Shown: positions 1 through 64,000 of the stretch, one piece after another
Numbering within the stretch: the stretch's first letter is position 1
Layout of the letters: every line of letters begins with the position of its first letter
NCBI GenBank assembly: GCA_029319145.1
Contig: CP119753.1
Location: forward strand, 3,596,001-3,660,000
DNA length: 64,000 bases
Direction: 5' to 3'
Source of the DNA: Microbacter sp. GSS18
GTDB taxonomy: Bacteria; Actinomycetota; Actinomycetes; Actinomycetales; Microbacteriaceae
Program-made: the position numbers and the translations under genes
Notes under the pieces: generated by a model
Told to the model about the DNA's origin: nothing
The model's database searches: none
Seen by the model: the letters and a program-made list of their open reading frames with translations, nothing else

Positions 1-57
1 CGTCCCCGTGATCTGGCCCTTCTGACATCCGCGAACCTCGGTGCGTAGTGTGGAGAC

Positions 58-624
58 GTGACGAACGACACGGCCACGCCGCGCCCCAACCGCGGACGAG
101 CCGCCGGGCCCGAGAACCGGCGTGCGCTCATCGCGGCCGCGCGCGAGATCTACGCCACCGAGGGCCCGTCGGCGCCGTTCAGCGCGATCGCCAAGCGCGC
201 CGGTGTCGGCCAGGGCAGCCTGTACCGCCATTTCCCGGATCGCATCGCGATGGCCGTGGCGGTCTTCGAGGACAACATCGCCGAGCTCGACGCGCAGCTC
301 GCCGGCCCGGACGCGGGGGTGGCAGATCTGCTCGCCCGCGTGGCCGACCAGGCGATGGCCTCGACCGCCCTGATCGGACTCGTCACATCGGACCTGGAGG
401 ATCCGCGCGTGACGCCTCTGGGCGAGCGGTTCCAGCGGGTCGTCGCGCGCCTCGTCGAGAACGATCGGACAGCCGGACGCATCGGCGCACACGTCGAGGA
501 CGCGGACGTCGCGATGGCCGTCGGGATGCTCGCGAGCGAGCTCGCCCACACCCCCGAACCGGACAGGCCCCGGGTCGCGGCGCGCGCGCAGGCTCTCTTC
601 GCGGCGGCTTTCGCCCCGCGGTGA
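58..624 (+). CDS. TetR/AcrR family transcriptional regulator
   Basis: A 188-residue one-domain regulator of typical TetR length. Residues about 20-65 form the N-terminal helix-turn-helix, with the recognition-helix signature GVGQGSLYRHFPDR followed by an all-helical ligand-binding half with no recognisable ligand motif. The GTG start at 58 is chosen because it directly precedes the conserved N-terminal region; the 57 bases upstream hold no other gene. TetR proteins repress adjacent or divergent transporter or enzyme genes, but the neighbour on the left lies outside the window, so its target is unknown. The following gene starts 24 bases downstream and may be cotranscribed. Confidence 0.9.
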   Translation: MTNDTATPRPNRGRAAGPENRRALIAAAREIYATEGPSAPFSAIAKRAGVGQGSLYRHFPDRIAMAVAVFEDNIAELDAQLAGPDAGVADLLARVADQAMASTALIGLVTSDLEDPRVTPLGERFQRVVARLVENDRTAGRIGAHVEDADVAMAVGMLASELAHTPEPDRPRVAARAQALFAAAFAPR

Positions 625-648
625 GCCCGAGGGATCTATGCTCCTGTC

Positions 649-972
649 GTGGGCAGGTTCATCTACGACACCGTCGCGAACGGCGTCGACATCGAAGACC
701 GTACTCTCGCGCATCTGCGCATCGTCGTGATGAACAAGCTGCGCCGCGGCGAGTCGTTCATGTTCGACGTCGAGGTGGGCGACGGCAGCGGGCGACGCAG
801 CTTCTGGATGCACTCCTCGGTGCCCCTGCAGTTCCACTTCTACGGCAGCCGGCAGCCGCGCATCAACCGCGTCTGGGTCGAGGAGATGATGCTCGCGGCG
901 GGTGGCCCCAACGGGCTGTCGATCATGCCGGAGCCTGCCGAGGAGACGGCGGCGCCGCTCACCGACGAGTGA
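649..972 (+). CDS. Small conserved actinobacterial protein (paralogue of the next gene)
   Basis: A 107-residue soluble protein of unknown function. It begins MGRFIYDTVANGVDIEDRTL and shares a clear pattern with the protein encoded tail-to-tail next to it: a G-x-I-Y-Y/D start, IEDRxLAHLxxVxxxKLRRxE near residues 16-35, a tryptophan-rich strand (SFWMHSSVPLQF against TIWLHPSIPLRF) and a conserved (V/I)EEMM/IADLA helix. Small proteins of this type are common in Microbacteriaceae and are sometimes annotated as ATP-dependent DNA ligase, for which I see no ligase motif. The GTG start gives the same N-terminus as the paralogue. Function unknown. Confidence 0.75.
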   Translation: MGRFIYDTVANGVDIEDRTLAHLRIVVMNKLRRGESFMFDVEVGDGSGRRSFWMHSSVPLQFHFYGSRQPRINRVWVEEMMLAAGGPNGLSIMPEPAEETAAPLTDE

Positions 973-1434
973 TCACCCGGAGATCTCGCCTCGCTTCTTC
1001 GGAGACCGGGACACGCGTGCATCCGACACCTGGAGCCGGTCGACCTCGAGGTTCTCGACTTCGACGCTGCCGAGGATGACATCCCCCGACTCGGGAGTGG
1101 GCTGACCGCCGGCGCCGTCCTCGGACGGATCGGTGTCGATGTGCTCGGCGACGAGCACGATGCCGCCGGTCGAGGACACCGAATTGGCCAGATCCGCGAT
1201 CCACTCGCGGCTGAGCTCGGTCGGCTCGGGGTCGTCGAAGACGAAGCGGAGCGGGATCGACGGATGCAGCCAGATCGTGCTGCGTCCGCGAGGCTCGTCG
1301 TCGGGGTGGCGCCACGAGAGCGTGAAGGTCTCGTTGCGGCGCAGCTTGGTCACGATGACGACCTTGAGGTGCGCCAGCGCTCGATCCTCGATGTGGATCG
1401 GGGTGTCCGACCCGCCGTAATAGATGGTGCCCAC
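973..1434 (-). CDS. Small conserved actinobacterial protein (paralogue, with C-terminal tail)
   Basis: A 153-residue paralogue of the preceding gene. Residues 1-105 align with it (MGTIYYGGSDTPIHIEDRAL, then HLKVVIVTKLRRNE and TIWLHPSIPLRFVFDDPEP), and a further 45 residues form an acidic then basic tail with repeated V-x-N/D-L elements. A GTG start at 1434 is chosen because it aligns the N-terminus with the paralogue; an upstream in-frame extension would be out of character. Its stop codon abuts the stop of the convergent paralogue, the two together reading TGATCA. No enzymatic motif is visible; function unknown. Confidence 0.75.
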   Translation of the reverse strand: MGTIYYGGSDTPIHIEDRALAHLKVVIVTKLRRNETFTLSWRHPDDEPRGRSTIWLHPSIPLRFVFDDPEPTELSREWIADLANSVSSTGGIVLVAEHIDTDPSEDGAGGQPTPESGDVILGSVEVENLEVDRLQVSDARVSRSPKKRGEISG

Positions 1435-1503
1435 GCAGGAAACACTAGAGCGTGACCGGGGTCTTCGGTGCGATCCGGAGGTAGCGTCATCGGGGAGGTG
1501 CCC

Positions 1504-2598
1504 ATGAGCGACGAGGAAGGCCGTCGGCGTGCGGGGCGGATGCCGTGGCCCACGGCGACCGTCGCGACGGTGCGGAGCCTCTACACGCTGCGGCCGTCGC
1601 CGGGACCGCGCTGGCCCCTGGCGCTGCAGGCGGCGCTGTCGGTCGCCGTCCCGATCGCGGTGATGACGCTCGTCGGGCGCCCCGAGCTCGGGTACCAGGC
1701 CGCCACCGGCGCCTTCACGGCCCTGCACGTCGGTCAGCTCCGCCCGGGCGAGCGCGCGAGGCTGCTCCCGTTCGTCGCCGCAGCCCTCATCGCGAGCAGC
1801 GCCCTGGGCGTGCTGGTCGGACCGTCGATCGCGGCCACGCTCGTCGGCCTCGTCGTCCTCACGGCGCTCGCGAGCGCGTTCACGTTCGGGTTCCGGCTGG
1901 GCCCCCCGGGTCCCATCTTCTTCGTGCTCGTCTTCGGCGTCTCGGCCCACGTCTCGGCGGTCGCCCCGTCGTTCTCTGCGGGGGAGTTCCTGCTGGCACT
2001 GTCGGGCGGCTGCGTGTTCTCGTACCTGCTCGCCGTGACCCCGCTCGTGCTGCCGCGCGTCCGTCGCGAGCCGGCTCGCCCCGTCGCCGAGCTGATGGCG
2101 CGGCCGGTGTGGGACGCCCCGACCGTCACGATGATCCTCCGGGCCGTGGCCGTCGCGGCGGTGGGCGCCGTGGTGGGCATCTGGGTGGATCCCGACCGCG
2201 CGTACTGGATCGTCACGTCGGGCATCGCCGTGGCTGCCGGCGTCGTCGCGCTCGAGCGCCGCATCGCCATCAGCCGCGGCCTGCACCGTGCGATCGGCAC
2301 GGTCGCCGGGGCGGGCCTGTACTTCCTGCTCATCCTCGTGCCGTGGGCGGGCTATGCCCTCGCGGCGCTGCTGGGCACGCTGCAGTTCGTGATCGAGCTG
2401 CTCGTGGTGCGCAACTATGCGCTCGCGCTGCTGTTCATCACGCCGCTGGTGCTGCTGCTGACGGGAGCCGCGACCGGCTCCATCGGCTCGATCGCGGTCG
2501 CCGACGAGCGCGTGATCGACACGCTCGTCGGCTCGGCGCTGGGGATGCTCGTGGCCCTCGTGCCCGGGCTCCGCGCCCGCAAGCCGGCCGCGGGCTGA
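1504..2598 (+). CDS. FUSC-like integral membrane protein
   Basis: A 364-residue membrane protein made of two halves of hydrophobic helices. About four to five segments lie between residues 30 and 170 and a similar set between 205 and 355, with short charged loops such as RPELGYQ and VDPDRAYWIVTSG. This arrangement fits the fusaric-acid-resistance/aromatic-acid exporter (FUSC) superfamily, which moves aromatic acids out of the cell; the substrate here is unknown. The ATG at 1504 is preceded by GGGGAGGTG, a good ribosome binding site, so the in-frame GTG/ATG further upstream is not used. The gene stands alone and converges with the aminotransferase. Confidence 0.75.
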   Translation: MSDEEGRRRAGRMPWPTATVATVRSLYTLRPSPGPRWPLALQAALSVAVPIAVMTLVGRPELGYQAATGAFTALHVGQLRPGERARLLPFVAAALIASSALGVLVGPSIAATLVGLVVLTALASAFTFGFRLGPPGPIFFVLVFGVSAHVSAVAPSFSAGEFLLALSGGCVFSYLLAVTPLVLPRVRREPARPVAELMARPVWDAPTVTMILRAVAVAAVGAVVGIWVDPDRAYWIVTSGIAVAAGVVALERRIAISRGLHRAIGTVAGAGLYFLLILVPWAGYALAALLGTLQFVIELLVVRNYALALLFITPLVLLLTGAATGSIGSIAVADERVIDTLVGSALGMLVALVPGLRARKPAAG

Positions 2599-2620
2599 GC
2601 GCCGGGACGGGTCCGGGCGC
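2599..2620. terminator. Hairpin between convergent genes
   Basis: GCGCC-g-GGA-cggg-TCC-g-GGCGC can fold into a GC-rich stem with one G-G mismatch. It starts immediately after the stop codon of the FUSC-like gene and precedes the end of the convergent aminotransferase, so it may serve both. There is no U-tract, which is common for actinobacterial terminators. Confidence 0.45.
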
Positions 2621-2625
2621 CCTGG

Positions 2626-4029
2626 CTACAGCCGGGCCCAGGCCTCGGTGAGGACGCCGCGCAGGATCTGCTCGATCTCGACGAACTCGCTCGGGCCGAT
2701 CGTCAGCGGCGGGGCGAGCTGGATGACGGGGTCGCCGCGGTCGTCGGCGCGGCAGTACAGCCCGGCGTCGAACAGCGCCTTCGACATGAAGCCGCGCAGC
2801 AGGCGCTCGGACTCGTCGTCGTCGAAGGTCTCCTTGGTGGTCTTGTCCTTGACCAGCTCGATGCCGAAGAAGTAGCCGTCGCCGCGCACGTCGCCCACGA
2901 TCGGCAGGTCGGTGAGCTTCTCGAGCGTGCGGCGGAAGATCGGGGAGTTCTCGCGCACGCGCTCGTTGAGCCCCTCCTCCTCGAAGATATCGAGGTTCTC
3001 CAGCGCCACCGCGGCCGACACCGGGTGCCCGGCGAAGGTGTAGCCGTGGGCGAACGAGGCGTTCCCCGTCGAGAACGGCTCGTAGATGCGGTCGCTGACG
3101 ACGGTGCCGCCCAGCGGCGAGTAGCCGCTCGTGGCGCCCTTGGCGAAGGTGATCATGTCGGGCTGGTAGCCGTACGCGTCGGCGGCGAAGAACTCGCCGA
3201 TGCGCCCGAACGCGCAGATGACCTCGTCCGAGACCAGCAGCACGTCGTACTTGTCGCAGATCTCGCGGACGCGCTGGAAGTAGCCGGGCGGGGGCGGGAA
3301 GCATCCGCCCGAGTTCTGCACGGGCTCGAGGAAGACCGCCGCGACGGTCTCGGGGCCCTCGAACTGGATCATCTCCTCGATGCGGTCGGCGGCCCACTTG
3401 CCGAACTCCTCCTCCGTGCCGCCGGGGAAGCCCTGCTCCGCGGCGCGGTAGAAGTTCGTGTTGGGCACGCGGAAGCCGCCCGGCGTGATCGGCTCGAACA
3501 TCTGCTTCATGCCGGGAAGGCCCGTGATCGCGAGGGCGCCCTGCGGCGTGCCGTGGTAGGCGATGGCGCGCGAGATGACCTTGTGCTTCATCGGCCGGCC
3601 GACGAGCTTCCAGTACTGCTTGGCGAGCTTGAACGCAGTCTCGACGGCCTCGCCGCCCCCGGTGGAGAAGAAGACGTGGTTGAGGTCGCCGGGCGCGTAG
3701 CCGGCGATGCGGTCGGCGAGCTCGATCGCGGCCGGGTGGGCGTACGACCAGATCGGGAAGAAAGCGAGCTGCTCGGCCTGCTTGGCGGAGGCCTCGGCGA
3801 GCCGGCGGCGGCCGTGGCCGGCGTTGACGACGAAGAGGCCGGCGAGGCCGTCGATGTACTTCTTGCCCTGCGAGTCCCAGATGTGGTGGCCCTCGCCCTT
3901 GACGATGATCGGGACGCCGGGGCCCTCGGTCATCACCGACTGGCGGGCGAAATGCATCCAGAGGTGGTCGCGCGCCATCCCCTGCAGCTCTGCCTCGGTG
4001 CGGGCGTGGCGGTCGGTGGTCGTGGACAT
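2626..4029 (-). CDS. Class III (omega) aminotransferase, PLP-dependent
   Basis: A 467-residue fold-type I PLP enzyme of the class III aminotransferase family, which transfers amino groups between amines or omega-amino acids and a 2-oxo acid such as pyruvate. Visible features are the substrate-side WDSQGKKYIDGLAGL near residue 50, the phosphate-binding FSTGGGEAVETAFKLA near 120, the PLP-stacking YHG near 160, the aspartate in LLVSDEVICAFGR near 265 and the Schiff-base lysine in TFAKGATSGYSPLGG near 295. The ATG at 4029 follows AGGAGG. The exact donor (beta-alanine, putrescine or similar) cannot be read from sequence. It is monocistronic, 130 bases from the next gene on the same strand. Confidence 0.9.
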   Translation of the reverse strand: MSTTTDRHARTEAELQGMARDHLWMHFARQSVMTEGPGVPIIVKGEGHHIWDSQGKKYIDGLAGLFVVNAGHGRRRLAEASAKQAEQLAFFPIWSYAHPAAIELADRIAGYAPGDLNHVFFSTGGGEAVETAFKLAKQYWKLVGRPMKHKVISRAIAYHGTPQGALAITGLPGMKQMFEPITPGGFRVPNTNFYRAAEQGFPGGTEEEFGKWAADRIEEMIQFEGPETVAAVFLEPVQNSGGCFPPPPGYFQRVREICDKYDVLLVSDEVICAFGRIGEFFAADAYGYQPDMITFAKGATSGYSPLGGTVVSDRIYEPFSTGNASFAHGYTFAGHPVSAAVALENLDIFEEEGLNERVRENSPIFRRTLEKLTDLPIVGDVRGDGYFFGIELVKDKTTKETFDDDESERLLRGFMSKALFDAGLYCRADDRGDPVIQLAPPLTIGPSEFVEIEQILRGVLTEAWARL

Positions 4030-4159
4030 GCGGGGCCTCCTGTGGCGTGTCCCGATCGACGATACCCGCGCGCCCCCGGGGCGACCGGCGACGGTTCGTA
4101 TCGTTCTCGTCGCGTCCCGCGGCGGTCCGTCCGGCCCGCTGCGGGGCCCGGCATCGGGG

Positions 4160-5176
4160 TCAGGTGGGGAGCGCGTGGCCCTTCGGGAGCGCCAGGACAA
4201 GGGATGCCGGCTCGATCCGCACCGTCACGTGGACGGCGAGGCCGAACTCGTCGCCGTCGAGCTGCACCGCCTGCGGACCCTCTGTGGAGCCGATGTCGAG
4301 GCCTTCGCCGCGCGAGTACCGCACGGAGCTGTCCTCGGTGCGGAGCTTGAGCACTTCGCGGCCGGCGCGGAACTTGCGCAGCACGCTGTTGTCCCACGCC
4401 ACGCGACGCCACACGAAGATCCAGCCGAGCGGGCCCTTGGGCTCGAACACGACGATGTCCAGCTCGCCGTCCGCCACCGACGCCTCGGGGATGAGCGAGA
4501 GCCCTCCCGGCAGCGACCCGCAGTTGGCGAACAGGATGCTCTGCACCTTCGCGGCGTGCAGCCGGTGACCCACGATCTGGTACATCACGCGGAAGGGCTT
4601 GGCGTTCACGAGCGAACGGGCGGCGCCGTCGACGTACGCGACCCAGCCGACCGTCTTCTTCAGCTGGGGGCTCGTGTTGGCGATCATGGCGGCATCCAGG
4701 CCCATGCCCCCCATCACCACGAACGCGCGCTCCTCATGGGTGCCGTCGGCGCGCCGCATGGCGGCGAAGCCGACGTCCATCGCGACCTTGTCTCCGTCGA
4801 AGGTCGCGCGGATCATCTTGTCGCGGTTCTCGAGCGGCAGCCGCAGATTGCGTGCGAGCAGATTGCCGGTGCCGCTGGGGACGATCGTCAGGGGCACTCC
4901 GCTGCCGCACATCGCCTCGGAGACCGCACGCACGGTTCCGTCGCCGCCGGCCACGAGGACGGCATCCGCCCCGTCGTCGAGCGCGGTGCGCGCCACGCCG
5001 TCGCCGAGGTCCTCGGGCGTCGTCTCGTAGAAGAGCGGCGGCCCCCAGCCCGCGGCGGCAGACGCCTTCTCGACTGAGGCGCGGATCGCGGGGGTGGCGA
5101 CCTTGGTGGGGTTGTAGACCAGGGCCGCGCGCCGGGGCGAGCCGGGTTCGCCTGCGCGGTCGGAGTCGCTCGCCAT
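4160..5176 (-). CDS. Diacylglycerol/sphingosine kinase-like lipid kinase
   Basis: A 338-residue protein with the DAGK catalytic fold. AALVYNPTK near residue 17 begins the first strand, VAGGDGTVRAV around 75-85 is the nucleotide-binding GGDGT loop, and VPSGTGNLLARN around 99-110 is the second conserved loop; the C-terminal half is the beta-sandwich seen in YegS/DgkB proteins. Members phosphorylate diacylglycerol or related lipids with ATP at the inner membrane face. It has no membrane segment. The ATG at 5176 is preferred because it lies close to the first strand. It is transcribed away from serS, from which it is separated by 116 bases holding both promoters. Confidence 0.85.
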   Translation of the reverse strand: MASDSDRAGEPGSPRRAALVYNPTKVATPAIRASVEKASAAAGWGPPLFYETTPEDLGDGVARTALDDGADAVLVAGGDGTVRAVSEAMCGSGVPLTIVPSGTGNLLARNLRLPLENRDKMIRATFDGDKVAMDVGFAAMRRADGTHEERAFVVMGGMGLDAAMIANTSPQLKKTVGWVAYVDGAARSLVNAKPFRVMYQIVGHRLHAAKVQSILFANCGSLPGGLSLIPEASVADGELDIVVFEPKGPLGWIFVWRRVAWDNSVLRKFRAGREVLKLRTEDSSVRYSRGEGLDIGSTEGPQAVQLDGDEFGLAVHVTVRIEPASLVLALPKGHALPT

Positions 5177-5280
5177 GGGTACAGAGTAGGGCCGGACGGG
5201 ATCGGATGCCGTCTCAGCCGGATACCGGATGTGCATGCGCCGGCAGCCCCGGCGCGCGGCATACGGAGAAAACCCCCGAT

Positions 5281-5286
5281 TAGACT
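5281..5286 (+). promoter_or_regulatory. Candidate -10 element for a leaderless serS transcript
   Basis: TAGACT (5281-5286) fits the actinobacterial -10 pattern TAnnnT and lies 6 bases before the serS ATG at 5293, so transcription would begin at or next to the start codon. No Shine-Dalgarno sequence precedes this ATG, which supports a leaderless mRNA. No convincing -35 is seen. Confidence 0.4.
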
Positions 5287-5292
5287 GAACGG

Positions 5293-6567
5293 ATGATCGA
5301 TCCCGTGCTGCTCCGCGACAACCCCGAGCTGATCAAGCGCTCGCAGGAGGCCCGCGGGGAATCGCCCGAGACCGTGGACGCCGCGGTCGCCGCCGACCAG
5401 GCCCGTCGCGCCGCGATCACGGCGTTCGAGGAGCTGCGCGCGGCGCAGAACGCCCACGGCAAGAAGGTCGCGAAAGCCCCCAAGGACGAGAAGGCCGCAC
5501 TCGTGGCCGAGGCCAAGGAGCTCAGCGAGAAGGTCAAGGAGGCGCAGCGTGCCGTGACCGTCGCCGAGGAAGAGGCCGAAACGGCATTCTCGGTGCTCGA
5601 GAACATCATCATCGAGGGTGTTCCCGCCGGCGGCGAAGAGGACTTCATCACGCTGCGCACGCACGGCGAGCCGCCCGTGTACGACTTCGAGCCGCGCGAC
5701 CACCTCGAGCTCGGCGAGATGCTCGACGCGATCGACATGGAGCGCGGCACCAAGGTGTCGGGCGCGCGCTTCTACTTCCTCAAGGGCATCGGCGCGCGCC
5801 TCGAGCTCGCGCTCATGTCGCTGGGCCTCGACCGCGCACTGCAGGCCGGCTTCACGCCACTCATCCCGCCGACGCTCGTGCGCCCCGAGGTGATGCGGGG
5901 AACCGGGTTCCTCGGTCAGCACGCCGACGAGGTCTACCATCTCGACGCCGACGACCTGTACCTCGTGGGCACGAGCGAGGTGCCCCTCGCCGGCTACCAC
6001 ATGGACGAGATCATCGACTTCGACCGCGGTGCCAAGCGCTACGCCGGCTGGTCGACGTGCTACCGGAGCGAGGCGGGGTCGTACGGCAAGGACACCCGCG
6101 GCATCATTCGTGTGCACCAGTTCAACAAGCTCGAGATGTTCGTCTACACGACGCCCGAAGAGGCCGAGGCCGAGCACCTGCGTCTCGTCGCGATGCAGGA
6201 GGGCATGCTGCAGGACCTGGGTCTGAGCTATCGCGTGATCGACGTCGCCGCCGGCGACCTCGGCTCGAGCGCCGCCCGCAAGTACGACGTCGAGGCGTGG
6301 GTGCCCACGCAGGGCGCCTACCGTGAGCTGACGTCGACCTCGAACTGCACGACGTACCAGGCGCGGCGTCTCAACATCCGTCACCGCCTGCCCGCGGACC
6401 AGGGCGGCAAGACGCAGCACGTCGCGACGCTGAACGGCACCCTCGCCACCACGCGCTGGATCGTGGCGCTGCTCGAGACGCACCAGCGCGCGGACGGCTC
6501 GGTCCTCGTTCCCGAGGTGCTGCGCCCGTACTTGGGCGGACTCGAGGTCATGGAGCCGATCGCGTGA
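5293..6567 (+). CDS. serS: Seryl-tRNA synthetase
   Basis: A 424-residue class II aminoacyl-tRNA synthetase that charges tRNA-Ser and tRNA-Sec with serine in the cytosol. Residues 1-110 are the long antiparallel coiled coil that grips the long variable arm of tRNA-Ser, rich in Lys/Glu/Ala (for example [20 protein letters not shown]). The catalytic domain follows, with the serine-pocket [10 protein letters not shown], motif 2 around [20 protein letters not shown] and motif 3 near the C-terminus with [15 protein letters not shown]. The order and length match bacterial SerRS. It overlaps the following HAD gene by 4 bases, so the two are translationally coupled. Two serine tRNAs lie in the same window. 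Confidence 0.98.
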
Positions 6568-7472
6568 CCGAAGCGCACCTGCCGCCGACGGGCGAAGTGA
6601 AGGTCGTGCGCCCGAGGCGCGCGGCCCGTCTCGTCGAGCGCGTGGCGCGCGACACCGAGGATCCGCACAAGCACGCCGAGCGCCTGCTGATCGTGCTCGA
6701 TATCGACGGCACGGTGCTGCTCGAGGACGAGTCGCTCAGCCCCGGCGTGGTCGAAGCCGTCGAGCACGCGCACCGCGCCGGTCACCAGGTGATGCTCGCG
6801 ACGGGCCGCAGCTGGGAGGGGACGCGCGGAGTGCTGCGGGTGCTCCAGATCGCGCCCGAGTACATCGTGTGCTCCAACGGCGCGGTCGTCCTCAAGCGCG
6901 AGGATGCCGATGAGCTCCGCTACCAGCGCTGGCACATCGAGACGTTCGACGCAGCCGAGGTGCTCGCGCACCTGCACGGGCACCTGCCCGACGCGCGGTA
7001 CCTCGTGGAACTGCCCGACGGCGAGCGCCTGTACACCGAGTACCTCGACGACTGGAACCTCTTCGAGGCGCGCCGCGTGGAGTTCCCCGAACTGTCGGCG
7101 CACCCGGTGTGCCGCGTCGTCGTGGTCGCGCCCGAGCAGGCGTCCGACGACTTCCTCGAACTCGTCGAGCGCATCGGCCTGCACCAGGTCTCGTACGCCG
7201 TCGGCTGGACGGCGTGGCTCGACATCGCCCCGCTCGGCGTCGACAAGAGCACGGGGCTCGAGCGCGTGCGCGAGGAGCTGGGCATCGACCCCGCCCACGT
7301 CCTCGTGATCGGCGACGGGCGCAACGATGTCGGCATGTTCCAGTGGGCTCGGCGCAACGGCGGCCGCGCCGTCGCGATGGCCCAGGGTCCGCAGGAGGTG
7401 CGGGATGCCGCGACCGAGGTCACGGCATCCGTCGACGAGGGCGGCGTCGCCGAGGTCCTCCGCCACCTCTGA
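6564..7472 (+). CDS. Cof-type HAD-IIB family phosphatase
   Basis: A 302-residue haloacid-dehalogenase hydrolase. Motif I is VLDIDGTVL at residues 44-52, with the nucleophile Asp46 and acid/base Asp48; motif II is the threonine of [10 protein letters not shown], motif III the lysine of [11 protein letters not shown], and motif [12 protein letters not shown] near residue 250 supplies the Mg-binding acidic residues. The large inserted cap between motifs II and III is the C2 type of Cof/YidA proteins, which dephosphorylate sugar phosphates or flavin intermediates. The first 40 residues are a basic extension. The GTG start overlaps the serS stop (GTGA). Substrate not predictable. Confidence 0.9.
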
Positions 7473-7562
7473 GGCGGCGTCCCGATCCTGATCGGCCGCA
7501 CCATCCGCGGGGTCGCGTCGCGGCCGCGATCCGGATGGGTCTGTCCGGATGGTGCCGTCCGG

Positions 7563-7568
7563 TAAAAT
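7563..7568 (+). promoter_or_regulatory. Candidate -10 element of the first LCP gene
   Basis: TAAAAT at 7563-7568 is a near-consensus -10 hexamer in an otherwise very GC-rich stretch. It would give a leader of about 50 bases ending in the strong ribosome binding site CCAGGAGG before the ATG at 7627. The -35 region is not clear. Confidence 0.4.
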
Positions 7569-7626
7569 CGGATCCGTTCGACGAGCGTCCGGGGGGACGT
7601 CGACCCAGGCCCCCAGGAGGACGCGG

Positions 7627-8934
7627 ATGAGAGAACCCCACCAGGTCAGGCGCGGCCGCCCGACGCTGGCCCGACACGGCCGCCTGTCGACGCCCCACCC
7701 GGTGTCGCTCATCCTCACGCTGATCGCCGTCGGCGCGGTCGTGCTGTCGCTCAGCGCCACGGCCGTGGGTGCGTACGCCGTGTGGGATGCTGCGTCCACG
7801 ATCACCGATCAGGCCGTCGATCTCGACCCCGATGAGGACCTGCCGCCGTCGCTGGGAGCGATCGAGGGCGGGGTGAATGTGCTCGTCGTCGGCACCGACT
7901 CGTGCGAGGGGCAGGACCTCGAGCTCTTCCCGCGGTGCGCCAACGGCGACTCCCCGGGCGAGCGCAACGACGTGACGATGCTCGTGCACATCTCGGACCC
8001 GCCGCGCCGCGTCACCGTGGTCTCGATCCCCCGCGACATGAACGTCGCGATCCCGTCGTGCACCGACGGCGACGGGGTCACCCACTCCGCCATGACCGCG
8101 CAGCAGATCAACGCGTCGTACTTCTACGGCGGGCTCGCCTGCACGGCCCGCACCGTCGAGCAGCTGATCGGCGACGACATCGACTTCGCGGCCGCGATCC
8201 GCTGGACCGGGGTCATCAACATGTCGGACGCCATCGGCGGGGTCGACGTCTGCGTCGCGGGAGACATCTCGGATCGCCACACCGGTCTGAGCCTGGCCGC
8301 CGGCAACCACACCCTGGTGGGCGCCGAGGCGCTGCAGTTCCTGCGGATCCGTCACGGCATCGGCGACGGGTCGGACCTCGGTCGCATCTCGAACCAGCAG
8401 CAGTTCATGTCGTCGATGGTGCGCAAGCTCCAGTCCGACGCGGTGCTCGCCGACCCGGGGCGGCTGCTCACGCTGGCCACCACCGCGGTCAGCCAGGTGA
8501 CGCAGGGTCAGCTCGTGCTCAGCTCGGGGCTGACCAACCCGACCCTGATGGTGCAGATCGCCATGGCCGTGAAGGATGTGCCGTATGAAGACATCGTCTT
8601 CGTGCAGTACCCGACCGCCTACGTCGCGGGCGTGGGCGCGAGCCGCGTGATGCCGGTGACGTACGCGGCGGACGCCCTGTTCGCCGCGCTGCAGGAGAAC
8701 CGGCCCCTCACGCTGACCGGCGAGGCCAGCCAGGGCTACGGTGTCGAGGTGACCGGCGAGGCCGCGGCGCCGGCGCCGATCCCCAGCGCGTCGCCCGAGC
8801 CGGGGACGGATGCCGCTGGCGAAGCATCCGCGAGTCCGACCGCGACGCCGGTGGCCGAGGAGCGGGTCGAGCTGCCCTCGGAGATCGCGGGGCAGACGGC
8901 GGCGCAGACCACGTGCACCGTGCCCCAGCGCTGA
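7627..8934 (+). CDS. LytR-CpsA-Psr (LCP) family cell-wall glycopolymer ligase, copy 1
   Basis: A 435-residue membrane-anchored LCP protein. A basic N-terminus is followed by one transmembrane helix (about 25-50) and an extracellular LCP domain: GGVNVLVVGTDSCEG, NDVTMLVHISDPPRRV, the catalytic-pocket SIPRDMNV, and RIRHGIGDGSDLGRISNQQQF. The C-terminus is a Pro/Ala/Thr-rich linker ending with a cysteine. LCP enzymes transfer lipid-linked teichoic acid, arabinogalactan or other polymers onto peptidoglycan. ATG 7627 follows CCAGGAGGACGCGG; the longer frame has no site. It is the first of three related genes and shares a 137-base nearly identical block with copy 3. Confidence 0.92.
   Translation: MREPHQVRRGRPTLARHGRLSTPHPVSLILTLIAVGAVVLSLSATAVGAYAVWDAASTITDQAVDLDPDEDLPPSLGAIEGGVNVLVVGTDSCEGQDLELFPRCANGDSPGERNDVTMLVHISDPPRRVTVVSIPRDMNVAIPSCTDGDGVTHSAMTAQQINASYFYGGLACTARTVEQLIGDDIDFAAAIRWTGVINMSDAIGGVDVCVAGDISDRHTGLSLAAGNHTLVGAEALQFLRIRHGIGDGSDLGRISNQQQFMSSMVRKLQSDAVLADPGRLLTLATTAVSQVTQGQLVLSSGLTNPTLMVQIAMAVKDVPYEDIVFVQYPTAYVAGVGASRVMPVTYAADALFAALQENRPLTLTGEASQGYGVEVTGEAAAPAPIPSASPEPGTDAAGEASASPTATPVAEERVELPSEIAGQTAAQTTCTVPQR
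8299..8435 (+). repeat. Near-identical direct repeat within LCP copy 1
   Basis: This 137-base block matches 11156-11292 in LCP copy 3 with a single mismatch (C at 8322), including 113 identical bases from 8323 to 8435. It encodes the core around FLRIRHGIGDGSDLGRIS. Flanking codons differ at synonymous positions, so the identity is more local than protein constraint alone would give. Confidence 0.9.
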
Positions 8935-9060
8935 GCCCGCTCCGGGTGGACAGGGGTTCGCGCGCCTTACAGCCCCTCCACAGATCGCCTTGCCAGAATG
9001 GGCGAGACAAGCGTGTCGGCTAGACTCGACGCCGTTCGACGGGTGCTCCGGCATCCGCCG

Positions 9061-9145
9061 GGAGGGTTGTCCGAGCGGCCGATGGAGCTGGTCTTGAAAA
9101 CCAGTGGGCAGCAATGTCCCGTGGGTTCGAATCCCACACCCTCCG
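9061..9145 (+). tRNA. tRNA-Ser (UGA anticodon)
   Basis: GGAGGGT (9061-9067) pairs with ACCCTCC (9138-9144), followed by discriminator G at 9145; CCA is not encoded. The anticodon arm is CTGGT-CTTGAAA-ACCAG with anticodon TGA at 9095-9097, and the T arm contains GTTCGAATC. The long variable arm between 9105 and 9120 is typical of serine tRNAs. It decodes UCA and, by wobble, other UCN codons. Confidence 0.97.
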
Positions 9146-9200
9146 CTCAAGGGCTGCGTCGGGGGGAGATCCCCACCCGAATCCCGCCCGAGAGGACCCC

Positions 9201-10484
9201 GTGAGCCAGACGATCCGGCCCCCGAGGCGCCGACGACGTCCCGTCGCCGGCCACGCGGTCCTGTCGTCTCCGAGCCCGGTCGGGATCGTCATGAAGGTCG
9301 CGGCGATCGTGGCTGCCGTCGGAGTCGTCTCGGTCATGGGCATCGTCTCCTTCGCGGCCTACGACCTGACCTCGTCGTTCACCGAGGACGCCGTCGCCCT
9401 CGAGGGGCAGGAGTCGGTCCCGCCCGACATCGGCGCCATCGAAGGCGGCGTGAACCTGCTCGTGGTCGGCACCGACGAGTGCGAGGAGAAGTACGCGAAG
9501 TACTTCCCGACCCGCTGCTCGGGCGCCACGGCGACCGGCCAGCTCAACGACGTCAACCTGCTGGTCCACATCTCGGACGAGCCCCGTCGCGTCACGGTGA
9601 TCTCGTTCCCGCGCGATCTGATGGTGCCGATCCCCTCGTGCACGAGCGAGGACGGCACGCCGTCCTCGGCGATCAGCGTCTCGCAGATCAACGCGGCGTG
9701 GGGCTACGGCGGCCTGAACTGCGTCGTGAAGACCGTCTCGCAGCTCAGCGGCGAGAACATTCCGTTCGCGGCCAAGGTCAGCTTCGGCAACGTCATCGCC
9801 ATCACCGACGCCATCGGCGGCGTCGAGGTGTGCATCGGCAACGGCGGCATCCGTGACAGCCACACCGGCATCAACTGGCCGGCGGGCATGCGCACCGTCA
9901 AGGGGTTCGAGGCGCTGCAGTTCCTGCGCACCCGCCACGGGCTGCAGAACGGCAGCGACCTGGCGCGCATCTCGAACCAGCAGCAGTACATGTCGCGCCT
10001 GTCGCGCAAGCTCGTCAGCGAAGAGGTCCTCTCGAGCCCGACGACGCTGCTGCGGCTCGCGACGACCGCGGTGCAGAACGTGACGCCGAGCCAGAGCCTG
10101 ACCAACCCGATGACGCTCGTGCAGGTCGCGCTCGCGGTCAAGGACGTGCCGTTCGACGAGATCGTGTTCGTGCAGTATCCGGTCGTCGAGTACGCGCCGG
10201 ACCCGAACCGCGTGGCCCCGAACTATGACGCGGCGAAGCAGCTGTGGGCGGCGCTCCGCGCCAACAGCCAGCTCGCGGTCACGAGCGACCCGAACAACAC
10301 CGGCGGCGTCGTCACGGTCACGCCGACCGAGACCCCGAGGCCGCAGCCGTCACCCACCGGCACACCGACACCCGGCGCCACCGAGGCGCCCGCGCCGGCC
10401 GATGAGGTCGTCGAGCTGCCGAGCACGATCCCGGGGACGACCGCCGCCGACGAGACATGCTCAGCAGGGAACTTGAGGGGCTGA
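9201..10484 (+). CDS. LCP family cell-wall glycopolymer ligase, copy 2
   Basis: A 427-residue LCP protein, more diverged than copies 1 and 3. Basic N-terminus, one transmembrane helix about residues 30-55, then the extracellular domain with GGVNLLVVGTDECEEKY, NDVNLLVHISDEPRRV, SFPRDLMVPIPSC and FLRTRHGLQNGSDLARISNQQQ. Conserved arginines and aspartates of the polyprenyl-phosphate pocket are retained. The C-terminal 60 residues are a Thr/Pro-rich wall-spanning linker, VVELPSTIPGTTAADETC. The GTG at 9201 is the start; the longer frame beginning at 9114 lies inside tRNA-Ser and cannot be coding. Its stop overlaps the ATG of copy 3 (TGATG). Confidence 0.9.
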   Translation: MSQTIRPPRRRRRPVAGHAVLSSPSPVGIVMKVAAIVAAVGVVSVMGIVSFAAYDLTSSFTEDAVALEGQESVPPDIGAIEGGVNLLVVGTDECEEKYAKYFPTRCSGATATGQLNDVNLLVHISDEPRRVTVISFPRDLMVPIPSCTSEDGTPSSAISVSQINAAWGYGGLNCVVKTVSQLSGENIPFAAKVSFGNVIAITDAIGGVEVCIGNGGIRDSHTGINWPAGMRTVKGFEALQFLRTRHGLQNGSDLARISNQQQYMSRLSRKLVSEEVLSSPTTLLRLATTAVQNVTPSQSLTNPMTLVQVALAVKDVPFDEIVFVQYPVVEYAPDPNRVAPNYDAAKQLWAALRANSQLAVTSDPNNTGGVVTVTPTETPRPQPSPTGTPTPGATEAPAPADEVVELPSTIPGTTAADETCSAGNLRG

Positions 10485-11794
10485 TGACAGGATTCACCGG
10501 ACGCCCGCGCAACGGGCGCAAGCCGCTCGCGCGCCACGCGCAGCTCGACGAGCGCGCGCCGATCATGCGCGTGCTGTCGATGATCGGCGTCTTCGTCGCC
10601 GTCGTCGCGGTCAGCGTCGTCGGCATCGGCACCGTGAACGTGTGGAGTGCGGCATCCGCCATCGGCGACAACGCCGTCGTGCTGGATGAGGACGAGGAGA
10701 TCCCGCCGTCGCTGGGTGCGATCGAGGGCGGCGTCAACGTCCTCGTCGTGGGCACCGACTCGTGCGAGGGCCAGGATCTCGAGCTCTTCCCGCGGTGCGC
10801 GCACGACGACGGCGGTGAGCGCAATGACGTCACGATGCTCGTGCACATCAGCGACAACCCCCGCCGCGTGACCGTGGTCTCCTTCCCGCGCGACATGATC
10901 GTGCCGATCCCGTCGTGCTCGGACGGCGAGGGCGGGTCGTACTCGGCCATGAGCGCCCAGATGATCAACGCGTCGTACATGTACGGCGGCCTGGCGTGCA
11001 CCGTGCGCACCGTCGAGGAGCTCACCGGCGAAGACATCCAGTTCGCGGCGGCCATCCGCTGGACGGGCGTCATCAACATGTCCGATGCCATCGGGGGCGT
11101 CGACGTGTGTGTCGCCGGTGACATCTCGGACAGCCACACGGGTCTGAACCTGACGGCCGGCAACCACACCCTGGTGGGGGCCGAGGCGCTGCAGTTCCTG
11201 CGGATCCGTCACGGCATCGGCGACGGGTCGGACCTCGGTCGCATCTCGAACCAGCAGCAGTTCATGTCGTCGATGGTGCGCAAGCTCCAGTCGGAGTCGG
11301 TGCTGGCGAATCCGTCGGTGCTGTTCAACCTGGCCACGACCGCGGTGAGCCAGGTGACGCAGGGTCAGCTCGTGCTGAGCTCGACGTTGACGAACCCGAC
11401 GCTGATGGTGCAGATCGCCATGGCCGTGAAGGACGTCGCGTACGAGGACATCGTCTTCGTGCAGTACCCGACGGTGTATTCGAGCGACTTCGTCCACGTG
11501 CTTCCGGTGACGGATGCCGCCGACGTTCTGTTCCAGGCGCTGCGCGACAACCAGGCGCTGACGCTCACCGGCGAGGCGAGCGGAGGCTACGGCGTCGAGG
11601 TCACGGGTGAGGCCGAGAAGCCGACGCCCACCCCGACCGCGGATGCGGATGCCGGATCCGGCGAGACGGCGTCGCCGACCGCGACTCCCGCGCCGACCGA
11701 GAGCGCCGCGCCCGCCGAGGAGCGGGTGGAACTGCCCTCGCAGATCACCGGCACCACCGCCGCGCAGGTCACCTGCACGGTTCCGGAGGGGTAG
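10484..11794 (+). CDS. LCP family cell-wall glycopolymer ligase, copy 3
   Basis: A 436-residue LCP protein very similar to copy 1: transmembrane helix about 25-50, extracellular domain with GGVNVLVVGTDSCEGQDLEL, NDVTMLVHISDNPRRV, SFPRDMIVPIPSC and RIRHGIGDGSDLGRISNQQQF, then an Ala/Thr/Pro-rich linker and a closing VELPSQITGTTAAQVTC. It presumably performs the same type of glycopolymer transfer. The ATG at 10484 shares one base with the stop of copy 2, and GAGGGG precedes it, so the two are coupled. A further in-frame ATG at 10457 would lie inside copy 2 and has no site of its own. Confidence 0.9.
   Translation: MTGFTGRPRNGRKPLARHAQLDERAPIMRVLSMIGVFVAVVAVSVVGIGTVNVWSAASAIGDNAVVLDEDEEIPPSLGAIEGGVNVLVVGTDSCEGQDLELFPRCAHDDGGERNDVTMLVHISDNPRRVTVVSFPRDMIVPIPSCSDGEGGSYSAMSAQMINASYMYGGLACTVRTVEELTGEDIQFAAAIRWTGVINMSDAIGGVDVCVAGDISDSHTGLNLTAGNHTLVGAEALQFLRIRHGIGDGSDLGRISNQQQFMSSMVRKLQSESVLANPSVLFNLATTAVSQVTQGQLVLSSTLTNPTLMVQIAMAVKDVAYEDIVFVQYPTVYSSDFVHVLPVTDAADVLFQALRDNQALTLTGEASGGYGVEVTGEAEKPTPTPTADADAGSGETASPTATPAPTESAAPAEERVELPSQITGTTAAQVTCTVPEG
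11156..11292 (+). repeat. Near-identical direct repeat within LCP copy 3
   Basis: Partner of 8299-8435; the only difference is G instead of C at the 24th base. The two blocks lie 2.9 kb apart in direct orientation, so recombination between them would delete LCP copy 2 and tRNA-Ser(UGA). Confidence 0.9.
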
Positions 11795-11804
11795 CGGGGT
11801 GACG

Positions 11805-11834
11805 AGGAGCGGCGTGCGAACGGCATCCGCTCCT
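11805..11834. terminator. Bidirectional hairpin between LCP copy 3 and TetR gene
   Basis: AGGAGCGG (11805-11812) and CCGCTCCT (11827-11834) are perfect 8-base inverted arms separated by 14 bases. The hairpin lies exactly between the two convergent stop codons (11794 and 11837), the expected position for a shared terminator. No T-run follows on either strand. Confidence 0.55.
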
Positions 11835-11836
11835 GG

Positions 11837-12466
11837 TCAGTCCTCCGGGCGGCCGGGGCGAATGCCCGCGGCCGGCAGGATGATGCGGTCGATGATCTCG
11901 ATGATGACCTCGCGCTGTACCGGCTGTCCCAGCATGAGCACGCGATACGCCACCATCGCCGGTCCCACCAGCGCGAGGTGCTCGACGTCGCATTCCGGGG
12001 AGATCTCGCCGCGCGCGATGGCGCGGCGGAGGGCGATGCGGTTGGCTTCGGCGCGCGGCTCGACGAGCGCGGCGCGCGCGGCCTCGGCGAGTTCGGGGGA
12101 GCGGGCGATCATCGAGACGATGCCCGCCATGACCTTGAGCTTCCGCTCCGCGTCACGGATCGATGGCGTTCCCACGAGAGCGACGAGATCCCCGCGCAGC
12201 GTGCCGGTGTCGGGTGGTGAGGCGAAGTCGATGTCGGATGCCTTCATGCATGCCACGGCGTCGAGCACGAGGTCGGGCTTCGAGGCCCAGCGGCGGTAGA
12301 GCGTGGCCTTGCCGGCCTTGGCGCGTGCCGCGACCATGTCGATGGTCATGCCGTCGTAGCCGGTCTCGGCGAGTACATCGAGCGCGGCTTCGAGGATCTC
12401 GGGATCGCGCGTGTGGTCGCGCTTGCGGCCCAGGCGCGGCTTGGCGTCGGGTTCGACCTGCGTCAT
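11837..12466 (-). CDS. TetR/AcrR family regulator of the adjacent MFS exporter
   Basis: A 209-residue TetR repressor. The DNA-binding region spans about residues 15-65: TRDPEILEAALDVLAETGYD, then GMTIDMVAARAKAGKATLYRRW. The remaining helical domain resembles the AcrR C-terminal type that binds drugs. ATG 12466 follows GGGAGGCGGG, a good ribosome binding site. It is divergent from the MFS exporter, separated by 98 bases with an imperfect dyad overlapping the exporter start region. The usual logic is repression of both genes released by an exporter substrate; this is inferred from family and layout. Confidence 0.9.
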   Translation of the reverse strand: MTQVEPDAKPRLGRKRDHTRDPEILEAALDVLAETGYDGMTIDMVAARAKAGKATLYRRWASKPDLVLDAVACMKASDIDFASPPDTGTLRGDLVALVGTPSIRDAERKLKVMAGIVSMIARSPELAEAARAALVEPRAEANRIALRRAIARGEISPECDVEHLALVGPAMVAYRVLMLGQPVQREVIIEIIDRIILPAAGIRPGRPED

Positions 12467-12544
12467 CGCACCCGCCTCCCTTCCGCTCGTGTCGATGTTA
12501 CCGGCGGGTGAATTCCTGAACAATCCATATCCGGAACTGCTCAG

Positions 12545-12558
12545 TACCGTATAGAGTA
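12545..12558. promoter_or_regulatory. Candidate TetR operator and -10 of the MFS gene
   Basis: TACCGTATAGAGTA is an imperfect dyad (10 of 14 positions symmetrical, TAC-nn-TATA-nn-GTA) in the TetR/MFS intergenic region. It contains TAGAGT (12552-12557), a TAnnnT -10 seven bases before the MFS ATG at 12565, where no ribosome binding site is visible. A repressor bound here would block a leaderless exporter transcript. Confidence 0.45.
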
Positions 12559-12564
12559 CCCGAC

Positions 12565-14064
12565 ATGACCTCATCCACCCTGCCCGCGACCGACCGTCGT
12601 CGCTGGATCACCCTCGTCGTGGTCGGGCTCGCCCAGCTCATGGTCGTGCTCGACGCCACCGTCGTGAACATCGCGCTGCCGTCGGCGCAGGCCGACCTCG
12701 GCTTCAGCGACGGCCAGCGCCAGTGGATCATCACCGCATACTCGCTCGCGTTCGGCAGCCTGCTGCTGCTCGGGGGGCGTCTCTCGGACCTCATGGGCCG
12801 CAAGCTCACGTTCGTCGCCGGGCTTATCGGCTTCGCCGCCGCATCCGCCCTCGGGGGTGCGGCCGCAACGTTCGAGCTCCTCGTTCTGGCTCGGGCGCTG
12901 CAGGGCGCATTCGGTGCGCTGCTGGCCCCGACCGCCCTCGCGGTGCTCACCACGGCGTTCGTGATCCCGAAGGAGCGCGCTCGCGCGTTCGGTGTCTTCG
13001 GCGCGATCGCGGGTGCCGGCGGCGCCGTCGGCCTGCTGCTGGGCGGCGTCCTCACCGAAGCGCTCGACTGGCGCTGGAACCTGTACATCAACGTCTTCAT
13101 CGCCGCCTTCGCGCTGGTCGGAGCCATGATGTTCGTGCCCCACGTGGAGCGGTCGGGGCGGCGCCCGAAGCTCGATGTGCCCGGCACCCTGCTCGTCTCG
13201 GGAGCTCTGTTCGGGCTCGTGTACGGGTTCTCGAATGCTGAGACCGATGGCTGGGACTCGCCACTGACCTGGGGCGTGCTCGCGATCGCCGGGGCCCTGC
13301 TGGTGGCGTTCGTGGCCTGGCAGACGCGCGCGTCGCATCCGCTTCTGCCGCTGCGCATCGTGCTCGACCGCAACCGAGCCGCCGCCTACCTGTCGGTGCT
13401 GATCGCGGGCGCCGGGATGTTCGGCATCTTCCTGTTCGTCACCTACTACCTGCAGACGACCCTCGGGTACTCGCCGATCCAGACCGGCCTGGCATTCCTG
13501 CCCATGATCGCGATGCTCGTGCTCGCGGCGCAGCTGGGCACCAACCTGTTAGTGCCGCGCCTCGGGCCGAAGATCATGGTGCCCATCGGCATGACCCTCG
13601 GGGCGATCGCGATGATGTGGCTCACCTTCCTGGACGCGTCGAGCACGTACGCCGCTCACGTCCTGCCGCCGCTCATGGTGATGGGCTTCGCGATGGGCAC
13701 GATCATGCCGGCTTCGATGCAGACCGCGACGCTCGGCGTCGACCGCGAGTTCGCCGGCGTCGCCTCGGCGATGGTGAACACCAGCCAGCAGGTCGGCGGC
13801 TCGATCGGCACCGCGCTGCTGAACACCCTCGCCGCGACAGCTGCCGCGGACTACCTCGCCGCGAACACGCCTGTCACGCCCGAGGTCGGGGTGGACGCCG
13901 CGCTCGCGAGCTACAGCACCGCGTACCTGTGGGCGGCGATCTTCTTCGCGGCCGGCGCCGTGATGTCGGCGCTGCTGTTCCGGCGCCGCGGACACGGTCT
14001 CTCGCTCTCGCACGCGGCACCGCCGGCGGCGGAGGAGGACCGCGAGCCCGTGGCCGCACACTGA
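12565..14064 (+). CDS. MFS drug exporter, DHA2 (EmrB/QacA) family
   Basis: A 499-residue proton-coupled exporter with about 14 membrane helices. The first helix begins WITLVVVGLAQLMVVLDATV, containing the DHA2-typical LDxTxVNxALP motif (LDATVVNIALP). Motif A is GGRLSDLMGRKL near residue 70, and motif C with repeated glycines is GAIAGAGGAVGLLLGG near 150. Such proteins expel lipophilic drugs and dyes from the cell membrane. The ATG at 12565 has no Shine-Dalgarno and sits 7 bases after a -10-like TAGAGT. It is divergent from a TetR gene that probably represses it. Confidence 0.93.
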   Translation: MTSSTLPATDRRRWITLVVVGLAQLMVVLDATVVNIALPSAQADLGFSDGQRQWIITAYSLAFGSLLLLGGRLSDLMGRKLTFVAGLIGFAAASALGGAAATFELLVLARALQGAFGALLAPTALAVLTTAFVIPKERARAFGVFGAIAGAGGAVGLLLGGVLTEALDWRWNLYINVFIAAFALVGAMMFVPHVERSGRRPKLDVPGTLLVSGALFGLVYGFSNAETDGWDSPLTWGVLAIAGALLVAFVAWQTRASHPLLPLRIVLDRNRAAAYLSVLIAGAGMFGIFLFVTYYLQTTLGYSPIQTGLAFLPMIAMLVLAAQLGTNLLVPRLGPKIMVPIGMTLGAIAMMWLTFLDASSTYAAHVLPPLMVMGFAMGTIMPASMQTATLGVDREFAGVASAMVNTSQQVGGSIGTALLNTLAATAAADYLAANTPVTPEVGVDAALASYSTAYLWAAIFFAAGAVMSALLFRRRGHGLSLSHAAPPAAEEDREPVAAH

Positions 14065-14077
14065 CTGCGCTGTCGGT

Positions 14078-14113
14078 GCGGGGCGGGCGCTGCCGGTTCG
14101 GTGCTCGCCCCGC
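14078..14113 (+). terminator. GC-rich hairpin after the MFS gene
   Basis: GCGGGGCGGGC (14078-14088) pairs with GCTCGCCCCGC (14103-14113) with one mismatch. It follows the exporter stop by 13 bases and separates it from the TATGAT-like -10 (14121-14126) that may drive the downstream tRNA. Confidence 0.55.
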
Positions 14114-14163
14114 GACCGGTTATGATTACCTGGTGTGTTCTGCGGCTTCGGCCGTGATCACCT

Positions 14164-14252
14164 GGAGACGTCGCATAGTCAGGCCTAGTGCACCACCCTG
14201 CTAAGGTGGAGTCCTCGCAAGGGGACCGAGGGTTCAAATCCCTCCGTCTCCG
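14164..14252 (+). tRNA. tRNA-Ser (GCU anticodon)
   Basis: Acceptor GGAGACG (14164-14170) pairs with CGTCTCC (14245-14251), discriminator G at 14252, no encoded CCA. The anticodon arm is CCACC-CTGCTAA-GGTGG with anticodon GCT at 14200-14202; the long variable arm and GGTTCAAATCC T arm fit tRNA-Ser, reading AGC and AGU. Serine tRNAs are common integration targets, and the 3' end is repeated in imperfect form at 24027-24050. Confidence 0.97.
14231..14252 (+). repeat. Left attachment-like site (tRNA-Ser 3' end)
   Basis: GGTTCAAATCCCTCCGTCTCCG is too long to be chance when its last 15 bases (ATCCCTCCGTCTCCG, 14238-14252) recur exactly at 24036-24050, preceded there by GGTTCAA plus one extra G. 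This is the arrangement left by tyrosine recombinases that integrate into tRNA genes. Confidence 0.7.
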
Positions 14253-14262
14253 CAGAACTTCC

Positions 14263-14301
14263 TGGCCCGCAATCCCTTGAAAACACTGGGATCGCGGGCC
14301 A
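14263..14301. terminator. Inverted repeat just after the tRNA
   Basis: TGGCCCGCAATCCC (14263-14276) and GGGATCGCGGGCCA (14288-14301) form a 14-base stem with one mismatch and an 11-base loop. It could terminate the tRNA transcript, or mark the place where an integrase gene once ended, since such genes often finish against the attachment site. Neither role can be proven here. Confidence 0.5.
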
Positions 14302-14325
14302 TAGGTTTCTCATAGGAACGCGATT

Positions 14326-14344
14326 TGCGTAAGGATTGCGTAAA
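14326..14344 (+). repeat. Left copy of the island-end motif
   Basis: TGCGTAAGGATTGCGTAAA, itself a tandem of (T)GCGTAA(R/A), matches 23904-23922 at 17 of 19 bases in the same orientation. It lies 74 bases inside the left attachment site. Arm-type binding sites for a tyrosine integrase are the likeliest explanation. Confidence 0.6.
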
Positions 14345-14393
14345 GTCGCGGGAAGTTGCCTACCCGGGCTCCGGTGATTGAACCCGGCCGGAC

Positions 14394-14615
14394 ATGAGCC
14401 AACAGGATGCGGCGGGGTTCAGCGCGGCGGATGCGGAGACGCGGCTGCACCGCCAACTCGTGGAGATCCGAGATGCCGCTGTCGATCCACGCGTTTCGTT
14501 CGAGTTGAGTGATGCTGAGGGCGTGGTCGTCGAGGCAGCGGAGGAGCACCTGCTCGGGCGCGGTGCTGGCACGGGTCCCTCGAGCAGCGGCCTCGCGACG
14601 AGGGCGACTCATTGA
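14394..14615 (+). CDS. Possible small protein upstream of the hydrolase
   Basis: A 73-codon frame starting at ATG 14394 whose stop overlaps the TTG start of the alpha/beta hydrolase (TTGA), which would allow coupled translation. The translation has a plausible acidic helical middle (DAETRLHRQLVEIRDAAVD, then SFELSDAEGVVVEAAEEHLL) and no recognised domain. Overlapping frames on both strands are also open, so it could be a chance frame in island-end DNA. The remaining sequence between 14253 and 14611 contains only the inverted repeat and the island-end motif. Confidence 0.3.
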   Translation: MSQQDAAGFSAADAETRLHRQLVEIRDAAVDPRVSFELSDAEGVVVEAAEEHLLGRGAGTGPSSSGLATRATH

Positions 14616-15787
14616 GGGCGGGTGCAGGAGTCGCGGCCGCTGCCGGAATCGGCCTGGCCCTTGTCGCCAGCGCGGCAGGCCTCGGGTTCGCGATCGCGCG
14701 GAGGTTGACGGCACCGCCGTCGGGCAGGGTCTACGATCTCACCGTCCGGGGTATCCTGCGCCATGAGGGCCACGACGCGGTCGTCCTTGACCGCAACGCA
14801 TCGACGGTGGCGACGGGCGTCTACAACCTGTGGCTCGAGGACGGCGGGTGGGTTCGGCTCGGCCCGATCGTCGGCGAGGACGCCCGAACGGTGACGCGGC
14901 TGGTTGAGTCGGCCGAGCCGGCGGACGCGCTGGCAGTTGGCAAGCGCGCGTCGTGGAGCGGCATCTATTATCGCGATCCCGCCGACGCTGGTCTCGTCGC
15001 CCAGGACGTGATTGTGGAGACCCCGGTCGGCCCCGCGCCCGCCTGGCTGATCCGCCCGTCCGGGAACGCGACGAACAACTGGGCGATCCACATCCATGGA
15101 CTGGCGAGCCCGCGCGCGGGCACGCTCCGTGGAGTGAAGGTCGCGGCCGACGCGGGCCTCGTCTCACTCGTCGTCACTTATCGCAACGATGGCGAGGGCC
15201 CCACGGTGGGAACTGGTCGCTCCACGCTCGGTGCAACAGAGACCGACGATGTTCGCGCTGCCGTGAGGTACGCGATCGCGCACGGCGCCGAGCGGATCGT
15301 GCTGTTCGGATGGTCAATGGGCGGAGCGATCGCGCTACAGATTGCGGCTGACGACGAGTTCTGCGCCACAATTGACAGGCTCGCTCTCGACTCGCCTGTG
15401 CTCGACTGGGTGGCAACGATCGACGCGAATTGCGTCCGAGCAGGACTCCCGCGTCGGGTCGGAGTACTCGCGAGTCCGTGGCTTGGGACTCGTCTCCTCG
15501 CGCGCCTGACCGGGATGGCCGCAGAGGTTCCGCTCGACCGATTCAACTGGATGGACCGCGCCGAGGAACTGCTCGTACCGACTCTGATCCTGCAGGGAAC
15601 CTTCGACAGGTCATCTCCATACGAGGTCGCGCGCCGGCTCGCGGAAGACCGCCGTGGCTCGGTACGGCTTGAGACGGTCGCCGCGGACCACACGCTTGTC
15701 TGGAACTCAGATCCAGCTCGGTGGAAGCGGCTCGCCACGGACTTTCTGGCGGCGGCGCGTAGTCGCTGCGCTGAGACGCGCGAATAG
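14612..15787 (+). CDS. Alpha/beta hydrolase with N-terminal membrane anchor
   Basis: A 391-residue serine hydrolase. Residues 1-35 hold a hydrophobic helix (GIGLALVASAAGLGFAIA) that probably anchors it in the membrane or acts as a signal sequence. The oxyanion region HIHGLASPRAGTLRG lies near residue 155, the nucleophile elbow is GWSMGG near 233-238, an aspartate follows in ILQGTFDRSSP near 330 and the catalytic histidine is in AADHTLVW near 360. Substrate unknown. The only start giving the hydrophobic segment is TTG 14612. It is the first gene of the island and not tightly linked to the nucleotide genes; 260 bases follow it. Confidence 0.8.
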   Translation: MRAGAGVAAAAGIGLALVASAAGLGFAIARRLTAPPSGRVYDLTVRGILRHEGHDAVVLDRNASTVATGVYNLWLEDGGWVRLGPIVGEDARTVTRLVESAEPADALAVGKRASWSGIYYRDPADAGLVAQDVIVETPVGPAPAWLIRPSGNATNNWAIHIHGLASPRAGTLRGVKVAADAGLVSLVVTYRNDGEGPTVGTGRSTLGATETDDVRAAVRYAIAHGAERIVLFGWSMGGAIALQIAADDEFCATIDRLALDSPVLDWVATIDANCVRAGLPRRVGVLASPWLGTRLLARLTGMAAEVPLDRFNWMDRAEELLVPTLILQGTFDRSSPYEVARRLAEDRRGSVRLETVAADHTLVWNSDPARWKRLATDFLAAARSRCAETRE

Positions 15788-15925
15788 GGCCAGGCGCAAT
15801 CAGCGGGTATCGTTCCCCGCCGATCTCGGGTCGAGATGGCGCCCGATCCTGCGGCCCGATGTGCCCAAGCCCGGCTTCAAGCCCGTGTCCGCCGGGTGGG
15901 CTAGCCTGCGTGCACACCTCCGCGA

Positions 15926-15967
15926 TGGCACCTGATCTTGTCCACCCAGGAGCCTGAGCAGGTGCCA
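15926..15967. promoter_or_regulatory. Inverted repeat between hydrolase and nucleotide operon
   Basis: TGGCACCTG (15926-15934) and CAGGTGCCA (15959-15967) are perfect 9-base arms separated by 24 bases. It lies 139 bases past the hydrolase stop and 80 bases before the next start, so it may be a terminator for the hydrolase or an operator for the following operon. The rest of 15788-16047 shows no gene; TATCAT at 16017-16022 is a candidate -10 for the operon. Confidence 0.45.
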
Positions 15968-16047
15968 GGTCAGTCGATCGTGGATTTGCAGCCCGGATCG
16001 ATGGCGGCCTGACCGCTATCATGCATCGACAGGGGGAAGGGGAACCG

Positions 16048-17334
16048 ATGGGGACCGAGTTGCCGACCAACGTCGCTGAGGCGCTGATCAAGACCGTTAA
16101 GGACGTGCGTGACACCGGCTCTGCCGTGGATTCGGCCGGTGATGGGAGGGGGTTCGTCGAGTTGCTCGGTTACACGACCGGCATGAGCAACCCCCTCGCG
16201 AGGATTGGGGCGGGCCAACGACCGCTGCCGACAGTTGGCGCTGTAGCTCGATTCGTGTGGCTCGTTTCTGGTTCCGACCGGCTCGAGGACATCGCCTACT
16301 ACGAGAGTCGAGTACGTACCTACACGGATGACGGCCTCACTGTGCCGGGTTCGTCGTACGGCAAGCGAATCTTCAACGCGTCTCCCGGGACGAACCAGAT
16401 GCGCGGCGTCGTGGACGAGCTCAAGGCAAACCCCGACAGTCGCCGAGCTGCAGCGGTCGTTTGGCTCCCCGAGGATGCAGTGCGTACGTCGAACGACATC
16501 CCGTGCACTTTTGGGCTGTTCTTCCATGTTCGCGCGGGAGCGTTGACGATGACCACGGTCATGCGATCGAACAACGCAGTGACGCTTGTGCCGTACAACT
16601 TCTTCGAGTTCTCGATGATCGGAGAGATGGTCGCCGCAGAACTCGATGTGCCCTTCGAACGCTACATTCACTGGGCTGCCTCGATGCACACGATCGACGC
16701 GCAGAATGAACTGCGAGATCAGGTGCTGGCGATTTCGGAGCCGAGGGCAATCACGATGCCTGAGATGCCCAGGGGAGGGGCGCTCGAGATGGCGAACTCG
16801 CTCGCGGCGTATGAGGCACGGCTTAGGCATGCGGGGACTGCTGAAGAACTCGTCGAGCTCGCCAACGAAGCCAGGGACGTCTTGGGTGAGTACTGGGCCG
16901 GGTTCTTCAACGTCCTCTACGTTCACGGACTCGCAAAGCGCGGGATGAGAGCAGAGGCTTGGGAGGAGTTCGAGCGAATTCCGAGCTATTTTCAGCTCGG
17001 TGCGAAGGGCGCTATCGAGAAGGTTCTTGGGCCTGAACCGCTCGACACCAGTTCCACAGACGCGCTGTTCTCGCTCGACGTAATCGAACCCCTGACGGCT
17101 GGCCACGGCGCTGCTCAGGTGGCGATGGGAGCGTCGAAAGCCGATGACGTCGACTGGCTTCTCTCAGCTCTTGGCGACCTCTCCACCCCAGAAAGACCTG
17201 TGACACTGGACGAGCTAGTCTCTGTTCGAGAGGTCCTCCGCCAGGATGACGTCGCCCTCGCGGCAAGACTTGGGGACAAGCCTCAGGATGTTGCGGACGC
17301 GTTGGCCCGTGTTCGCGAAAGCGGAGGCTCGTGA
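16048..17334 (+). CDS. Thymidylate synthase-like protein with altered active site and C-terminal extension
   Basis: A 428-residue protein whose first 270 residues fit the thymidylate synthase/pyrimidine hydroxymethylase fold: YTDDGLTVPGSSYGKRIF (92-109), the phosphate-binding arginines in NPDSRRAAAVVW (128-139), the catalytic cysteine in DIPCTFGLFFHVR (Cys153) and RSNNAVTLVPYN (173-184). Asn184 aligns with the residue that selects uracil in thymidylate synthase, but the nearby conserved Asp is Asn176, the glycine of the loop is Leu180, and the usual DxHxY signature reads SMHTI. A further 140 helical residues follow. ATG 16048 is chosen for the GGGGGAAGGGG site; the in-frame ATG at 16021 overlaps the candidate -10. 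Activity may be altered or lost. Confidence 0.8.
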   Translation: MGTELPTNVAEALIKTVKDVRDTGSAVDSAGDGRGFVELLGYTTGMSNPLARIGAGQRPLPTVGAVARFVWLVSGSDRLEDIAYYESRVRTYTDDGLTVPGSSYGKRIFNASPGTNQMRGVVDELKANPDSRRAAAVVWLPEDAVRTSNDIPCTFGLFFHVRAGALTMTTVMRSNNAVTLVPYNFFEFSMIGEMVAAELDVPFERYIHWAASMHTIDAQNELRDQVLAISEPRAITMPEMPRGGALEMANSLAAYEARLRHAGTAEELVELANEARDVLGEYWAGFFNVLYVHGLAKRGMRAEAWEEFERIPSYFQLGAKGAIEKVLGPEPLDTSSTDALFSLDVIEPLTAGHGAAQVAMGASKADDVDWLLSALGDLSTPERPVTLDELVSVREVLRQDDVALAARLGDKPQDVADALARVRESGGS

Positions 17335-18218
17335 CCTCGAGCGCTCTTGAGGTATTCAGCGACCACTGGTCGGCGAGTTCGCCTGAGGCGGCGATGATTG
17401 CGGCCGCGGAACATGCCGCCGCTGACTTCTCAAGATTTCCCCCAATCGACCCGGGGGCTGTCGCAGCCCGGTTCGGGGCTTCAGTATCTGTCGCTCCAGG
17501 GCAGCGACGTGCTGATGGGAGCCTCGCTGACCACGGCCAGCTGACTGTGCGCGAATCACGCTGGCACATTCGTGTTCCGAAGGAGCTTTCGATCGAGCGG
17601 CGGCGGTTTTCCGTTGCCCACGAGATTGGGCACATCCTCCTCTTCTCGGCGGTTGCCGATCAGCCAACGTTGGTTCGACAACTGCGGGGGAAGGCCACGT
17701 TCGCCGATGTCGAACGTCTATGCAATCTCGGCGCAGCACACGTACTGATGCCCACAGGCGTCGTTGCCGAGACCTTGCGCACCCTCCTCCCACCGACCGG
17801 CAAGAGTGTCGAGGCCTTGGCTACGCGCTTTCGCGTGTCACTCGAAGCAGCTGCGCGACGAATCGTCGAGGTGTCGCCCGAGTGGTCCGTGATCTTTTGG
17901 GAGCTCTCGACGACGCACCCCCGCGGCCAAGCATGGCGAACCTCGGGCCAGCATCAGCGTGATGATGCCCCGTACTTGCCGCCCGGACAGTCCTCATCTA
18001 GGCGGCTGCAGCCAGATGTGGTCGCCGAGGCTGCGCTGCGTGGAGAAGCATCTGCTGCCAAAGTGCTTGCGAATCTGGAGGGTGTCGTTGCCACAATGAG
18101 AGATGTATCAGCGTGGTACGTCCCTCGCGCCCGGCACGAACTGCTGGAGGTCGCGGATGATCGCGCCCGGCATCGGGAGGAACGCGTGTTCTTGTTCTAC
18201 AAAGCTGACGATCACTGA
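17331..18218 (+). CDS. ImmA/IrrE family metallopeptidase-like protein
   Basis: A 295-residue protein with an ImmA/IrrE-type zinc metallopeptidase domain in the first half. The signature is FSVAHEIGHILLF (93-105), whose HEIGH motif supplies two zinc histidines and the catalytic glutamate; a helical LMPTGVVAETL segment near 150 follows, as in this family. The last 80 residues are unassigned. Family members cleave helix-turn-helix repressors of mobile elements or regulate phage and DNA-damage responses. No such repressor is next to it. The GTG start overlaps the preceding stop (GTGA), so it is coupled to the thymidylate synthase-like gene. Confidence 0.85.
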   Translation: MTSSALEVFSDHWSASSPEAAMIAAAEHAAADFSRFPPIDPGAVAARFGASVSVAPGQRRADGSLADHGQLTVRESRWHIRVPKELSIERRRFSVAHEIGHILLFSAVADQPTLVRQLRGKATFADVERLCNLGAAHVLMPTGVVAETLRTLLPPTGKSVEALATRFRVSLEAAARRIVEVSPEWSVIFWELSTTHPRGQAWRTSGQHQRDDAPYLPPGQSSSRRLQPDVVAEAALRGEASAAKVLANLEGVVATMRDVSAWYVPRARHELLEVADDRARHREERVFLFYKADDH

Positions 18219-18237
18219 CCACTTGGGGGAGATACCT

Positions 18238-18714
18238 ATGCGTGTCTACATTTCTGGACCGTTGCAGGGAGCCGGCGACCTGGACAGCGCGCGTCGTTTC
18301 TATGACGCTCTCGCTGTGATGGTCGCCGACCTGGGACACGAGGCCTACGTTCCGCACCACTTCACGGACCCGGAGTCGGCGGGCGGCATGTCCGCCAACG
18401 CCGTGTTCACCGCCGATATTGAAGCTCTCAACCGGGCAGACGCGGTCATCGCCCACGTCGGCCTACCTTCAACGGGCGTGGGGGCGGAGATTGCGCTCGC
18501 ATCGGCGTCAGGACGCCGGGTTCTGGGTGTGAAACGAAGCTCCGAGCGCGGTTCGCGGTTTGCCGAGGGCCTCATCTCAGACACGGGGGGAGAAGTGGTC
18601 GCATTCGGCCATCAAGACGAACTTAGGAGTGCCGTCGCACGGTGGCTATCGATGCCGCCCGCGTGGTTTGGGAGCCCGAGTTCCATCGCGCCGCACCGCA
18701 GGGTTGTCGCGTGA
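18238..18714 (+). CDS. Nucleoside 2-deoxyribosyltransferase-like protein
   Basis: A 158-residue protein of the nucleoside 2-deoxyribosyltransferase superfamily. MRVYISGPL begins the nucleotide-binding strand, FTADIEALNRADAVIAHV (57-74) carries the acidic residues typical of the family, and STGVGAEIALASASGRRVLGV (78-98) contains Glu84 at the position of the glutamate nucleophile. True members exchange bases between deoxynucleosides; related proteins cleave N-glycosidic bonds of nucleotides. ATG 18238 follows GGGGGA; longer frames start inside the previous gene. Its last codons overlap the start of the kinase-like gene (GTGA). Confidence 0.8.
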   Translation: MRVYISGPLQGAGDLDSARRFYDALAVMVADLGHEAYVPHHFTDPESAGGMSANAVFTADIEALNRADAVIAHVGLPSTGVGAEIALASASGRRVLGVKRSSERGSRFAEGLISDTGGEVVAFGHQDELRSAVARWLSMPPAWFGSPSSIAPHRRVVA

Positions 18715-19349
18715 CGGCCAAGTATGTAGTCGTTACCGGATCCGTTGGTGCGGGCGCGACTACCGTGGCAAACCTGTTGCTCACCCGGTGGCAGGCGGAC
18801 GCACTGCTCGAGGGGCAAATCGAGGAGAACAACCCGTTCTTCAAGGACGCGCAAGCGGATCCTCACCGATGGGCATTCGCGAGTCAAGCGCATTTCCTGG
18901 CCGCATCGGCAGTCCGCCACGCGGAACTGTCGACGATACTTGAGGCGAGTGAATCGGACTTCGTCATCGAGGATCGCACGCCCTTTGAGCATAACGGGGC
19001 CTACGCGTCCTCGTCGCATGAGCTTGGCTACATCAGTGACCGCGAGTACGGGTTGCTGAATGACCTAGCGCGCGAGATCGAGAAGCAATACTTGCTTCCG
19101 GACCTGCTCATCTACCGCGAGATGACTTCTGAGCAGCTTGTCGAGCGCGTCGTCAACCGCGGTCGCGATGGGGAGTCGGCGGACGCTGAGCGACTCGGCG
19201 CGATCCACCGCGCATTCGAGGCTTTCATCGCGAGCTGGGACAAGACGCCCGTTGTGCGAATCCCCGCGAGCGTAGACGTTCTAAGCGCTGACGGCGAGCG
19301 GACCCTACTTGGAATGCTGGCCGAGCATCTGGGACAGCCGACGCGGTGA
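18711..19349 (+). CDS. Deoxynucleoside kinase-like protein with degenerate P-loop
   Basis: A 212-residue protein resembling deoxynucleoside kinases, which phosphorylate deoxynucleosides with ATP. The N-terminal strand YVVVTGSVGAGATTVANLL places the P-loop at residues 10-18, but the invariant lysine of GxxGxGK(S/T) is alanine (Ala16). The kinase signature DR-S/T appears as VIEDRTPFE (85-93) and a LID-like RGRDGE segment lies near residue 145. A glutamate in QIEENNPFF (36-44) matches the substrate-binding site. The lysine loss suggests weakened catalysis, an unusual mechanism or a nucleotide-sensing role. GTG 18711 overlaps the preceding stop. Confidence 0.75.
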   Translation: MTAKYVVVTGSVGAGATTVANLLLTRWQADALLEGQIEENNPFFKDAQADPHRWAFASQAHFLAASAVRHAELSTILEASESDFVIEDRTPFEHNGAYASSSHELGYISDREYGLLNDLAREIEKQYLLPDLLIYREMTSEQLVERVVNRGRDGESADAERLGAIHRAFEAFIASWDKTPVVRIPASVDVLSADGERTLLGMLAEHLGQPTR

Positions 19350-19969
19350 GCCATCAACTCCTCGAGGCAGTGCTCGCAATGCGCGAGGGCGCGAGCGCGG
19401 TCAACTTCTATCTGGATTCGAGTGACACTGCTGGAGGGTTCGCGACCACAGCGGCCGATCGGCGCGATCGCTTGGCCGAGCACCTTCGTTCCGTGAGCGC
19501 AGGAGGCGTAGTCCTTGTTGGGGAAGCAGCAGGCTGGCGCGGCGCACGGCAGTCGGGGGTGGCGTTCACATCTCCAGCGTCTGTCGGGCTTGTCGGGACC
19601 CGCGAAGCGAGCGCAACTGTCGTGCATCGCGCGCTCGCCGAAGTGAGGCTGGAACATCGAGCGCTTCTCTGGAATGCATTCCCACTGCATCCACACAAGC
19701 ATGGTGTGCCGAGGTCAAACCGAGCGCCGACGAAATCGGAACTGAATGAAGGAAAACTGGCGCTCTCATTGGCGATGGCCGGGCGCTTCGTGGTTTGCGT
19801 CGGCGGTAAGGCTGTCGAGAGCGTCGAAGACGTGCTCGCAATCTCAGTGAGTGCGCCAGATCGTGTGACAGCAGGGACGCGTGCTGTAGCTGTCCGGCAC
19901 CCGAGTTTTGGCGGGGCGGTTCAGTTCCGCGACCAACTGGTTGAAGCCGTGGCGCGGCGTGGCCTGTAG
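19346..19969 (+). CDS. Uracil-DNA glycosylase superfamily-like protein
   Basis: A 207-residue protein with the pattern of an uncharacterised uracil-DNA glycosylase branch: VLVGEAAGWRGARQSGVAFTS (56-76) is the active-site loop, LLWNAFPLHPHKHG (107-120) follows, then RSNRAPTKSEL, VVCVGGKAVESV near 150 and the closing RHPSFGGAVQFRDQL (about 185-200), the position of the DNA-intercalating H-P motif. Superfamily members excise uracil or modified bases from DNA. The substrate here is unknown. It overlaps the preceding kinase-like gene by 4 bases and ends the first operon; a 153-base gap follows. Confidence 0.75.
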   Translation: MSHQLLEAVLAMREGASAVNFYLDSSDTAGGFATTAADRRDRLAEHLRSVSAGGVVLVGEAAGWRGARQSGVAFTSPASVGLVGTREASATVVHRALAEVRLEHRALLWNAFPLHPHKHGVPRSNRAPTKSELNEGKLALSLAMAGRFVVCVGGKAVESVEDVLAISVSAPDRVTAGTRAVAVRHPSFGGAVQFRDQLVEAVARRGL

Positions 19970-20122
19970 ATCGCGCGCGCAGGCGATCGCCATTTCACAG
20001 CGGACGGATCGCGATGCGGGTGATCGGATCGCGATCGCCGTGGATGCAGAGTGTCGAGGGACATTCAGTGCGTTTCGAAGCGACTAGTCTGACCGAACGA
20101 GCTCACTGGCGTTCGGGGGGAG

Positions 20123-21388
20123 ATGACGGTGGCTGACAGCGTGATGCTGGTGGACGTCCCAGGCACGATCGCCGTCGCGCGGGTTGAGGAGCTAATCTCT
20201 CGCCTTCAGAGTGCATATGTTGAAGGCCGGGGAGCGGACCTGCGGATACCCACTCGGTTCCGCATGGATGCGCTGGGCGCAAAGGCGGCGGCAATGCAGC
20301 TGATCGGGTCCTGGGCGCGCCTCTTTCGCAAGGCGGGAGCGCTACGCACCTACTTGCGAGACGGACTCTCAGAGAGTGAGTTGGTCGACTTGCTCGATCA
20401 GGAGGAGCACCTCCTGTTTGCCGCGTGCGTCGCGCCTCGCGTGTTCTCTCAGGGGATGTCGCATGACATCACTGATGACGTGCGGCGTGCAGCTCGCAAG
20501 GTGCTTTCCAGTCGCCAGCGGGGTGCGCACAAGCGATCGATGCGAAGTGTGCTCGAGTTGGTGTCCGATGAAAGCCCCGAACTCGCGCCGTACGGTCTGT
20601 ACAGGCATGGGGACGCGCGTTACCCGCTGGATCTCAACGCAGACTACATACCTCTCGCTGACCGGATTATTGGCCTCAGCCAGACTAGGCGGAGCTCGAT
20701 CGAGGACCCGAAAGACGTCAGCAGCTTGAGCTGGACCCTTCTCGAGCTCTTTCAGAACACGGATCAGTGGGCCCGGTCGTTGCCGTGCAACGACGAAGCG
20801 GACCTCACGTCCTCGCCGTCAGCTCGTTTCATCTTCGCGCGGTGGCATAGCCTCCCGGGGGAGGTCGCAGCCCGACTTGAGGGTCAGGCGCCGGAGTTCG
20901 GGGCGTTTCTCACGCGATCGTCCACCTCCGCGGACTCCCGCGCGCGGTTCTTCGAGATCTCGATTTCGGACATGGGCCCCGGAATCGCCGGATGGAGGGC
21001 GGCTGACCTCCGCCGTCGTGTGACTGACCTGAGTGACTCCGAAGAACTGTCGCTAGTACGTTGGAGCCTCGCAAAGCGGAGGACGACTTCACTCGACCCG
21101 ACGAAGGGCATGGGGTTCCACCGCGCGTTCCTCAACCTGACTCGACTCGGCGGCATCGTGCAGATTCGTACCGGTGGGGTCTCGGTCTACCGTGACTTCC
21201 AGCGCGATCCGTACCCGAGCAACCGGGAGGCGGCGGACTCGGCATTGCCCGAGGGGCAACGGCAGAATTGGACCGATCTCCGAGGTTGGGACGGCGACAC
21301 AGCTGTTCGTCGGACGGCGGTATCTAGGGTTGTAGGGAGTCGAATCACGATGCTGATACCAGACGCCAGTAGCGAGCATGTCCTGTGA
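20123..21388 (+). CDS. GHKL-type ATPase-like protein
   Basis: A 421-residue protein whose C-terminal half has the Bergerat ATP-binding motifs. The N box is SWTLLELFQNTDQWA (Glu209, Asn212), the G1 box ISDMGPGIAG (281-290) contains Asp283 and the DxGxG pattern, and the G2 region is DPTKGMGFHRAFLNL (325-339). The first 190 residues have no known domain. GHKL ATPases include Hsp90, MutL, gyrase B and histidine kinases; no kinase dimerisation or MutL features are visible. ATG 20123 sits too close to GGGGGGAG, so the GTG two codons later (20129) is an equally good start. Its stop overlaps the next start (GTGA). Confidence 0.75.
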   Translation: MTVADSVMLVDVPGTIAVARVEELISRLQSAYVEGRGADLRIPTRFRMDALGAKAAAMQLIGSWARLFRKAGALRTYLRDGLSESELVDLLDQEEHLLFAACVAPRVFSQGMSHDITDDVRRAARKVLSSRQRGAHKRSMRSVLELVSDESPELAPYGLYRHGDARYPLDLNADYIPLADRIIGLSQTRRSSIEDPKDVSSLSWTLLELFQNTDQWARSLPCNDEADLTSSPSARFIFARWHSLPGEVAARLEGQAPEFGAFLTRSSTSADSRARFFEISISDMGPGIAGWRAADLRRRVTDLSDSEELSLVRWSLAKRRTTSLDPTKGMGFHRAFLNLTRLGGIVQIRTGGVSVYRDFQRDPYPSNREAADSALPEGQRQNWTDLRGWDGDTAVRRTAVSRVVGSRITMLIPDASSEHVL

Positions 21389-23829
21389 TCGGGTCGGTTT
21401 CCCAGCGTTCCGAGTTCTTCTACTTTCAGACGGATCTGAGATTGCATGAGTCACTCCGTGCCGGAGTGACAGTCGCCTTCTGTGCTGAGCGCTATTTCGA
21501 CAGCCAGCGACTGGGAGAGGGCCTAAAGGCCGCGGTGGCCTTCCCAAATGACCCCGCGCTCGTGCTCGTGCTGGGACTTGAGCCGAATGCGGAGGCATTC
21601 TCCGACATCCGGGGCGACCTAGAGGACTGGGTGCCGCCCGATGTCAAGATCGCGACTGCTCTTCTCTCGCATGACCGTAGGTTGACGATTTGGGGTGATA
21701 ATCCGGAGGGCATCTTGGACGAGAAACGGCTCGAGGAATATTGCGATGAGTTGTTCGTTGCCGGGCTTGAGGAGATGTTCTACAGCGGTTCGACTGTCAT
21801 CCGTTCCGCGCCGGGGTACCACTTTGAAGCACCGGGTGGCAAGCACATGAGCACTTTCGTCCGCGCCGGCAGCATGTTCACTGACTCGGCACGCACGGCG
21901 TTCGCGGCTTGCTCCATCCTGGACAAGATTGGTTCGCTCGGCTCGATTCGCTACGTATCGACCGACACATCCTCGATCAATGCGCTCGCGTACGAGCTTC
22001 GTCGCCTTCAGGATGTCTATTGCCCAGACGAGCCGGCGGCGGTGGTTGGCTCGTTCGGCGGCCACCGTGCGTTTGACCAAAGGCTCTCGCTGGACCCAGC
22101 GCGGTCTACGCTATTTCTCGTTTCTGTATCCTCGACGGGGTCGCTCATCCGGCGCATTCTGGACGAGCGCGACGGGGCTCGCATCGTCGTGCTCGTTGCA
22201 GTCGGCGAAACAATCCATGGTTCAAGTGCGATGTACTCGCCCGGCGTGCGAGCCGGGAGTGAGAACGGCATCGACGATGTTGATGCCGAGGCTCAGGACC
22301 GACGCTCATGCCACCGATGCACCAACTACAACGAGACTGTAGTGAAGATCGATGGCGAGCAACTGCTACCGCTAACCCCCTCCGTCTACTCGCGGTTGCT
22401 CATTCGCGATCAGGCTCGGGCGTGGGAGCCGCGGCATCTCGAAGCCATCGTCGCGCTAGATGCAGTTCAAGCGCACTACGTTCCGAAGACGCGCGGCAAG
22501 AATGCTACCCGCCGACCGATCTACCTTGAGTTTGAGGCGTTTCTCGGCGATCTAGATGCGCCAAAGTCCGAGGGCGAGCCCGACTCAATCACTACTCTGC
22601 GGGAGGAAACAGTCGCCAAGTTGAGGGGGATGACTGACAAGCTACGCCCGACTCATATCGTGTACCTTTCCGATCCTTCGTCCGAAGCGTTGGCGAGGAG
22701 CGCGCAGCGATTGTCCGGGCTGACTCCGACGCTCTTGGAGGCGCGAGCCCTGCTCAGCGGAACATCCGGCATTGACCCGCATCGCGAGAATCGCATCCTC
22801 ATTGTTGCCTCCGCGGTTTCAAGTGGGAGCGCCATCAACTCAGTTAGCAGGGACATCCGGCCGTTCGTCGAGCGCTCATCAGTGTCCTATTTTGTCTTCC
22901 TCGCTAGAACGCAGGATGGCGCCGTCTGGAACTTCGTGAGAAGTAACCTCATGGTCGGCAAGCACACCGCCGGTTCGACGAATGTGGAGTCAGTCATCTC
23001 GGCGTGGCTTCCGAGCGAGAAGACACTCCTTGGGTCCGTTTGGGACCACGAACTGTCATTCTGGGACAAGATTGCCCGTGTCTCCGAATACGGCAGCAAA
23101 GGCGGACACTTCGCGAGCGCGCTTGAGCAAGTCGCAGTGCGTCGCGATCGTCTGGAGTCGGGTGGACTCAGGGACGATCTGTTCCTGTCGGCCTCATCAG
23201 ACATCAACGACACCACCCAACCGCTCCGGCTCAATCCGAATTTCGCGTTCTGGTCGTTTGGCTACGATCCTTCGAGCGTTCGACAGTCTGCGGTATACAT
23301 GACCTTCGCAGCGGTTCTCGACTGGTCGCGAAGCCCGGGCGGGCGGAAGGACCCTGCGGACTACCACCTCCAAGACGCCGAGCTGGAGATTGAGAGGTAT
23401 GCGGACACGACGCAGCGCCAGCACAATCTCACCGCGCTCCATCCGTTCAACTTCGACCGCTATAACGATGCGGTCACCAACTGTGCACTCCTGCGTGGTG
23501 CGCTCCCGTGGGAGCTCGACTACTCAGCATCGCCGGGTCTCAGCGCAAGCATGCTTGGAGTGCTGGATGGCGTAGTGGAGAGGTACGAGCGAAGCCCGGC
23601 GGAGTCTCCGCTTGTTGAGTATCTCCTTGCCATTGCGTCGCGGAGACTCAGGCTCCACCCCGCCCACCTTGACCTCTTCCTGGAAAGGCTAAACATCGAG
23701 TTGCCTCCCGTCGCTCGGCTCCTCGCGCACTACATCGTTTCGTCCTTGATCGACGGACCATTGACGGCTGCCGCGGCCTCTCCCGCGGTTGGCGAGTCCA
23801 TCTGGTCCCGCGCGGGTTCGGCTCAATAG
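21385..23829 (+). CDS. Large protein with two degenerate phosphoribosyltransferase-like motifs
   Basis: An 814-residue soluble protein I cannot assign to a named family. GKHMSTFVRAGSMF (152-165) resembles the start of a type I phosphoribosyltransferase domain, and two hydrophobic strand-loops resemble the PRPP-binding motif: TLFLVSVSSTGSLI (242-255) and RILIVASAVSSGSAI (470-484). In both, the usual acidic pair is absent. A CHRC knuckle lies at 309-312. The last 300 residues are helical. Coupled by a 4-base overlap to the GHKL-type ATPase gene, it may form a two-protein ATP-driven or nucleotide-sensing module. Base composition is lower in G/C than the flanking chromosome. Function unknown. Confidence 0.65.
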   Translation: MIGSVSQRSEFFYFQTDLRLHESLRAGVTVAFCAERYFDSQRLGEGLKAAVAFPNDPALVLVLGLEPNAEAFSDIRGDLEDWVPPDVKIATALLSHDRRLTIWGDNPEGILDEKRLEEYCDELFVAGLEEMFYSGSTVIRSAPGYHFEAPGGKHMSTFVRAGSMFTDSARTAFAACSILDKIGSLGSIRYVSTDTSSINALAYELRRLQDVYCPDEPAAVVGSFGGHRAFDQRLSLDPARSTLFLVSVSSTGSLIRRILDERDGARIVVLVAVGETIHGSSAMYSPGVRAGSENGIDDVDAEAQDRRSCHRCTNYNETVVKIDGEQLLPLTPSVYSRLLIRDQARAWEPRHLEAIVALDAVQAHYVPKTRGKNATRRPIYLEFEAFLGDLDAPKSEGEPDSITTLREETVAKLRGMTDKLRPTHIVYLSDPSSEALARSAQRLSGLTPTLLEARALLSGTSGIDPHRENRILIVASAVSSGSAINSVSRDIRPFVERSSVSYFVFLARTQDGAVWNFVRSNLMVGKHTAGSTNVESVISAWLPSEKTLLGSVWDHELSFWDKIARVSEYGSKGGHFASALEQVAVRRDRLESGGLRDDLFLSASSDINDTTQPLRLNPNFAFWSFGYDPSSVRQSAVYMTFAAVLDWSRSPGGRKDPADYHLQDAELEIERYADTTQRQHNLTALHPFNFDRYNDAVTNCALLRGALPWELDYSASPGLSASMLGVLDGVVERYERSPAESPLVEYLLAIASRRLRLHPAHLDLFLERLNIELPPVARLLAHYIVSSLIDGPLTAAAASPAVGESIWSRAGSAQ

Positions 23830-23903
23830 GTAGAGGATCTCGTTGGTCTGCTGCGGCGGCCCTCGAGCCTGCCAGCCCAGCGGGTATGTTTGCGGGTCAA
23901 ACG

Positions 23904-23922
23904 TGCGTAAGAATCGCGTAAA
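23904..23922 (+). repeat. Right copy of the island-end motif
   Basis: TGCGTAAGAATCGCGTAAA matches 14326-14344 at 17 of 19 bases, same orientation, 105 bases inside the right boundary. Further right, GAACGTC occurs twice 10 bases apart (23936 and 23946 region). The stretch 23830-24026 holds no gene I can support. Confidence 0.6.
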
Positions 23923-24026
23923 CCTCAACGCACTCGAACGTCTCCGAACGTCCACGTACCCTGCTGGAAACACCGCCCAATCACCCGGAACACCCCTGGC
24001 CGTCCACCAGTGACTGCGCAGCGGCG

Positions 24027-24050
24027 GGGTTCAAGATCCCTCCGTCTCCG
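24027..24050 (+). repeat. Right attachment-like site
   Basis: GGGTTCAAG followed by ATCCCTCCGTCTCCG reproduces the tRNA-Ser 3' end apart from one extra G after GGTTCAA. The preceding bases do not fold into a tRNA, so it is a target-site remnant rather than a gene. Confidence 0.7.
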
Positions 24051-24176
24051 ACGCAAGAAGCCATGAGCAGAGACGATTTGGTGCGCTGAAAGGGTCGGAC
24101 TGGGACATCCATGGTCGCGCGGTCGCCGCCGACCGGGACGAGATGTTGCCTGACTGAAATCCTTCTGATATTGATT

Positions 24177-24186
24177 AGATATATCT
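24177..24186. promoter_or_regulatory. GntR operator-like palindrome 1
   Basis: AGATATATCT is a perfect 10-base palindrome in an A/T-rich island between 24160 and 24190. Related sites occur at 24226-24235 and 25150-25159, all next to the GntR gene or its likely target operon. The remaining 24051-24176 stretch shows no gene. Confidence 0.6.
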
Positions 24187-24225
24187 ACCGCCTGAAGATC
24201 GTCGCCGAGTCCGCAAGTTGGCCGC

Positions 24226-24235
24226 TGATATATCA
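24226..24235. promoter_or_regulatory. GntR operator-like palindrome 2
   Basis: TGATATATCA is a perfect palindrome sharing the GATATATC core, 40 bases before the GntR start codon, in position for autoregulation. Confidence 0.6.
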
Positions 24236-24274
24236 TCCGAGCATCGGCGGCACGTGAACCGGGGAGGTCGGCGC

Positions 24275-24958
24275 ATGGCGGATGCACAGACGACGGTCGG
24301 CGCAGCGCTGACGGACGAGGGTGAGGGGCTGTCGTTCTCGGAGCGTGCCTATCGTGTGCTGCGGGACCGCCTGGTGGTGCTCGACATCGCGCCGGGTACG
24401 CCGCTGAACGACGAGCTGATCGGGCAGGAGCTCGGAATCGGCCGAACGCCTGTCCGTGAGGCGCTGAAGCGCCTGGAATCCGAGCATCTCGTCACCATGT
24501 ACTCTCGCCGGGGCACGTTCGCCTCCAACGTGGACATCACCGACCTGGCAGAGATCTCGGACGTCCGGGCGCACCTCGAGCCGCTCGCCGCCGAGCGCGC
24601 CGCGCGCTTCGCCCCAGCCGCAGCGCGGGACCGGATGCGCGAGCTCGCCGACGAACTCGAGGCTCTCGACGCATCCTCGATCTCACCTGCCGACCTGATC
24701 CGCTACGACCTCGCGGTCCATCGGCTGATCTACGCCAGCTGCGGGAGCCGCCACCTCGAGGACGTCCTCGTGCGCTACGACAATCTGGCGACGCGCATCT
24801 GGTGCGTGGCCCTCGATCGGATCCCCGACATCGCCGGCAACGTCGTCGAGCACGTCGAGCTGCTCCGGGCGATCGCCGATGGCGACGCCGATGTGGCGGC
24901 CGCGCATTCGGCCGAGCATGTCACCGAGTTCGAGCGGCTGATCCGGACGGTGCTCTGA
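24275..24958 (+). CDS. GntR family (FadR/VanR type) regulator of the glycine/sarcosine operon
   Basis: A 227-residue regulator. The winged helix covers about residues 20-85 with the GntR recognition segment IGRTPVREALKRLESEHLV, and the C-terminal FCD-type helical domain contains the metal-binding residues Asp and His in RYDLAVHRLIY and a later EHVELLRAI. FadR-type proteins bind organic acids or amino acids and release DNA. ATG 24275 is preceded by GGGGAGG. It precedes glyA-soxBDAG in the same direction, and two copies of the GATATATC palindrome lie upstream of it and one upstream of glyA, so control of sarcosine or glycine catabolism is likely. Confidence 0.9.
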   Translation: MADAQTTVGAALTDEGEGLSFSERAYRVLRDRLVVLDIAPGTPLNDELIGQELGIGRTPVREALKRLESEHLVTMYSRRGTFASNVDITDLAEISDVRAHLEPLAAERAARFAPAAARDRMRELADELEALDASSISPADLIRYDLAVHRLIYASCGSRHLEDVLVRYDNLATRIWCVALDRIPDIAGNVVEHVELLRAIADGDADVAAAHSAEHVTEFERLIRTVL

Positions 24959-25107
24959 CGCCGGACGGCGTCCTTCGACATCGACGGTGCAGCGCCCGTC
25001 GGTGGTGGTCCGGCGTTCTCGGCGGCAACACGCCGCGTGGGCTCGCGTGACCGCCCCGGCGTCCCGGCCGACGAGTGTGAGCGCGCCCGGGTGGGCCTTC
25101 CCGGATG

Positions 25108-25137
25108 TTGACAAGAGCCGTTCGGCCCTCGTACCTT
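25108..25137 (+). promoter_or_regulatory. Candidate promoter of glyA-soxBDAG
   Basis: TTGACA (25108-25113) and TACCTT (25132-25137) are separated by 18 bases. The GntR-like palindrome begins 13 bases after the -10, so bound protein would overlap the transcription start. Confidence 0.5.
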
Positions 25138-25149
25138 GTGATCAGCAGT

Positions 25150-25159
25150 AGATATATCA
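25150..25159. promoter_or_regulatory. GntR operator-like palindrome 3
   Basis: AGATATATCA shares the GATATATC core with the two sites upstream of the GntR gene and lies 30 bases before the glyA ATG. Confidence 0.6.
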
Positions 25160-25188
25160 ATCGTCGATCAGATGAGATGGAGCCGCTC

Positions 25189-26496
25189 ATGACACTTGCC
25201 GGCGCAGTCCGGGACGGCATCAGCCTCGCCGCCGACCTCGCCGAGGTCGACCCCGAAGTCCACGCCGCCATCGACGCCGAGTTGGCGCGGCAGCGCGGCA
25301 CACTGGAGATGATCGCGAGCGAGAACTTCGCTCCGCTCGCCGTCATGCAGGCGCAGGGGTCGGTGCTCACGAACAAGTACGCCGAGGGCTACCCGGGGCG
25401 TCGGTACTACGGCGGGTGCGAGAACGTCGATGTGATCGAGCGGCTCGCCGTCGACCGCCTCAAGGCGCTCTTCGGCGCCGAGTACGCGAATGTCCAGCCC
25501 CACTCCGGTGCGCAGGCGAACGCCGCCGCGATGGCCGCGCTGCTGACTCCCGGCGACACGATCCTGGGACTCGATCTCGCCCACGGCGGCCACCTCACAC
25601 ACGGCATGCACCTGAACTTCTCGGGCAAGCTCTACAACGCCGTGGCGTATCGCGTGCGCGAGGACTCTCACCTCATCGACTACGACGAGATCGAGCGTCT
25701 CGCCCTCGAGCACGAACCGAAGCTGATCGTCGCCGGCTGGTCCGCCTACCCCCGCCAGCTCGACTTCGCGCGATTCCGCAGCATCGCCGACCGAGTGGGG
25801 GCGTATCTCATGGTCGACATGGCGCACTTCGCCGGCCTCGTCGCGGCCGGCCTGCACCCGAACCCGGTGCCGCACGCGCACATCGTCACCTCGACCACGC
25901 ACAAGACGCTCGGCGGTCCCCGCGGCGGTGTCATACTCGCGACCTCCGAGCTCGCCAAGCGGCTCAACAGCTCCGTGTTCCCCGGCCAGCAGGGCGGGCC
26001 CCTCGAGCACGTCATCGCCGCAAAAGCGGTCGCGTTCAAGCTCGCCGCGAGTCCTGAGTTCCGGGAACGGCAGGAGCGCACCCTTCGCGGCGCGAAGATC
26101 ATCGCCGAGCGCCTGCAGCGGCCGGATGCGGTGGCCGCCGGCATCGGTGTGGTCTCGGGCGGAACGGATGTGCACCTGGTCCTCGTCGACCTGCGCCATT
26201 CGGAACTCGACGGACAGCAGGCCGAGGACCGGCTTCACGAGATCGGCATCACCGTCAACCGCAACGCCGTTCCGTTCGATCCCCGGCCGCCGATGATCAG
26301 TTCCGGTGTGCGCATCGGCACGCCGGCGCTCGCCGCCCGCGGGTTCGGTGACGAGGAGTTCCGTGTCGTCGCCGACCTCATCGCCACCGTGCTGCAGCCG
26401 GGGCTCGATGCCGGCGCGATGCTGACGCTGGCCGAGCAGGTCGCCGACCTCGCCGACGCATTCCCCCTCTACGACGGAGTGGAAGAGCGAGCATGA
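25189..26496 (+). CDS. glyA: Serine hydroxymethyltransferase
   Basis: A 435-residue PLP enzyme interconverting serine and glycine with tetrahydrofolate. Recognisable parts are the N-terminal [36 protein letters not shown], the PLP lysine in [13 protein letters not shown] (near residue 235) and [18 protein letters not shown]. Placed first in the sarcosine oxidase operon, it probably condenses glycine with methylene-tetrahydrofolate made by sarcosine oxidase to give serine, so it is likely a catabolic copy beside a housekeeping one elsewhere. ATG 25189 follows GGAG with 6-base spacing; an ATG four codons earlier is also possible. It overlaps soxB by 4 bases. Confidence 0.95.
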
Positions 26497-27734
26497 ACAC
26501 CGCCGCACCCCGCACCCCGGGCGCCGAGCTGCCCGAGCACCCCGACTTCCTGTGGCACAACCCCACGCCCAAGAAGAGCTATGACGTCGTGATCGTCGGC
26601 GGCGGCGGCCATGGGCTCGCCACCGCGTACTACCTCGTCAAGAACCACGGGATCACCGACATCGCCGTGGTCGAGCGGGGATGGCTGGCGGGCGGCAACA
26701 TGGCCCGCAACACGACGATCATCCGCTCCAATTACCTGTGGGACGAGAGCGCGGCGATCTACGAGCATGCGCTCGGACTGTGGGAGGGTCTCGAGGACGA
26801 CCTCGACTACCACATCCTCTTCAGCCAGCGGGGCGTGCTCAATCTGGCACACACGATGCAGGACGTCCGCGACTCGCGCCGCCGCGTCGAGGCGAACACG
26901 CTCAACGGCGTCGACGCGCAGTGGGTGGACGCCGGGCAGGTCAAGGAGCTCTGCCCGATCGTCAACACCTCGGAGGACATCCGCTACCCCGTCCTCGGCG
27001 CCACCTATCAGCCCCGCGCCGGCATCGCCCGCCACGACTACGTCGCGTGGGGCTACGCCAGGCGGCTGTCCGAAGCCGGCGTCCATCTGATCCAGGACAC
27101 CGAGGTCACGGGGTTCCTCACCGACGGCGACCGCGTGACCGGGGTGCAGACCAACCGCGGCGACATCGCCGCGGGACGCGTGGCCCTCGCCGCCGCTGGT
27201 CACACCTCGACGCTGACCGACATCCTCGGGATCCGCGTCCCGATCCAGAGCCACCCGCTGCAGGCGCTCGTCTCCGAGCTCCTCGAGCCGGTGCACCCTA
27301 CGGTGGTGATGTCCAACGCCGTGCACGTGTACGTCTCGCAGGCGCACAAGGGCGAGCTGGTGATGGGCGCCGGCGTCGACGCGTACAACGGGTACGGGCA
27401 GCGCGGCGCGTTCCACATCATCGAGCGCCAGATGGCGGCAGCGGTCGAGCTGTTCCCCGTCTTCGCCCGCGCGCATCTTCTGCGCACGTGGGCGGGCATC
27501 GTCGACGTCACTCCCGACGCCTCACCGATCATCGGGCTCACGCCGTACGAGAACCTCTTCCTCACGTGCGGCTGGGGAACCGGCGGCTTCAAGGCCACCC
27601 CCGGTCTCGGCGACGTCTACGCCCACACCATCGCGACCGGCACCCCGCATCCGATCGCCGCACCGTTCGCACTCGACCGCTTCGTCACGGGCCGTCTGGT
27701 CGACGAGCACGGCGCCGCCGCGGTCGCCCACTAG
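26493..27734 (+). CDS. soxB: Sarcosine oxidase subunit beta
   Basis: A 413-residue flavoprotein subunit of heterotetrameric sarcosine oxidase. The FAD-binding [18 protein letters not shown] lies at 31-48, the DAO-type fold covers the rest, and the C-terminal second glycine motif is [12 protein letters not shown] near 375. His181 in the ARHDYVAWG segment corresponds by position to the histidine that carries covalent FMN in studied enzymes. The complex oxidises sarcosine to glycine, transferring the methyl carbon to tetrahydrofolate and producing hydrogen peroxide. It overlaps glyA by 4 bases and is followed after 21 bases by soxD. Confidence 0.95.
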
Positions 27735-27755
27735 GCACGCAAGAAAGGCATCCTC

Positions 27756-28103
27756 ATGCAGCTCATCGAATGCCCCTGGTGCGGGCCTCGCGAAGAGATC
27801 GACTTCTCGTACGGCGGACAGGCGCACGTCGCCTATCCGTCCGACCCCGCCGCCCTGGACGATGTCGCCTGGGCGCACTACCTGTTCTTCCGCGACAACC
27901 CGAAGGGGGTGTTCGCCGAACGGTGGGTGCACTCCGCGGGATGCCGGCGCTGGTTCAACGCGCTCCGCGACACGCTGTCGTACCGGTTCCTGGCCGTCTA
28001 CCCGGTGGGAAGCAGCCCGGCGATCGCGTCCGCCGCTGCTGAGGTGGCCGACCCGGCGACATCCGACGTCTCCATCCCCACTCTCGAAAGCGCTGACGCA
28101 TGA
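27756..28103 (+). CDS. soxD: Sarcosine oxidase subunit delta
   Basis: A 115-residue zinc-binding subunit. The MQLIECPWCG start supplies Cys6 and Cys9, and WVHSAGCRRWFN supplies His59 and Cys63, the four zinc ligands expected for this subunit. It is a structural component of the oxidase. The last 25 residues are an Ala/Ser-rich tail. ATG 27756 follows AAGAAAGG. Its stop overlaps the start of soxA (ATGA). Confidence 0.94.
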   Translation: MQLIECPWCGPREEIDFSYGGQAHVAYPSDPAALDDVAWAHYLFFRDNPKGVFAERWVHSAGCRRWFNALRDTLSYRFLAVYPVGSSPAIASAAAEVADPATSDVSIPTLESADA

Positions 28104-30958
28104 CGGCTCAGAAGTTCCGCATCGACGGTCTCGGGATCGTCGATCGCGACAAGCCCCTCTCGTTCGAGTTCGACGGCCGCCGGGTCGACGGCTATGCCGG
28201 CGACACCCTGGCGTCCGCCCTGCTGGCGAACGGACTGCACCAGGTGACGACGAGCATCAAGCTCGGCCGTCCCCGGGGGATCGCGGCCGCCGGGTCCGAG
28301 GACCCAAGCAGTGTCATCCAGATCGATGCGCCGTTCCCGGACCCCATGCAGCTCGCCACCCTCATCGAGCTCGCCCCCGGCATCCGCGCGCACGGCGTGC
28401 CCGGGCAGGGCGCGCTCGCCACCGAGCCCGACCCGGCCCGCTACGACACCGCGCACCTGCACGTCGACGTCCTGGTCGTCGGAGCAGGACCAGCGGGGCT
28501 CGTCGCCGCGCTCACCGCCGCGCGCGCCGGCGCCCGCGTGGCGCTCGTCGATGATCAGGCCGCGGCCGGCGGATCCCTGCTCGGAACGGTCCGCACGATC
28601 GACGGGACCGACGCACGCGAATGGATCGCCGACACGGTCGAAGAGCTGTCGCTCCTGGACGTGACCCACCTGCAGCGGACCACGGTCTTCGGCGTGTACG
28701 ACGACGGCCTCGCGCTCGGCGTGGAGCGTCGCACCGACCATCTCGGCGTCGACGCTGCGCCGGATGCGCTCCGCCAGCGTGTTTGGCGCATCCGCGCCGC
28801 CCGCACGGTCATCGCGGCCGGCGCGCACGAGCGCCCCGTCGTCTTCGAAGACAACGACCGTCCGGGAATCATGCTCGCGGGCTCGGCGCGCACCTTCCTC
28901 CACCGGTACGGAGTCGCCGTCGGCGAGCGCGTCGCGGTCTTCACCACCAATGACAGCGCATACAGCGCCGCGTTCGACCTCCACGACGCCGGCGTCCAGG
29001 TCGCAGCGATCATCGACAGCCGAGATGTCATCGGTGAGCATTGGATCAGCGGTGCCCGCGCGCGCGGCATCCTGCTCGAGCACGCCTGCGTCGTCACCGG
29101 CACGGACGGCGACGCGCGTGTCTCCGCTGTGCAGTACACGCGGGCAGGAGCGGCAGATCTGGGTGTGCGGCAGACGATCGACGCCGACGCCCTCCTGGTC
29201 AGCGGCGGCTGGAACCCCGCGGTGCACCTGTACAGCCAGGCCGGTGGGCGCCTGCGCTACGACGAGCGTCTCGGCGCCTTCGTCCCGGGTGAGGCTGTCG
29301 CCGGGCTCGAGGTGACCGGCGCCGCCGCCGGCCGGTTCGGACTGAACGACGCACTCGCTCACGCGCGCGAAACGGGCCACCTCGTGCTCGCCGAGCTCGG
29401 GCTCACACCGACCGCGGCGCCCGCGAGCTACGCGGATCAGGATCTCGACCACCACCCCGGCGCGGTGCTCTGGTATGTCGCGAGCGGCACCGCCGACACG
29501 CTCGACCACCACTTCGTCGACCTGCAGCGAGACGCGACCATCGCCGACATCTCACGCGCGATCACGGCCGGGCTGCGCTCGATCGAGCACATCAAGCGGT
29601 TCACGACGATCGGCACCGCGCACGACCAGGGCAAGACGTCGGGCATCATCGCCTCGGGCATCGCGGCGACCCTGCTCGGCGAGCGCATCGACGATGTGGG
29701 CACGACGAAATTCCGCCCGCCCTACACCCCGGTCGCGTTCGCCGCGCTCGCAGGTCGCGCCCGCGGTGACCTCTTCGACCCCGTGCGCGTCACCGCTGTG
29801 CATGACTGGCACGTGGAGCGCGGCGCCCGGTTCGAGGACGTCGGACAGTGGAAGCGTCCCTGGTACTACCCGCTCCCGGGCGAGGACATGCACGCTGCGG
29901 TGCGCCGCGAGACCATCGCGGCGCGGACGACGGTCGGCATCATGGACGGTTCGACCCTCGGCAAGATCGACGTACAGGGACCGGACGCCGCGGAGTTCCT
30001 CGACCGGATCTACACCAACCTGATGAGCTCGCTCAAGGTCGGCTCGGTGCGGTACGGCGTCATGTGCGGCGCCGACGGCATGGTCATCGACGACGGCACC
30101 GTCCTCCGCCTGGAGGATGAGCGGTTCCTCGTCTACACCACCACCGGCGGGGCGGCGAAGATCCTCGACTGGATGGAGGAGTGGCTGCAGACCGAGTGGC
30201 CCGAGCTGCGGGTCCGGCTCACGTCGGTCACCGAGCACTGGGTCACCTTCCCCGTCGTCGGACCGCTGTCGCGCGCTGTCGTGGGCGACCTGTTCCCCGG
30301 GGTCGACGTGTCCAACGAGGCGTTCCCGTTCATGACGTGGCGCGACGCCGAGCTGGGCGGGATTGCGGTGCGCCTGGCACGGGTGAGCTTCTCGGGCGAA
30401 CTCGCCTACGAGGTCAGCGCGCTCAGCTGGTACGGGAAGGACCTGTGGGAGCGTCTCATCGCCGCCGGTGAACCGTACGGAATCACGCCCTACGGCACCG
30501 AGACGATGCACGTGCTGCGTGCCGAGAAGGGCTACCCGATCGTCGGCCAGGACACCGACGGCACCATCACGCCGCAGGACCTCGGCATGTCCTGGGTCGT
30601 GTCCAAGAAGAAGCCGGACTTCATCGGCAAGCGCTCATTCGCTCGCGAAGCGAACCTGAGCGAGGATCGCCGCCAGCTCGTCGGGCTGCTGCCCGAAGAC
30701 GCCACAGTCCAGCTTCCCGAGGGCACGCAGCTGGTCGCCGTCGACGCGATCGACACGGTGCCGGTCCCCATGGACGGGTTCGTCACCTCGAGCTACGACA
30801 GCGCCGCCCTCGGCACGACGTTCGCTCTCGCGCTCGTCGACCGCGGCCACAGCCGCATCGGCGACACGATCAACGCCGTCGTCGGCGGCCGACTCGTCCC
30901 CGCCACCATCACCAGCCACGTGCTGCTCGACCCGGAAGGAGCGCGTCGCGATGGCTGA
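28100..30958 (+). CDS. soxA: Sarcosine oxidase subunit alpha
   Basis: The 952-residue large subunit with all expected parts. An N-terminal ferredoxin-like domain (about 1-110, DRDKPLSFEFDGRRVDGYAG) is followed by an NAD/FAD-binding domain beginning VLVVGAGPAGLVAALTAARAG (near 125), and from about residue 570 an aminomethyltransferase (GcvT-like) domain that binds tetrahydrofolate, with RTTVGIMDGSTLGKIDVQGP and GEDM upstream. The last domain accepts the methylene group. Length matches known SoxA proteins (about 960). It is coupled to soxD and overlaps soxG by 8 bases. No truncation is seen. Confidence 0.95.
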   Translation: MTAQKFRIDGLGIVDRDKPLSFEFDGRRVDGYAGDTLASALLANGLHQVTTSIKLGRPRGIAAAGSEDPSSVIQIDAPFPDPMQLATLIELAPGIRAHGVPGQGALATEPDPARYDTAHLHVDVLVVGAGPAGLVAALTAARAGARVALVDDQAAAGGSLLGTVRTIDGTDAREWIADTVEELSLLDVTHLQRTTVFGVYDDGLALGVERRTDHLGVDAAPDALRQRVWRIRAARTVIAAGAHERPVVFEDNDRPGIMLAGSARTFLHRYGVAVGERVAVFTTNDSAYSAAFDLHDAGVQVAAIIDSRDVIGEHWISGARARGILLEHACVVTGTDGDARVSAVQYTRAGAADLGVRQTIDADALLVSGGWNPAVHLYSQAGGRLRYDERLGAFVPGEAVAGLEVTGAAAGRFGLNDALAHARETGHLVLAELGLTPTAAPASYADQDLDHHPGAVLWYVASGTADTLDHHFVDLQRDATIADISRAITAGLRSIEHIKRFTTIGTAHDQGKTSGIIASGIAATLLGERIDDVGTTKFRPPYTPVAFAALAGRARGDLFDPVRVTAVHDWHVERGARFEDVGQWKRPWYYPLPGEDMHAAVRRETIAARTTVGIMDGSTLGKIDVQGPDAAEFLDRIYTNLMSSLKVGSVRYGVMCGADGMVIDDGTVLRLEDERFLVYTTTGGAAKILDWMEEWLQTEWPELRVRLTSVTEHWVTFPVVGPLSRAVVGDLFPGVDVSNEAFPFMTWRDAELGGIAVRLARVSFSGELAYEVSALSWYGKDLWERLIAAGEPYGITPYGTETMHVLRAEKGYPIVGQDTDGTITPQDLGMSWVVSKKKPDFIGKRSFAREANLSEDRRQLVGLLPEDATVQLPEGTQLVAVDAIDTVPVPMDGFVTSSYDSAALGTTFALALVDRGHSRIGDTINAVVGGRLVPATITSHVLLDPEGARRDG

Positions 30959-31559
30959 CACCGGCGCCGACCGTACCCTCACCGCCCGCGGCGCGCTCGA
31001 CTCGCACGCGGCACGCCTCTCGTCGATCGCCGGACCGGTGACCGCCGAGGTGCTTCCTCTGCAGCGTCACTACGACCTGCGGCTGAACCCGGCAGGACCG
31101 GCCAGCGCGGACGTCGAGGCGGTCCTGGGCATCCCGCTGCCCGCCGTGCTCTCGTGGTCGCGCACGCCCGGCGGCCAGACCGTCGTGTGGCTCGGACCCG
31201 ACGAGTGGCTCGTGATCGATCCGGCGGGCTCGCCGGACCTCGAGGCACAGCTGCGCGCCGCGGCCGGCGTGGACGGCGCCGTCGTCGAGCAGTCCGGCCA
31301 GCGCATCTCGCTCGTGATCTCCGGCGACGCGCGCGGCCTGCTGGCGAAGGGGGCCGGGCTGGACCTGGGGCCATCGGCGTTCCCCGTGGGCGCGGCGCAG
31401 CAGAGCCACCTCGCCCAGGCGGTCGTGGTCTTCCTCAGCCGTGAGCAGGGCTACGACGCGCGCGTCGAGCTGCTGGTCCGCACGTCCTTCGCCCGCTATG
31501 TCGCCGACTGGGTGCTCGACGCCGCCTCCGACCCGCTCGCCTACCCGGCCAGCTTCTGA
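30951..31559 (+). CDS. soxG: Sarcosine oxidase subunit gamma
   Basis: A 202-residue subunit with the conserved VTAEVLPLQRHYDLRLNPAGP near residue 25-45, WLGPDEWLVID near 80 and the C-terminal RVELLVRTSFARYVADWVLDA. It completes the alpha-beta-gamma-delta complex, where it resembles a degenerate aminomethyltransferase domain and stabilises the assembly. The ATG at 30951 overlaps soxA by 8 bases. It is the last intact gene of the operon; two bases after its stop a broken frame begins. Confidence 0.93.
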   Translation: MADTGADRTLTARGALDSHAARLSSIAGPVTAEVLPLQRHYDLRLNPAGPASADVEAVLGIPLPAVLSWSRTPGGQTVVWLGPDEWLVIDPAGSPDLEAQLRAAAGVDGAVVEQSGQRISLVISGDARGLLAKGAGLDLGPSAFPVGAAQQSHLAQAVVVFLSREQGYDARVELLVRTSFARYVADWVLDAASDPLAYPASF

Positions 31560-31561
31560 CG

Positions 31562-31720
31562 ATGCCGCTCAGCGTCTTCGATCTGTTCGGGTAGCGCGCC
31601 CGCCAACGCCGCGGCCGCCATCGGGATGCAGAGATCCCTTGACCATCGTCGCCTCCTTGCGATCAGTCAGCGCCGGGCCGGCGCGGCGAATCCTGCGGTC
31701 TTGCTCGATGCCCGCGGGCG
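31562..31720 (+). pseudogene. Remnant of an L-serine dehydratase gene (start only)
   Basis: ATG 31562 opens MPLSVFDLFG and then meets TAG at 31592. This sequence is what I expect of the first residues of one-domain L-serine dehydratase (SdaA starts near xLSVFDLFxIGIGPSSSHT), a gene often found after soxG. The downstream 125 bases have no long in-frame coding sequence; one shifted frame gives AAAIGMQ, faintly like a later SdaA segment, so an internal deletion is possible. If correct, serine made by the operon is no longer turned into pyruvate by a locally encoded enzyme. The remnant assignment rests on ten codons and position. Confidence 0.55.
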
Positions 31721-32509
31721 TCACCTCCACGGCGTTCGCGCGCCTCGTTCCTCAGCGATGGTGTTGGCGCCGTCTACGACGATGACTTGCCCGGTGATGT
31801 ACGAGGCTCCATCCGCGGCGAGGAAGGCGATCGCGTGGGCGACTTCCTCCGGCGTGCCGGAACGGCCGACCGGTGTGGATCGTCCCATCTCACGCTCGTG
31901 GTCCGAGGCGGATCCGGTGTCGATCCAGCCCGGAGCGACGGCGTTGACCGTGATCCCGGACGCGGCGGTGTCGATCGCGGCCGCGCGGGTCAGCCCGACC
32001 ATCCCAGCCTTCGCCGCGTGATAGGCGACGTCCCCGGGATATGCCGCGATGGGTCCGGAGACAGAGGACACGTTGACGATGCGACCGAACCCCGCCGCCT
32101 GCATCTTCGGAAGCACGGCGCGGATCATTCGGAACGCCGTGGTCAGATTCCGTTCCAAGGACGCGTTCCACTCCGCAAGCGAGATCTCACCGGTGGGCGA
32201 GGGGTGTCCGGGGTCGGTGACCGATGTCATGCCGGCGTTGTTCACGAGCACGTGGATCTGGCCGAATGCCCTTTCGGCACCTGCCATCACGGCGGCCACT
32301 CCTGCGTCGCTGGTGAGGTCGGCGACGACACCGGCGGCGGCGATGCCATCGGCGCGCAGCTGCTCGGCTCGTTCGAAGACGCGGTCCGTGGTCGATGTCA
32401 CCACGACATTCCGGCCCGCTGCTCCGAGCGCGCGAGCGGCGGCGAACCCGATCCCGTCAGCGCTCCCAGCGCCGGTGACGAGCGCGGTTCGGTCGTGCGA
32501 ATCGATCAT
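31721..32509 (-). CDS. Short-chain dehydrogenase/reductase (SDR)
   Basis: A 262-residue classical SDR. The cofactor loop is ALVTGAGSADGIG (8-20), NNAG lies near residue 90, the catalytic serine is in IVNVSSVSGP near 145 and the YxxxK pair in AYHAAKAGM near 160. The GAGSxxGIG glycine motif with the following TSTTDR suggests NADP or NAD use, not decided. Substrate unknown; the sequence resembles 3-oxoacyl reductase-like or sugar dehydrogenases. It runs opposite to the sox operon and the ATG at 32509 precedes the first residues MIDSHDRTALVTG. About 135 bases upstream of it are shared with the divergent alcohol dehydrogenase gene. Confidence 0.88.
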   Translation of the reverse strand: MIDSHDRTALVTGAGSADGIGFAAARALGAAGRNVVVTSTTDRVFERAEQLRADGIAAAGVVADLTSDAGVAAVMAGAERAFGQIHVLVNNAGMTSVTDPGHPSPTGEISLAEWNASLERNLTTAFRMIRAVLPKMQAAGFGRIVNVSSVSGPIAAYPGDVAYHAAKAGMVGLTRAAAIDTAASGITVNAVAPGWIDTGSASDHEREMGRSTPVGRSGTPEEVAHAIAFLAADGASYITGQVIVVDGANTIAEERGARTPWR

Positions 32510-32748
32510 GTGCGCGGCTTCCTTGTCCGATCGTCCGACGTCACGGATCCGAGTCGGCCATCACCACCTGAATGTAGCCGCCGACTCGGCGCCGGGACGG
32601 TCGGCACTTCGCCACACCTGAAATGCACGGGGTCGCTTAGGGTTTGACGGTGCTGCTTCGCGCCCATGGCCGCGGCGGCGCTGCAACGCTGCGCGTGACG
32701 ACATCACCACGACGGCATTCTGCGGCATCGCCGGAGAATAATGGGCTC

Positions 32749-33780
32749 GTGCGAGCGATGGTCGTCGACGAGGTCCGAGGTGCGCCCGAGGTGCGATCGG
32801 TCCCCGATCCGGTCGTCCCGGACGACGGCGTCGTCGTCCGTGTCATGGCGACGGGGATCTGCCGCAGCGACTGGCATGGCTGGGCCGGGCACGACGACAT
32901 CGCCTTCCCGCACGTGCCGGGACATGAACTTGCCGGCGTCATCGAGGCGGCAGGCCCTGCGGTGACCCGGTGGAACGTCGGCGAACGCGTGACGGTGCCG
33001 TTCGTCTGCGGATGCGGTGTGTGCGAGTGGTGCCGCAGCGGCAACGCGCAGGTGTGCCCGAACCAGCAGCAGCCGGGATTCACCCACTGGGGATCGTGGG
33101 CCGAGCTCGTCGCCCTCCACGCGGCGGACGCGAATCTCGTCGCCATCCCCGAGGGGGTGAGCTTCGAGACGGCTGCCAGCCTCGGATGCCGCTTCGCGAC
33201 CGCCTTCCGGGCGCTCGTCGGCCGTGCCCGGGTCCAGCCGGGCGAGTGGGTGACGGTCATCGGCGCCGGCGGGGTGGGGCTGAGCGCGGTCATGATCGCG
33301 CGAGCGCTCGACGCCCGCGTCATCGCGGTCGATCGCAGCGCTGCCGCGCTGGCGATCGCCGAAGATGTCGGCGCGGAGGTCGCAGTGCTCGCCGCCGACG
33401 ACACCCCGGACGTCATCGCCGAGCTGACGGGAGGCGGCAGTCATGTCGCGATCGACGCGGTCGGCACCGAGCAGACGGCCGCAGCCGCCATCCACTCCCT
33501 GCGCCGGCGCGGCAGGCACGTGCAGATCGGGCTCTTGCCGGCGATCGACGGACACCCGCGGATGCCGATGGACCGCGTGATCGCGTGGGAGCTCGACGTG
33601 CTCGGAAGCCACGGGATGGCGGCGACCGACTACCCCGCGATGATGGCGATGATCGACAGCGGTGCCCTCGCGCCGCAGCGTCTCATCCGGCGCACGATCG
33701 GGCTGGAGGAGGCCGCATCCGCTCTTCCCGGCTTCGAGCGATCGGATGCCGCGGGCATCACGATGATCGCCCCTCGATGA
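32749..33780 (+). CDS. Zinc-dependent alcohol dehydrogenase (MDR family)
   Basis: A 343-residue medium-chain dehydrogenase. The catalytic zinc site is in GICRSDWHGW (Cys near residue 38) and PGHELAG (His-Glu near 60), the structural zinc cysteines are GCGVCEWCRSGNAQVC (83-99), and the NAD-binding loop is TVIGAGGVGLSAVMIARA near 165. It oxidises an alcohol or aldehyde; the GRH-like sequence does not define the substrate. Two starts are possible, GTG 32749 (chosen, GGAGAA upstream) or ATG 32758. It diverges from the SDR gene and may act with it. The bases between 32510 and 32748 hold no other gene. Confidence 0.9.
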   Translation: MRAMVVDEVRGAPEVRSVPDPVVPDDGVVVRVMATGICRSDWHGWAGHDDIAFPHVPGHELAGVIEAAGPAVTRWNVGERVTVPFVCGCGVCEWCRSGNAQVCPNQQQPGFTHWGSWAELVALHAADANLVAIPEGVSFETAASLGCRFATAFRALVGRARVQPGEWVTVIGAGGVGLSAVMIARALDARVIAVDRSAAALAIAEDVGAEVAVLAADDTPDVIAELTGGGSHVAIDAVGTEQTAAAAIHSLRRRGRHVQIGLLPAIDGHPRMPMDRVIAWELDVLGSHGMAATDYPAMMAMIDSGALAPQRLIRRTIGLEEAASALPGFERSDAAGITMIAPR

Positions 33781-33804
33781 GAGAGCCGGGCCGAAGCCGC
33801 CTCG

Positions 33805-34662
33805 CTATGACAGGACGTCCTTGGTCGTGAAGCGCGCGATCGCGGCTACGGCGAAGACGACGACGTAGCCCGCCTGGAGCAGGGCGTTGCTGGCGAAGGA
33901 GTCCCACACGATCGGCGACCGCAGCAGGTCGCCGAAGCCCAGCCACTGATCGGTGAACAGCCACGGGTGCACGGCGTCGAGCTGGGGGATCGCGCCGACG
34001 ATCTGCGCGGCGACCGCGAGGATCGCCGTCGCCGCCATCGCCCCGACCGGCACCGAGGTGAGCGTCGAGAGGAACAGTCCGATCGCCGACAGCCCGATGA
34101 GCGACACCGAGACGTAGGCGGCCACGGCGAGCAGCCGAAGCAGACCCTCGCCGACGGACACCTGCGCCCCCGAGAGCAGGGTGACGGGGCCGAGCCCGAA
34201 CAGGATCCCCCCGGTGATGCTGCCCGCCACCACCACGGTGAGCGTCGCCGCGACGCAGAACGCGATGGCGGCGCCGAACTTGACCGCGAGGAGCCGGAGC
34301 CTGCCGGCGGGAGCGATCAGCAGATAGCGGAGCGTGCCGTGGCTCGCCTCGCCGGCGATCGCGTCGCCGGCGGCGACGCTCACGGTGAGGGGCAGGAACA
34401 GGGGGATCGCGACCGTCAACGCCGCGAGGGCCAGGAAGAAGCCGTTGTTCGTGACCTGGTCGAGGAACGCGGGACCGCGACCGGGACTGGACCCGCCGAC
34501 GAGCCGGATCGCGACGCCCATCAGGATCGGGATCAGCGCGAGAGCCGCCAGCATTGCCCACGTGCGCTGCCGCCGGAACTGCGTGGCCAGCTCGTTCGCG
34601 AGCAGCGCGAGGGTTCCGGAGCCGGGGCGTGAGGTCGCCACGGTGGCATCAGGCGACGACAT
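33805..34662 (-). CDS. ABC-2 type transporter permease
   Basis: A 285-residue membrane protein with six hydrophobic helices: one near 35-55 (AMLAALALIPILMGVAI), a second near 75-105, then four between 125 and 280 ending FAVAAIARFTTKDVLS. EASHGTLRYLLIAPAGRLRL is the coupling region typical of ABC-2 exporters. It forms the membrane half of an exporter with the ATPase gene immediately upstream, whose end it overlaps by 14 bases. The exported substrate is unknown; families of this type move lipids, drugs or peptides. Confidence 0.88.
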   Translation of the reverse strand: MSSPDATVATSRPGSGTLALLANELATQFRRQRTWAMLAALALIPILMGVAIRLVGGSSPGRGPAFLDQVTNNGFFLALAALTVAIPLFLPLTVSVAAGDAIAGEASHGTLRYLLIAPAGRLRLLAVKFGAAIAFCVAATLTVVVAGSITGGILFGLGPVTLLSGAQVSVGEGLLRLLAVAAYVSVSLIGLSAIGLFLSTLTSVPVGAMAATAILAVAAQIVGAIPQLDAVHPWLFTDQWLGFGDLLRSPIVWDSFASNALLQAGYVVVFAVAAIARFTTKDVLS

Positions 34663-35632
34663 CGAAGCCCTCCCCGGTCAGCTCCACGAACCGCTGCTCG
34701 AGCGTCTCGCCGACCACTTCGAACCCGCGGACCCGCACCCCCGCCGCCACGAGGGCTGCCACGAGCTCCTCCGGCGGGAGGCCGGCGGGCATGACGCCGG
34801 TGACGAGTTCGCGGTCGGCGGTCTCGGCCTCCTCCGCGGTGACGGCGTTCAGCGAGCCGAGAACCTCTCGGGCGGTCTCGAGGTCTGGCGTGCGGATGCG
34901 TGCGCGAGCGGGTTCGCCCGCGCGGCGGAAGTCGTCCAGCGTCCCCTGGGCGACGAGCCGGCCGCCGCTCATCACGCCGACGTGCGTGCACAGCTGCTCG
35001 ATCTCGGCGAGCAGGTGGCTCGACACGAACACCGTCGTGCCGTCCGCGGCGAACGATCGGATGAGCGAGCGCACTTCGCGCGTGCCCTGCGGGTCGAGTC
35101 CGTTGGTGGGCTCATCGAGCACGAGCAGATCACGCGGCATCAGCAGAGCATTGGCGAGGCCGAGTCGCTGCTTCATGCCGAGCGAGTAGGCGTGGGCCTT
35201 CTTCCTGGCGGCGTGCTCGAGGCCGACGCGCTCGAGCGCTGCGGCGACGCGCGCCCTTCGCGAGCGACCGTCGGAGTGCCGGGCCGCGGCGTCGAAGCGC
35301 TGCAGATTCTGCTCTCCGGTCAGGAACGGCGAGAACGCCGGACCCTCGACGAGGGCGCCCACGCGGGGGAGCACCGCATCGAGCGCCCGCGGAACCGGGG
35401 AACCGAGCACGCGTGCCTCACCGGCCGTGGGACTGATCAGCCCCAGCAGCATCCGGATCGTCGTCGTCTTGCCCGAGCCGTTCGGCCCCAGGAATCCGTA
35501 GACGGCGCCGCGGGGAACGGCGAGGTCTACGGCGTCGACGGCCACCTGCGCTCCGAAGCGCTTGGTGAGCGCGAAAGTCTCGATCGCCGTCGTCGGGTCC
35601 GCCGTCGGGTGCGCGGGCGTCGGGGCCGTCAC
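34649..35632 (-). CDS. ABC exporter ATP-binding subunit
   Basis: A 327-residue ATPase of the ABC-2 class. Walker A is GPNGSGKTTTIRML (residues 49-62), the signature motif is YSLGMKQRLGLANAL near 150, Walker B LLVLDEPTNGLDPQG near 165 and the switch histidine follows in VFVSSHLLAEI. The last 80 residues are a C-terminal domain containing a GEPARARIRTPDL strand. It powers the adjacent permease. It is preceded after 10 bases by a secreted LolA-like protein gene in the same direction, so the three form one operon. The first methionine is 27 residues before the ABC core. Confidence 0.93.
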   Translation of the reverse strand: MTAPTPAHPTADPTTAIETFALTKRFGAQVAVDAVDLAVPRGAVYGFLGPNGSGKTTTIRMLLGLISPTAGEARVLGSPVPRALDAVLPRVGALVEGPAFSPFLTGEQNLQRFDAAARHSDGRSRRARVAAALERVGLEHAARKKAHAYSLGMKQRLGLANALLMPRDLLVLDEPTNGLDPQGTREVRSLIRSFAADGTTVFVSSHLLAEIEQLCTHVGVMSGGRLVAQGTLDDFRRAGEPARARIRTPDLETAREVLGSLNAVTAEEAETADRELVTGVMPAGLPPEELVAALVAAGVRVRGFEVVGETLEQRFVELTGEGFDVVA

Positions 35633-35642
35633 GGATCGACCG

Positions 35643-36776
35643 TCAGCGGCCGGTCTGCGCGGCTTCGACCAGGCGTGAGGTCGGCACCGATCCGGCCAGC
35701 ACCCGGCCGTCGTCGGTGATCAGCACGCTCATCAGCGACGTCTGCAGCGCCCGTCCTCCGTCGACCTCCGTCGTCACACTCTCGAGCATCGCCAACTGCT
35801 CCGGCGCGAGATCCGTCAGAGCACCCTGCTCGCCGGCGGGCGCCGCCTGCATCTCGACGACCGTCGACCAGCCCTCTCCGATCACCACAGGGGTGGCCGC
35901 CGGAGTCGTTCCGTCGCCACCATGCTCCGTACCGTCCGGCGGGGCGAGGTCCTTCTCGGCGACGGTCATGCCGGCGCCGGGCTCGAAGGCGAAGACGGCG
36001 GGGTCGGGAGCCGAGAAGTCGACATCGGTGAACGCGAGCTCGAAGGCGGGTGCCTGTGCCCCGCGGGCGGTGATCGACATCGCGAGCGCCGCGCCGTTCT
36101 GTCCGTCGATGGCGAAGCGCACCTGGCCGATCAGGGTGTCGGCGGTACGTGGTTCGAGGATGAGCTCGTACACCTCGCGCCCGGCGACGCGAGCGTCGGT
36201 TCCGACCGTGACCTCGGTGGTCTCGTCGAGCCGCGCCAACGCTGTATCGAGCATGTCGTCGGGGTTCGGCGCCAGCGCGTCGGGGTCGGGGGTGCCCGGC
36301 TCGGAGTGCCCGGTCATGGTCAGCCGGGTGGCGGTCTGCGACTCGCTGTCGACGAACCAGACCTCCTCCGTGGCACCGTCGACGTAGACGTTGCGCTCGG
36401 CGAGCTGATCGAGCACCTGCAGGCGCGACCGGTCGCCGTCGACGTAGATCTTCGCCGTGTGGGAGCCGGTGACCAGGGCGACCAGGTCGTCGATGTCGGC
36501 CGCATCCGATCCGTCACCCGAGTCGCCCATGGGGCCGGTCAGCGCGCCCAGGTCGGGAAGTCCCAGTTCGGATGTCTGCTCGATCGTGCCGCTGAAGGCA
36601 TCCACGTCGCTCGCGCCGGCGAACTCGATCAGCTCTTCGACGGTCTTGTCGGGCAGGTCGACCGCGCCGCTCGCGGCCATCGGGGTGAGGACCGCGGCGC
36701 CGACCACCAGCGACGCCCCGATCGCCGAGGCCCCGATGATGAGGCGACGGTCGAGCACACGGCGCTGAACGCTCAT
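35643..36776 (-). CDS. Secreted LolA/RseB-like envelope protein
   Basis: A 377-residue protein with an N-terminal membrane segment, IIGASAIGASLVVGAAVLTP (14-33), then a long beta-rich extracellular domain. The pattern KTVEELIEFA, FSGTIEQTSELGLPDLG and the later VAGREVYELILEPR resembles LolA/MucB-type lipoprotein-binding folds often called DUF2092 or outer-membrane-lipoprotein-carrier-like proteins in actinobacteria. A C-terminal domain ends RVLAGSVPTSRLVEAAQ. It precedes the ABC exporter genes by 10 bases, so it may deliver substrate to or control that exporter; this is an inference from layout. Confidence 0.72.
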   Translation of the reverse strand: MSVQRRVLDRRLIIGASAIGASLVVGAAVLTPMAASGAVDLPDKTVEELIEFAGASDVDAFSGTIEQTSELGLPDLGALTGPMGDSGDGSDAADIDDLVALVTGSHTAKIYVDGDRSRLQVLDQLAERNVYVDGATEEVWFVDSESQTATRLTMTGHSEPGTPDPDALAPNPDDMLDTALARLDETTEVTVGTDARVAGREVYELILEPRTADTLIGQVRFAIDGQNGAALAMSITARGAQAPAFELAFTDVDFSAPDPAVFAFEPGAGMTVAEKDLAPPDGTEHGGDGTTPAATPVVIGEGWSTVVEMQAAPAGEQGALTDLAPEQLAMLESVTTEVDGGRALQTSLMSVLITDDGRVLAGSVPTSRLVEAAQTGR

Positions 36777-36875
36777 ACCACCAGGCTACGCCGGTCGAGG
36801 CGCGTCGTCTCGGATCAGGGGCAAGACTCAGGTTCGGGGCCGGCTGAGGTTCGTCGCCCGATGCTCCGGATGTCG

Positions 36876-37811
36876 TCACGCGCTCCGGATCGTGGGCTCG
36901 GGAAGGTCGCGCAGGACGGCATCCGCTTCATCCCTGCCGGGAAGTCCCAGGCCGATGCGGCTCACCGACAGGGCGGCGGCGGCGTTGGCGAAGCGCACCG
37001 AATCCACCCAGTCGCGTCCGTCGAGGCGGCTGACCGCGAGCGCCGCGAGGAAGACGTCGCCGGCGCCCGTCTCGTCGATGACGTCGACGCGCGCCGTGGG
37101 GATCTCGAGCAGGCCGTCGTCGTCGAGCAGCAGCGCGCCGCTCTCGGATGTCTTGAGGACCACCCGCCGTGCGCCGACGGCTCTCAGCTCACGGGCTGCG
37201 GCCTCGGTCCACAGCAGCGACGAGTCCCGGCGCCCGGTGAGGCGCGCCGCCTCCTCGAGATCGGGGGTGATGACGGTGGACGCGAGCACGTGATCGCGGC
37301 GCACGCGGTCCGGTGGCGCAGGATCGAGGAACAGCGGGATCCCCCGCGTCGTCGTGGCCGATGCGAGCTCGCTCAGCGTGGTCGGGGGAAGCTCCGCCTG
37401 GGCGACCACGATGTCATCGGCGGTCAGCTCCGCCACGTGCGGCGCGACGTCCTCCCACGTCAGCAGCTCGTTCGCCCCGGGTGAGAACACCAGCGAGCGG
37501 TGCTTGCCGTGCTTCAGATCGATGGCCACGAACCCCGTGTGGTGATCCGGAGTGCGGATCACGCCCGCGACGTCGACGCCGTCCTCGGCAGCCGCCTGTA
37601 TGCAGTGCTCCCCGAAGTCGTCCGAGCCGACGCGGGCTACCAGCGTCGCAGCCACACCCATCCGCGCCGCAGCGCGTGAGACGTTGCCCGCCTTGCCGCC
37701 GGGCTGGGCGAGATGACTCTCGGCCACCAGCGTCGCCTGCGGGGATGCCTGGCGCACGCCGAACAGATGGATGTCCATGTTCAGCCCGCCGACGACCAGC
37801 ATCCGTCCCAC
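36876..37811 (-). CDS. PfkB family carbohydrate/nucleoside kinase
   Basis: A 311-residue ribokinase-fold enzyme. The N-terminal MLVVGGLNMDIHLFG and QPGGKAGNVSRAAARMG (residues 33-49) form the substrate side, and DETGAGDVFLAALAV near residue 245 is the PfkB signature with the catalytic aspartate. It phosphorylates a sugar or nucleoside with ATP; a ribokinase or related activity is most likely but not certain. GTG 37811 follows GAGGAGG six bases earlier, so the longer frame upstream is not used. It is separated by 150 bases from the ion-channel gene and has no cotranscribed partner. Confidence 0.87.
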   Translation of the reverse strand: MGRMLVVGGLNMDIHLFGVRQASPQATLVAESHLAQPGGKAGNVSRAAARMGVAATLVARVGSDDFGEHCIQAAAEDGVDVAGVIRTPDHHTGFVAIDLKHGKHRSLVFSPGANELLTWEDVAPHVAELTADDIVVAQAELPPTTLSELASATTTRGIPLFLDPAPPDRVRRDHVLASTVITPDLEEAARLTGRRDSSLLWTEAAARELRAVGARRVVLKTSESGALLLDDDGLLEIPTARVDVIDETGAGDVFLAALAVSRLDGRDWVDSVRFANAAAALSVSRIGLGLPGRDEADAVLRDLPEPTIRSA

Positions 37812-37963
37812 AGTCAGCCTCCTCGGAACCGGTGGTGGCCGATGAATCACCGGCCTGCGTCACCCGGTTTAGCACCGGCGGGCGTTGCGGGAAAGAGACG
37901 TCCGGACTGCGAGACGGGCCCGACGACGTCCGTCGTCCCGAAGCGTCGACGGCGGCGATGGCG

Positions 37964-38701
37964 TCAGGCACCGTCCGGTCCGGTTCCATGCGGCGGGCGA
38001 CCGTGACGCGCGGCTTCGGCGACGCGGCGGATGCGATCGTTCAGCGCCGAGACGATCGTCGCGCTGGTCACACCGATGACCCCGATCCCGCCCATCATCA
38101 GTCCGACGGCGAGCACCCTGCCCACGAGGGTGACGGGCACGTAGTCGCCGTAGCCGACGGTGGTGATCGTGGTGAAACCCCAGAACAGCGCGTCGCCGAA
38201 GGTGGTGATGCTGGCGCCCTCGGCGTTCCGCTCGACCAGCCACACGCCCCATGACGAGGTGTAGACGAACAGCACCGTGAACAACACCGTCGTCACGATG
38301 AACATGGAGCGCTGGATCGCCGCCGATCCGTAGCGGACCGAGGGCAGTCGCCACAGGAAGACGAGGATGAGGAAGGGCCGGAGCAGCGGCAGCGCCAGCG
38401 ATACGAGGTCGAACGCACGCGAACGGAGGAACGCCGCGCGTGCGGACCCGGCGAGTCGGAGCCGCACGAGGTAGTCGACGATGAAGATCACCCAGAGCAC
38501 GATGATCGTGAGCGAAGCGATTGCGACGCTCCACGGCGATGGTGTCAGGTCGGCCAGCAGCCATGTGGAGCACGCGAACATGAGCAGGGAGCCGGCGAAC
38601 ATGGGCCATGCCCATCGGTCCTCCCACGCCATGACGCGCGCGAGGTCGTGGTACTCGTCGGACGGGGATCGGGAGGAGTCATCGGTCGTCACGAGGGTCA
38701 C
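37964..38701 (-). CDS. Potassium channel family protein
   Basis: A 245-residue membrane protein. Hydrophobic helices occur at about 30-50, 60-85, 105-130 and 140-165, followed by the pore loop FWGFTTITTVGYGDYVPV with the K+ selectivity filter TVGYGD near residue 180, and the inner helix VGRVLAVGLMMGGIGVIGVTSA. It probably forms a tetrameric potassium channel at the cell membrane. The first helices may be a voltage-sensor-like set but carry few arginines. The start is uncertain: GTG 38701 and GTG 38692 are both in frame and neither has a ribosome binding site. Confidence 0.85.
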   Translation of the reverse strand: MTLVTTDDSSRSPSDEYHDLARVMAWEDRWAWPMFAGSLLMFACSTWLLADLTPSPWSVAIASLTIIVLWVIFIVDYLVRLRLAGSARAAFLRSRAFDLVSLALPLLRPFLILVFLWRLPSVRYGSAAIQRSMFIVTTVLFTVLFVYTSSWGVWLVERNAEGASITTFGDALFWGFTTITTVGYGDYVPVTLVGRVLAVGLMMGGIGVIGVTSATIVSALNDRIRRVAEAARHGRPPHGTGPDGA

Positions 38702-38835
38702 ATTAGGCGGGTGCCGTGCGGGACGCCACGGCACCGCTGGACCGGGTCCCGGCACGCCTGAGCCGCGGTATCGCTAGGGTGTTGCGCGACGGCGCCCCTC
38801 GGCCCGTTCAGCGGACGACGACGTGGAGCGTGAGC

Positions 38836-39513
38836 ATGGACGTGGACATCTCGGCAGGACCGGCCTTCGCGATGGGAACGGTCACGGTGCCGCCGGGCGG
38901 GTCGGTGAGGGTGGAAGCCGGGGCGATGGCGATGACCCGCGGCGACATCTCGGTCGAGACGTCCACGCAGGGCGGCTTCTTCAAGGGCATCCGTCGCGCG
39001 CTCGGCGGCGAGAGCTTCTTCGTGAACGACTACCACTCGGACAGCGGCGGCCAGGTCGGCGTCGCCGCCGTTCTGCCCGGCGACATGGCGAAGGTGTCGC
39101 TCGGCGACAGTGCACTCATGGTGCAATCGGGATCGTGGAGCGCGTCGGATCCGTCGGTCGACGTGGACTCGAAGTGGGGCGGCGGCAGGTCGTTCTTCAG
39201 CGGCGAGGGGCTCATCCTGCTGCGCTGCAGCGGCGTCGGCGACCTGCTGCTGGCGTCCTATGGCGCGATCATCGCGACTGAGCTGACGCCCGGTGAGACC
39301 CTGACCCTCGACACGGGGCACGTGGTCGCGTTCGACGAGACGGTGCAGTACTCCGTGCGCAAGGCCGGCAGCTGGAAGTCGACGCTGCTGGGCGGCGAGG
39401 GCCTCGTCACCGACTTCACCGGCCCGGGCCGGGTGTGGATGCAGACGCGGTCGAGCCTCGACCTGATCGGCTGGATCAAGAAGGTCAATCCGCAGCAGCG
39501 CTCGAACTCATAG
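38836..39513 (+). CDS. AIM24 family protein
   Basis: A 225-residue protein of the AIM24 (TIGR00266) family, a beta-sandwich of unknown molecular function in bacteria. The family pattern is clear: PGGSVRVEAGAMAMTRGDIS, GGFFKGIRRALGGESFFVN, SFFSGEGLILLRCSGVGDLL, LDTGHVVAFDETVQYSV and the closing WMQTRSSLDLIGWI. No membrane segment or metal site is visible. ATG 38836 starts directly before the domain; upstream in-frame GTG/ATG would add 40 residues unlike the family. It converges with the decarboxylase gene, their ends overlapping by 6 bases. Confidence 0.88.
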   Translation: MDVDISAGPAFAMGTVTVPPGGSVRVEAGAMAMTRGDISVETSTQGGFFKGIRRALGGESFFVNDYHSDSGGQVGVAAVLPGDMAKVSLGDSALMVQSGSWSASDPSVDVDSKWGGGRSFFSGEGLILLRCSGVGDLLLASYGAIIATELTPGETLTLDTGHVVAFDETVQYSVRKAGSWKSTLLGGEGLVTDFTGPGRVWMQTRSSLDLIGWIKKVNPQQRSNS

Positions 39514-40992
39514 CCTCGAGCCGAGCTCGCCGGGCGGAGTCGCGAGAACCTGGAGCGTGCGCAGGGTCGGGTCGGCGGCATACGCGATCCGCCCGCCGTC
39601 GGCGCGGGCCTCTGTCAGCGCGGCGAGGGCCTCTCGGGTGATCGTCTCTCCCGGGGCCAGCACGGGGACTCCCGGCGGGTACGGCGCGATGAGCTCGGCG
39701 CTCACCCTCCCGATCGCCTCGGCGGCATCGACGGTCTCATGCTCGGCGAAGAAGGCGGCCCGCGGATCGACGGCGGTGCCCGGCTGCACCGACCAGGCTG
39801 CCGAGCCGCGCACTTCACGGGGCGCGCCGCGCCTGCGGCCGATCGACTCGGTCAGCGCATCGATCAGGCGCGCCACCGAAGCCGCATCGTCCGCGACGGT
39901 GATCACCGGTATGAGGACGTCGCGGTCGGCCATCTCGAGCGGAACGCCTCGCTCGAGCAGATCGGCCTCGACGTCGTGGCCGTGCGCGCCGGTCCCCGCC
40001 ACGAGGACCACCAGCTTCGCCGGGTCGACATCGAGCGTCGAGGTCGTCTCCAGAACGCGGATGCCGGGGACGGCCGACAGCGCGCGACGGGCGTGGGTCA
40101 CGAGGCCGACCAGTCCTCGGATGAGGTCCTCGCCGTCGCGCTGCATGAGGGCGCGCGCGGCATCCATGCTGGCCAGGATCGCGCCGGACGGGCTCGTGGT
40201 GTTCCCCGCCTCGAAGGCGCGGTCGAGCCGGTCAGGGTCGACCAAGCCGCCGGCGCGTGTCGTCCGCGCGGCGATGATCGCGCCCTGGCTCCAGGCCGGC
40301 AGCATCTTGTGCGCGCTCGTGACGAGGACGTCCGCGCCGAGTGCGAGGGCGTGCTGCGGCACGCTCGAGGAGAAGCCGAAGTGCGCGGCCCACGCAGCAT
40401 CCACCACCAGCGGCACTCCGGCTGCATGCGCGACGCCGGCGAGTGCCGGGATGTCGGAACGCGTTCCCACATACGAGGGGTCGCCGATCAGCACCCCGCA
40501 CGCATCCGGATACGCCGCGAGCGCGTCGGCGACAGCCTCCGGGCGCACCGCGCCCGGCAGACCGGTCGAGGGATCGAGCTCGGGCCGCACCCACACCGGC
40601 GTGAGTCCCGCGTACACGAGTCCGAGCAGCACCGATCGGTGGAGCGTCCGCGAGACCACGACGGGCCGGCCCGGTGCGCCGATCGAGAGGACCGCGGCCT
40701 GGTTGGCGTGGGTCGCGCCGCCCACCGAGAACCGGCACCAGTCGACGCCCCACGCTTCCGCGGCGCGGCGCTCGGCATCCGCCAGCCGCCCGACGGACTG
40801 CTTCATCGTGTCGAGCCCGGCGAACAGCGGCACGTCGCCGCGGACGACATCGCCCACTAGGTCCGTGCGCTGCTTGTGCCCCGGGATCGTGAAGGGCGTC
40901 ACGGACCCGGCGTCGACGCCGTCGACGAAGCCCGCCCAGGCCGCCAGCAGCGGGGCGTCCGGCGCGAGGCCGCGGGGATCGTGCTCGCTCAC
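39508..40992 (-). CDS. Orn/Lys/Arg decarboxylase family PLP protein
   Basis: A 494-residue PLP enzyme of the Orn/Lys/Arg decarboxylase group. FTIPGHKQRTDLVG near residue 40 is the typical N-terminal element, FSVGGATHANQAAVLS near 90 binds phosphate, DAAWAAHFGF near 205 includes the cofactor aspartate, and the Schiff-base lysine is in VTSAHKMLPAWSQG near 228. It resembles short actinobacterial and Bacillus arginine/lysine decarboxylases that lack the long wing domain, so it probably makes a polyamine precursor such as agmatine or cadaverine. The substrate is not decided by sequence. It runs opposite to the AIM24 gene. Confidence 0.87.
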   Translation of the reverse strand: MSEHDPRGLAPDAPLLAAWAGFVDGVDAGSVTPFTIPGHKQRTDLVGDVVRGDVPLFAGLDTMKQSVGRLADAERRAAEAWGVDWCRFSVGGATHANQAAVLSIGAPGRPVVVSRTLHRSVLLGLVYAGLTPVWVRPELDPSTGLPGAVRPEAVADALAAYPDACGVLIGDPSYVGTRSDIPALAGVAHAAGVPLVVDAAWAAHFGFSSSVPQHALALGADVLVTSAHKMLPAWSQGAIIAARTTRAGGLVDPDRLDRAFEAGNTTSPSGAILASMDAARALMQRDGEDLIRGLVGLVTHARRALSAVPGIRVLETTSTLDVDPAKLVVLVAGTGAHGHDVEADLLERGVPLEMADRDVLIPVITVADDAASVARLIDALTESIGRRRGAPREVRGSAAWSVQPGTAVDPRAAFFAEHETVDAAEAIGRVSAELIAPYPPGVPVLAPGETITREALAALTEARADGGRIAYAADPTLRTLQVLATPPGELGSRL

Positions 40993-41016
40993 GCGTCCAC
41001 GGTAGTGCGCCGCACC

Positions 41017-42372
41017 TCACCCGGCTCCACCATCATCACCGGCAGTGGTGACCGTGTACCCCTCGCGGACGTAGAAGTCGATGCATGCCGTCTCCACTTC
41101 GCGCAGCGCGCCGGACAGCGACGGGGCGCTGGTCGCCGACCCGATGGTCCGCCACGCCCAGAACTGCGCGGGATCGTGCCCCGAGAAGGTCATCTCCCGC
41201 GCCGCGTCGGCGAACACGCGATTCACCTGCTGTCCCCCGAAGAACGCCGGCTCGTCATCGAGCCATCCGACGTCCGAGAGGACGTCGATCGAGGCCGGTG
41301 CGCTCGAGACGAGATCGTCGTCGGCGGCGGCAGCGGCACGTTCGCTCGCGAGCCAGCGCAGGAACCCGTAGGCGGCGAGTGGATGCTCGGAACCCGTCGG
41401 AACCGCCCACTGCTCGAAGACCCGCCCTACCACCGACGGCGCATCCGCGTCCCATTGCGGCAACGACGCGACGCGCCACACTTCCCCCGCGGCACCGAAG
41501 ATCTGCGGTGCGTACGCGAGTCCTTCGACCATGGCGGAGGTGCCGATGAGGCTCGCCACATCTCCCCGAGTCAGTGTCGCGAAGGGGTCGGGGAAGTCGC
41601 TCTTCAGTACGACACGATCATCGAGCAGGTCGTCCCAGTACGCGGTGGTGCGCAGTGTGGAGGGGTTGACGACGTCGACCGCCACATCGTCTCCGCCGTC
41701 CCAATCCACCAGACGCGGCGCATCCTGGCGCAGGAGCAGGTCGACCTCCTCCGCGCCGATGGCGGTGAGATAGAACCCGGTCTCGGCCTTCACCGTCGCC
41801 GCTGCCTCGGCGAACTCCTCCCACGTGACCGGGAAGCCGTCGATTCCCGCTTCACCGAGGACATCCGCGCGGTAGGCGACGGCCGCCGGGTCGGCGTGGA
41901 CGGGCAGAGCCCAGATGCCGTTCGCGAACGAAACGCTGTCCCACGCGGCGGCGACGAAAGAAGACTCCAGATCCTCCGCGCCGAAGGACGCGAGGTCGGT
42001 GAGCAATCCGTTGCGGACGTAATCCGCGGCTTGGTCCGGGCTGTAGAGCTCGATGACATCCGGGATGTTCTCCCCGAGCTCCACGGTGAGCTCGAGCCCC
42101 GCGTCGGGACCATTCATGTCGCCGGGGCCGAGGATGTCGATCTCGACGGCCGGGTGATCCGACTCGAACCGCTCGGCGGCCGCGTCCAACAGCGGATCGG
42201 TCGACCAGACGGTCAGCTGTGCGCCCTCCTCGAGCGCCGCCGCGACGCCGGCGGGGTCGCTGGTGGGGACCGGGGGATCGGATGGCGCCGGCCCGCACGC
42301 GGCACCCGCGATGGCGACGCCCACCATCGCGATCGTCACGAGGATCGATCGTGGAGCGCTGTGTGATCGCAT
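41017..42372 (-). CDS. Extracellular solute-binding lipoprotein of an ABC importer
   Basis: A 451-residue solute-binding protein (family 1, sugar type). A lipoprotein signal is evident: positively charged start MRSHSAPRS, hydrophobic ILVTIAMVGVAIAGA and the lipobox AGAAC with the cysteine near residue 24. The mature part has QLTVWSTDPLLDAAAERFES near 50, typical of carbohydrate-binding proteins, and WEEFAEAAATVKAETG further on. ATG 42372 follows GAGGAGG. No permease or ATPase genes are next to it, so its partners lie elsewhere. Oligosaccharide is a guess from family, with no specificity residues readable. Confidence 0.85.
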   Translation of the reverse strand: MRSHSAPRSILVTIAMVGVAIAGAACGPAPSDPPVPTSDPAGVAAALEEGAQLTVWSTDPLLDAAAERFESDHPAVEIDILGPGDMNGPDAGLELTVELGENIPDVIELYSPDQAADYVRNGLLTDLASFGAEDLESSFVAAAWDSVSFANGIWALPVHADPAAVAYRADVLGEAGIDGFPVTWEEFAEAAATVKAETGFYLTAIGAEEVDLLLRQDAPRLVDWDGGDDVAVDVVNPSTLRTTAYWDDLLDDRVVLKSDFPDPFATLTRGDVASLIGTSAMVEGLAYAPQIFGAAGEVWRVASLPQWDADAPSVVGRVFEQWAVPTGSEHPLAAYGFLRWLASERAAAAADDDLVSSAPASIDVLSDVGWLDDEPAFFGGQQVNRVFADAAREMTFSGHDPAQFWAWRTIGSATSAPSLSGALREVETACIDFYVREGYTVTTAGDDGGAG

Positions 42373-42550
42373 TGCGGTCCTCCTCGATGTCGATTCGAGA
42401 TAGACCGGGAGCCTGCGCACCCCTGGGCATCGGCCTGCAGAGAACCCTCGGACCCGCATTCGACGCTAGGCGCGCGCGTCGGCGTCGGCCAGAGTCGTTG
42501 GTCACATGCTCGAGGCGAGTCCGCCGATGTCCTCGTCCCAAGCCGACCAC

Positions 42551-42577
42551 CTCTTTGACATTCATCGAATCAAAGAG
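42551..42577. promoter_or_regulatory. ArsR operator-like inverted repeat and promoter
   Basis: CTCTTTGA (42551-42558) and TCAAAGAG (42570-42577) are perfect 8-base arms separated by 11 bases, 13 bases before the arsR ATG. The left arm contains TTGACA (42555-42560), and AAGACT starts 17 bases later (42578), so the repeat overlaps a likely promoter. Autorepression is expected. Confidence 0.7.
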
Positions 42578-42589
42578 AAGACTGGTCGC

Positions 42590-42985
42590 ATGCCCAAGGC
42601 GCTCCCCGTCCTCGACGACGTGTCGCCGGTGTGCTGTGCGCCGCTGGAATCGACCCCGGACTTCCCCGAAGCGGATGCCGTGCGCCTCGCCGTCCGGCTG
42701 AAGGCGCTCGCCGACCCGGTGCGGCTGCGCGTGATCGCATTCATGCTCGGGCGTCCGGCGCTCGAGGCCTGCACGTGCGAGCTCGCGCCGGTGCTCGGGC
42801 TCTCGGAGCCGACCGTCAGCCACCACCTCAAGACGCTCGAGCGCGCCGGGCTCGTCTCGAAGGAGCGGCGCGGCATGAGCGTCTACTACGCCGCCGAACC
42901 CGACGCCCTGCGCGCGCTGGGTCACGCCCTGCGGTTCGACGACATCGCCGCGCCCGACGTCGGCGCGACAACGTGCTGTTCGTGA
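42590..42985 (+). CDS. arsR: ArsR family arsenic-responsive repressor
   Basis: A 131-residue winged-helix repressor that leaves DNA when arsenite binds its cysteines. The DNA-binding part ALADPVRLRVIAFMLG then LSEPTVSHHLKTLERAGLVS (about 69-88) is typical. Cysteines occur as Cys15-Cys16 at the N-terminus, Cys61 and Cys63 in ACTCELAPVLG and a CC pair at 129-130, a pattern like the cysteine-rich ArsR of corynebacteria. ATG 42590 has no ribosome binding site and lies 7 bases after a -10-like AAGACT, so the transcript may be leaderless. It heads arsR-arsD-arsA and probably binds the inverted repeat just upstream. Confidence 0.93.
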   Translation: MPKALPVLDDVSPVCCAPLESTPDFPEADAVRLAVRLKALADPVRLRVIAFMLGRPALEACTCELAPVLGLSEPTVSHHLKTLERAGLVSKERRGMSVYYAAEPDALRALGHALRFDDIAAPDVGATTCCS

Positions 42986-42997
42986 GAGAGGAAGAAG

Positions 42998-43390
42998 ATG
43001 ACCGCGATCCGCATCTATGAGGCTGCGCTGTGCTGCGACACCGGCGTGTGCGGTGTCGACGTCGACGAGGCGCTGGTGACGATCACCGCCGATGTGCGCC
43101 GCCTGCAGGAGCTCGGCGTCGACATCAGCCGGCACAACCTCGCGAGCGACCCGGTCGCGTTCACGACCGACGAGACCGTCCGCGGCTTCATGCACACCGT
43201 GGGGTCGAAGGGACTTCCTCTCACCGTGGTCGACGGCGTGACGGTCGCGGCCGGAGGCTATCCGTCACGCGACCTGCTGCTCGAGGTCGCCGGTGTCCGT
43301 GCGACACCGGCCGTGCCGCCGGGCCGCACCGAGCTCGGACTGACGGATGCCGCAGCCTCGAGCTGCTGCGGCGGCTCCGGCTGCTGCTGA
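42998..43390 (+). CDS. arsD: Arsenite metallochaperone ArsD
   Basis: A 130-residue ArsD, which delivers arsenite to the ArsA ATPase and also represses its operon weakly. The cysteine pair in EAALCCDTGVCG (Cys12, Cys13, Cys18) is the As(III) transfer site. A second cluster is at the C-terminus, SSCCGGSGCC (Cys123, 124, 129, 130). DPVAFTTDETVRGFM is the conserved core. ATG 42998 follows GAGAGAGGAAGA. It is 12 bases after arsR and its stop is 1 base before the arsA ATG, so the genes act together. Confidence 0.93.
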   Translation: MTAIRIYEAALCCDTGVCGVDVDEALVTITADVRRLQELGVDISRHNLASDPVAFTTDETVRGFMHTVGSKGLPLTVVDGVTVAAGGYPSRDLLLEVAGVRATPAVPPGRTELGLTDAAASSCCGGSGCC

Positions 43391-43391
43391 C

Positions 43392-45155
43392 ATGGCCATG
43401 CGCTTCCTCGATCAGACCCCGCGGTTCCTGTTCTTCACCGGCAAGGGCGGTGTCGGGAAGACCTCGGTCGCGTGCGCGGCCGCCGTCGAGCTCGCAGCCC
43501 AGGGCAGGCGGGTGCTGCTGGTCAGCACCGACCCGGCATCCAACATCGGGCAGGTCTTCGACATCGCCGTCGGGAACACGGTCACCGCGATCGCCGAGGT
43601 GCCCGGGCTGGACGCGCTCGAGATCGACCCCGAAGCGGCGGCGGATGCCTACCGCGAGCGCATCATCGGCCCCGTGCGCGGGCTGCTCCCCGAGGTCGAG
43701 CTCGCGGGCATCGCCGAAAGCCTCTCGGGGTCCTGCACCACCGAGATCGCCTCGTTCGACGAGTTCACCGCACTTCTCACCGATGACCCCGCGTACGCCG
43801 CGTACGACCACATCGTGTTCGACACCGCGCCGACCGGGCACACGATCCGGCTGCTGCAGCTGCCCGGATCGTGGACGGAATTCCTCGCGACCGGCGGCGA
43901 CGCCTCGTGCCTCGGGCCGCTCTCGGGACTCGACAAGCACCGCGCCACCTATGCGGCGGCCGTCGCGGCCCTCACCGACCCGACGCGCACCCGACTGATC
44001 CTGGTCGCGCGGCCCCAGACCTCCTCGCTCGACGAGGCCGCCCGCACGTGGGGTGAGCTCTCGGGCATCGGCATGACCGACTGCCGCATGGTCGTCAACG
44101 GCGTGCTGCCCGAGACGGCCGGCGACGAGCCGCTCGCCGCGGCCGTCCGCGCGCGCGAGACCGCCGCGCTCGCCGCCATGCCCGACAGCCTCGCCGCGTT
44201 GCCGCGCGACGTCATCGGCCTGACCGCGCACAACATCGTGGGCGTGGACGCGCTCCGGAAACTCTTCGCGGTGGACGCCCGGCGCGGCGTCGATGACGGG
44301 GCGAGCGAGGTCGCGGTTCCGGATGCCGACCTGTCGAGGCTCGTCGACGAGATCGAGGCCGACGGCCACGGGCTCGTGATGTTCATGGGCAAGGGCGGAG
44401 TGGGCAAGACGACCGTTGCGGCCTCGGTCGCGGTGGCGCTCGCCGCGCGCGGCCACGACGTGCTGCTGACGACCACCGACCCGGCCGCGCACCTCACGGC
44501 GACGCTCGACGGAGAGGTCGAAGGCCTCACCGTGTCGCGCATCGACCCCGATGCGGCCCTCGAGCAGTACCGCGCCCACGTGATGGCGACCAAGGGCAAG
44601 GGTCTCGACGAGGACGGTCGCACGGCGCTGGCCGAAGACCTCATGTCGCCGTGCACCGAAGAGGTCGCCGTCTTCCAGCAGTTCTCCCACGTCGTGCACC
44701 AGTCGCGCCGGCGGTTCGTCATCGTCGACACCGCGCCGACCGGGCACACGCTGCTCCTGCTGGATGCCACCGGCTCGTACCACCGTGAGATCGCCCGCCA
44801 GATGGGCGAGGCCGGCTTCGGATTCACGACCCCGCTCATGAGACTTCAGGATCCCGAGCAGACCAAGGTCGTCATCGTCACCCTCGCCGAGACGACTCCT
44901 GTGCTCGAGGCGACCGTGCTCCAGGACGACCTCGAGCGCGCCGGCATCCATCCGTGGGCGTGGGTGGTGAACACCTCGATCGCCGCTGCGCATCCGTCAT
45001 CGCCGTTCCTCCGCGCCCGTGCGCGCAGCGAAGCACCGCAGCTCGATCTCGTCGCTGAGCGCGCGGACCGGTTCGCGATCGTGCCGCTCCTGGCGACCGA
45101 GCCCATCGGGGTGCCGCGGCTGCTGGCGCTCAGCGAGGTTCCGCAGCCGGCCTGA
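43392..45155 (+). CDS. arsA: Arsenite efflux ATPase ArsA
   Basis: A 587-residue two-domain ATPase that energises arsenite export through ArsB or Acr3. P-loops are GKGGVGKTSV at 17-26 and GKGGVGKTTV near 334-343. The three metal-binding cysteines are in place: GSCTTE near 115, ASCLGP near 172 and SPCTEE near 420. DTAPTGHT switch motifs occur in both halves (near 142 and 447). The ATG at 43392 is two bases after arsD; the longer in-frame start overlaps arsD. No ArsB/Acr3 membrane transporter is present in the window. Confidence 0.95.
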   Translation: MAMRFLDQTPRFLFFTGKGGVGKTSVACAAAVELAAQGRRVLLVSTDPASNIGQVFDIAVGNTVTAIAEVPGLDALEIDPEAAADAYRERIIGPVRGLLPEVELAGIAESLSGSCTTEIASFDEFTALLTDDPAYAAYDHIVFDTAPTGHTIRLLQLPGSWTEFLATGGDASCLGPLSGLDKHRATYAAAVAALTDPTRTRLILVARPQTSSLDEAARTWGELSGIGMTDCRMVVNGVLPETAGDEPLAAAVRARETAALAAMPDSLAALPRDVIGLTAHNIVGVDALRKLFAVDARRGVDDGASEVAVPDADLSRLVDEIEADGHGLVMFMGKGGVGKTTVAASVAVALAARGHDVLLTTTDPAAHLTATLDGEVEGLTVSRIDPDAALEQYRAHVMATKGKGLDEDGRTALAEDLMSPCTEEVAVFQQFSHVVHQSRRRFVIVDTAPTGHTLLLLDATGSYHREIARQMGEAGFGFTTPLMRLQDPEQTKVVIVTLAETTPVLEATVLQDDLERAGIHPWAWVVNTSIAAAHPSSPFLRARARSEAPQLDLVAERADRFAIVPLLATEPIGVPRLLALSEVPQPA

Positions 45156-45218
45156 CCACGCGGGCACCGGACGCCGACGCGGTCGGGCCGCCGGGCGCCC
45201 TCGAGCGTCGCCCCGCCG

Positions 45219-45965
45219 CTACGTCAGCGGAGCCCCCGGCTGCCCGGAGCCGCCGCCCGGCCCGAGTGTCCGCGCGATGAGCTCGCGGGCGGTCTCCGAG
45301 ATGCGCGCCTGGCTGGCTCGGGCGCTCTCGCGCAGGCGCCGGAAGGCCTCTTCCATGTCGACGTCCTCCGAGCGCGCGATGATGCCCTTCGCCTGCTCGA
45401 TCAGCACGCGGGAGTCGAGGGCCCGCTGCAGCTGATCGCGTGCCAGCGTCGTCTCGCTCAGCATCCGTTCCTGCAGGATGCCGATGGTCGCGACGTCGGC
45501 GAGCCCGCGCGCCGCCGTCACGTCCGCCGCGGATGGCGCGACATCGCGGTCGAAGAACAGATTGAGCGAGCCGATGCGGTCCTCGCGCAGGCGCAGGGGC
45601 ACGGCGAGCACCGATTCGTAGCCGCGCTCGCTGGCCAGCGGCGCGAACGTCGGCCACCGCGCGTAGACGGCCGCCCACCCGTGCACCTCCACCACATTCC
45701 CGGTGCGGTATGCCTCGAGACACGGGCCCTCATCGGCTCCGACCTGGATCAGGCTGATCAGCCGGCTGCGCTCCGTGGAGGCGGCCGCGACCGACAGGCT
45801 GCCGTCGGCGCCGGCGAGGAGGATGCCGGCATCCGTCGCCTCGAACAGATCGCACGAGAGTCGCGACAGGCTGCTGAGGAGGTCGATCACGTCGTAGTCG
45901 TCGACGAGGGTGTCGGCGAGGCTCACGAACGCGTCCACGAGCCTCGCCTCGCGGCTCTGTCTCAT
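45219..45965 (-). CDS. GAF and ANTAR domain RNA-binding antiterminator
   Basis: A 248-residue protein. Residues about 20-170 form a GAF sensor domain (VGADEGPCLEAYRTGNVVEV and VPLRLREDRIGSLNLFF), and residues about 185-240 form an ANTAR domain: QLQRALDSRVLIEQAKGIIA with the conserved alanine and glycine, then EEAFRRLRESARASQ. ANTAR proteins bind paired RNA hairpins and prevent termination. The target RNA is unknown and no tandem hairpin was sought in detail here. The ATG at 45965 precedes MRQSREARLV. It is convergent with arsA and divergent from nothing close. Confidence 0.9.
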   Translation of the reverse strand: MRQSREARLVDAFVSLADTLVDDYDVIDLLSSLSRLSCDLFEATDAGILLAGADGSLSVAAASTERSRLISLIQVGADEGPCLEAYRTGNVVEVHGWAAVYARWPTFAPLASERGYESVLAVPLRLREDRIGSLNLFFDRDVAPSAADVTAARGLADVATIGILQERMLSETTLARDQLQRALDSRVLIEQAKGIIARSEDVDMEEAFRRLRESARASQARISETARELIARTLGPGGGSGQPGAPLT

Positions 45966-46010
45966 GCCGGTGAGAATACGACGGCGCGGACGCGCCGACC
46001 AGGGGTGATC

Positions 46011-47108
46011 TCAGCCGGTCTGGCGCTGCTGGAGCAGGGGGCACTCGAACGGGTCGCGCTCGCCCAGGCCGACGCGGTTGATGTACCGCACGACGATCCG
46101 ATACGACTCCCACAGGGTCGTCTGCGTGTAGCGGATGCCGTGCTGCTCGCAGTAGTCGCGGATGATCCCCGAGGCGGCCCGCAGGTGCGGTCGGGGCATC
46201 GACGGGAAGAGGTGGTGCTCGATCTGGTAGTTGAGCCCGCCCATCGCGACATCGAGCAGGCGAGAGCCGCGGATGTTGCGGCTCATCAGCACCTGCCGCC
46301 GCAGGAAGTCGAGCTTGACGTGGGCCGGCACCAGCGGCATCCCCTTGTGGTTCGGGGCGAAGGAAGCCCCCATGTAGACGCCGAACACCCCGAGCTGGAC
46401 ACCGAGGAACGCCGCGGCGATCCCGGGGGAGAGGACGAGGAAGACGAGGGCGACATAGCCGCCGAGACGCAGCGCGAGAAACGCGATCTCGGCGGGCCGG
46501 TGCCGCATCGGCTCGCGCGACAGCACGCGGCGCACGCTCGACGCGTGCAGCGACAGCCCTTCGAGCAGCAGGATCGGGAAGAACCAGAGCCCCTGGTGCG
46601 CCGTCACCCACGACACCATGTTCGGCGGGCGTGACGCGCGCTTCGCGGCCTTCTCGGGTGTCACCGCGACCACGGGCAGCTCGATGTCGGGGTCGGATCC
46701 GATCTTGTTCGGGTTGGCGTGGTGGCGCGTGTGCTTGTGCTGCCACCACCCGTAGCTCATTCCGACGAGGAGGTCGCCGAGGAGGATCGAGGTCCAGTCG
46801 TTCCATCGGCCCGAGCGGAAGATCTGACGGTGGGCGGCGTCGTGCCCGAGCATCGCGATCTGCGTGAAGACGATCCCGAGCCCGGCGGCGATGAACAGCT
46901 GCCACCAGGTGTCTCCGACGACCACCATGAGGGCGAGGACCGCCGCGAGGGCGAGCGGAGCGGCGATGAGCTTCGCCCAGTAGTAGCCGTACCGGCGGCG
47001 CATGAGGCCCGACGAGGCGACGACCTTCGCCAGCTGCGTGAAGTCGTTGTTCGCGCGCGGCGGGCGCCTCGTGGTCCGGACATCGCCGGCGGTGAGTTCG
47101 GTGGTCAT
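46011..47108 (-). CDS. Membrane acyl-CoA/fatty-acid desaturase
   Basis: A 365-residue integral membrane desaturase of the FA_desaturase family. The three di-iron histidine boxes are visible: AMLGHDAAHRQI near 90, WWQHKHTRHHANPNK near 125 and YQIEHHLFPSMPR near 320. Hydrophobic helices occur around 50-80, 145-185 and 205-235. The N-terminus resembles actinobacterial acyl-CoA delta-9/DesA3 proteins, so it probably introduces a double bond into membrane-lipid fatty acids, using an electron-transfer partner not encoded next to it. The ATG at 47108 begins MTTELTAGD. It stands alone. Confidence 0.9.
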   Translation of the reverse strand: MTTELTAGDVRTTRRPPRANNDFTQLAKVVASSGLMRRRYGYYWAKLIAAPLALAAVLALMVVVGDTWWQLFIAAGLGIVFTQIAMLGHDAAHRQIFRSGRWNDWTSILLGDLLVGMSYGWWQHKHTRHHANPNKIGSDPDIELPVVAVTPEKAAKRASRPPNMVSWVTAHQGLWFFPILLLEGLSLHASSVRRVLSREPMRHRPAEIAFLALRLGGYVALVFLVLSPGIAAAFLGVQLGVFGVYMGASFAPNHKGMPLVPAHVKLDFLRRQVLMSRNIRGSRLLDVAMGGLNYQIEHHLFPSMPRPHLRAASGIIRDYCEQHGIRYTQTTLWESYRIVVRYINRVGLGERDPFECPLLQQRQTG

Positions 47109-47313
47109 CGGATTCCCCGCTCTGCACGGCTACGCACATCGCGTGTGCCGTGCACGTCGGGGTCCGGGACGTGCCCCTTCACTGTACGTCCGGGATCGCC
47201 GCCGGGGCCCGCATTCACCGCGGACTGTCAGGCGGCTTCGGAGCGTGTGGTTCAGCGCCGGAAGTCCTGGGGGATGATGCGCTCGACATTGCGCTCAGTC
47301 CGGGCTGTGATCG

Positions 47314-47859
47314 TCACGGAGTGGGCGCGGCCGGTGCCTCGGGCATGAGGATCGTGCTGAGGAGGATGCGCCGGCGCTCCGGTGTCTGCTCGTTCTCGAG
47401 ATAGGGCCGGAGTGCTTGGTTCAGAGCTGCCGCCATCTCGCGCACCTCGTCGTCCGTAAGCCACAGCGCCGCCTGGCGATAGCCGACGGGATCGTCGGCC
47501 GGCTGCGATCCGGGCTGATCGAGGTAGCGGGAGAAGGCGCTGATGAGAGCACCCGCGAACACCGCGAACCCTTCGCGGTGCTCGTCCGCGGTCATGGTGG
47601 CCGCGTCGGCGGAGTCGATGCCGGCTGCACCGGCGGTCATGCGGAAGGTGCGTTCGATGCCGCCCCGCACTCGGCGTTCGGATACGACGTGCAGAACGTC
47701 CGCCTCGACCAGGGCGGAGATGTGCCGGTACAGCGTCGCCTGCGGCACGTCGGGCATGCGGTCGGCCAATTCCCTCGCCGTCACATCGTTCGACGAGCAC
47801 TCCAGCACGAGACGCAGGCGCACGGGGTGGAGGATGAGATCGCTTCTGCTCGTCGTCAC
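47314..47859 (-). CDS. Helix-turn-helix transcriptional regulator (ArsR-like fold)
   Basis: A 181-residue regulator with a winged helix in its first 75 residues: ILHPVRLRLVLECSS, then ELADRMPDVPQATLYRHISALVEADVL. The remaining helical domain has no known motif. It is divergent from the alpha/beta hydrolase-CPBP protease pair, with a palindrome TTATCGAaaTCGATAA-like site in the 81 bases between them, suggesting control of those genes. The ligand is unknown. The ATG at 47859 is preceded by no strong ribosome binding site. The frame does not extend further upstream. Confidence 0.8.
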   Translation of the reverse strand: MTTSRSDLILHPVRLRLVLECSSNDVTARELADRMPDVPQATLYRHISALVEADVLHVVSERRVRGGIERTFRMTAGAAGIDSADAATMTADEHREGFAVFAGALISAFSRYLDQPGSQPADDPVGYRQAALWLTDDEVREMAAALNQALRPYLENEQTPERRRILLSTILMPEAPAAPTP

Positions 47860-47879
47860 GAATCCAGACTAGCGTAATG

Positions 47880-47895
47880 TTATCGAAATCGATAA
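47880..47895. promoter_or_regulatory. Operator-like palindrome of the divergent pair
   Basis: TTATCGAAATCGATAA has arms TTATCGA and TCGATAA around AA. It lies 20 bases upstream of the HTH regulator start and 45 bases before the hydrolase start, the expected place for a site controlling both. Confidence 0.6.
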
Positions 47896-47940
47896 TGTTC
47901 TCACTACCGATACCAATAACGAACTGGCGAGGAGAACGCT

Positions 47941-48903
47941 GTGCCAGAGTCCGACATCACCATCCCGGCCGCCGGGGCGACGCTCGCGGGCACGTTCACG
48001 ACGCCGACCTCCGGCCCCGGACCGCACCCTGCCGCGCTGATCATCGCCGGCTCGGGGCCGCTCGACCGCGACGGCAACGCGAAGCGGGTGGCGCTGAACG
48101 CCAGTCGCGACCTCGCGCGGATGCTCGACGCGCACGGCTGGGCCACTCTGCGCTTCGACAAGCGCGGTGTGGGAGCCTCCACCGGTGAGTACCTGCCCAC
48201 GGGTTTCTCGGATGAACTCGCGGATGTCGAGGCCGCCCTCGACTGGCTGAGCGCGCGACCCGAGACCGGCCCGGTGATCGCGGTCGGACACAGTGCGGGC
48301 GCAACGATGGCTGCCGAGCTCGCGCGCGGCGACGCGAAGGTCGTGGGCGCGGTCCTGCTCGCGGCGACCGCGAAGACCGGAGAGGACACTCTGGTCTGGC
48401 AGGCGCGGGAGATCGCGAAGACTCTGCCCGCATTCGCCCGTTTCGTGCTTCGTGTGATGCGCACCGACGTCGCGACGCAGCAGCGCAAGGCGCTCGACAA
48501 GCTCGCGGGAACGACCGACGACGTCGTGCGGATGCAGGGCGCTCGCGTCAACGCCAAGTGGATGCGGGAGTTCATGGCTTACGACCCGATGCCGGCGCTG
48601 CGCGACATCTCGGTCCCGGTCCTCGCGCTGACGGGGTCCAAGGACGTCCAGGTCGATCCGGCAGACCTCACCGCCATCGCGGCGGCGGTCCCGACGGCAG
48701 AGACGCACCTGCTGGCCGACGTCGACCACATCCTGCGCGCCGAGTCCGCGCCGGTCTCGAACGTGCAGCACTATAAGAAGCAGGCCCGCAACCCGATCGA
48801 TCCTCAGGTCGAGGCGCGCATCGTCGAATGGCTCACGAAGCTCAGCGGCTCGACCCGCACGACGGTGCCATCCGCCGAAGGTGAAGGAAGCACAGCGTCA
48901 TGA
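47941..48903 (+). CDS. Alpha/beta hydrolase (dienelactone hydrolase/peptidase-like)
   Basis: A 320-residue hydrolase. ALIIAGSGPLDRDGN near residue 35 is the oxyanion side, IAVGHSAGATMAAELARG near 110 holds the nucleophile serine (GHSAG), ALTGSKDVQVDP near 230 the aspartate and DVDHILR near 260 the histidine. The sequence resembles the COG1073-type esterases. GTG 47941 follows GGCGAGGAGAACG. Its stop overlaps the ATG of the CPBP protease gene (ATGA), so the two are cotranscribed. Function in the pair is unknown. Confidence 0.87.
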   Translation: MPESDITIPAAGATLAGTFTTPTSGPGPHPAALIIAGSGPLDRDGNAKRVALNASRDLARMLDAHGWATLRFDKRGVGASTGEYLPTGFSDELADVEAALDWLSARPETGPVIAVGHSAGATMAAELARGDAKVVGAVLLAATAKTGEDTLVWQAREIAKTLPAFARFVLRVMRTDVATQQRKALDKLAGTTDDVVRMQGARVNAKWMREFMAYDPMPALRDISVPVLALTGSKDVQVDPADLTAIAAAVPTAETHLLADVDHILRAESAPVSNVQHYKKQARNPIDPQVEARIVEWLTKLSGSTRTTVPSAEGEGSTAS

Positions 48904-49757
48904 CCGCATCCGCACCCGTGCCCGTCCGCCACGTGGTGTGGTTCTTCGTCCTCGCGTTCGCGATCTCGTGGCTCGCGTGGTTCCCGACCGTGCTGGACTC
49001 CACCGGCGTGCTCGATATGCCCGACCCCGTCGGCATCCTGGGGATCGTCGGGCCGTTCGGCCCGTTCATCGCAGCCCTCGTGATGGTGCGCCGAAGCCGC
49101 GGTCCGGGAGCGATCTGGGAGTTGCTGCGCCGCGGCTGGAGCTTCGATTTCGACAAGCGGTGGCTCGTGCCGACACTGCTGCTCGCGCCGGGGATGGCAG
49201 CCGTCACCATCGGCGTCATGGCCGTCACCGGACAGCAGATCGCGTGGGAGTACGGACTGTCGGCGGTCGCGATCGTGCCGATGGCGCTGTTCATCCTGGT
49301 GATGAACGCCGCCCCCGAGGAGTACGGGTGGCGGGGCTACGCGCTCGAGCCGATGATGAACCGGCTCGGCGCACTCGGCGCGAGCCTCGTGCTCGGCGCC
49401 GCGTGGGGCCTGTGGCACCTGCCGCTGCACTTCATCGCGGGAACCGTGCAGGAGAACATCCCGATCTATCAGTTCGTCCTCCAGCAGATGGTGCTGGCCG
49501 TGTTCTACACGTGGCTGTTCGCCAACACCCGCGGCGCCGTGTCGGTCGCGATCCTCTTCCACACGGTGGCGAACGTCGTCGGGGCGGCTGTGCCGACCTG
49601 GACCACCGAGCAGGGGCGGTGGACCGGATTCCTCGTGCAGCTGGCGTTCGCCGTCGCCATCGTCTTCATCTGGGGCCCGCGGCGGCTGAGCAGGCGGGCA
49701 TCGGCCGACGGCGAAGCATCCTCCTCGTCGCAGACGGATCCGACGCCCGCGGGCTGA
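48900..49757 (+). CDS. CPBP family intramembrane glutamic protease
   Basis: A 285-residue membrane protein with about seven hydrophobic helices. The CPBP/Abi motifs are NAAPEEYGWRGYAL near 140 (two glutamates and an arginine), WGLWHLPLHF near 175 and FHTVANVVGA near 225. Members cleave substrates within the membrane; bacterial members are linked to peptide processing or bacteriocin immunity. The substrate is unknown. It is coupled to the upstream hydrolase by a 4-base overlap. The last 25 residues are a hydrophilic tail. Confidence 0.88.
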   Translation: MTASAPVPVRHVVWFFVLAFAISWLAWFPTVLDSTGVLDMPDPVGILGIVGPFGPFIAALVMVRRSRGPGAIWELLRRGWSFDFDKRWLVPTLLLAPGMAAVTIGVMAVTGQQIAWEYGLSAVAIVPMALFILVMNAAPEEYGWRGYALEPMMNRLGALGASLVLGAAWGLWHLPLHFIAGTVQENIPIYQFVLQQMVLAVFYTWLFANTRGAVSVAILFHTVANVVGAAVPTWTTEQGRWTGFLVQLAFAVAIVFIWGPRRLSRRASADGEASSSSQTDPTPAG

Positions 49758-49766
49758 TCGACCGCG

Positions 49767-50144
49767 CTATCCGAGCGCGATGAAGAAGGAGACCGCCGCC
49801 AGCACGATCGACACCGGCACCATCGTGAACCGCTCGGGCCGGCTGCGCGATACGGCGTTGACGACGATGCCGAATGCGAAGTACGCGAAGATCACCCACA
49901 TCGCGATCTGCGAGAACGCATCGCCGAAGATGTCGATGACGCCGGCGCGATCCCACGCGATCAGCGCGATGAGCGCGTAGACGAGGACGGTGACCGCGCT
50001 CCCGATCCGCAGGCGCCCCGGCAGCACCAGGTGCTGACCGCCCCATGCGAAGCGGCCGAGCGGGGCGCCGAAGACCAGCGCGATCTGGAAGACGGCGAGC
50101 AGAGCGAGCACGGCGGTGAGCACGGATGCGAGTGCCACGGTCAT
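49767..50144 (-). CDS. Small four-helix membrane protein
   Basis: A 125-residue hydrophobic protein with four predicted helices: LTAVLALLAVFQIALVF (8-24), VTVLVYALIALIAW near 55, FSQIAMWVIFAYFAFGIVV near 80 and PVSIVLAAVSFFIALG at the end. No family name recognised. It is the second gene of an operon with the quinone-oxidoreductase-like gene, whose stop overlaps its ATG (ATGA). It may belong to the DoxX/DUF-type small membrane proteins that accompany stress-response reductases, but this is a guess. Confidence 0.65.
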   Translation of the reverse strand: MTVALASVLTAVLALLAVFQIALVFGAPLGRFAWGGQHLVLPGRLRIGSAVTVLVYALIALIAWDRAGVIDIFGDAFSQIAMWVIFAYFAFGIVVNAVSRSRPERFTMVPVSIVLAAVSFFIALG

Positions 50145-51040
50145 CGGTTCTCCTTCGAGATCACGTGCACGAGCACGTTGCCGCGCTTGCAGCCGCCTTC
50201 CACATGGGCATGCGCATCGGCGATGTCATCGAGATCGTATTCGCGGTCGACGACGGCGGTCAGCGCGCCGGAAGCGAGGAGGTCGCGGACGTCCATGAGC
50301 TCCGTCAGCGTCTCGTCGCGGCGCGAGCGGGTCGTCACGAAGCTCCCGCCGTCGGCGAGCAGCCTGCGCGCGGACCTCTCGCGCAGGTTGCCGGCCGCGT
50401 CGAGCACGATGTCGAACGTGCGGTCGAGCGTTGTGACATCCGTCTGCGTGTGGTCGATGACGTCGTCGGCGCCGAGGTCGAGGACGAGGTCGGCGTTCCG
50501 GCCCGAGCACACCGCGGTCACGCGGGCGCCGCGAGCTCGTGCGATCTGCACGGCGAACGTGCCGACGCTGCCCGAGGCCCCGTTGACCAGCACGCCGCGC
50601 CCGGGCGCGACGCCGGCCCGCTCGAGGAAATGCAGCGCGGTCATCGCTCCGACGGGGACCGCCGCAGCCTGGTCGAACGAGATGTGGTCGGGGATCTCGA
50701 CGATCATGCCGTCGGCCGCCACGACCACGCACTCGGCGTGGGCGCCGTGCTCGGTTCCCGAGGTCGTCCCGAAGACCCGTGAGCCCGGGGCGAGGCCGAC
50801 GGCGTCGTCTCCGACCGCCGCGACCACACCGGCGAACTCGTGGCCGAGGACCCGCTTGGGCGTCTCGCCGAAGGCTCGGACGACGAACCCGGGCATCTTC
50901 CGGAGCACCACGTCGCCGCGGGTCACCGACGTGGCGTGAACGCGCACCAGCACCTCGTCGGCCGCGGGGGTCGGGATGGGGACGTCGGTCACCGACAGTC
51001 GCTCCGATGACCCCGGACGAAGCGTGCGAACCGCCTTCAT
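50141..51040 (-). CDS. NAD(P)-dependent alcohol dehydrogenase/quinone oxidoreductase
   Basis: A 299-residue MDR-family reductase lacking structural zinc cysteines, as in quinone oxidoreductases. LGHEFAGVVAAVGDDAVG near 62 and the coenzyme loop GVLVNGASGSVGTFAVQIA near 140 (GASGSVG) are clear, and AVCSGRNADLVLDLGADDVID near 165 suggests NADPH binding. Electron acceptor unknown. ATG 51040 follows GAGAGGATC. The downstream membrane protein gene overlaps its stop. It shares the strand with the DUF4386 gene upstream (50 bases away). Confidence 0.88.
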   Translation of the reverse strand: MKAVRTLRPGSSERLSVTDVPIPTPAADEVLVRVHATSVTRGDVVLRKMPGFVVRAFGETPKRVLGHEFAGVVAAVGDDAVGLAPGSRVFGTTSGTEHGAHAECVVVAADGMIVEIPDHISFDQAAAVPVGAMTALHFLERAGVAPGRGVLVNGASGSVGTFAVQIARARGARVTAVCSGRNADLVLDLGADDVIDHTQTDVTTLDRTFDIVLDAAGNLRERSARRLLADGGSFVTTRSRRDETLTELMDVRDLLASGALTAVVDREYDLDDIADAHAHVEGGCKRGNVLVHVISKENR

Positions 51041-51090
51041 GGTCGATCCTCTCGTCGGCGCCGTCGTCTGGGCGTGGATCCCGCGGCCCG

Positions 51091-51858
51091 TCACAGCCCT
51101 GCTCCTCGCGCCTCGTCCGCGCGGCTGATCCAGGCGCTCGTGTCGACGCCCTTGATCAGCAGCCACAGGGCGAACACCAGCTCGCCGGGGATGGCCAGCA
51201 CGATGACGACGATCTCGAGGGGGCCGGCCAGCGCCGGTGCGATCAGGACGCCGAAGCTCTGCACGAAGTAGCCCAGACCGGCCAGGGCGAGCAGGATGCC
51301 GGGCAGCTTCGGCATGAACCCCGAGCGGTAGGCGAGCCAGCCGGTCAGCACCAGCGACAGGGCGAAGAACAGCCCCCACACCAGCACGATCGAATCGTTC
51401 GCCTCCTGGAAGAACAGCGCGAGCGCGTCGGCCTGTCCAGCCGAGAACACCGCCAGGTAGCCGGCGCCGCCCACGGCGACGAGCGTCGCGATGCTCGTGA
51501 AGACGTTGCCCGCGGCCATCACGACGCCTTCGGCCACGCGGGCGAGCGCCGCCGCGAACGAGCCTGCGCGGCTGACAGGACGGAAGAGCACGTACAGCAC
51601 GGCCGCCAGCGCGATCTCGATGAGGAAGATCGATGCCTCCCCGGCCATCCCGACGCGGAACAGGGTCTCGTTGGCGCGGATGCCCTCCGCCGTCGCGGTG
51701 GCGTCGCCGGGGATGACGAGCGTTGCGCGCACGGCGGTCGAGAGCGGATAAATGACGAAGATCGCCAGGTACAGCACTCCCGCGATGCGGGTGAGCCGGC
51801 GAAGCCGACTGTCGGTGCTCCTGGCCGGCGGGCGGGTCGTGGGGGTCGTGGTGGACAT
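51091..51858 (-). CDS. DUF4386-family membrane protein
   Basis: A 255-residue membrane protein with about six helices: LTRIAGVLYLAIFVIYPL near 30, IFLIEIALAAVLYVLFRPV near 80, VVMAAGNVFTSIATLVAV near 110, and three further between 150 and 230. The spacing with RANETLFRVGMAGE after the first loop fits DUF4386 proteins, which occur widely in actinobacteria with unknown role. ATG 51858 follows GGAGGAATC. It may be cotranscribed with the downstream oxidoreductase gene, 50 bases away. Confidence 0.78.
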   Translation of the reverse strand: MSTTTPTTRPPARSTDSRLRRLTRIAGVLYLAIFVIYPLSTAVRATLVIPGDATATAEGIRANETLFRVGMAGEASIFLIEIALAAVLYVLFRPVSRAGSFAAALARVAEGVVMAAGNVFTSIATLVAVGGAGYLAVFSAGQADALALFFQEANDSIVLVWGLFFALSLVLTGWLAYRSGFMPKLPGILLALAGLGYFVQSFGVLIAPALAGPLEIVVIVLAIPGELVFALWLLIKGVDTSAWISRADEARGAGL

Positions 51859-52116
51859 GATTCCTCCGGTCGGGGATCCGCCCTGGGCGGATCGGTTCGT
51901 GGCGGTGCGGGGGTGCGTGCGGTCGGACATGGTGTGCTCCCCTTCCTGTGCGACGCGATGTGGATGGATTCACCGTACGAACGGGGCCGCCGCCGGGTAT
52001 TGCCGATGGCGGCCTGCTTCTTGACATCCGAGGCCACCCCCGCCCGCACGCGGCCGCCTTCCCCTGACGGGCGCCGCGCCGCTACGCTTTCGAACCGGAC
52101 GGGAGGGAGGGGTCGG

Positions 52117-53115
52117 GTGAGCGTCGTTCGTGGACCTGTCATCCGGCGCGTCATCGACGCGGCGCGCGTGCCGGAGTCCCGCGACGAGCTCCTCGCGAGC
52201 GTCGGACTGGTGCCCGGAGCGACACCGCTCGAGGCGGCCAAGGAGGTCGTCAGCTCAGAGACCTACTACGACCTCCTGGAACGCGTCACCCCGCCCGAGG
52301 ATCGTGCGCTGCCTCTGCGGTACGCGGCGCTGCTGCGGCCCGATGACCTCGGAGCCCTCGGGCTCGGACTCAAGACGGCGGCGACCGTCGGCGACGCCCT
52401 GCTGCGCCTCGGCCGCTACATCCTCGTGCTGAGCGACACGCTGGAGTACGAGCTTCGCCGGGGCGACCACCCGACGCTCGTGATGTCGCGCCCGAGCCAC
52501 CGGCGCGGCGCCCAGCTCGCGAACGAATGCGCACTCGGCGCGGTCGTGTCGGTCCTGCGGACGATCACGGGGGAGCCGCTGCGGCCCGAGCTCGTGACGT
52601 TCGCGCATCGCGGGCTCGGGTCGGATGCCGACCATGTCGCGTTCTTCGGCTGCCCGGTGCACTTCGACAGCGACGCCAACGCGATCCGCTTCACTCATGC
52701 GACGATCGATATGCCGGCGCAGCTCGCCGACGAGGGGCTGTCGGCCTTCTTCCTGGCCGAGTTGGAGAACCTCAAGCGCGCCACTCCCGACGCCTCGCTC
52801 GAGTCGCAGGTCTACACGGCCGTGACCGACGCCCTTCCCGACGGTGTGCCGCGGCGCGCCCAGATCGCCCGGCGCCTCGGGATGAGCGAGCGGACGCTGC
52901 ACCGGCGGCTCGCGGAGCAGGACGTGTCGTTCCAGTCGATCGCCCGCGCAGCGCAGCTGGATGCAGCCGAGGCGCTGGTCGTGCAGACCGGGAACTCGTT
53001 CGGCGAGATCGCGTTCCTCACCGGATTCTCGGACCAGAGCGCCTTCTCACGGGCGTTCCGCTCTCACTTCGGCGCGACGCCGCTGGCGTACCGTTTGTCG
53101 TCGGCATCCGCCTGA
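52117..53115 (+). CDS. AraC family transcriptional regulator
   Basis: A 332-residue regulator of the OruR/ArgR-like AraC type. The N-terminal 200 residues form an arabinose-binding-like effector domain starting VIRRVIDAARVPESRDELLA; the C-terminal 100 residues hold two helix-turn-helices, RRAQIARRLGMSERTLHRRLAEQ and FGEIAFLTGFSDQSAFSRAFRSHFG, with the AraC signature P-L-A-Y-R. GTG 52117 follows GGGAGGGAGGGG. Its 3' end overlaps the convergent serine hydrolase gene by 52 bases. The effector and targets are unknown. Confidence 0.88.
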   Translation: MSVVRGPVIRRVIDAARVPESRDELLASVGLVPGATPLEAAKEVVSSETYYDLLERVTPPEDRALPLRYAALLRPDDLGALGLGLKTAATVGDALLRLGRYILVLSDTLEYELRRGDHPTLVMSRPSHRRGAQLANECALGAVVSVLRTITGEPLRPELVTFAHRGLGSDADHVAFFGCPVHFDSDANAIRFTHATIDMPAQLADEGLSAFFLAELENLKRATPDASLESQVYTAVTDALPDGVPRRAQIARRLGMSERTLHRRLAEQDVSFQSIARAAQLDAAEALVVQTGNSFGEIAFLTGFSDQSAFSRAFRSHFGATPLAYRLSSASA

Positions 53116-54560
53116 GCGGTGTCGGGCCGACGGGACCTGCCGGTGAAGGCGATGACGAGCCGGAGAACCGCCCAGACGACCCCGGTCACGGCGCCCGCGA
53201 TGAGCACCAGCCCCATGTCGGGCTGGAAAAGCGTCACGGTGCCCAGCGGCGCCCCCATCATCGTCGGCACGAGGCTCAGCATGACCCACGCCGCGACCAG
53301 CGTGGTCAGCAGCGGGAACCACAGGCTGAACTGGCCGGCGACCCCCGACTTGGCCCGGATCGCCGCTCGGTGATGCCAGGCCCAGACCATGCTGATCACG
53401 TAGAAGACGGGCAGCAGCGCGAGGCCGATGAACAGGGCCTGCTGCGACCACCGGGATCCCTCGCCGCCGTAGTCGAGCCCGAGCGCGATGGCCGTGATGC
53501 CGTTGCGGAGTTCGGTCGTCTCGCCGAAGCCGATTCCGCTGCCGCCGTTGACCAGCACCACCGCGCCCGTGCCGTCTGCCGGGCGCATCGTCGCGAGCGT
53601 CTCGAACCCGGGGGACGAGCCGGCGTGCCGCACCGTCCCCTGGGCGGAGTCGATGAACCAGCCGAAGCCGTAGAACGGCGACGCATCGCTCGCGGGGCGC
53701 ATCATGAGCGCCTTGCCCTCCGCGCTCAGCACATCGTCTTCGCCGTTCAGCATCATCTGCATGTACAGCGCGAGATCGGCGGCGCTCGCGATCACGCCGC
53801 CCTGCGGCGCGGTCCCCCGGTGGGTCGCGGTGTCGGTCACGGGCCGCTTCGTCCAGAACCACGGAACATGCCCGGTCGCCATCGATTCATGGACCTCGCC
53901 GTCGGCGACGAAGCTGTTCTCCATGCCCACCGGCTCGAGGATGCGCGACTCGATGTAGGCGTCGAACGGCTGCCCGCCGACGACCTCGATGAGGCGGCCG
54001 AGGATCTGGTAGTTCGTGTTCGAGTACTCCCAGCGCTCGCCGGGGTCATGGTCGGGGGTGACGTCTTCGAGCGCCTCGACGGTGCGCGCCAGTTCGTCCG
54101 GTCCGCCGTCCTCGTCCGTGTGCGACGCGTTCCCCTGCAGCGTGGAGAAGCCGCTCGTGTGGCTCAGGAGCTGGCGGATGGTGATGTCGCCGGCGGGAGC
54201 GCCCGAGAAGCCGTCGAGGTATCGGGAGATCCCCTCGTCCAACGCGACCTCGCCGGCCTCGACCAGCTGCATCACCGCCAGCGCCGTGAAGCTCTTGGAG
54301 ATCGACCCGGTCAGGAAGGGCGTGTCGGGTGTGATCTCGGCGTCGTCTCCGCTGCGGAGGACCCCGCGCGCGCCGACCGTCGCCTCTTCCTCGTCGGCCA
54401 CGACGGCGTAGGCGATGCCTGGCGCGAGGGATGCGGGCATCGCGTCGTCGACGAACTCCTCGATCGCCGCGTCCGGAGCGCTCGCCGGCACGGTCGCGGC
54501 CAGGCCGATGGCGAGGATCGTCAGAAAGCGCAGCACGTGGTCACTGTCCCCCAGGCTCAT
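53064..54560 (-). CDS. Beta-lactamase-fold serine hydrolase with C-terminal membrane helices
   Basis: A 498-residue penicillin-binding-protein-like hydrolase. An N-terminal signal segment (VLRFLTILAIGLAATVPA) is followed by the class C-like catalytic domain: the SxxK serine-lysine is FLTGSISKSFTALAV near 82-96, the tyrosine is in YSNTNYQILGRLIE near 180 and a HAG-like third motif is GTVRHAGSSPGF near 300. Three hydrophobic helices close the protein. It probably acts outside the membrane on peptides or esters. ATG 54560 is chosen; a later GTG near the hydrophobic stretch is possible. A 15-base palindrome lies 45 bases upstream. Confidence 0.85.
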   Translation of the reverse strand: MSLGDSDHVLRFLTILAIGLAATVPASAPDAAIEEFVDDAMPASLAPGIAYAVVADEEEATVGARGVLRSGDDAEITPDTPFLTGSISKSFTALAVMQLVEAGEVALDEGISRYLDGFSGAPAGDITIRQLLSHTSGFSTLQGNASHTDEDGGPDELARTVEALEDVTPDHDPGERWEYSNTNYQILGRLIEVVGGQPFDAYIESRILEPVGMENSFVADGEVHESMATGHVPWFWTKRPVTDTATHRGTAPQGGVIASAADLALYMQMMLNGEDDVLSAEGKALMMRPASDASPFYGFGWFIDSAQGTVRHAGSSPGFETLATMRPADGTGAVVLVNGGSGIGFGETTELRNGITAIALGLDYGGEGSRWSQQALFIGLALLPVFYVISMVWAWHHRAAIRAKSGVAGQFSLWFPLLTTLVAAWVMLSLVPTMMGAPLGTVTLFQPDMGLVLIAGAVTGVVWAVLRLVIAFTGRSRRPDTAQADADDKRYASGVAPK

Positions 54561-54604
54561 GCGGACGCGCGCATCCACAGGCGATCATGTCGCTGGCGAG
54601 CGTA

Positions 54605-54619
54605 TCGTACTAAGTACGA
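54605..54619. promoter_or_regulatory. Perfect 15-base palindrome upstream of the serine hydrolase
   Basis: TCGTACTAAGTACGA has two 7-base arms around one A. It lies 45 bases upstream of the hydrolase start and 38 bases after the end of the LysR gene. A dimeric repressor of the TetR or GntR type would fit the spacing, but no such gene is adjacent. Confidence 0.6.
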
Positions 54620-54656
54620 AAATGACAATGCGCCGCTCGAGCAGAGTGTCGGAGCG

Positions 54657-55616
54657 TCACTCCCGGGGGTCGGTCGCCCGCGGCGCTCCCGCCCCCGCGG
54701 TGTCGCCGTGGATGACGAAGAACCGGCCCGACGAACCCTCGATCGCGTAGGCGACGGTCGCGTACAGCCAGTCCAGCGCCGCGGTGTGCTGAGTCGTCGA
54801 CCGTCGATACAGCGATACCTCCACGGGAGGCATGTCGAAGGGCAGCGGCCGCACCGCGAGGGGCCACGTCGCCGCCCACCCTTCGGCGATCGTGTCCGGC
54901 ACGCTCGCGATGAGGTCGCGGCTGGCGGCGAGCACCGCCGGCAGGGTCGTGACATGGCGCAGCGCGACCGCGGGCTCGATGGCGAGACCGGCGCGTCGCT
55001 GAGCCGTGGCGAGCAGCGGAGCGCCGGAGTCCCCGGAGGCGGTCACGTGCTCGGCCGCCGCGTAGGCGTCGACATCGAGCGGCTGTCCTGCGAGCGGATT
55101 CGACGCCGACATCACCACCGCATAGCCCTGCGACTTCAGTACGCGCCGTTCGAAGCCGCCCGGAATGGTGGCGGTCGTCACCGCGAGATCGACGGTGCCT
55201 CTGGACAGCCACTCGGGTAGCGCCTCGACGTCGAGCGGCACGACCTCGAGGCGGAGGTGCGGAGCGCGTGAGCGCAGTGCCGAGAGGATCGACGGCAGCC
55301 ACCCGATCTCTCCCAGCTCGGACAGGGCGATGCGCACGCGTCGGCGTGATTGGGAAGGGTCGAACGCGTGCACCTCGTCGATCGTGCGATCGATGCCCGC
55401 GATCGCGTCGCGGAACCCGGGGAACACGCTGTCGGCGAGCGGTGTGGGCCGCATCGTGCGGCCGACGCGTTCGAACAGCGGGTCGTCGAGCTCGCGGCGC
55501 AGACGAGCGAGCGCCTGGCTCACCGCGGGCTGGGTCACGAACAGGCGCGCTGCGGCGGTGGTGAGGCTGCGCGTCTCGTACACCGCGACGAAGACGCGTA
55601 CGAGGTTCAGGTCCAT
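54657..55616 (-). CDS. LysR family transcriptional regulator
   Basis: A 319-residue LysR protein. The N-terminal helix-turn-helix reads MDLNLVRVFVAVYETRSLTT then AAARLFVTQPAVSQALARLR, and the C-terminal effector domain spans about 90-300 (RVRIALSELGEIGWLPSILS). LysR proteins bind a T-N11-A box and respond to pathway intermediates. It is divergent from the folate-dependent demethylase-like gene, with a 17-base palindrome containing a T-N11-A box between them, so it is probably the activator or repressor of that gene. The start at 55616 is the usual LysR N-terminus. Confidence 0.92.
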   Translation of the reverse strand: MDLNLVRVFVAVYETRSLTTAAARLFVTQPAVSQALARLRRELDDPLFERVGRTMRPTPLADSVFPGFRDAIAGIDRTIDEVHAFDPSQSRRRVRIALSELGEIGWLPSILSALRSRAPHLRLEVVPLDVEALPEWLSRGTVDLAVTTATIPGGFERRVLKSQGYAVVMSASNPLAGQPLDVDAYAAAEHVTASGDSGAPLLATAQRRAGLAIEPAVALRHVTTLPAVLAASRDLIASVPDTIAEGWAATWPLAVRPLPFDMPPVEVSLYRRSTTQHTAALDWLYATVAYAIEGSSGRFFVIHGDTAGAGAPRATDPRE

Positions 55617-55660
55617 CGGCGACGCGCGCTCTCGCGACGACTAAGGACTTCTTCGCAATG

Positions 55661-55677
55661 CATAAGCAGAGCTTATG
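55661..55677. promoter_or_regulatory. LysR box between the divergent genes
   Basis: CATAAGCAGAGCTTATG consists of 7-base arms CATAAGC and GCTTATG around AGA, and contains T at 55663 and A at 55675, the T-N11-A spacing of LysR regulators. It lies 45 bases from the LysR start codon and 85 bases from the demethylase-like start codon. Confidence 0.65.
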
Positions 55678-55761
55678 TGCAAGCGTCCATAAAAGAACTT
55701 CAGATAACTAACATGAATGACGGATGCTCCGGCACCCCCACGGACGAACGAAGGAGTTCTC

Positions 55762-57120
55762 ATGCCCGAATCCGCCGCAGAAGCGATCGCCCGCGTCGGC
55801 AGCCCCGTCGAGCTGCTGCGCAACGCCCAGGCCCGGCCCACCATCTTCCCGGTCACGCCCGAGTTCACGAACTGGCGGTCGGAGCAGCTCTCGTGGCGCA
55901 CGAGCGTGGCCCTGCTCGACCAGTCGCATCACATGACCGACCTGTTCATCTCGGGCCCCGACGCCCTGCGGCTCCTGAGCGACACCGGCGTCAACAGCTT
56001 CGCGAACTTCGGTGTCGACAAGGCGAAGCAGTTCATCGCCGTCAACCACGAGGGCTACCTCATCGGCGACGCCATCCTGTTCCACCTCGAGGAGCAGGTC
56101 TTCGACCTCGTCGGCTGGTTCATGGTGCTCGACTGGGTGCAGTACATCGGCGAGACCGGCGACTACGATGTCACCTTCGAGCGCGACGCGAACTCGCTCA
56201 TGCGCGAGTCCGGCGTCCCCCCGAAGCTGTACCGCTATGAGCTGCAGGGCCCGCACGCGCTCGCTCTGATGGAGAAGCTCACCGGTGCGCCGGTTCCGCC
56301 GACGAAGTTCTTCCACATGGCCACGTTCACCATCGACGGGCTCGAGGTCCGCTCGCTCCGCCACGGCATGGCCGGCCAGCCCGGCTTCGAGCTGTTCGGT
56401 CCGTGGGAGGAGGGAGAGCAGGTCCGCAACGCGATCATCGCCGCCGGCGAGGAGTTCGACCTCGTGCTCGTCGGCGCGAAGGCGTACTCCTCGGCCAACC
56501 TCGAGTCGGCATGGGTGCCGTCGCCGCTCCCGGCGATCTTCACCGGCGAGGGCGCCGCCGAGTACCTGCAGTGGCTCCCCGCCAACCGCGTCGGATCGCT
56601 CGCCGGCAGCTACACCTCCGACGACATCGAGGACTACTACCTCACGCCCTACGACCTCGGGTACGGCCGCAGCGTCGCCTTCGACCACGACTTCATCGGG
56701 CGCGCCGCGCTCGAGCAGCACGCCGCGGGCGAGCTGCGCACGAAGGTCACCCTCGTGTGGGATCCCGAAGACCTCTCGGCGGCGCAGCGATCGCTGTACG
56801 AGCCGGGGACACCCGCGAAGTACATCGAGTTCCCGAAGGCGCGGTACGGCGTGTACCAGGTCGACCGCGTGCTCGCGGACGGCGTCGACGTGGGGATCTC
56901 GCACGACGCGGGCTACATCACCGGCGAGCAGGTGTTCGCCTCGCTCGCGAGCCTCGACGCGGCCCACGCCGAGCCCGGAACCGAGGTCGTCGTCGTGTGG
57001 GGCGAGGAGCCGAACTCGACCAAGCCCGCCGTCGAGCCGCACCGGCAGATCGAGATCCGGGCGACGGTCTACCCGGCGCCGTACTCGTCCTTCGCCCGCG
57101 AGAACTACCGCAAGAACTGA
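55762..57120 (+). CDS. GcvT-like folate-dependent O-demethylase/aminomethyltransferase family protein
   Basis: A 452-residue protein of the aminomethyltransferase (GcvT) superfamily that resembles LigM/DesA aryl O-demethylases, which move a methyl group from vanillate or related methoxy-aromatics to tetrahydrofolate. The N-terminal SWRTSVALLDQSHHMTDLFI and later RYELQGPHALALMEKLTGAP and GLEVRSLRHGMAGQPGFELF are folate-fold segments. The substrate cannot be read from sequence. ATG 55762 follows GAAGGAG; 15 upstream codons in the same frame lack a good site. It diverges from a LysR gene with a LysR box between them. It ends 93 bases before the acyl-CoA synthetase. Confidence 0.82.
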   Translation: MPESAAEAIARVGSPVELLRNAQARPTIFPVTPEFTNWRSEQLSWRTSVALLDQSHHMTDLFISGPDALRLLSDTGVNSFANFGVDKAKQFIAVNHEGYLIGDAILFHLEEQVFDLVGWFMVLDWVQYIGETGDYDVTFERDANSLMRESGVPPKLYRYELQGPHALALMEKLTGAPVPPTKFFHMATFTIDGLEVRSLRHGMAGQPGFELFGPWEEGEQVRNAIIAAGEEFDLVLVGAKAYSSANLESAWVPSPLPAIFTGEGAAEYLQWLPANRVGSLAGSYTSDDIEDYYLTPYDLGYGRSVAFDHDFIGRAALEQHAAGELRTKVTLVWDPEDLSAAQRSLYEPGTPAKYIEFPKARYGVYQVDRVLADGVDVGISHDAGYITGEQVFASLASLDAAHAEPGTEVVVVWGEEPNSTKPAVEPHRQIEIRATVYPAPYSSFARENYRKN

Positions 57121-57212
57121 ACGAGGGGAGGGGCGGATGCCGAGGCATCCGCCTCTCCGGCGCGGGACCTACGGCCCTTCGCAGGGGCGCGCTGCGGACG
57201 TAGCCTCCGGGC

Positions 57213-59005
<1,793 letters not shown>

Positions 59006-59009
<4 letters not shown>

Positions 59010-60007
59010 GCGATGAGACCACGGCCGCCCGCATCGCGGCGGACCCCGACCACGCCAGGCACCTGCTGACGCAGATGGAGCGCGTGCGCCGCTTCGAGGA
59101 GGCGTGCGTCGAGCAGTACAGCGCGACCAACATCCGCGGGTTCCTCCACGTCTCGATCGGCGAGGAGGCGATCGCGGCGGGGGCGATGGAGGTGCTCCGG
59201 CCCGACGACGCCGTCGTCGCCACCTACCGCGAGCACGGGCACGCGCTCATGCGCGGCGTGCCGGCGAACACCATCATGGCCGAGATGTACGGCAAGGCCG
59301 AGGGATGCTGCCGCGGACGCGGCGGTTCGATGCACCTGTTCGACGCCGAAACGCGGTTCTACGGCGGCAACGCGATCGTCGCGGGCGGACTGCCGATCGC
59401 CGTGGGTCTGGGGCTCGCCGACAAGATGATGGGCCGTGATCGCGTGACCGTCTGCTTCTTCGGCGAGGGGGCGATGGCCGAGGGGGCCTTCCACGAGAGC
59501 ATCAACCTCGCCGCCCTGTGGGACCTGCCGGTGCTGTTCTGCTGCGAGAACAACCTGTACGCGATGGGGACGGCGCTGGACCGTTCGGAGTCGCAGACCG
59601 ACATGGCGCTGAAGGCCGCCGGCTACGAGGTGGCCTCGTGGGCGGTCGACGGCATGGACGTGCTCGCCGTCGAGGACGCCGTGCGGCGGGCCGTCGACGC
59701 GATCCGCGCGGGCGCGGGCCCTCACTTCCTCGAGCTGCGCACCTATCGCTTCCGGGCGCACTCCATGTTCGATCCCGAGCGCTACCGGTCGCAGGCCGAG
59801 GTCGAGGAGTGGATGGAGCGCGGGCCCATCCGGCATCTGCGCGCCGCGCTCGAAGCGGCCGGCGAGCTCACCGACGAGGACTGGGCCGCGATCGAGAAGC
59901 AGGCCGACGACGAGGTGCAGGCGGCCGTGGCGTTCGCCGACGCCGGGACGCTCGAACCGGTCTCGGAGCTCATGCGCTTCGTCCACAGTGAACGGACCGC
60001 ATCATGA
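59006..60007 (+). CDS. 2-oxoacid (pyruvate/acetoin) dehydrogenase E1 component, alpha subunit
   Basis: A 333-residue thiamin-diphosphate enzyme subunit. [17 protein letters not shown] near residue 100 and the ThDP motif [17 protein letters not shown] to CENNLYAMG (near 155-190) are present. It resembles AcoA and PDH E1alpha. E1 decarboxylates pyruvate, acetoin or a branched 2-oxo acid and reductively acylates the lipoyl group of E2. The substrate is undecided; acetoin dehydrogenase sets with an acyl-CoA synthetase partner are known but the pattern does not prove it. It overlaps acsA and E1beta (both ATGA). Confidence 0.9.
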
Positions 60008-60976
60008 AGACCACCTACCGCGAAGCGATGCGCGCCGCGATCCGCGACGCGATGCAGCGCGACGACCGCGTCTTCCTGATGGGTGAGGACGTCGGGCGCT
60101 ACGGCGGTGGATTCGCCGTGAGCCTGGGCCTGCTCGAGGAGTTCGGGCCCACGCGCATCCGCGACACCCCCCTGTCGGAGAACGGCTTCACCGGCGCCGG
60201 CATCGGCGCGGCGCTGGGCGGCATGCGGCCGATCGTCGAGATCATGACGGTCAACTTCAGCCTGCTCGCGCTCGACCAGATCGTGAACAACGCCGCGGCG
60301 CTGCTGCACATGTCGGGCGGGCAGTTCAACGTGCCGCTCGTCATCCGCATGACCACCGGCGGCGGGCGGCAGCTGGCCGCGCAGCACTCGCACAGCCTCG
60401 AAGGCTGGATGACGCACATCCCCGGCATCCGCGTGCTCGCACCCGCGACGCTCGAGGACGCCCGGGGCATGCTCTGGACGGCCCTCGAGGATCCCGATCC
60501 GGTGCTGATCTACGAGCACGGGTCGCTGTACAACGTCGCCGGAGAACTCGCCGACGACGCCGGGCCCGTCGACATCGACCGTGCCGCGGTGCGCCGTGAG
60601 GGAGCGGATGTCTCGATCATCACGTACGGCGGCACGCTGCCGACCGCGCTCGAGGCGGCGGACACCCTCGCCGGTCAGGGCATCGACGCCGAAGTGCTCG
60701 ATCTGCGCGTGCTGCGGCCGCTCGACGATGCCGCGATCCTCGCGACCGTCGCCAAGACCCACCGCGCGGTGATCGTCGACGAAGGATGGCGAAGCGGCAG
60801 TCTGTCGGCGGAGATCAGCGCGCGCATCACCGAGTCGGCGTTCTACGATCTGGACGCACCGGTCGGACGGGTCTGCCGGGCCGAGGTGCCGGTGCCGTAC
60901 GCGCACCATCTCGAGCAGGCCGCCCTGCCCTCGGCCGAGGGCGTCGTGGCCGCGGCGCGTGAGGCGGTGGGCGTCG

Positions 60977-60984
<8 letters not shown>
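60004..60984 (+). CDS. 2-oxoacid dehydrogenase E1 component, beta subunit
   Basis: A 326-residue partner of the alpha subunit. [18 protein letters not shown] near residue 27, [17 protein letters not shown] near 55, and [17 protein letters not shown] near 130 are standard, and the C-terminal transketolase-like domain contains [17 protein letters not shown]. Together the alpha2beta2 heterotetramer forms the E1 active site. The preceding gene overlaps by 4 bases and the E2 gene by 8 bases, so stoichiometric translation is likely. Confidence 0.92.
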
Positions 60985-62409
<1,425 letters not shown>

Positions 62410-62413
<4 letters not shown>

Positions 62414-62652
62414 ACGCACAGGATGCCCGCGCCGCTGTCTTCGCGGCGCTCGACGAGGTCGCGCCCGACGTCGACACGTCGGACCTCGACACGTCGTGGC
62501 GGCTCAGGCAGGACCTCGAGATCGACTCCCTCGACTTCCTGCGGCTGCTGGAGGTGCTCTCCGAGGCCACCGGGGTGGACACGCCCGAAGAGGACTACTC
62601 ATCGCTCTCGACCGTCCAGCAGCTGATCGACTACATCGCGAGGCGCGGCTGA
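62410..62652 (+). CDS. Acyl carrier protein
   Basis: An 80-residue acidic helical carrier. The phosphopantetheine serine lies in DLEIDSLDFLRLLEVLSEA (Ser38 in DSL), and helix I and III positions (FAALDEVAPDVD, YSSLSTVQQLIDYIA) fit. A GTG start overlaps the E2 stop codon (GTGA), so it belongs to the operon. An acyl carrier protein is not a usual part of a 2-oxoacid dehydrogenase set. It might carry an acyl group produced by E2 into lipid or secondary-metabolite synthesis; this is a guess. Confidence 0.88.
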
Positions 62653-62690
62653 GACGCTCCGCGGCAATCGACGAACAGAAGGGAAAGACC

Positions 62691-62972
62691 ATGTCCGACA
62701 CAACCGGCATGTCCGCCGAACAGATGGCGGAGCGTCGGGCCAAGGCCCTGGTGGGCCTGCTCTGGCACCTCGGCGCATACATCATCGTGAATGGCTTCAT
62801 GTGGTTCCTCGACTGGTGGACGGGCGAGGGGATCCAATGGGCTTTCTGGATCTCGATCTCGTGGGGGATCGGGCTGCTGTTCCACGTGCTCGCCTGGTTC
62901 CTCGACGGTCGTCAGTTCGAGCGTCGCCTCACGCAGCACTACCTCGAGAAGGAGCGGCAGGCCAAGCCGTGA
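62691..62972 (+). CDS. 2TM domain-containing membrane protein
   Basis: A 93-residue protein with two closely spaced transmembrane helices, ALVGLLWHLGAYIIVNGFMW (about 18-38) and WAFWISISWGIGLLFHVLAW (about 50-70), and basic flanks, matching the short 2TM domain of unknown function found in many actinobacteria and sometimes fused to histidine kinases. ATG 62691 follows AAGGGAAAG. It is 38 bases after the carrier-protein gene and may be the last gene of that operon. It converges with the IclR gene. Confidence 0.8.
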   Translation: MSDTTGMSAEQMAERRAKALVGLLWHLGAYIIVNGFMWFLDWWTGEGIQWAFWISISWGIGLLFHVLAWFLDGRQFERRLTQHYLEKERQAKP

Positions 62973-62999
62973 GCCGTGCCACCGTCGCCCGGTGACCTC

Positions 63000-63830
63000 T
63001 CATGTGAGGGCCGGTGCGAGACGGCGGCCCGGCTGCGCGCCGGCGGCGAGCCGGTTCGCCGCCGCCGGGCGACCCTGGACGCGCCGCGACAAGTCGGATG
63101 CCGCGGCGGTGACCTGCGCGACGATCCCGGCGACCGTCTCCTGTGCCAGGTCGGACGCGAACGTCACCGCGATGCTCGCGATGGGCCAACCCGTGTGGTC
63201 GCGCACCGCGACCGCCACCGACGACAGCCCCACGGTGATCTCGCCGTTCTCGGTCGCGTGGCCGCGAGCCCGCACGTCCACGAGCAGGCGCGAGAGCGCC
63301 GAGTAGCTCGAGATCGCCTGCTCGCCCCGCCGCGCGAACGCGGTCGCGTCGGGGAACAGGGCCCGCAGCTGCGGCTTGGGCAGTTCGGCCAGCATCGCCA
63401 GGCCGCTCGCGGTCAGGTGGCTGGGCAGGCGCACGCCGACGTCCGAGACGAGGGAGGGGCGCCGTGGCGCCCGCTCCTCGATGAGGTAGATGACGTCGCG
63501 GCCGTGCAGCACCGCGAGGTGGCCGCTCTCGCCGAGCCGGTCGACGAGCGCGGCGAGCACGGGTCCGCCGAGTCGTGTCAGCGGCTCCTGCCGCGAGAAC
63601 CCCGAGCTGAGCTCGAACGCGGCGAGCCCGATGCCGTAGCGCCGCTCCTCGGGAAGGTGGAGTGCGAACCCGAAGTCCTCGAGGGCCCCGAGCAGGCGGT
63701 ACACCGTCGAGCGCGGCAGCTCGAGCTCGGCGGCGATGCTCGCCGCCGTCACGGGTCCGCGCTGCGCCGACAGGTGTCGCAGGATCGCCAGCGCGTGGCG
63801 CGCGGCGGGCGAGGATTCGGCGGCGGTCAT
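63000..63830 (-). CDS. IclR family transcriptional regulator
   Basis: A 276-residue IclR protein. The N-terminal winged helix (HALAILRHLSAQRGPVTAAS, IAAELELPRSTVYRLLGALE) precedes the larger effector-binding domain (about 90-255) with VIYLIEERAPRRPSLVSDVG and VAVAVRDHTGWPIASIAVTF. IclR proteins bind aromatic or small organic acids. ATG 63830 follows GGAGGG. A perfect 20-base palindrome lies 50 bases upstream, between it and the divergent gene that starts at 63953, so it probably controls both. The C-terminal 20 residues are a basic tail. Confidence 0.9.
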   Translation of the reverse strand: MTAAESSPAARHALAILRHLSAQRGPVTAASIAAELELPRSTVYRLLGALEDFGFALHLPEERRYGIGLAAFELSSGFSRQEPLTRLGGPVLAALVDRLGESGHLAVLHGRDVIYLIEERAPRRPSLVSDVGVRLPSHLTASGLAMLAELPKPQLRALFPDATAFARRGEQAISSYSALSRLLVDVRARGHATENGEITVGLSSVAVAVRDHTGWPIASIAVTFASDLAQETVAGIVAQVTAAASDLSRRVQGRPAAANRLAAGAQPGRRLAPALT

Positions 63831-63880
63831 GACGGGGCTCCCTCCCGGCTGCACCGGCGGCGACGCCGGCCTTTCCGCCA

Positions 63881-63900
63881 CTGTCTCATATATGAGACAG
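63881..63900. promoter_or_regulatory. IclR operator palindrome
   Basis: CTGTCTCATATATGAGACAG is a perfect 20-base palindrome, the length and symmetry expected for an IclR dimer site, in the 122 bases between the divergent start codons. Confidence 0.7.
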
Positions 63901-63952
63901 AATCCAGGTGCAGCGACCGACGGGGAACGCGGCGGTGACGTGTGATGGATGC

Positions 63953-64000
63953 ATGCTCACTACCGCCCACGCCCGCACCGTCGTCGTCGGCACCGGTCCC
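63953..64000 (+). CDS. Start of a divergent nucleotide-binding (FAD/NAD) protein, truncated by the window
   Basis: The last 48 bases encode MLTTAHARTVVVGTGP, a strand followed by a G-x-G-P turn, the N-terminus of a Rossmann FAD- or NAD(P)-binding oxidoreductase. The remainder lies outside the window. It diverges from the IclR gene with the 20-base palindrome between them, so IclR is its probable regulator. The next residues are needed to confirm the VVVGTGPAG motif. Confidence 0.5.
   Translation, partial: MLTTAHARTVVVGTGP

Follow-up and report, generated by a model that had tools for sequence, protein, structure and literature searches.

A tRNA-bounded island carrying two operons

The window, by which we mean the whole stretch of DNA that was analysed (64,000 nucleotides of Microbacter sp. 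GSS18 contig CP119753.1), contains seven genes arranged in two operons (Table 1). All seven reading frames are uninterrupted, each with a credible start and stop, and we regard the genes as real. Neighbouring genes within an operon overlap by 4 bases at four of the five junctions, the exception being a 19-base gap between genes 2 and 3. The products include members of five Pfam families that scored above the cut-off. A promoter and terminator scan performed no better than it did on shuffled sequences. The genes lie on a mobile island bounded by duplicated 3' ends of a tRNA-Ser gene, a conclusion supported by the exact recurrence of the left repeat copy, ATCCCTCCGTCTCCG, at the right end, where 0.01 matches were expected by chance (64 kb, one mismatch allowed). 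The GC content is 0.62 across the genes and 0.70 in the remainder, and the host genome encodes its own ThyA at another place; together with the flanking repeats, these features uphold the original prediction that the region was transferred.

Table 1. Features of the island and its borders, in window coordinates
Feature	Position	Strand	Length	Assignment
tRNA-Ser (GCT)	14164..14253	+		Left attachment-like site at its 3' end
Left direct-repeat copy	14238..14252	+	15 bases	
Alpha/beta hydrolase gene	14612..15787	+		Pfam; between the repeats
Gene 1	16048..17334	+	428 aa	TS family, hydroxymethylase signature
Gene 2	17331..18218	+	295 aa	M78 (ImmA/IrrE-type) protease
Gene 3	18238..18714	+	158 aa	NDT/DNPH1-like nucleotide N-glycosidase
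Gene 4	18711..19349	+	212 aa	Deoxynucleoside-kinase-like
Gene 5	19346..19969	+	207 aa	UDG superfamily
Gene 6	20123..21388	+	421 aa	PDC-M65A, GHKL-like motifs
Gene 7	21385..23829	+	814 aa	PDC-M65B
Right repeat copy of tRNA 3' end	24036..24050	+	15 bases, exact	

Recurrence of genes 1 to 5 and the PDC-M65 pair

A scan of genome contigs with two exact peptide patterns, which for that reason yields a lower bound, recovered at least 15 loci of the gene 1 family. In 12 of 15 loci, distributed over three phyla, the TS-like, M78-protease and NDT-like genes occur in that order; a P-loop kinase gene is found in 11 and an NDT-like gene in 13. UDG-like genes are rarer, with 4 loci in all; of the 12 loci that lie outside Actinomycetota, 2 have one. 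The ordered core is missing from L014, where the order is kinase-NDT-TS and the next gene along matches M78 only weakly (0.084); from L023, which has a truncated TS only; and from L026, a lone TS with Ala174, Lys132 and Asp at position 176. The TS gene of L025 is split and the locus is cut by a contig end.

Occurrence of the gene 1 family is sparse. At 1e-60, it was found only in its own genome among 396 of the same phylum, and at 1e-30, in 11 genomes, its own included, among 396 of the same order. The TS-M78-NDT set was missing from the 3.6 to 3.9 kb examined in each of the other ten order-level genomes, in six of which an NDT-like gene adjoins the TS gene; in L030 the TS gene is accompanied by an aGPT-Pplase3 gene and by a weak match to M78. 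Viral contigs yielded one lone TS, and Papyrusvirus mycobacteriophages carry a lone TS that belongs to the gene 1 clade (48 percent identity). Known defence genes were found near four of the five cassettes scanned and not near that of L017, as judged from ten ORFs picked by eye with no random control.

Genes 6 and 7 matched, over nearly their full length, both components of the PADLOC catalogue candidate PDC-M65 (M65A, 1.1e-22; M65B, 1.6e-67), whose genes are likewise adjacent; a full-text literature search retrieved no paper under that name. At 1e-10, PDC-M65B was detected only in its own genome among 396 from the same phylum. No match to gene 6 or gene 7 was obtained in the 15 gene 1-family loci (up to 10 kb on each side) with single-sequence queries, which a very divergent copy could escape. 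Relatives of genes 6 and 7 occur without genes 1 to 5 in annotated stretches of Pantoea and Spirosoma plasmids.

Neither gene had a Pfam match above the cut-off. Of the two labels in the original prediction, GHKL and phosphoribosyltransferase (PRTase), the first is based on the motifs ELFQN, DMGPG and KGMGF of gene 6, read by eye as candidate N, G1 and G2 boxes, of which E..N, D.G.G and KG.G are common to two distant relatives. The second is based on a degenerate motif of gene 7, ILIVASAVSSGS, that is missing the acidic pair in the PRPP loop, which we take to define type I PRTases; gene 7 also has two SSTG/SSGS-type motifs. Genes 6 and 7 look like a module separate from genes 1 to 5, listed in the catalogue as a candidate for defence.

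Genes 1 to 5, in turn, look like a recurring and so far unnamed cassette that is independent of genes 6 and 7, and each of the two units can therefore be tested alone. The earlier proposal that all seven genes belong together was not supported, since genes 6 and 7 were unmatched by single-sequence queries in the 15 loci and match a separate pair; five or more of the seven co-occur only in L012 and L013 (2 of 15 loci), compared with 12 of 15 for the core of three. The proposal of a candidate undescribed system of divergent pyrimidine-deoxynucleotide genes is sustained for the cassette: genes 1, 3 and 5 had no PADLOC match at E <= 1, and no system of this composition is described in the titles and abstracts of the open literature searched.

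Predicted active sites of the cassette proteins

Gene 1 is a TS-family member (Thymidylat_synt, 3e-16) whose best match among solved structures is MilA. The pyrimidine-hydroxymethylase signature, as published (PMC6400193), comprises the catalytic Cys, an Asp three residues upstream and Ser-x-Tyr. The corresponding residues of gene 1 (S102, Y104, D150 and C153) are each invariant in 36/36 aligned relatives, as are the uracil residue Asn184 and the deoxyribose residues Ser174 and Arg132. D150 and N176 stand where ThyA has Leu three before the Cys and Asp169, both of which are kept by the host's own ThyA; these residues, together with that separate gene, lead us to reject a plain ThyA for gene 1.

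The pterin-contact Asp (D169 in E. coli TS) is replaced by Asn in 35/36 members of the gene 1 family and by His in 1/36. Because this Asp is kept in both SPO1 gp29 and MilA, folate use by gene 1 is uncertain, and the missing Asp leads us to class gene 1 only as working like a dUMP hydroxymethylase. SPO1 gp29, the phage dUMP hydroxymethylase, resembles gene 1 in the Asp three before the Cys and in the equivalents of Asn184, Ser174 and Arg132; however, it is without the signature Ser, which is thus not universal, whereas the gene 1 family has the Ser and forms its own clade (support 100/100). Gene 1 carries a helical extension of roughly 100 residues at its C-terminus, and the TS-family proteins of the cassettes have a C-terminal extension too; many gene 1 homologues have 321 to 345 residues and surroundings that are not visible, so that the extension may not be specific to cassettes.

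Gene 3 (Nuc_deoxyrib_tr, 1.6e-9) is closest, among solved proteins, to the DNPH1 family, and it retains the DNPH1 Asp-Glu pair with its spacing. Residues Y22, D60, S78 and E84 are invariant, with Y22, D60 and E84 present in 13/13 rows (the window plus 12 matches with E values below 1e-15; incomplete fragments from L025, two in number, were left out); the catalytic Tyr was assigned through family conservation and not from a structure of gene 3. Gln10 apparently occupies the position of MilB Arg23, by a motif read by eye; MilB R23 reads the hydroxymethyl group, which DNPH1 contacts in another way.

Gene 2 (Peptidase_M78, 7e-14) has HEIGH at residues 97 to 101, and HExxH is kept in the window and in 12/12 homologues. 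It matches capP (3.2e-21, PADLOC) and IrrE (3e-10) and so resembles the proteases of CBASS CapH/CapP and IrrE/DdrO; Pfam, however, recognised no HTH in gene 2 and no HTH repressor partner in the operon, and no cyclase, effector or repressor was recognised among the seven genes. CBASS was rejected on the grounds that neither a CD-NTase nor an effector could be recognised.

Gene 4 (dNK, 1.5e-21) has the Walker A motif GSVGAGATT, in which Ala stands in place of Lys, as it does in the only two homologues found, those of L012 and L013 (3/3); the kinase of nine other loci belongs to a different family, AAA_28. For gene 5 (UDG, 6e-8), a profile search of the PDB pointed to no clear UDG family, with weak matches to family 4 UDG (0.03 and 0.14) and to unrelated polymerases (0.14), and for this reason a fold comparison was used. 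The predicted fold is nearest to SMUG1, with a best Z only 1.3 above family 4 UDG, with which the lower SMUG1 rows tie. Motif 1 of gene 5 is GEA[AP]G (E60, A61 and G63 invariant in 40 rows) and differs from the SMUG1 type, which carries the catalytic Asn. The suggestion that several members lack a canonical residue is thus correct for gene 4 (Walker A Lys) and gene 1 (folate-contact Asp); genes 2 and 3 keep their catalytic residues.

Possible function of the cassette

The explanation we favour, at a probability of roughly 0.4, is that genes 1 to 5 form a defence-island cassette that diverts dUMP via 5-hydroxymethyl-dUMP to hydroxymethyluracil. Its enzyme roles are predicted from sequence and models, and we infer the substrate flow, the defence role, the trigger and each step of regulation. 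The predicted reaction of gene 1 turns dUMP into 5-hydroxymethyl-dUMP, which is known in other settings from some phages and from the control of DNA damage in humans, and gene 3 would cut this product into free 5-hydroxymethyluracil and deoxyribose 5-phosphate. Once switched on, most likely in phage infection, the two enzymes would drain the dTTP precursor and methylene-folate. The M78 protease is the probable switch, gene 4 is probably a sensor or feeder with a deoxynucleotide or nucleoside as its ligand, and the SMUG1-like gene 5 would clear DNA of any hydroxymethyluracil that had entered it. Human DNPH1 and SMUG1, which act in hydroxymethyluracil sanitation, are the nearest solved families to genes 3 and 5; in contrast to that pair, the predicted maker of the nucleotide adjoins in the cassette, and motif 1 of gene 5 differs.

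If correct, this explanation would describe a mobile bacterial module handling 5-hydroxymethyl-dUMP, best known from hydroxymethyluracil phages and the human sanitiser DNPH1, and would add a deoxynucleotide-pool immune mechanism, a hydroxymethylase family with an altered folate contact and a testable defence role for TS-family enzymes. In the parts consulted of the DefensePredictor report (PMC13092281), TS-family and kinase domains were validated in E. coli defence, including a dNMP kinase and a 5-hmdU DNA kinase; these parts give no mechanism for the TS-family member validated in 2026, and the terms 'ImmA', 'deoxyribosyl' and 'nucleoside kinase' did not turn up when its main text was searched. 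A more specific proposal, which we consider somewhat doubtful, is that of an undescribed immune system in which 5-hydroxymethyl-dUMP is the weapon or signal, made by the TS-family enzyme, destroyed by the DNPH1-like enzyme and released by the M78 protease, which may cleave the C-terminal linker of the hydroxymethylase. On that view, human DNPH1 and SMUG1 would echo this chemistry in the cell.

It can also be imagined, although we think it unlikely, that the gene 1 product is phosphorylated and built into replicating phage DNA, that gene 5 excises it there and shreds the phage genome, and that gene 3 is an antidote holding its level down until the protease triggers. The predicted chemistry of genes 1 and 5 and the kinship of gene 3 to the human sanitiser fit such a scheme, and for 17 of the 60 gene 1 homologues compared the length of the longest contig is exactly that recorded for a gene 5 homologue, a hint of linkage. 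However, a UDG-like gene is present in far fewer loci (4/15) than the would-be antidote (13/15), and gene 4 is without the Walker A lysine.

Quite unlikely, in our view, is a route in which free 5-hydroxymethyluracil, or something derived from it, is produced by the cassette to serve as antimetabolite or signal, comparable to hydroxymethylcytosine in the mildiomycin (MilA/MilB) and bacimethrin (BcmA/BcmB) clusters. Those clusters likewise pair a TS-family hydroxymethylase with an NDT-like nucleotide N-glycosidase, and an NDT-TS pair adjoins a methyltransferase on a Priestia plasmid. MilA and MilB, however, act on CMP and hmCMP, whereas the residues of the gene 1 family are the uracil Asn and the deoxyribose Ser/Arg, and the cassettes add the C-terminal extension and the M78 partner. 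The Priestia and L031 enzymes have Asp184, Ala174 and Lys132 in place of the Asn, Ser and Arg of the cassette, and in the ORF listing we noticed no tailoring or export gene that recurs beside the cassette. The defence neighbours also speak against this route.

Ranking below this is a defence directed at phages whose DNA contains hydroxymethyluracil or is hypermodified, in which gene 3 destroys the nucleotide, gene 5 excises the base and genes 1 and 4 are non-catalytic binding sensors. The atypical residues of genes 1 and 4 and the same-clade Papyrusvirus enzyme are in keeping with it, but the invariance of Cys153 and the hydroxymethylase Asp (36/36) would be unexpected in a mere sensor.

A single seven-gene system, with the GHKL and PRTase-like proteins as partners of the nucleotide genes, is very improbable: all the genes lie between the same two repeats, but we reject it because genes 6 and 7 were unmatched in the related loci (0/15 with single-sequence profiles), and their plasmid-borne relatives stand apart from genes 1 to 5 in the annotated stretches. 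Least probable of all are ordinary pyrimidine salvage enzymes, as the generic Pfam names might suggest, in view of the host's own ThyA, which is encoded at another place and has other residues at the diagnostic positions, the island ends, the sparse occurrence and the defence neighbours.

Recurrence of genes 1 to 5 as a cassette

All seven reading frames are open and lie in two head-to-tail groups, with 4-base overlaps at four of the five within-group junctions. Pfam placed genes 1 to 5, in that order, in the thymidylate synthase (TS), M78 peptidase, NDT, dNK and UDG families, each with a score above its cut-off, and gave nothing above it for genes 6 and 7, which match PADLOC families PDC-M65A and PDC-M65B, respectively, over almost their full length. 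The top PADLOC match of gene 2 is capP.

Two exact peptide patterns, taken from an alignment of 36 gene 1 family members (picked from the best 120 of 196), were used to scan one genome per species across 84,980 species; 15 loci encoding gene 1 relatives were found, and their genes were called with profiles derived from the window. At 12 of these loci, spanning Actinomycetota, Alphaproteobacteria and Bacteroidota (Pedobacter), TS, M78 and NDT genes follow in that order on one strand. A 13th locus, in Cerasicoccus (Verrucomicrobiota), carries kinase, NDT and TS genes; the protein after the TS matches M78 weakly (0.084) and is possibly a degenerate protease of that cassette. A P-loop kinase is present at 11/15 loci, being of the dNK type at L012 and L013 and of the AAA_28 type, with Walker A intact, at nine others. 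The UDG-like gene occurs at four of the 15 (L012, L013, L020 and L021; opposite strand in three), and genes 6 and 7 had no match at any of them. Furthermore, matching largest-contig size in a large protein set served as a linkage proxy for genes 1 and 5: for 17 of 60 compared gene 1 homologues (14 of the top 26), the largest contig was exactly the same size as that of a gene 5 homologue; 84 of the 97 rows for gene 5 entered this comparison.

A TS-family tree, several of whose branches are long, was built from 27 proteins: that of the window, those of 12 among the 15 loci, and 14 further ones. The cassette proteins form one clade in it (100/100) with one phage protein and that of locus L026, separate from the bacimethrin-like, aGPT-type and SPO1-type enzymes. 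The Zenon phage TS nests next to the Blastococcus cassette. Lone cassette-family TS genes lacking the C-terminal extension were seen in Papyrusvirus mycobacteriophages and one viral contig.

Locations of the features discussed
Feature	Sequence	Position
Genes 1 to 5	window	16048-19969
Genes 6 and 7	window	20123-23829
tRNA-Ser(GCT) terminal-region bases	window	14238-14252
Exact repeat	window	24036-24050
SHMT gene	window	25105-26496
Second SHMT gene	same genome	C1:2042919
Weak M78 match, Cerasicoccus	L014	11372-12298
Lone cassette-family TS	L039	6004-7008
Lone cassette-family TS	L054	8001-8933
Second TS module	L040	7992-11792
Second TS module	L042	7929-10925
Second TS module	L044	7899-10872
Second TS module	L030	1483-3883
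Geobacillus plasmid cluster	L043	6041-14993
PDC-M65-like genes, Spirosoma plasmid	L046	233-8843

Predicted activities

The CMP 5-hydroxymethylase MilA is the top solved match of gene 1 (1.4e-27) and also ranks first by fold against its AlphaFold model (mean pLDDT 89.6). The T4 dCMP hydroxymethylase paper gives a hydroxymethylation signature of Asp three before Cys plus Ser and Tyr two apart (PMC6400193); the corresponding D150, C153, S102 and Y104 of gene 1 are invariant in 36/36 members. The CMP preference of MilA is set by Ala176 and Lys133, and Ser and Arg there reverse it to dCMP; gene 1 carries Ser174 and Arg132 at these sites. Cytosine specificity in the T4 enzyme is set by Asp179, where gene 1 has Asn184, as does SPO1 gp29 (annotated dUMP hydroxymethylase). 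Controls in this single alignment came out as expected: Leu precedes Cys in the host's own ThyA, which also carries Asp at 176 and Asn at 184; the Priestia bacimethrin-like TS has Lys132, Ala174 and Asp184; and TS proteins adjoining aGPT-Pplase genes combine Asp or Glu before Cys with Asp184. Judged by its residues, gene 1 appears to work like a dUMP hydroxymethylase; however, we do not file it as one, because the pterin-contact Asp (E. coli D169), retained in gp29, is Asn in 35/36 of the family, and gp29 lacks the signature Ser that gene 1 has. Unsplit cassette TS proteins are 428 to 699 residues long, compared with 299 to 336 in aligned phage and plasmid relatives and 383 in gp29, and AlphaFold models the gene 1 extension as helices after a poorly predicted linker (347-362). 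Shorter gene 1 homologues, which may or may not lie in cassettes, exist too.

For gene 3, the top PDB matches are DNPH1 (5-hydroxymethyl-dUMP N-hydrolase) entries (9e-5), with weak matches to MilB-type CMP glycosidases (0.02-0.15). Residues Y22, D60, S78 and E84 are invariant in 13/13 rows; the D60-E84 spacing equals that of DNPH1 D80-E104, and the S78-E84 spacing that of MilB Ser97-E103. HExxH is kept in gene 2 and 12/12 homologues. In gene 4 and its two homologues the Walker A lysine is Ala and the EDR motif is retained. The gene 5 model is confident (pLDDT 94.6); SMUG1 is nearest by two methods, with family 4 UDG a close second by fold, and motif 1 is family-4-like.

Proposed mechanism and related modules

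The conserved core comprises a protease and two enzymes predicted to act on the level of 5-hydroxymethyl-dUMP, one by making it and the other by destroying it. In series, these two enzymes would convert dUMP to hydroxymethyluracil and a sugar phosphate, and this conversion would drain the precursor of thymidylate. Such a drain is our best, still tentative, reading (probability about 0.4); for it the conserved parts alone suffice and an incorporation step is unnecessary. The M78 protease may act as a switch, possibly on the gene 1 linker. A variant in which 5-hydroxymethyl-dUMP leads to poisoned DNA seems unlikely, and the remaining rivals rate lower still.

Full-text searches of open papers found no system of this make-up. 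Nearest in print, in the 2026 DefensePredictor paper, are a thymidylate synthase and a 5-hydroxymethyluracil kinase, both validated in E. coli defence, and the mention of aGPT-Pplase and UDG in the predicted-systems legend (PMC13092281).

Other TS-containing modules were also seen. One, on Leptospira, Agrobacterium and phage-like Pantoea plasmids and in a genome of the window's order, has a TS with dCMP-hydroxymethylase-type residues (Asp184) adjoining an aGPT-Pplase3/ADDT gene, which in L040 lies one gene farther away. The opposite strand carries an M78 gene, for which the match in L030 is weak. The module resembles a cassette for DNA hypermodification that has M78 as its partner. Loci L031-L035 and L038 carry an NDT-TS pair with CMP-hydroxymethylase residues (checked in L031) next to a gene that is, by eye, ThiD-like in most, possibly a thiamin-antivitamin route. 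The Geobacillus cluster encodes two TS-like proteins (one with His three before Cys), a phosphotransferase, NUDIX, an AAA ATPase and an ABC transporter.

Neighbourhood and island borders

Defence-gene matches lie near four of five loci scanned (ten ORFs, picked by eye, without a random control): IetS at L012, pAgo with SIR2 plus PDC-S01 at L015, a SIR2 match plus SoFic at L018, and PD-Lambda-2_B plus a weak E1-E2 match at L020; no match came from the ORFs scanned at L017. Loci L013, L014 and L015 have integrase-type genes nearby. Genes 6 and 7 are best treated as an adjoining but separate PDC-M65 module, because relatives occur on one Pantoea plasmid and one Spirosoma plasmid without genes 1 to 5 in the annotated stretches. 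On the Spirosoma plasmid, the PDC-M65-like genes are separated by an additional 138-aa gene, near PDDEXK and dsDNA-nuclease genes.

The GC content is 0.62 across the genes versus 0.70 outside the repeats. The tRNA-derived repeat is 15 bases long (chance expectation in the window 0.01, one mismatch allowed), and its two copies are 81 percent alike across 26 bases. Pfam found no integrase among the eight genes studied between them, the eighth being an alpha/beta hydrolase. Among the matches listed for 59 genomes of the genus, at least six (G396, G034, G025, G013, G821 and G033) have a second partial copy (56-65 bases) of the tRNA-Ser(GCT) 3' end within 50 kb on the same contig, which fits an integration hot spot. 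The top gene 1 match among 34 same-genus genomes was in G022 (E 4e-18, 32 percent), the others giving 3e-10 or weaker, or none; the host's own ThyA is sited elsewhere. Just beyond the right repeat, ahead of an FAD oxidoreductase gene, lies one of two SHMT genes of this genome; although outside the repeats, it would make methylene-THF.
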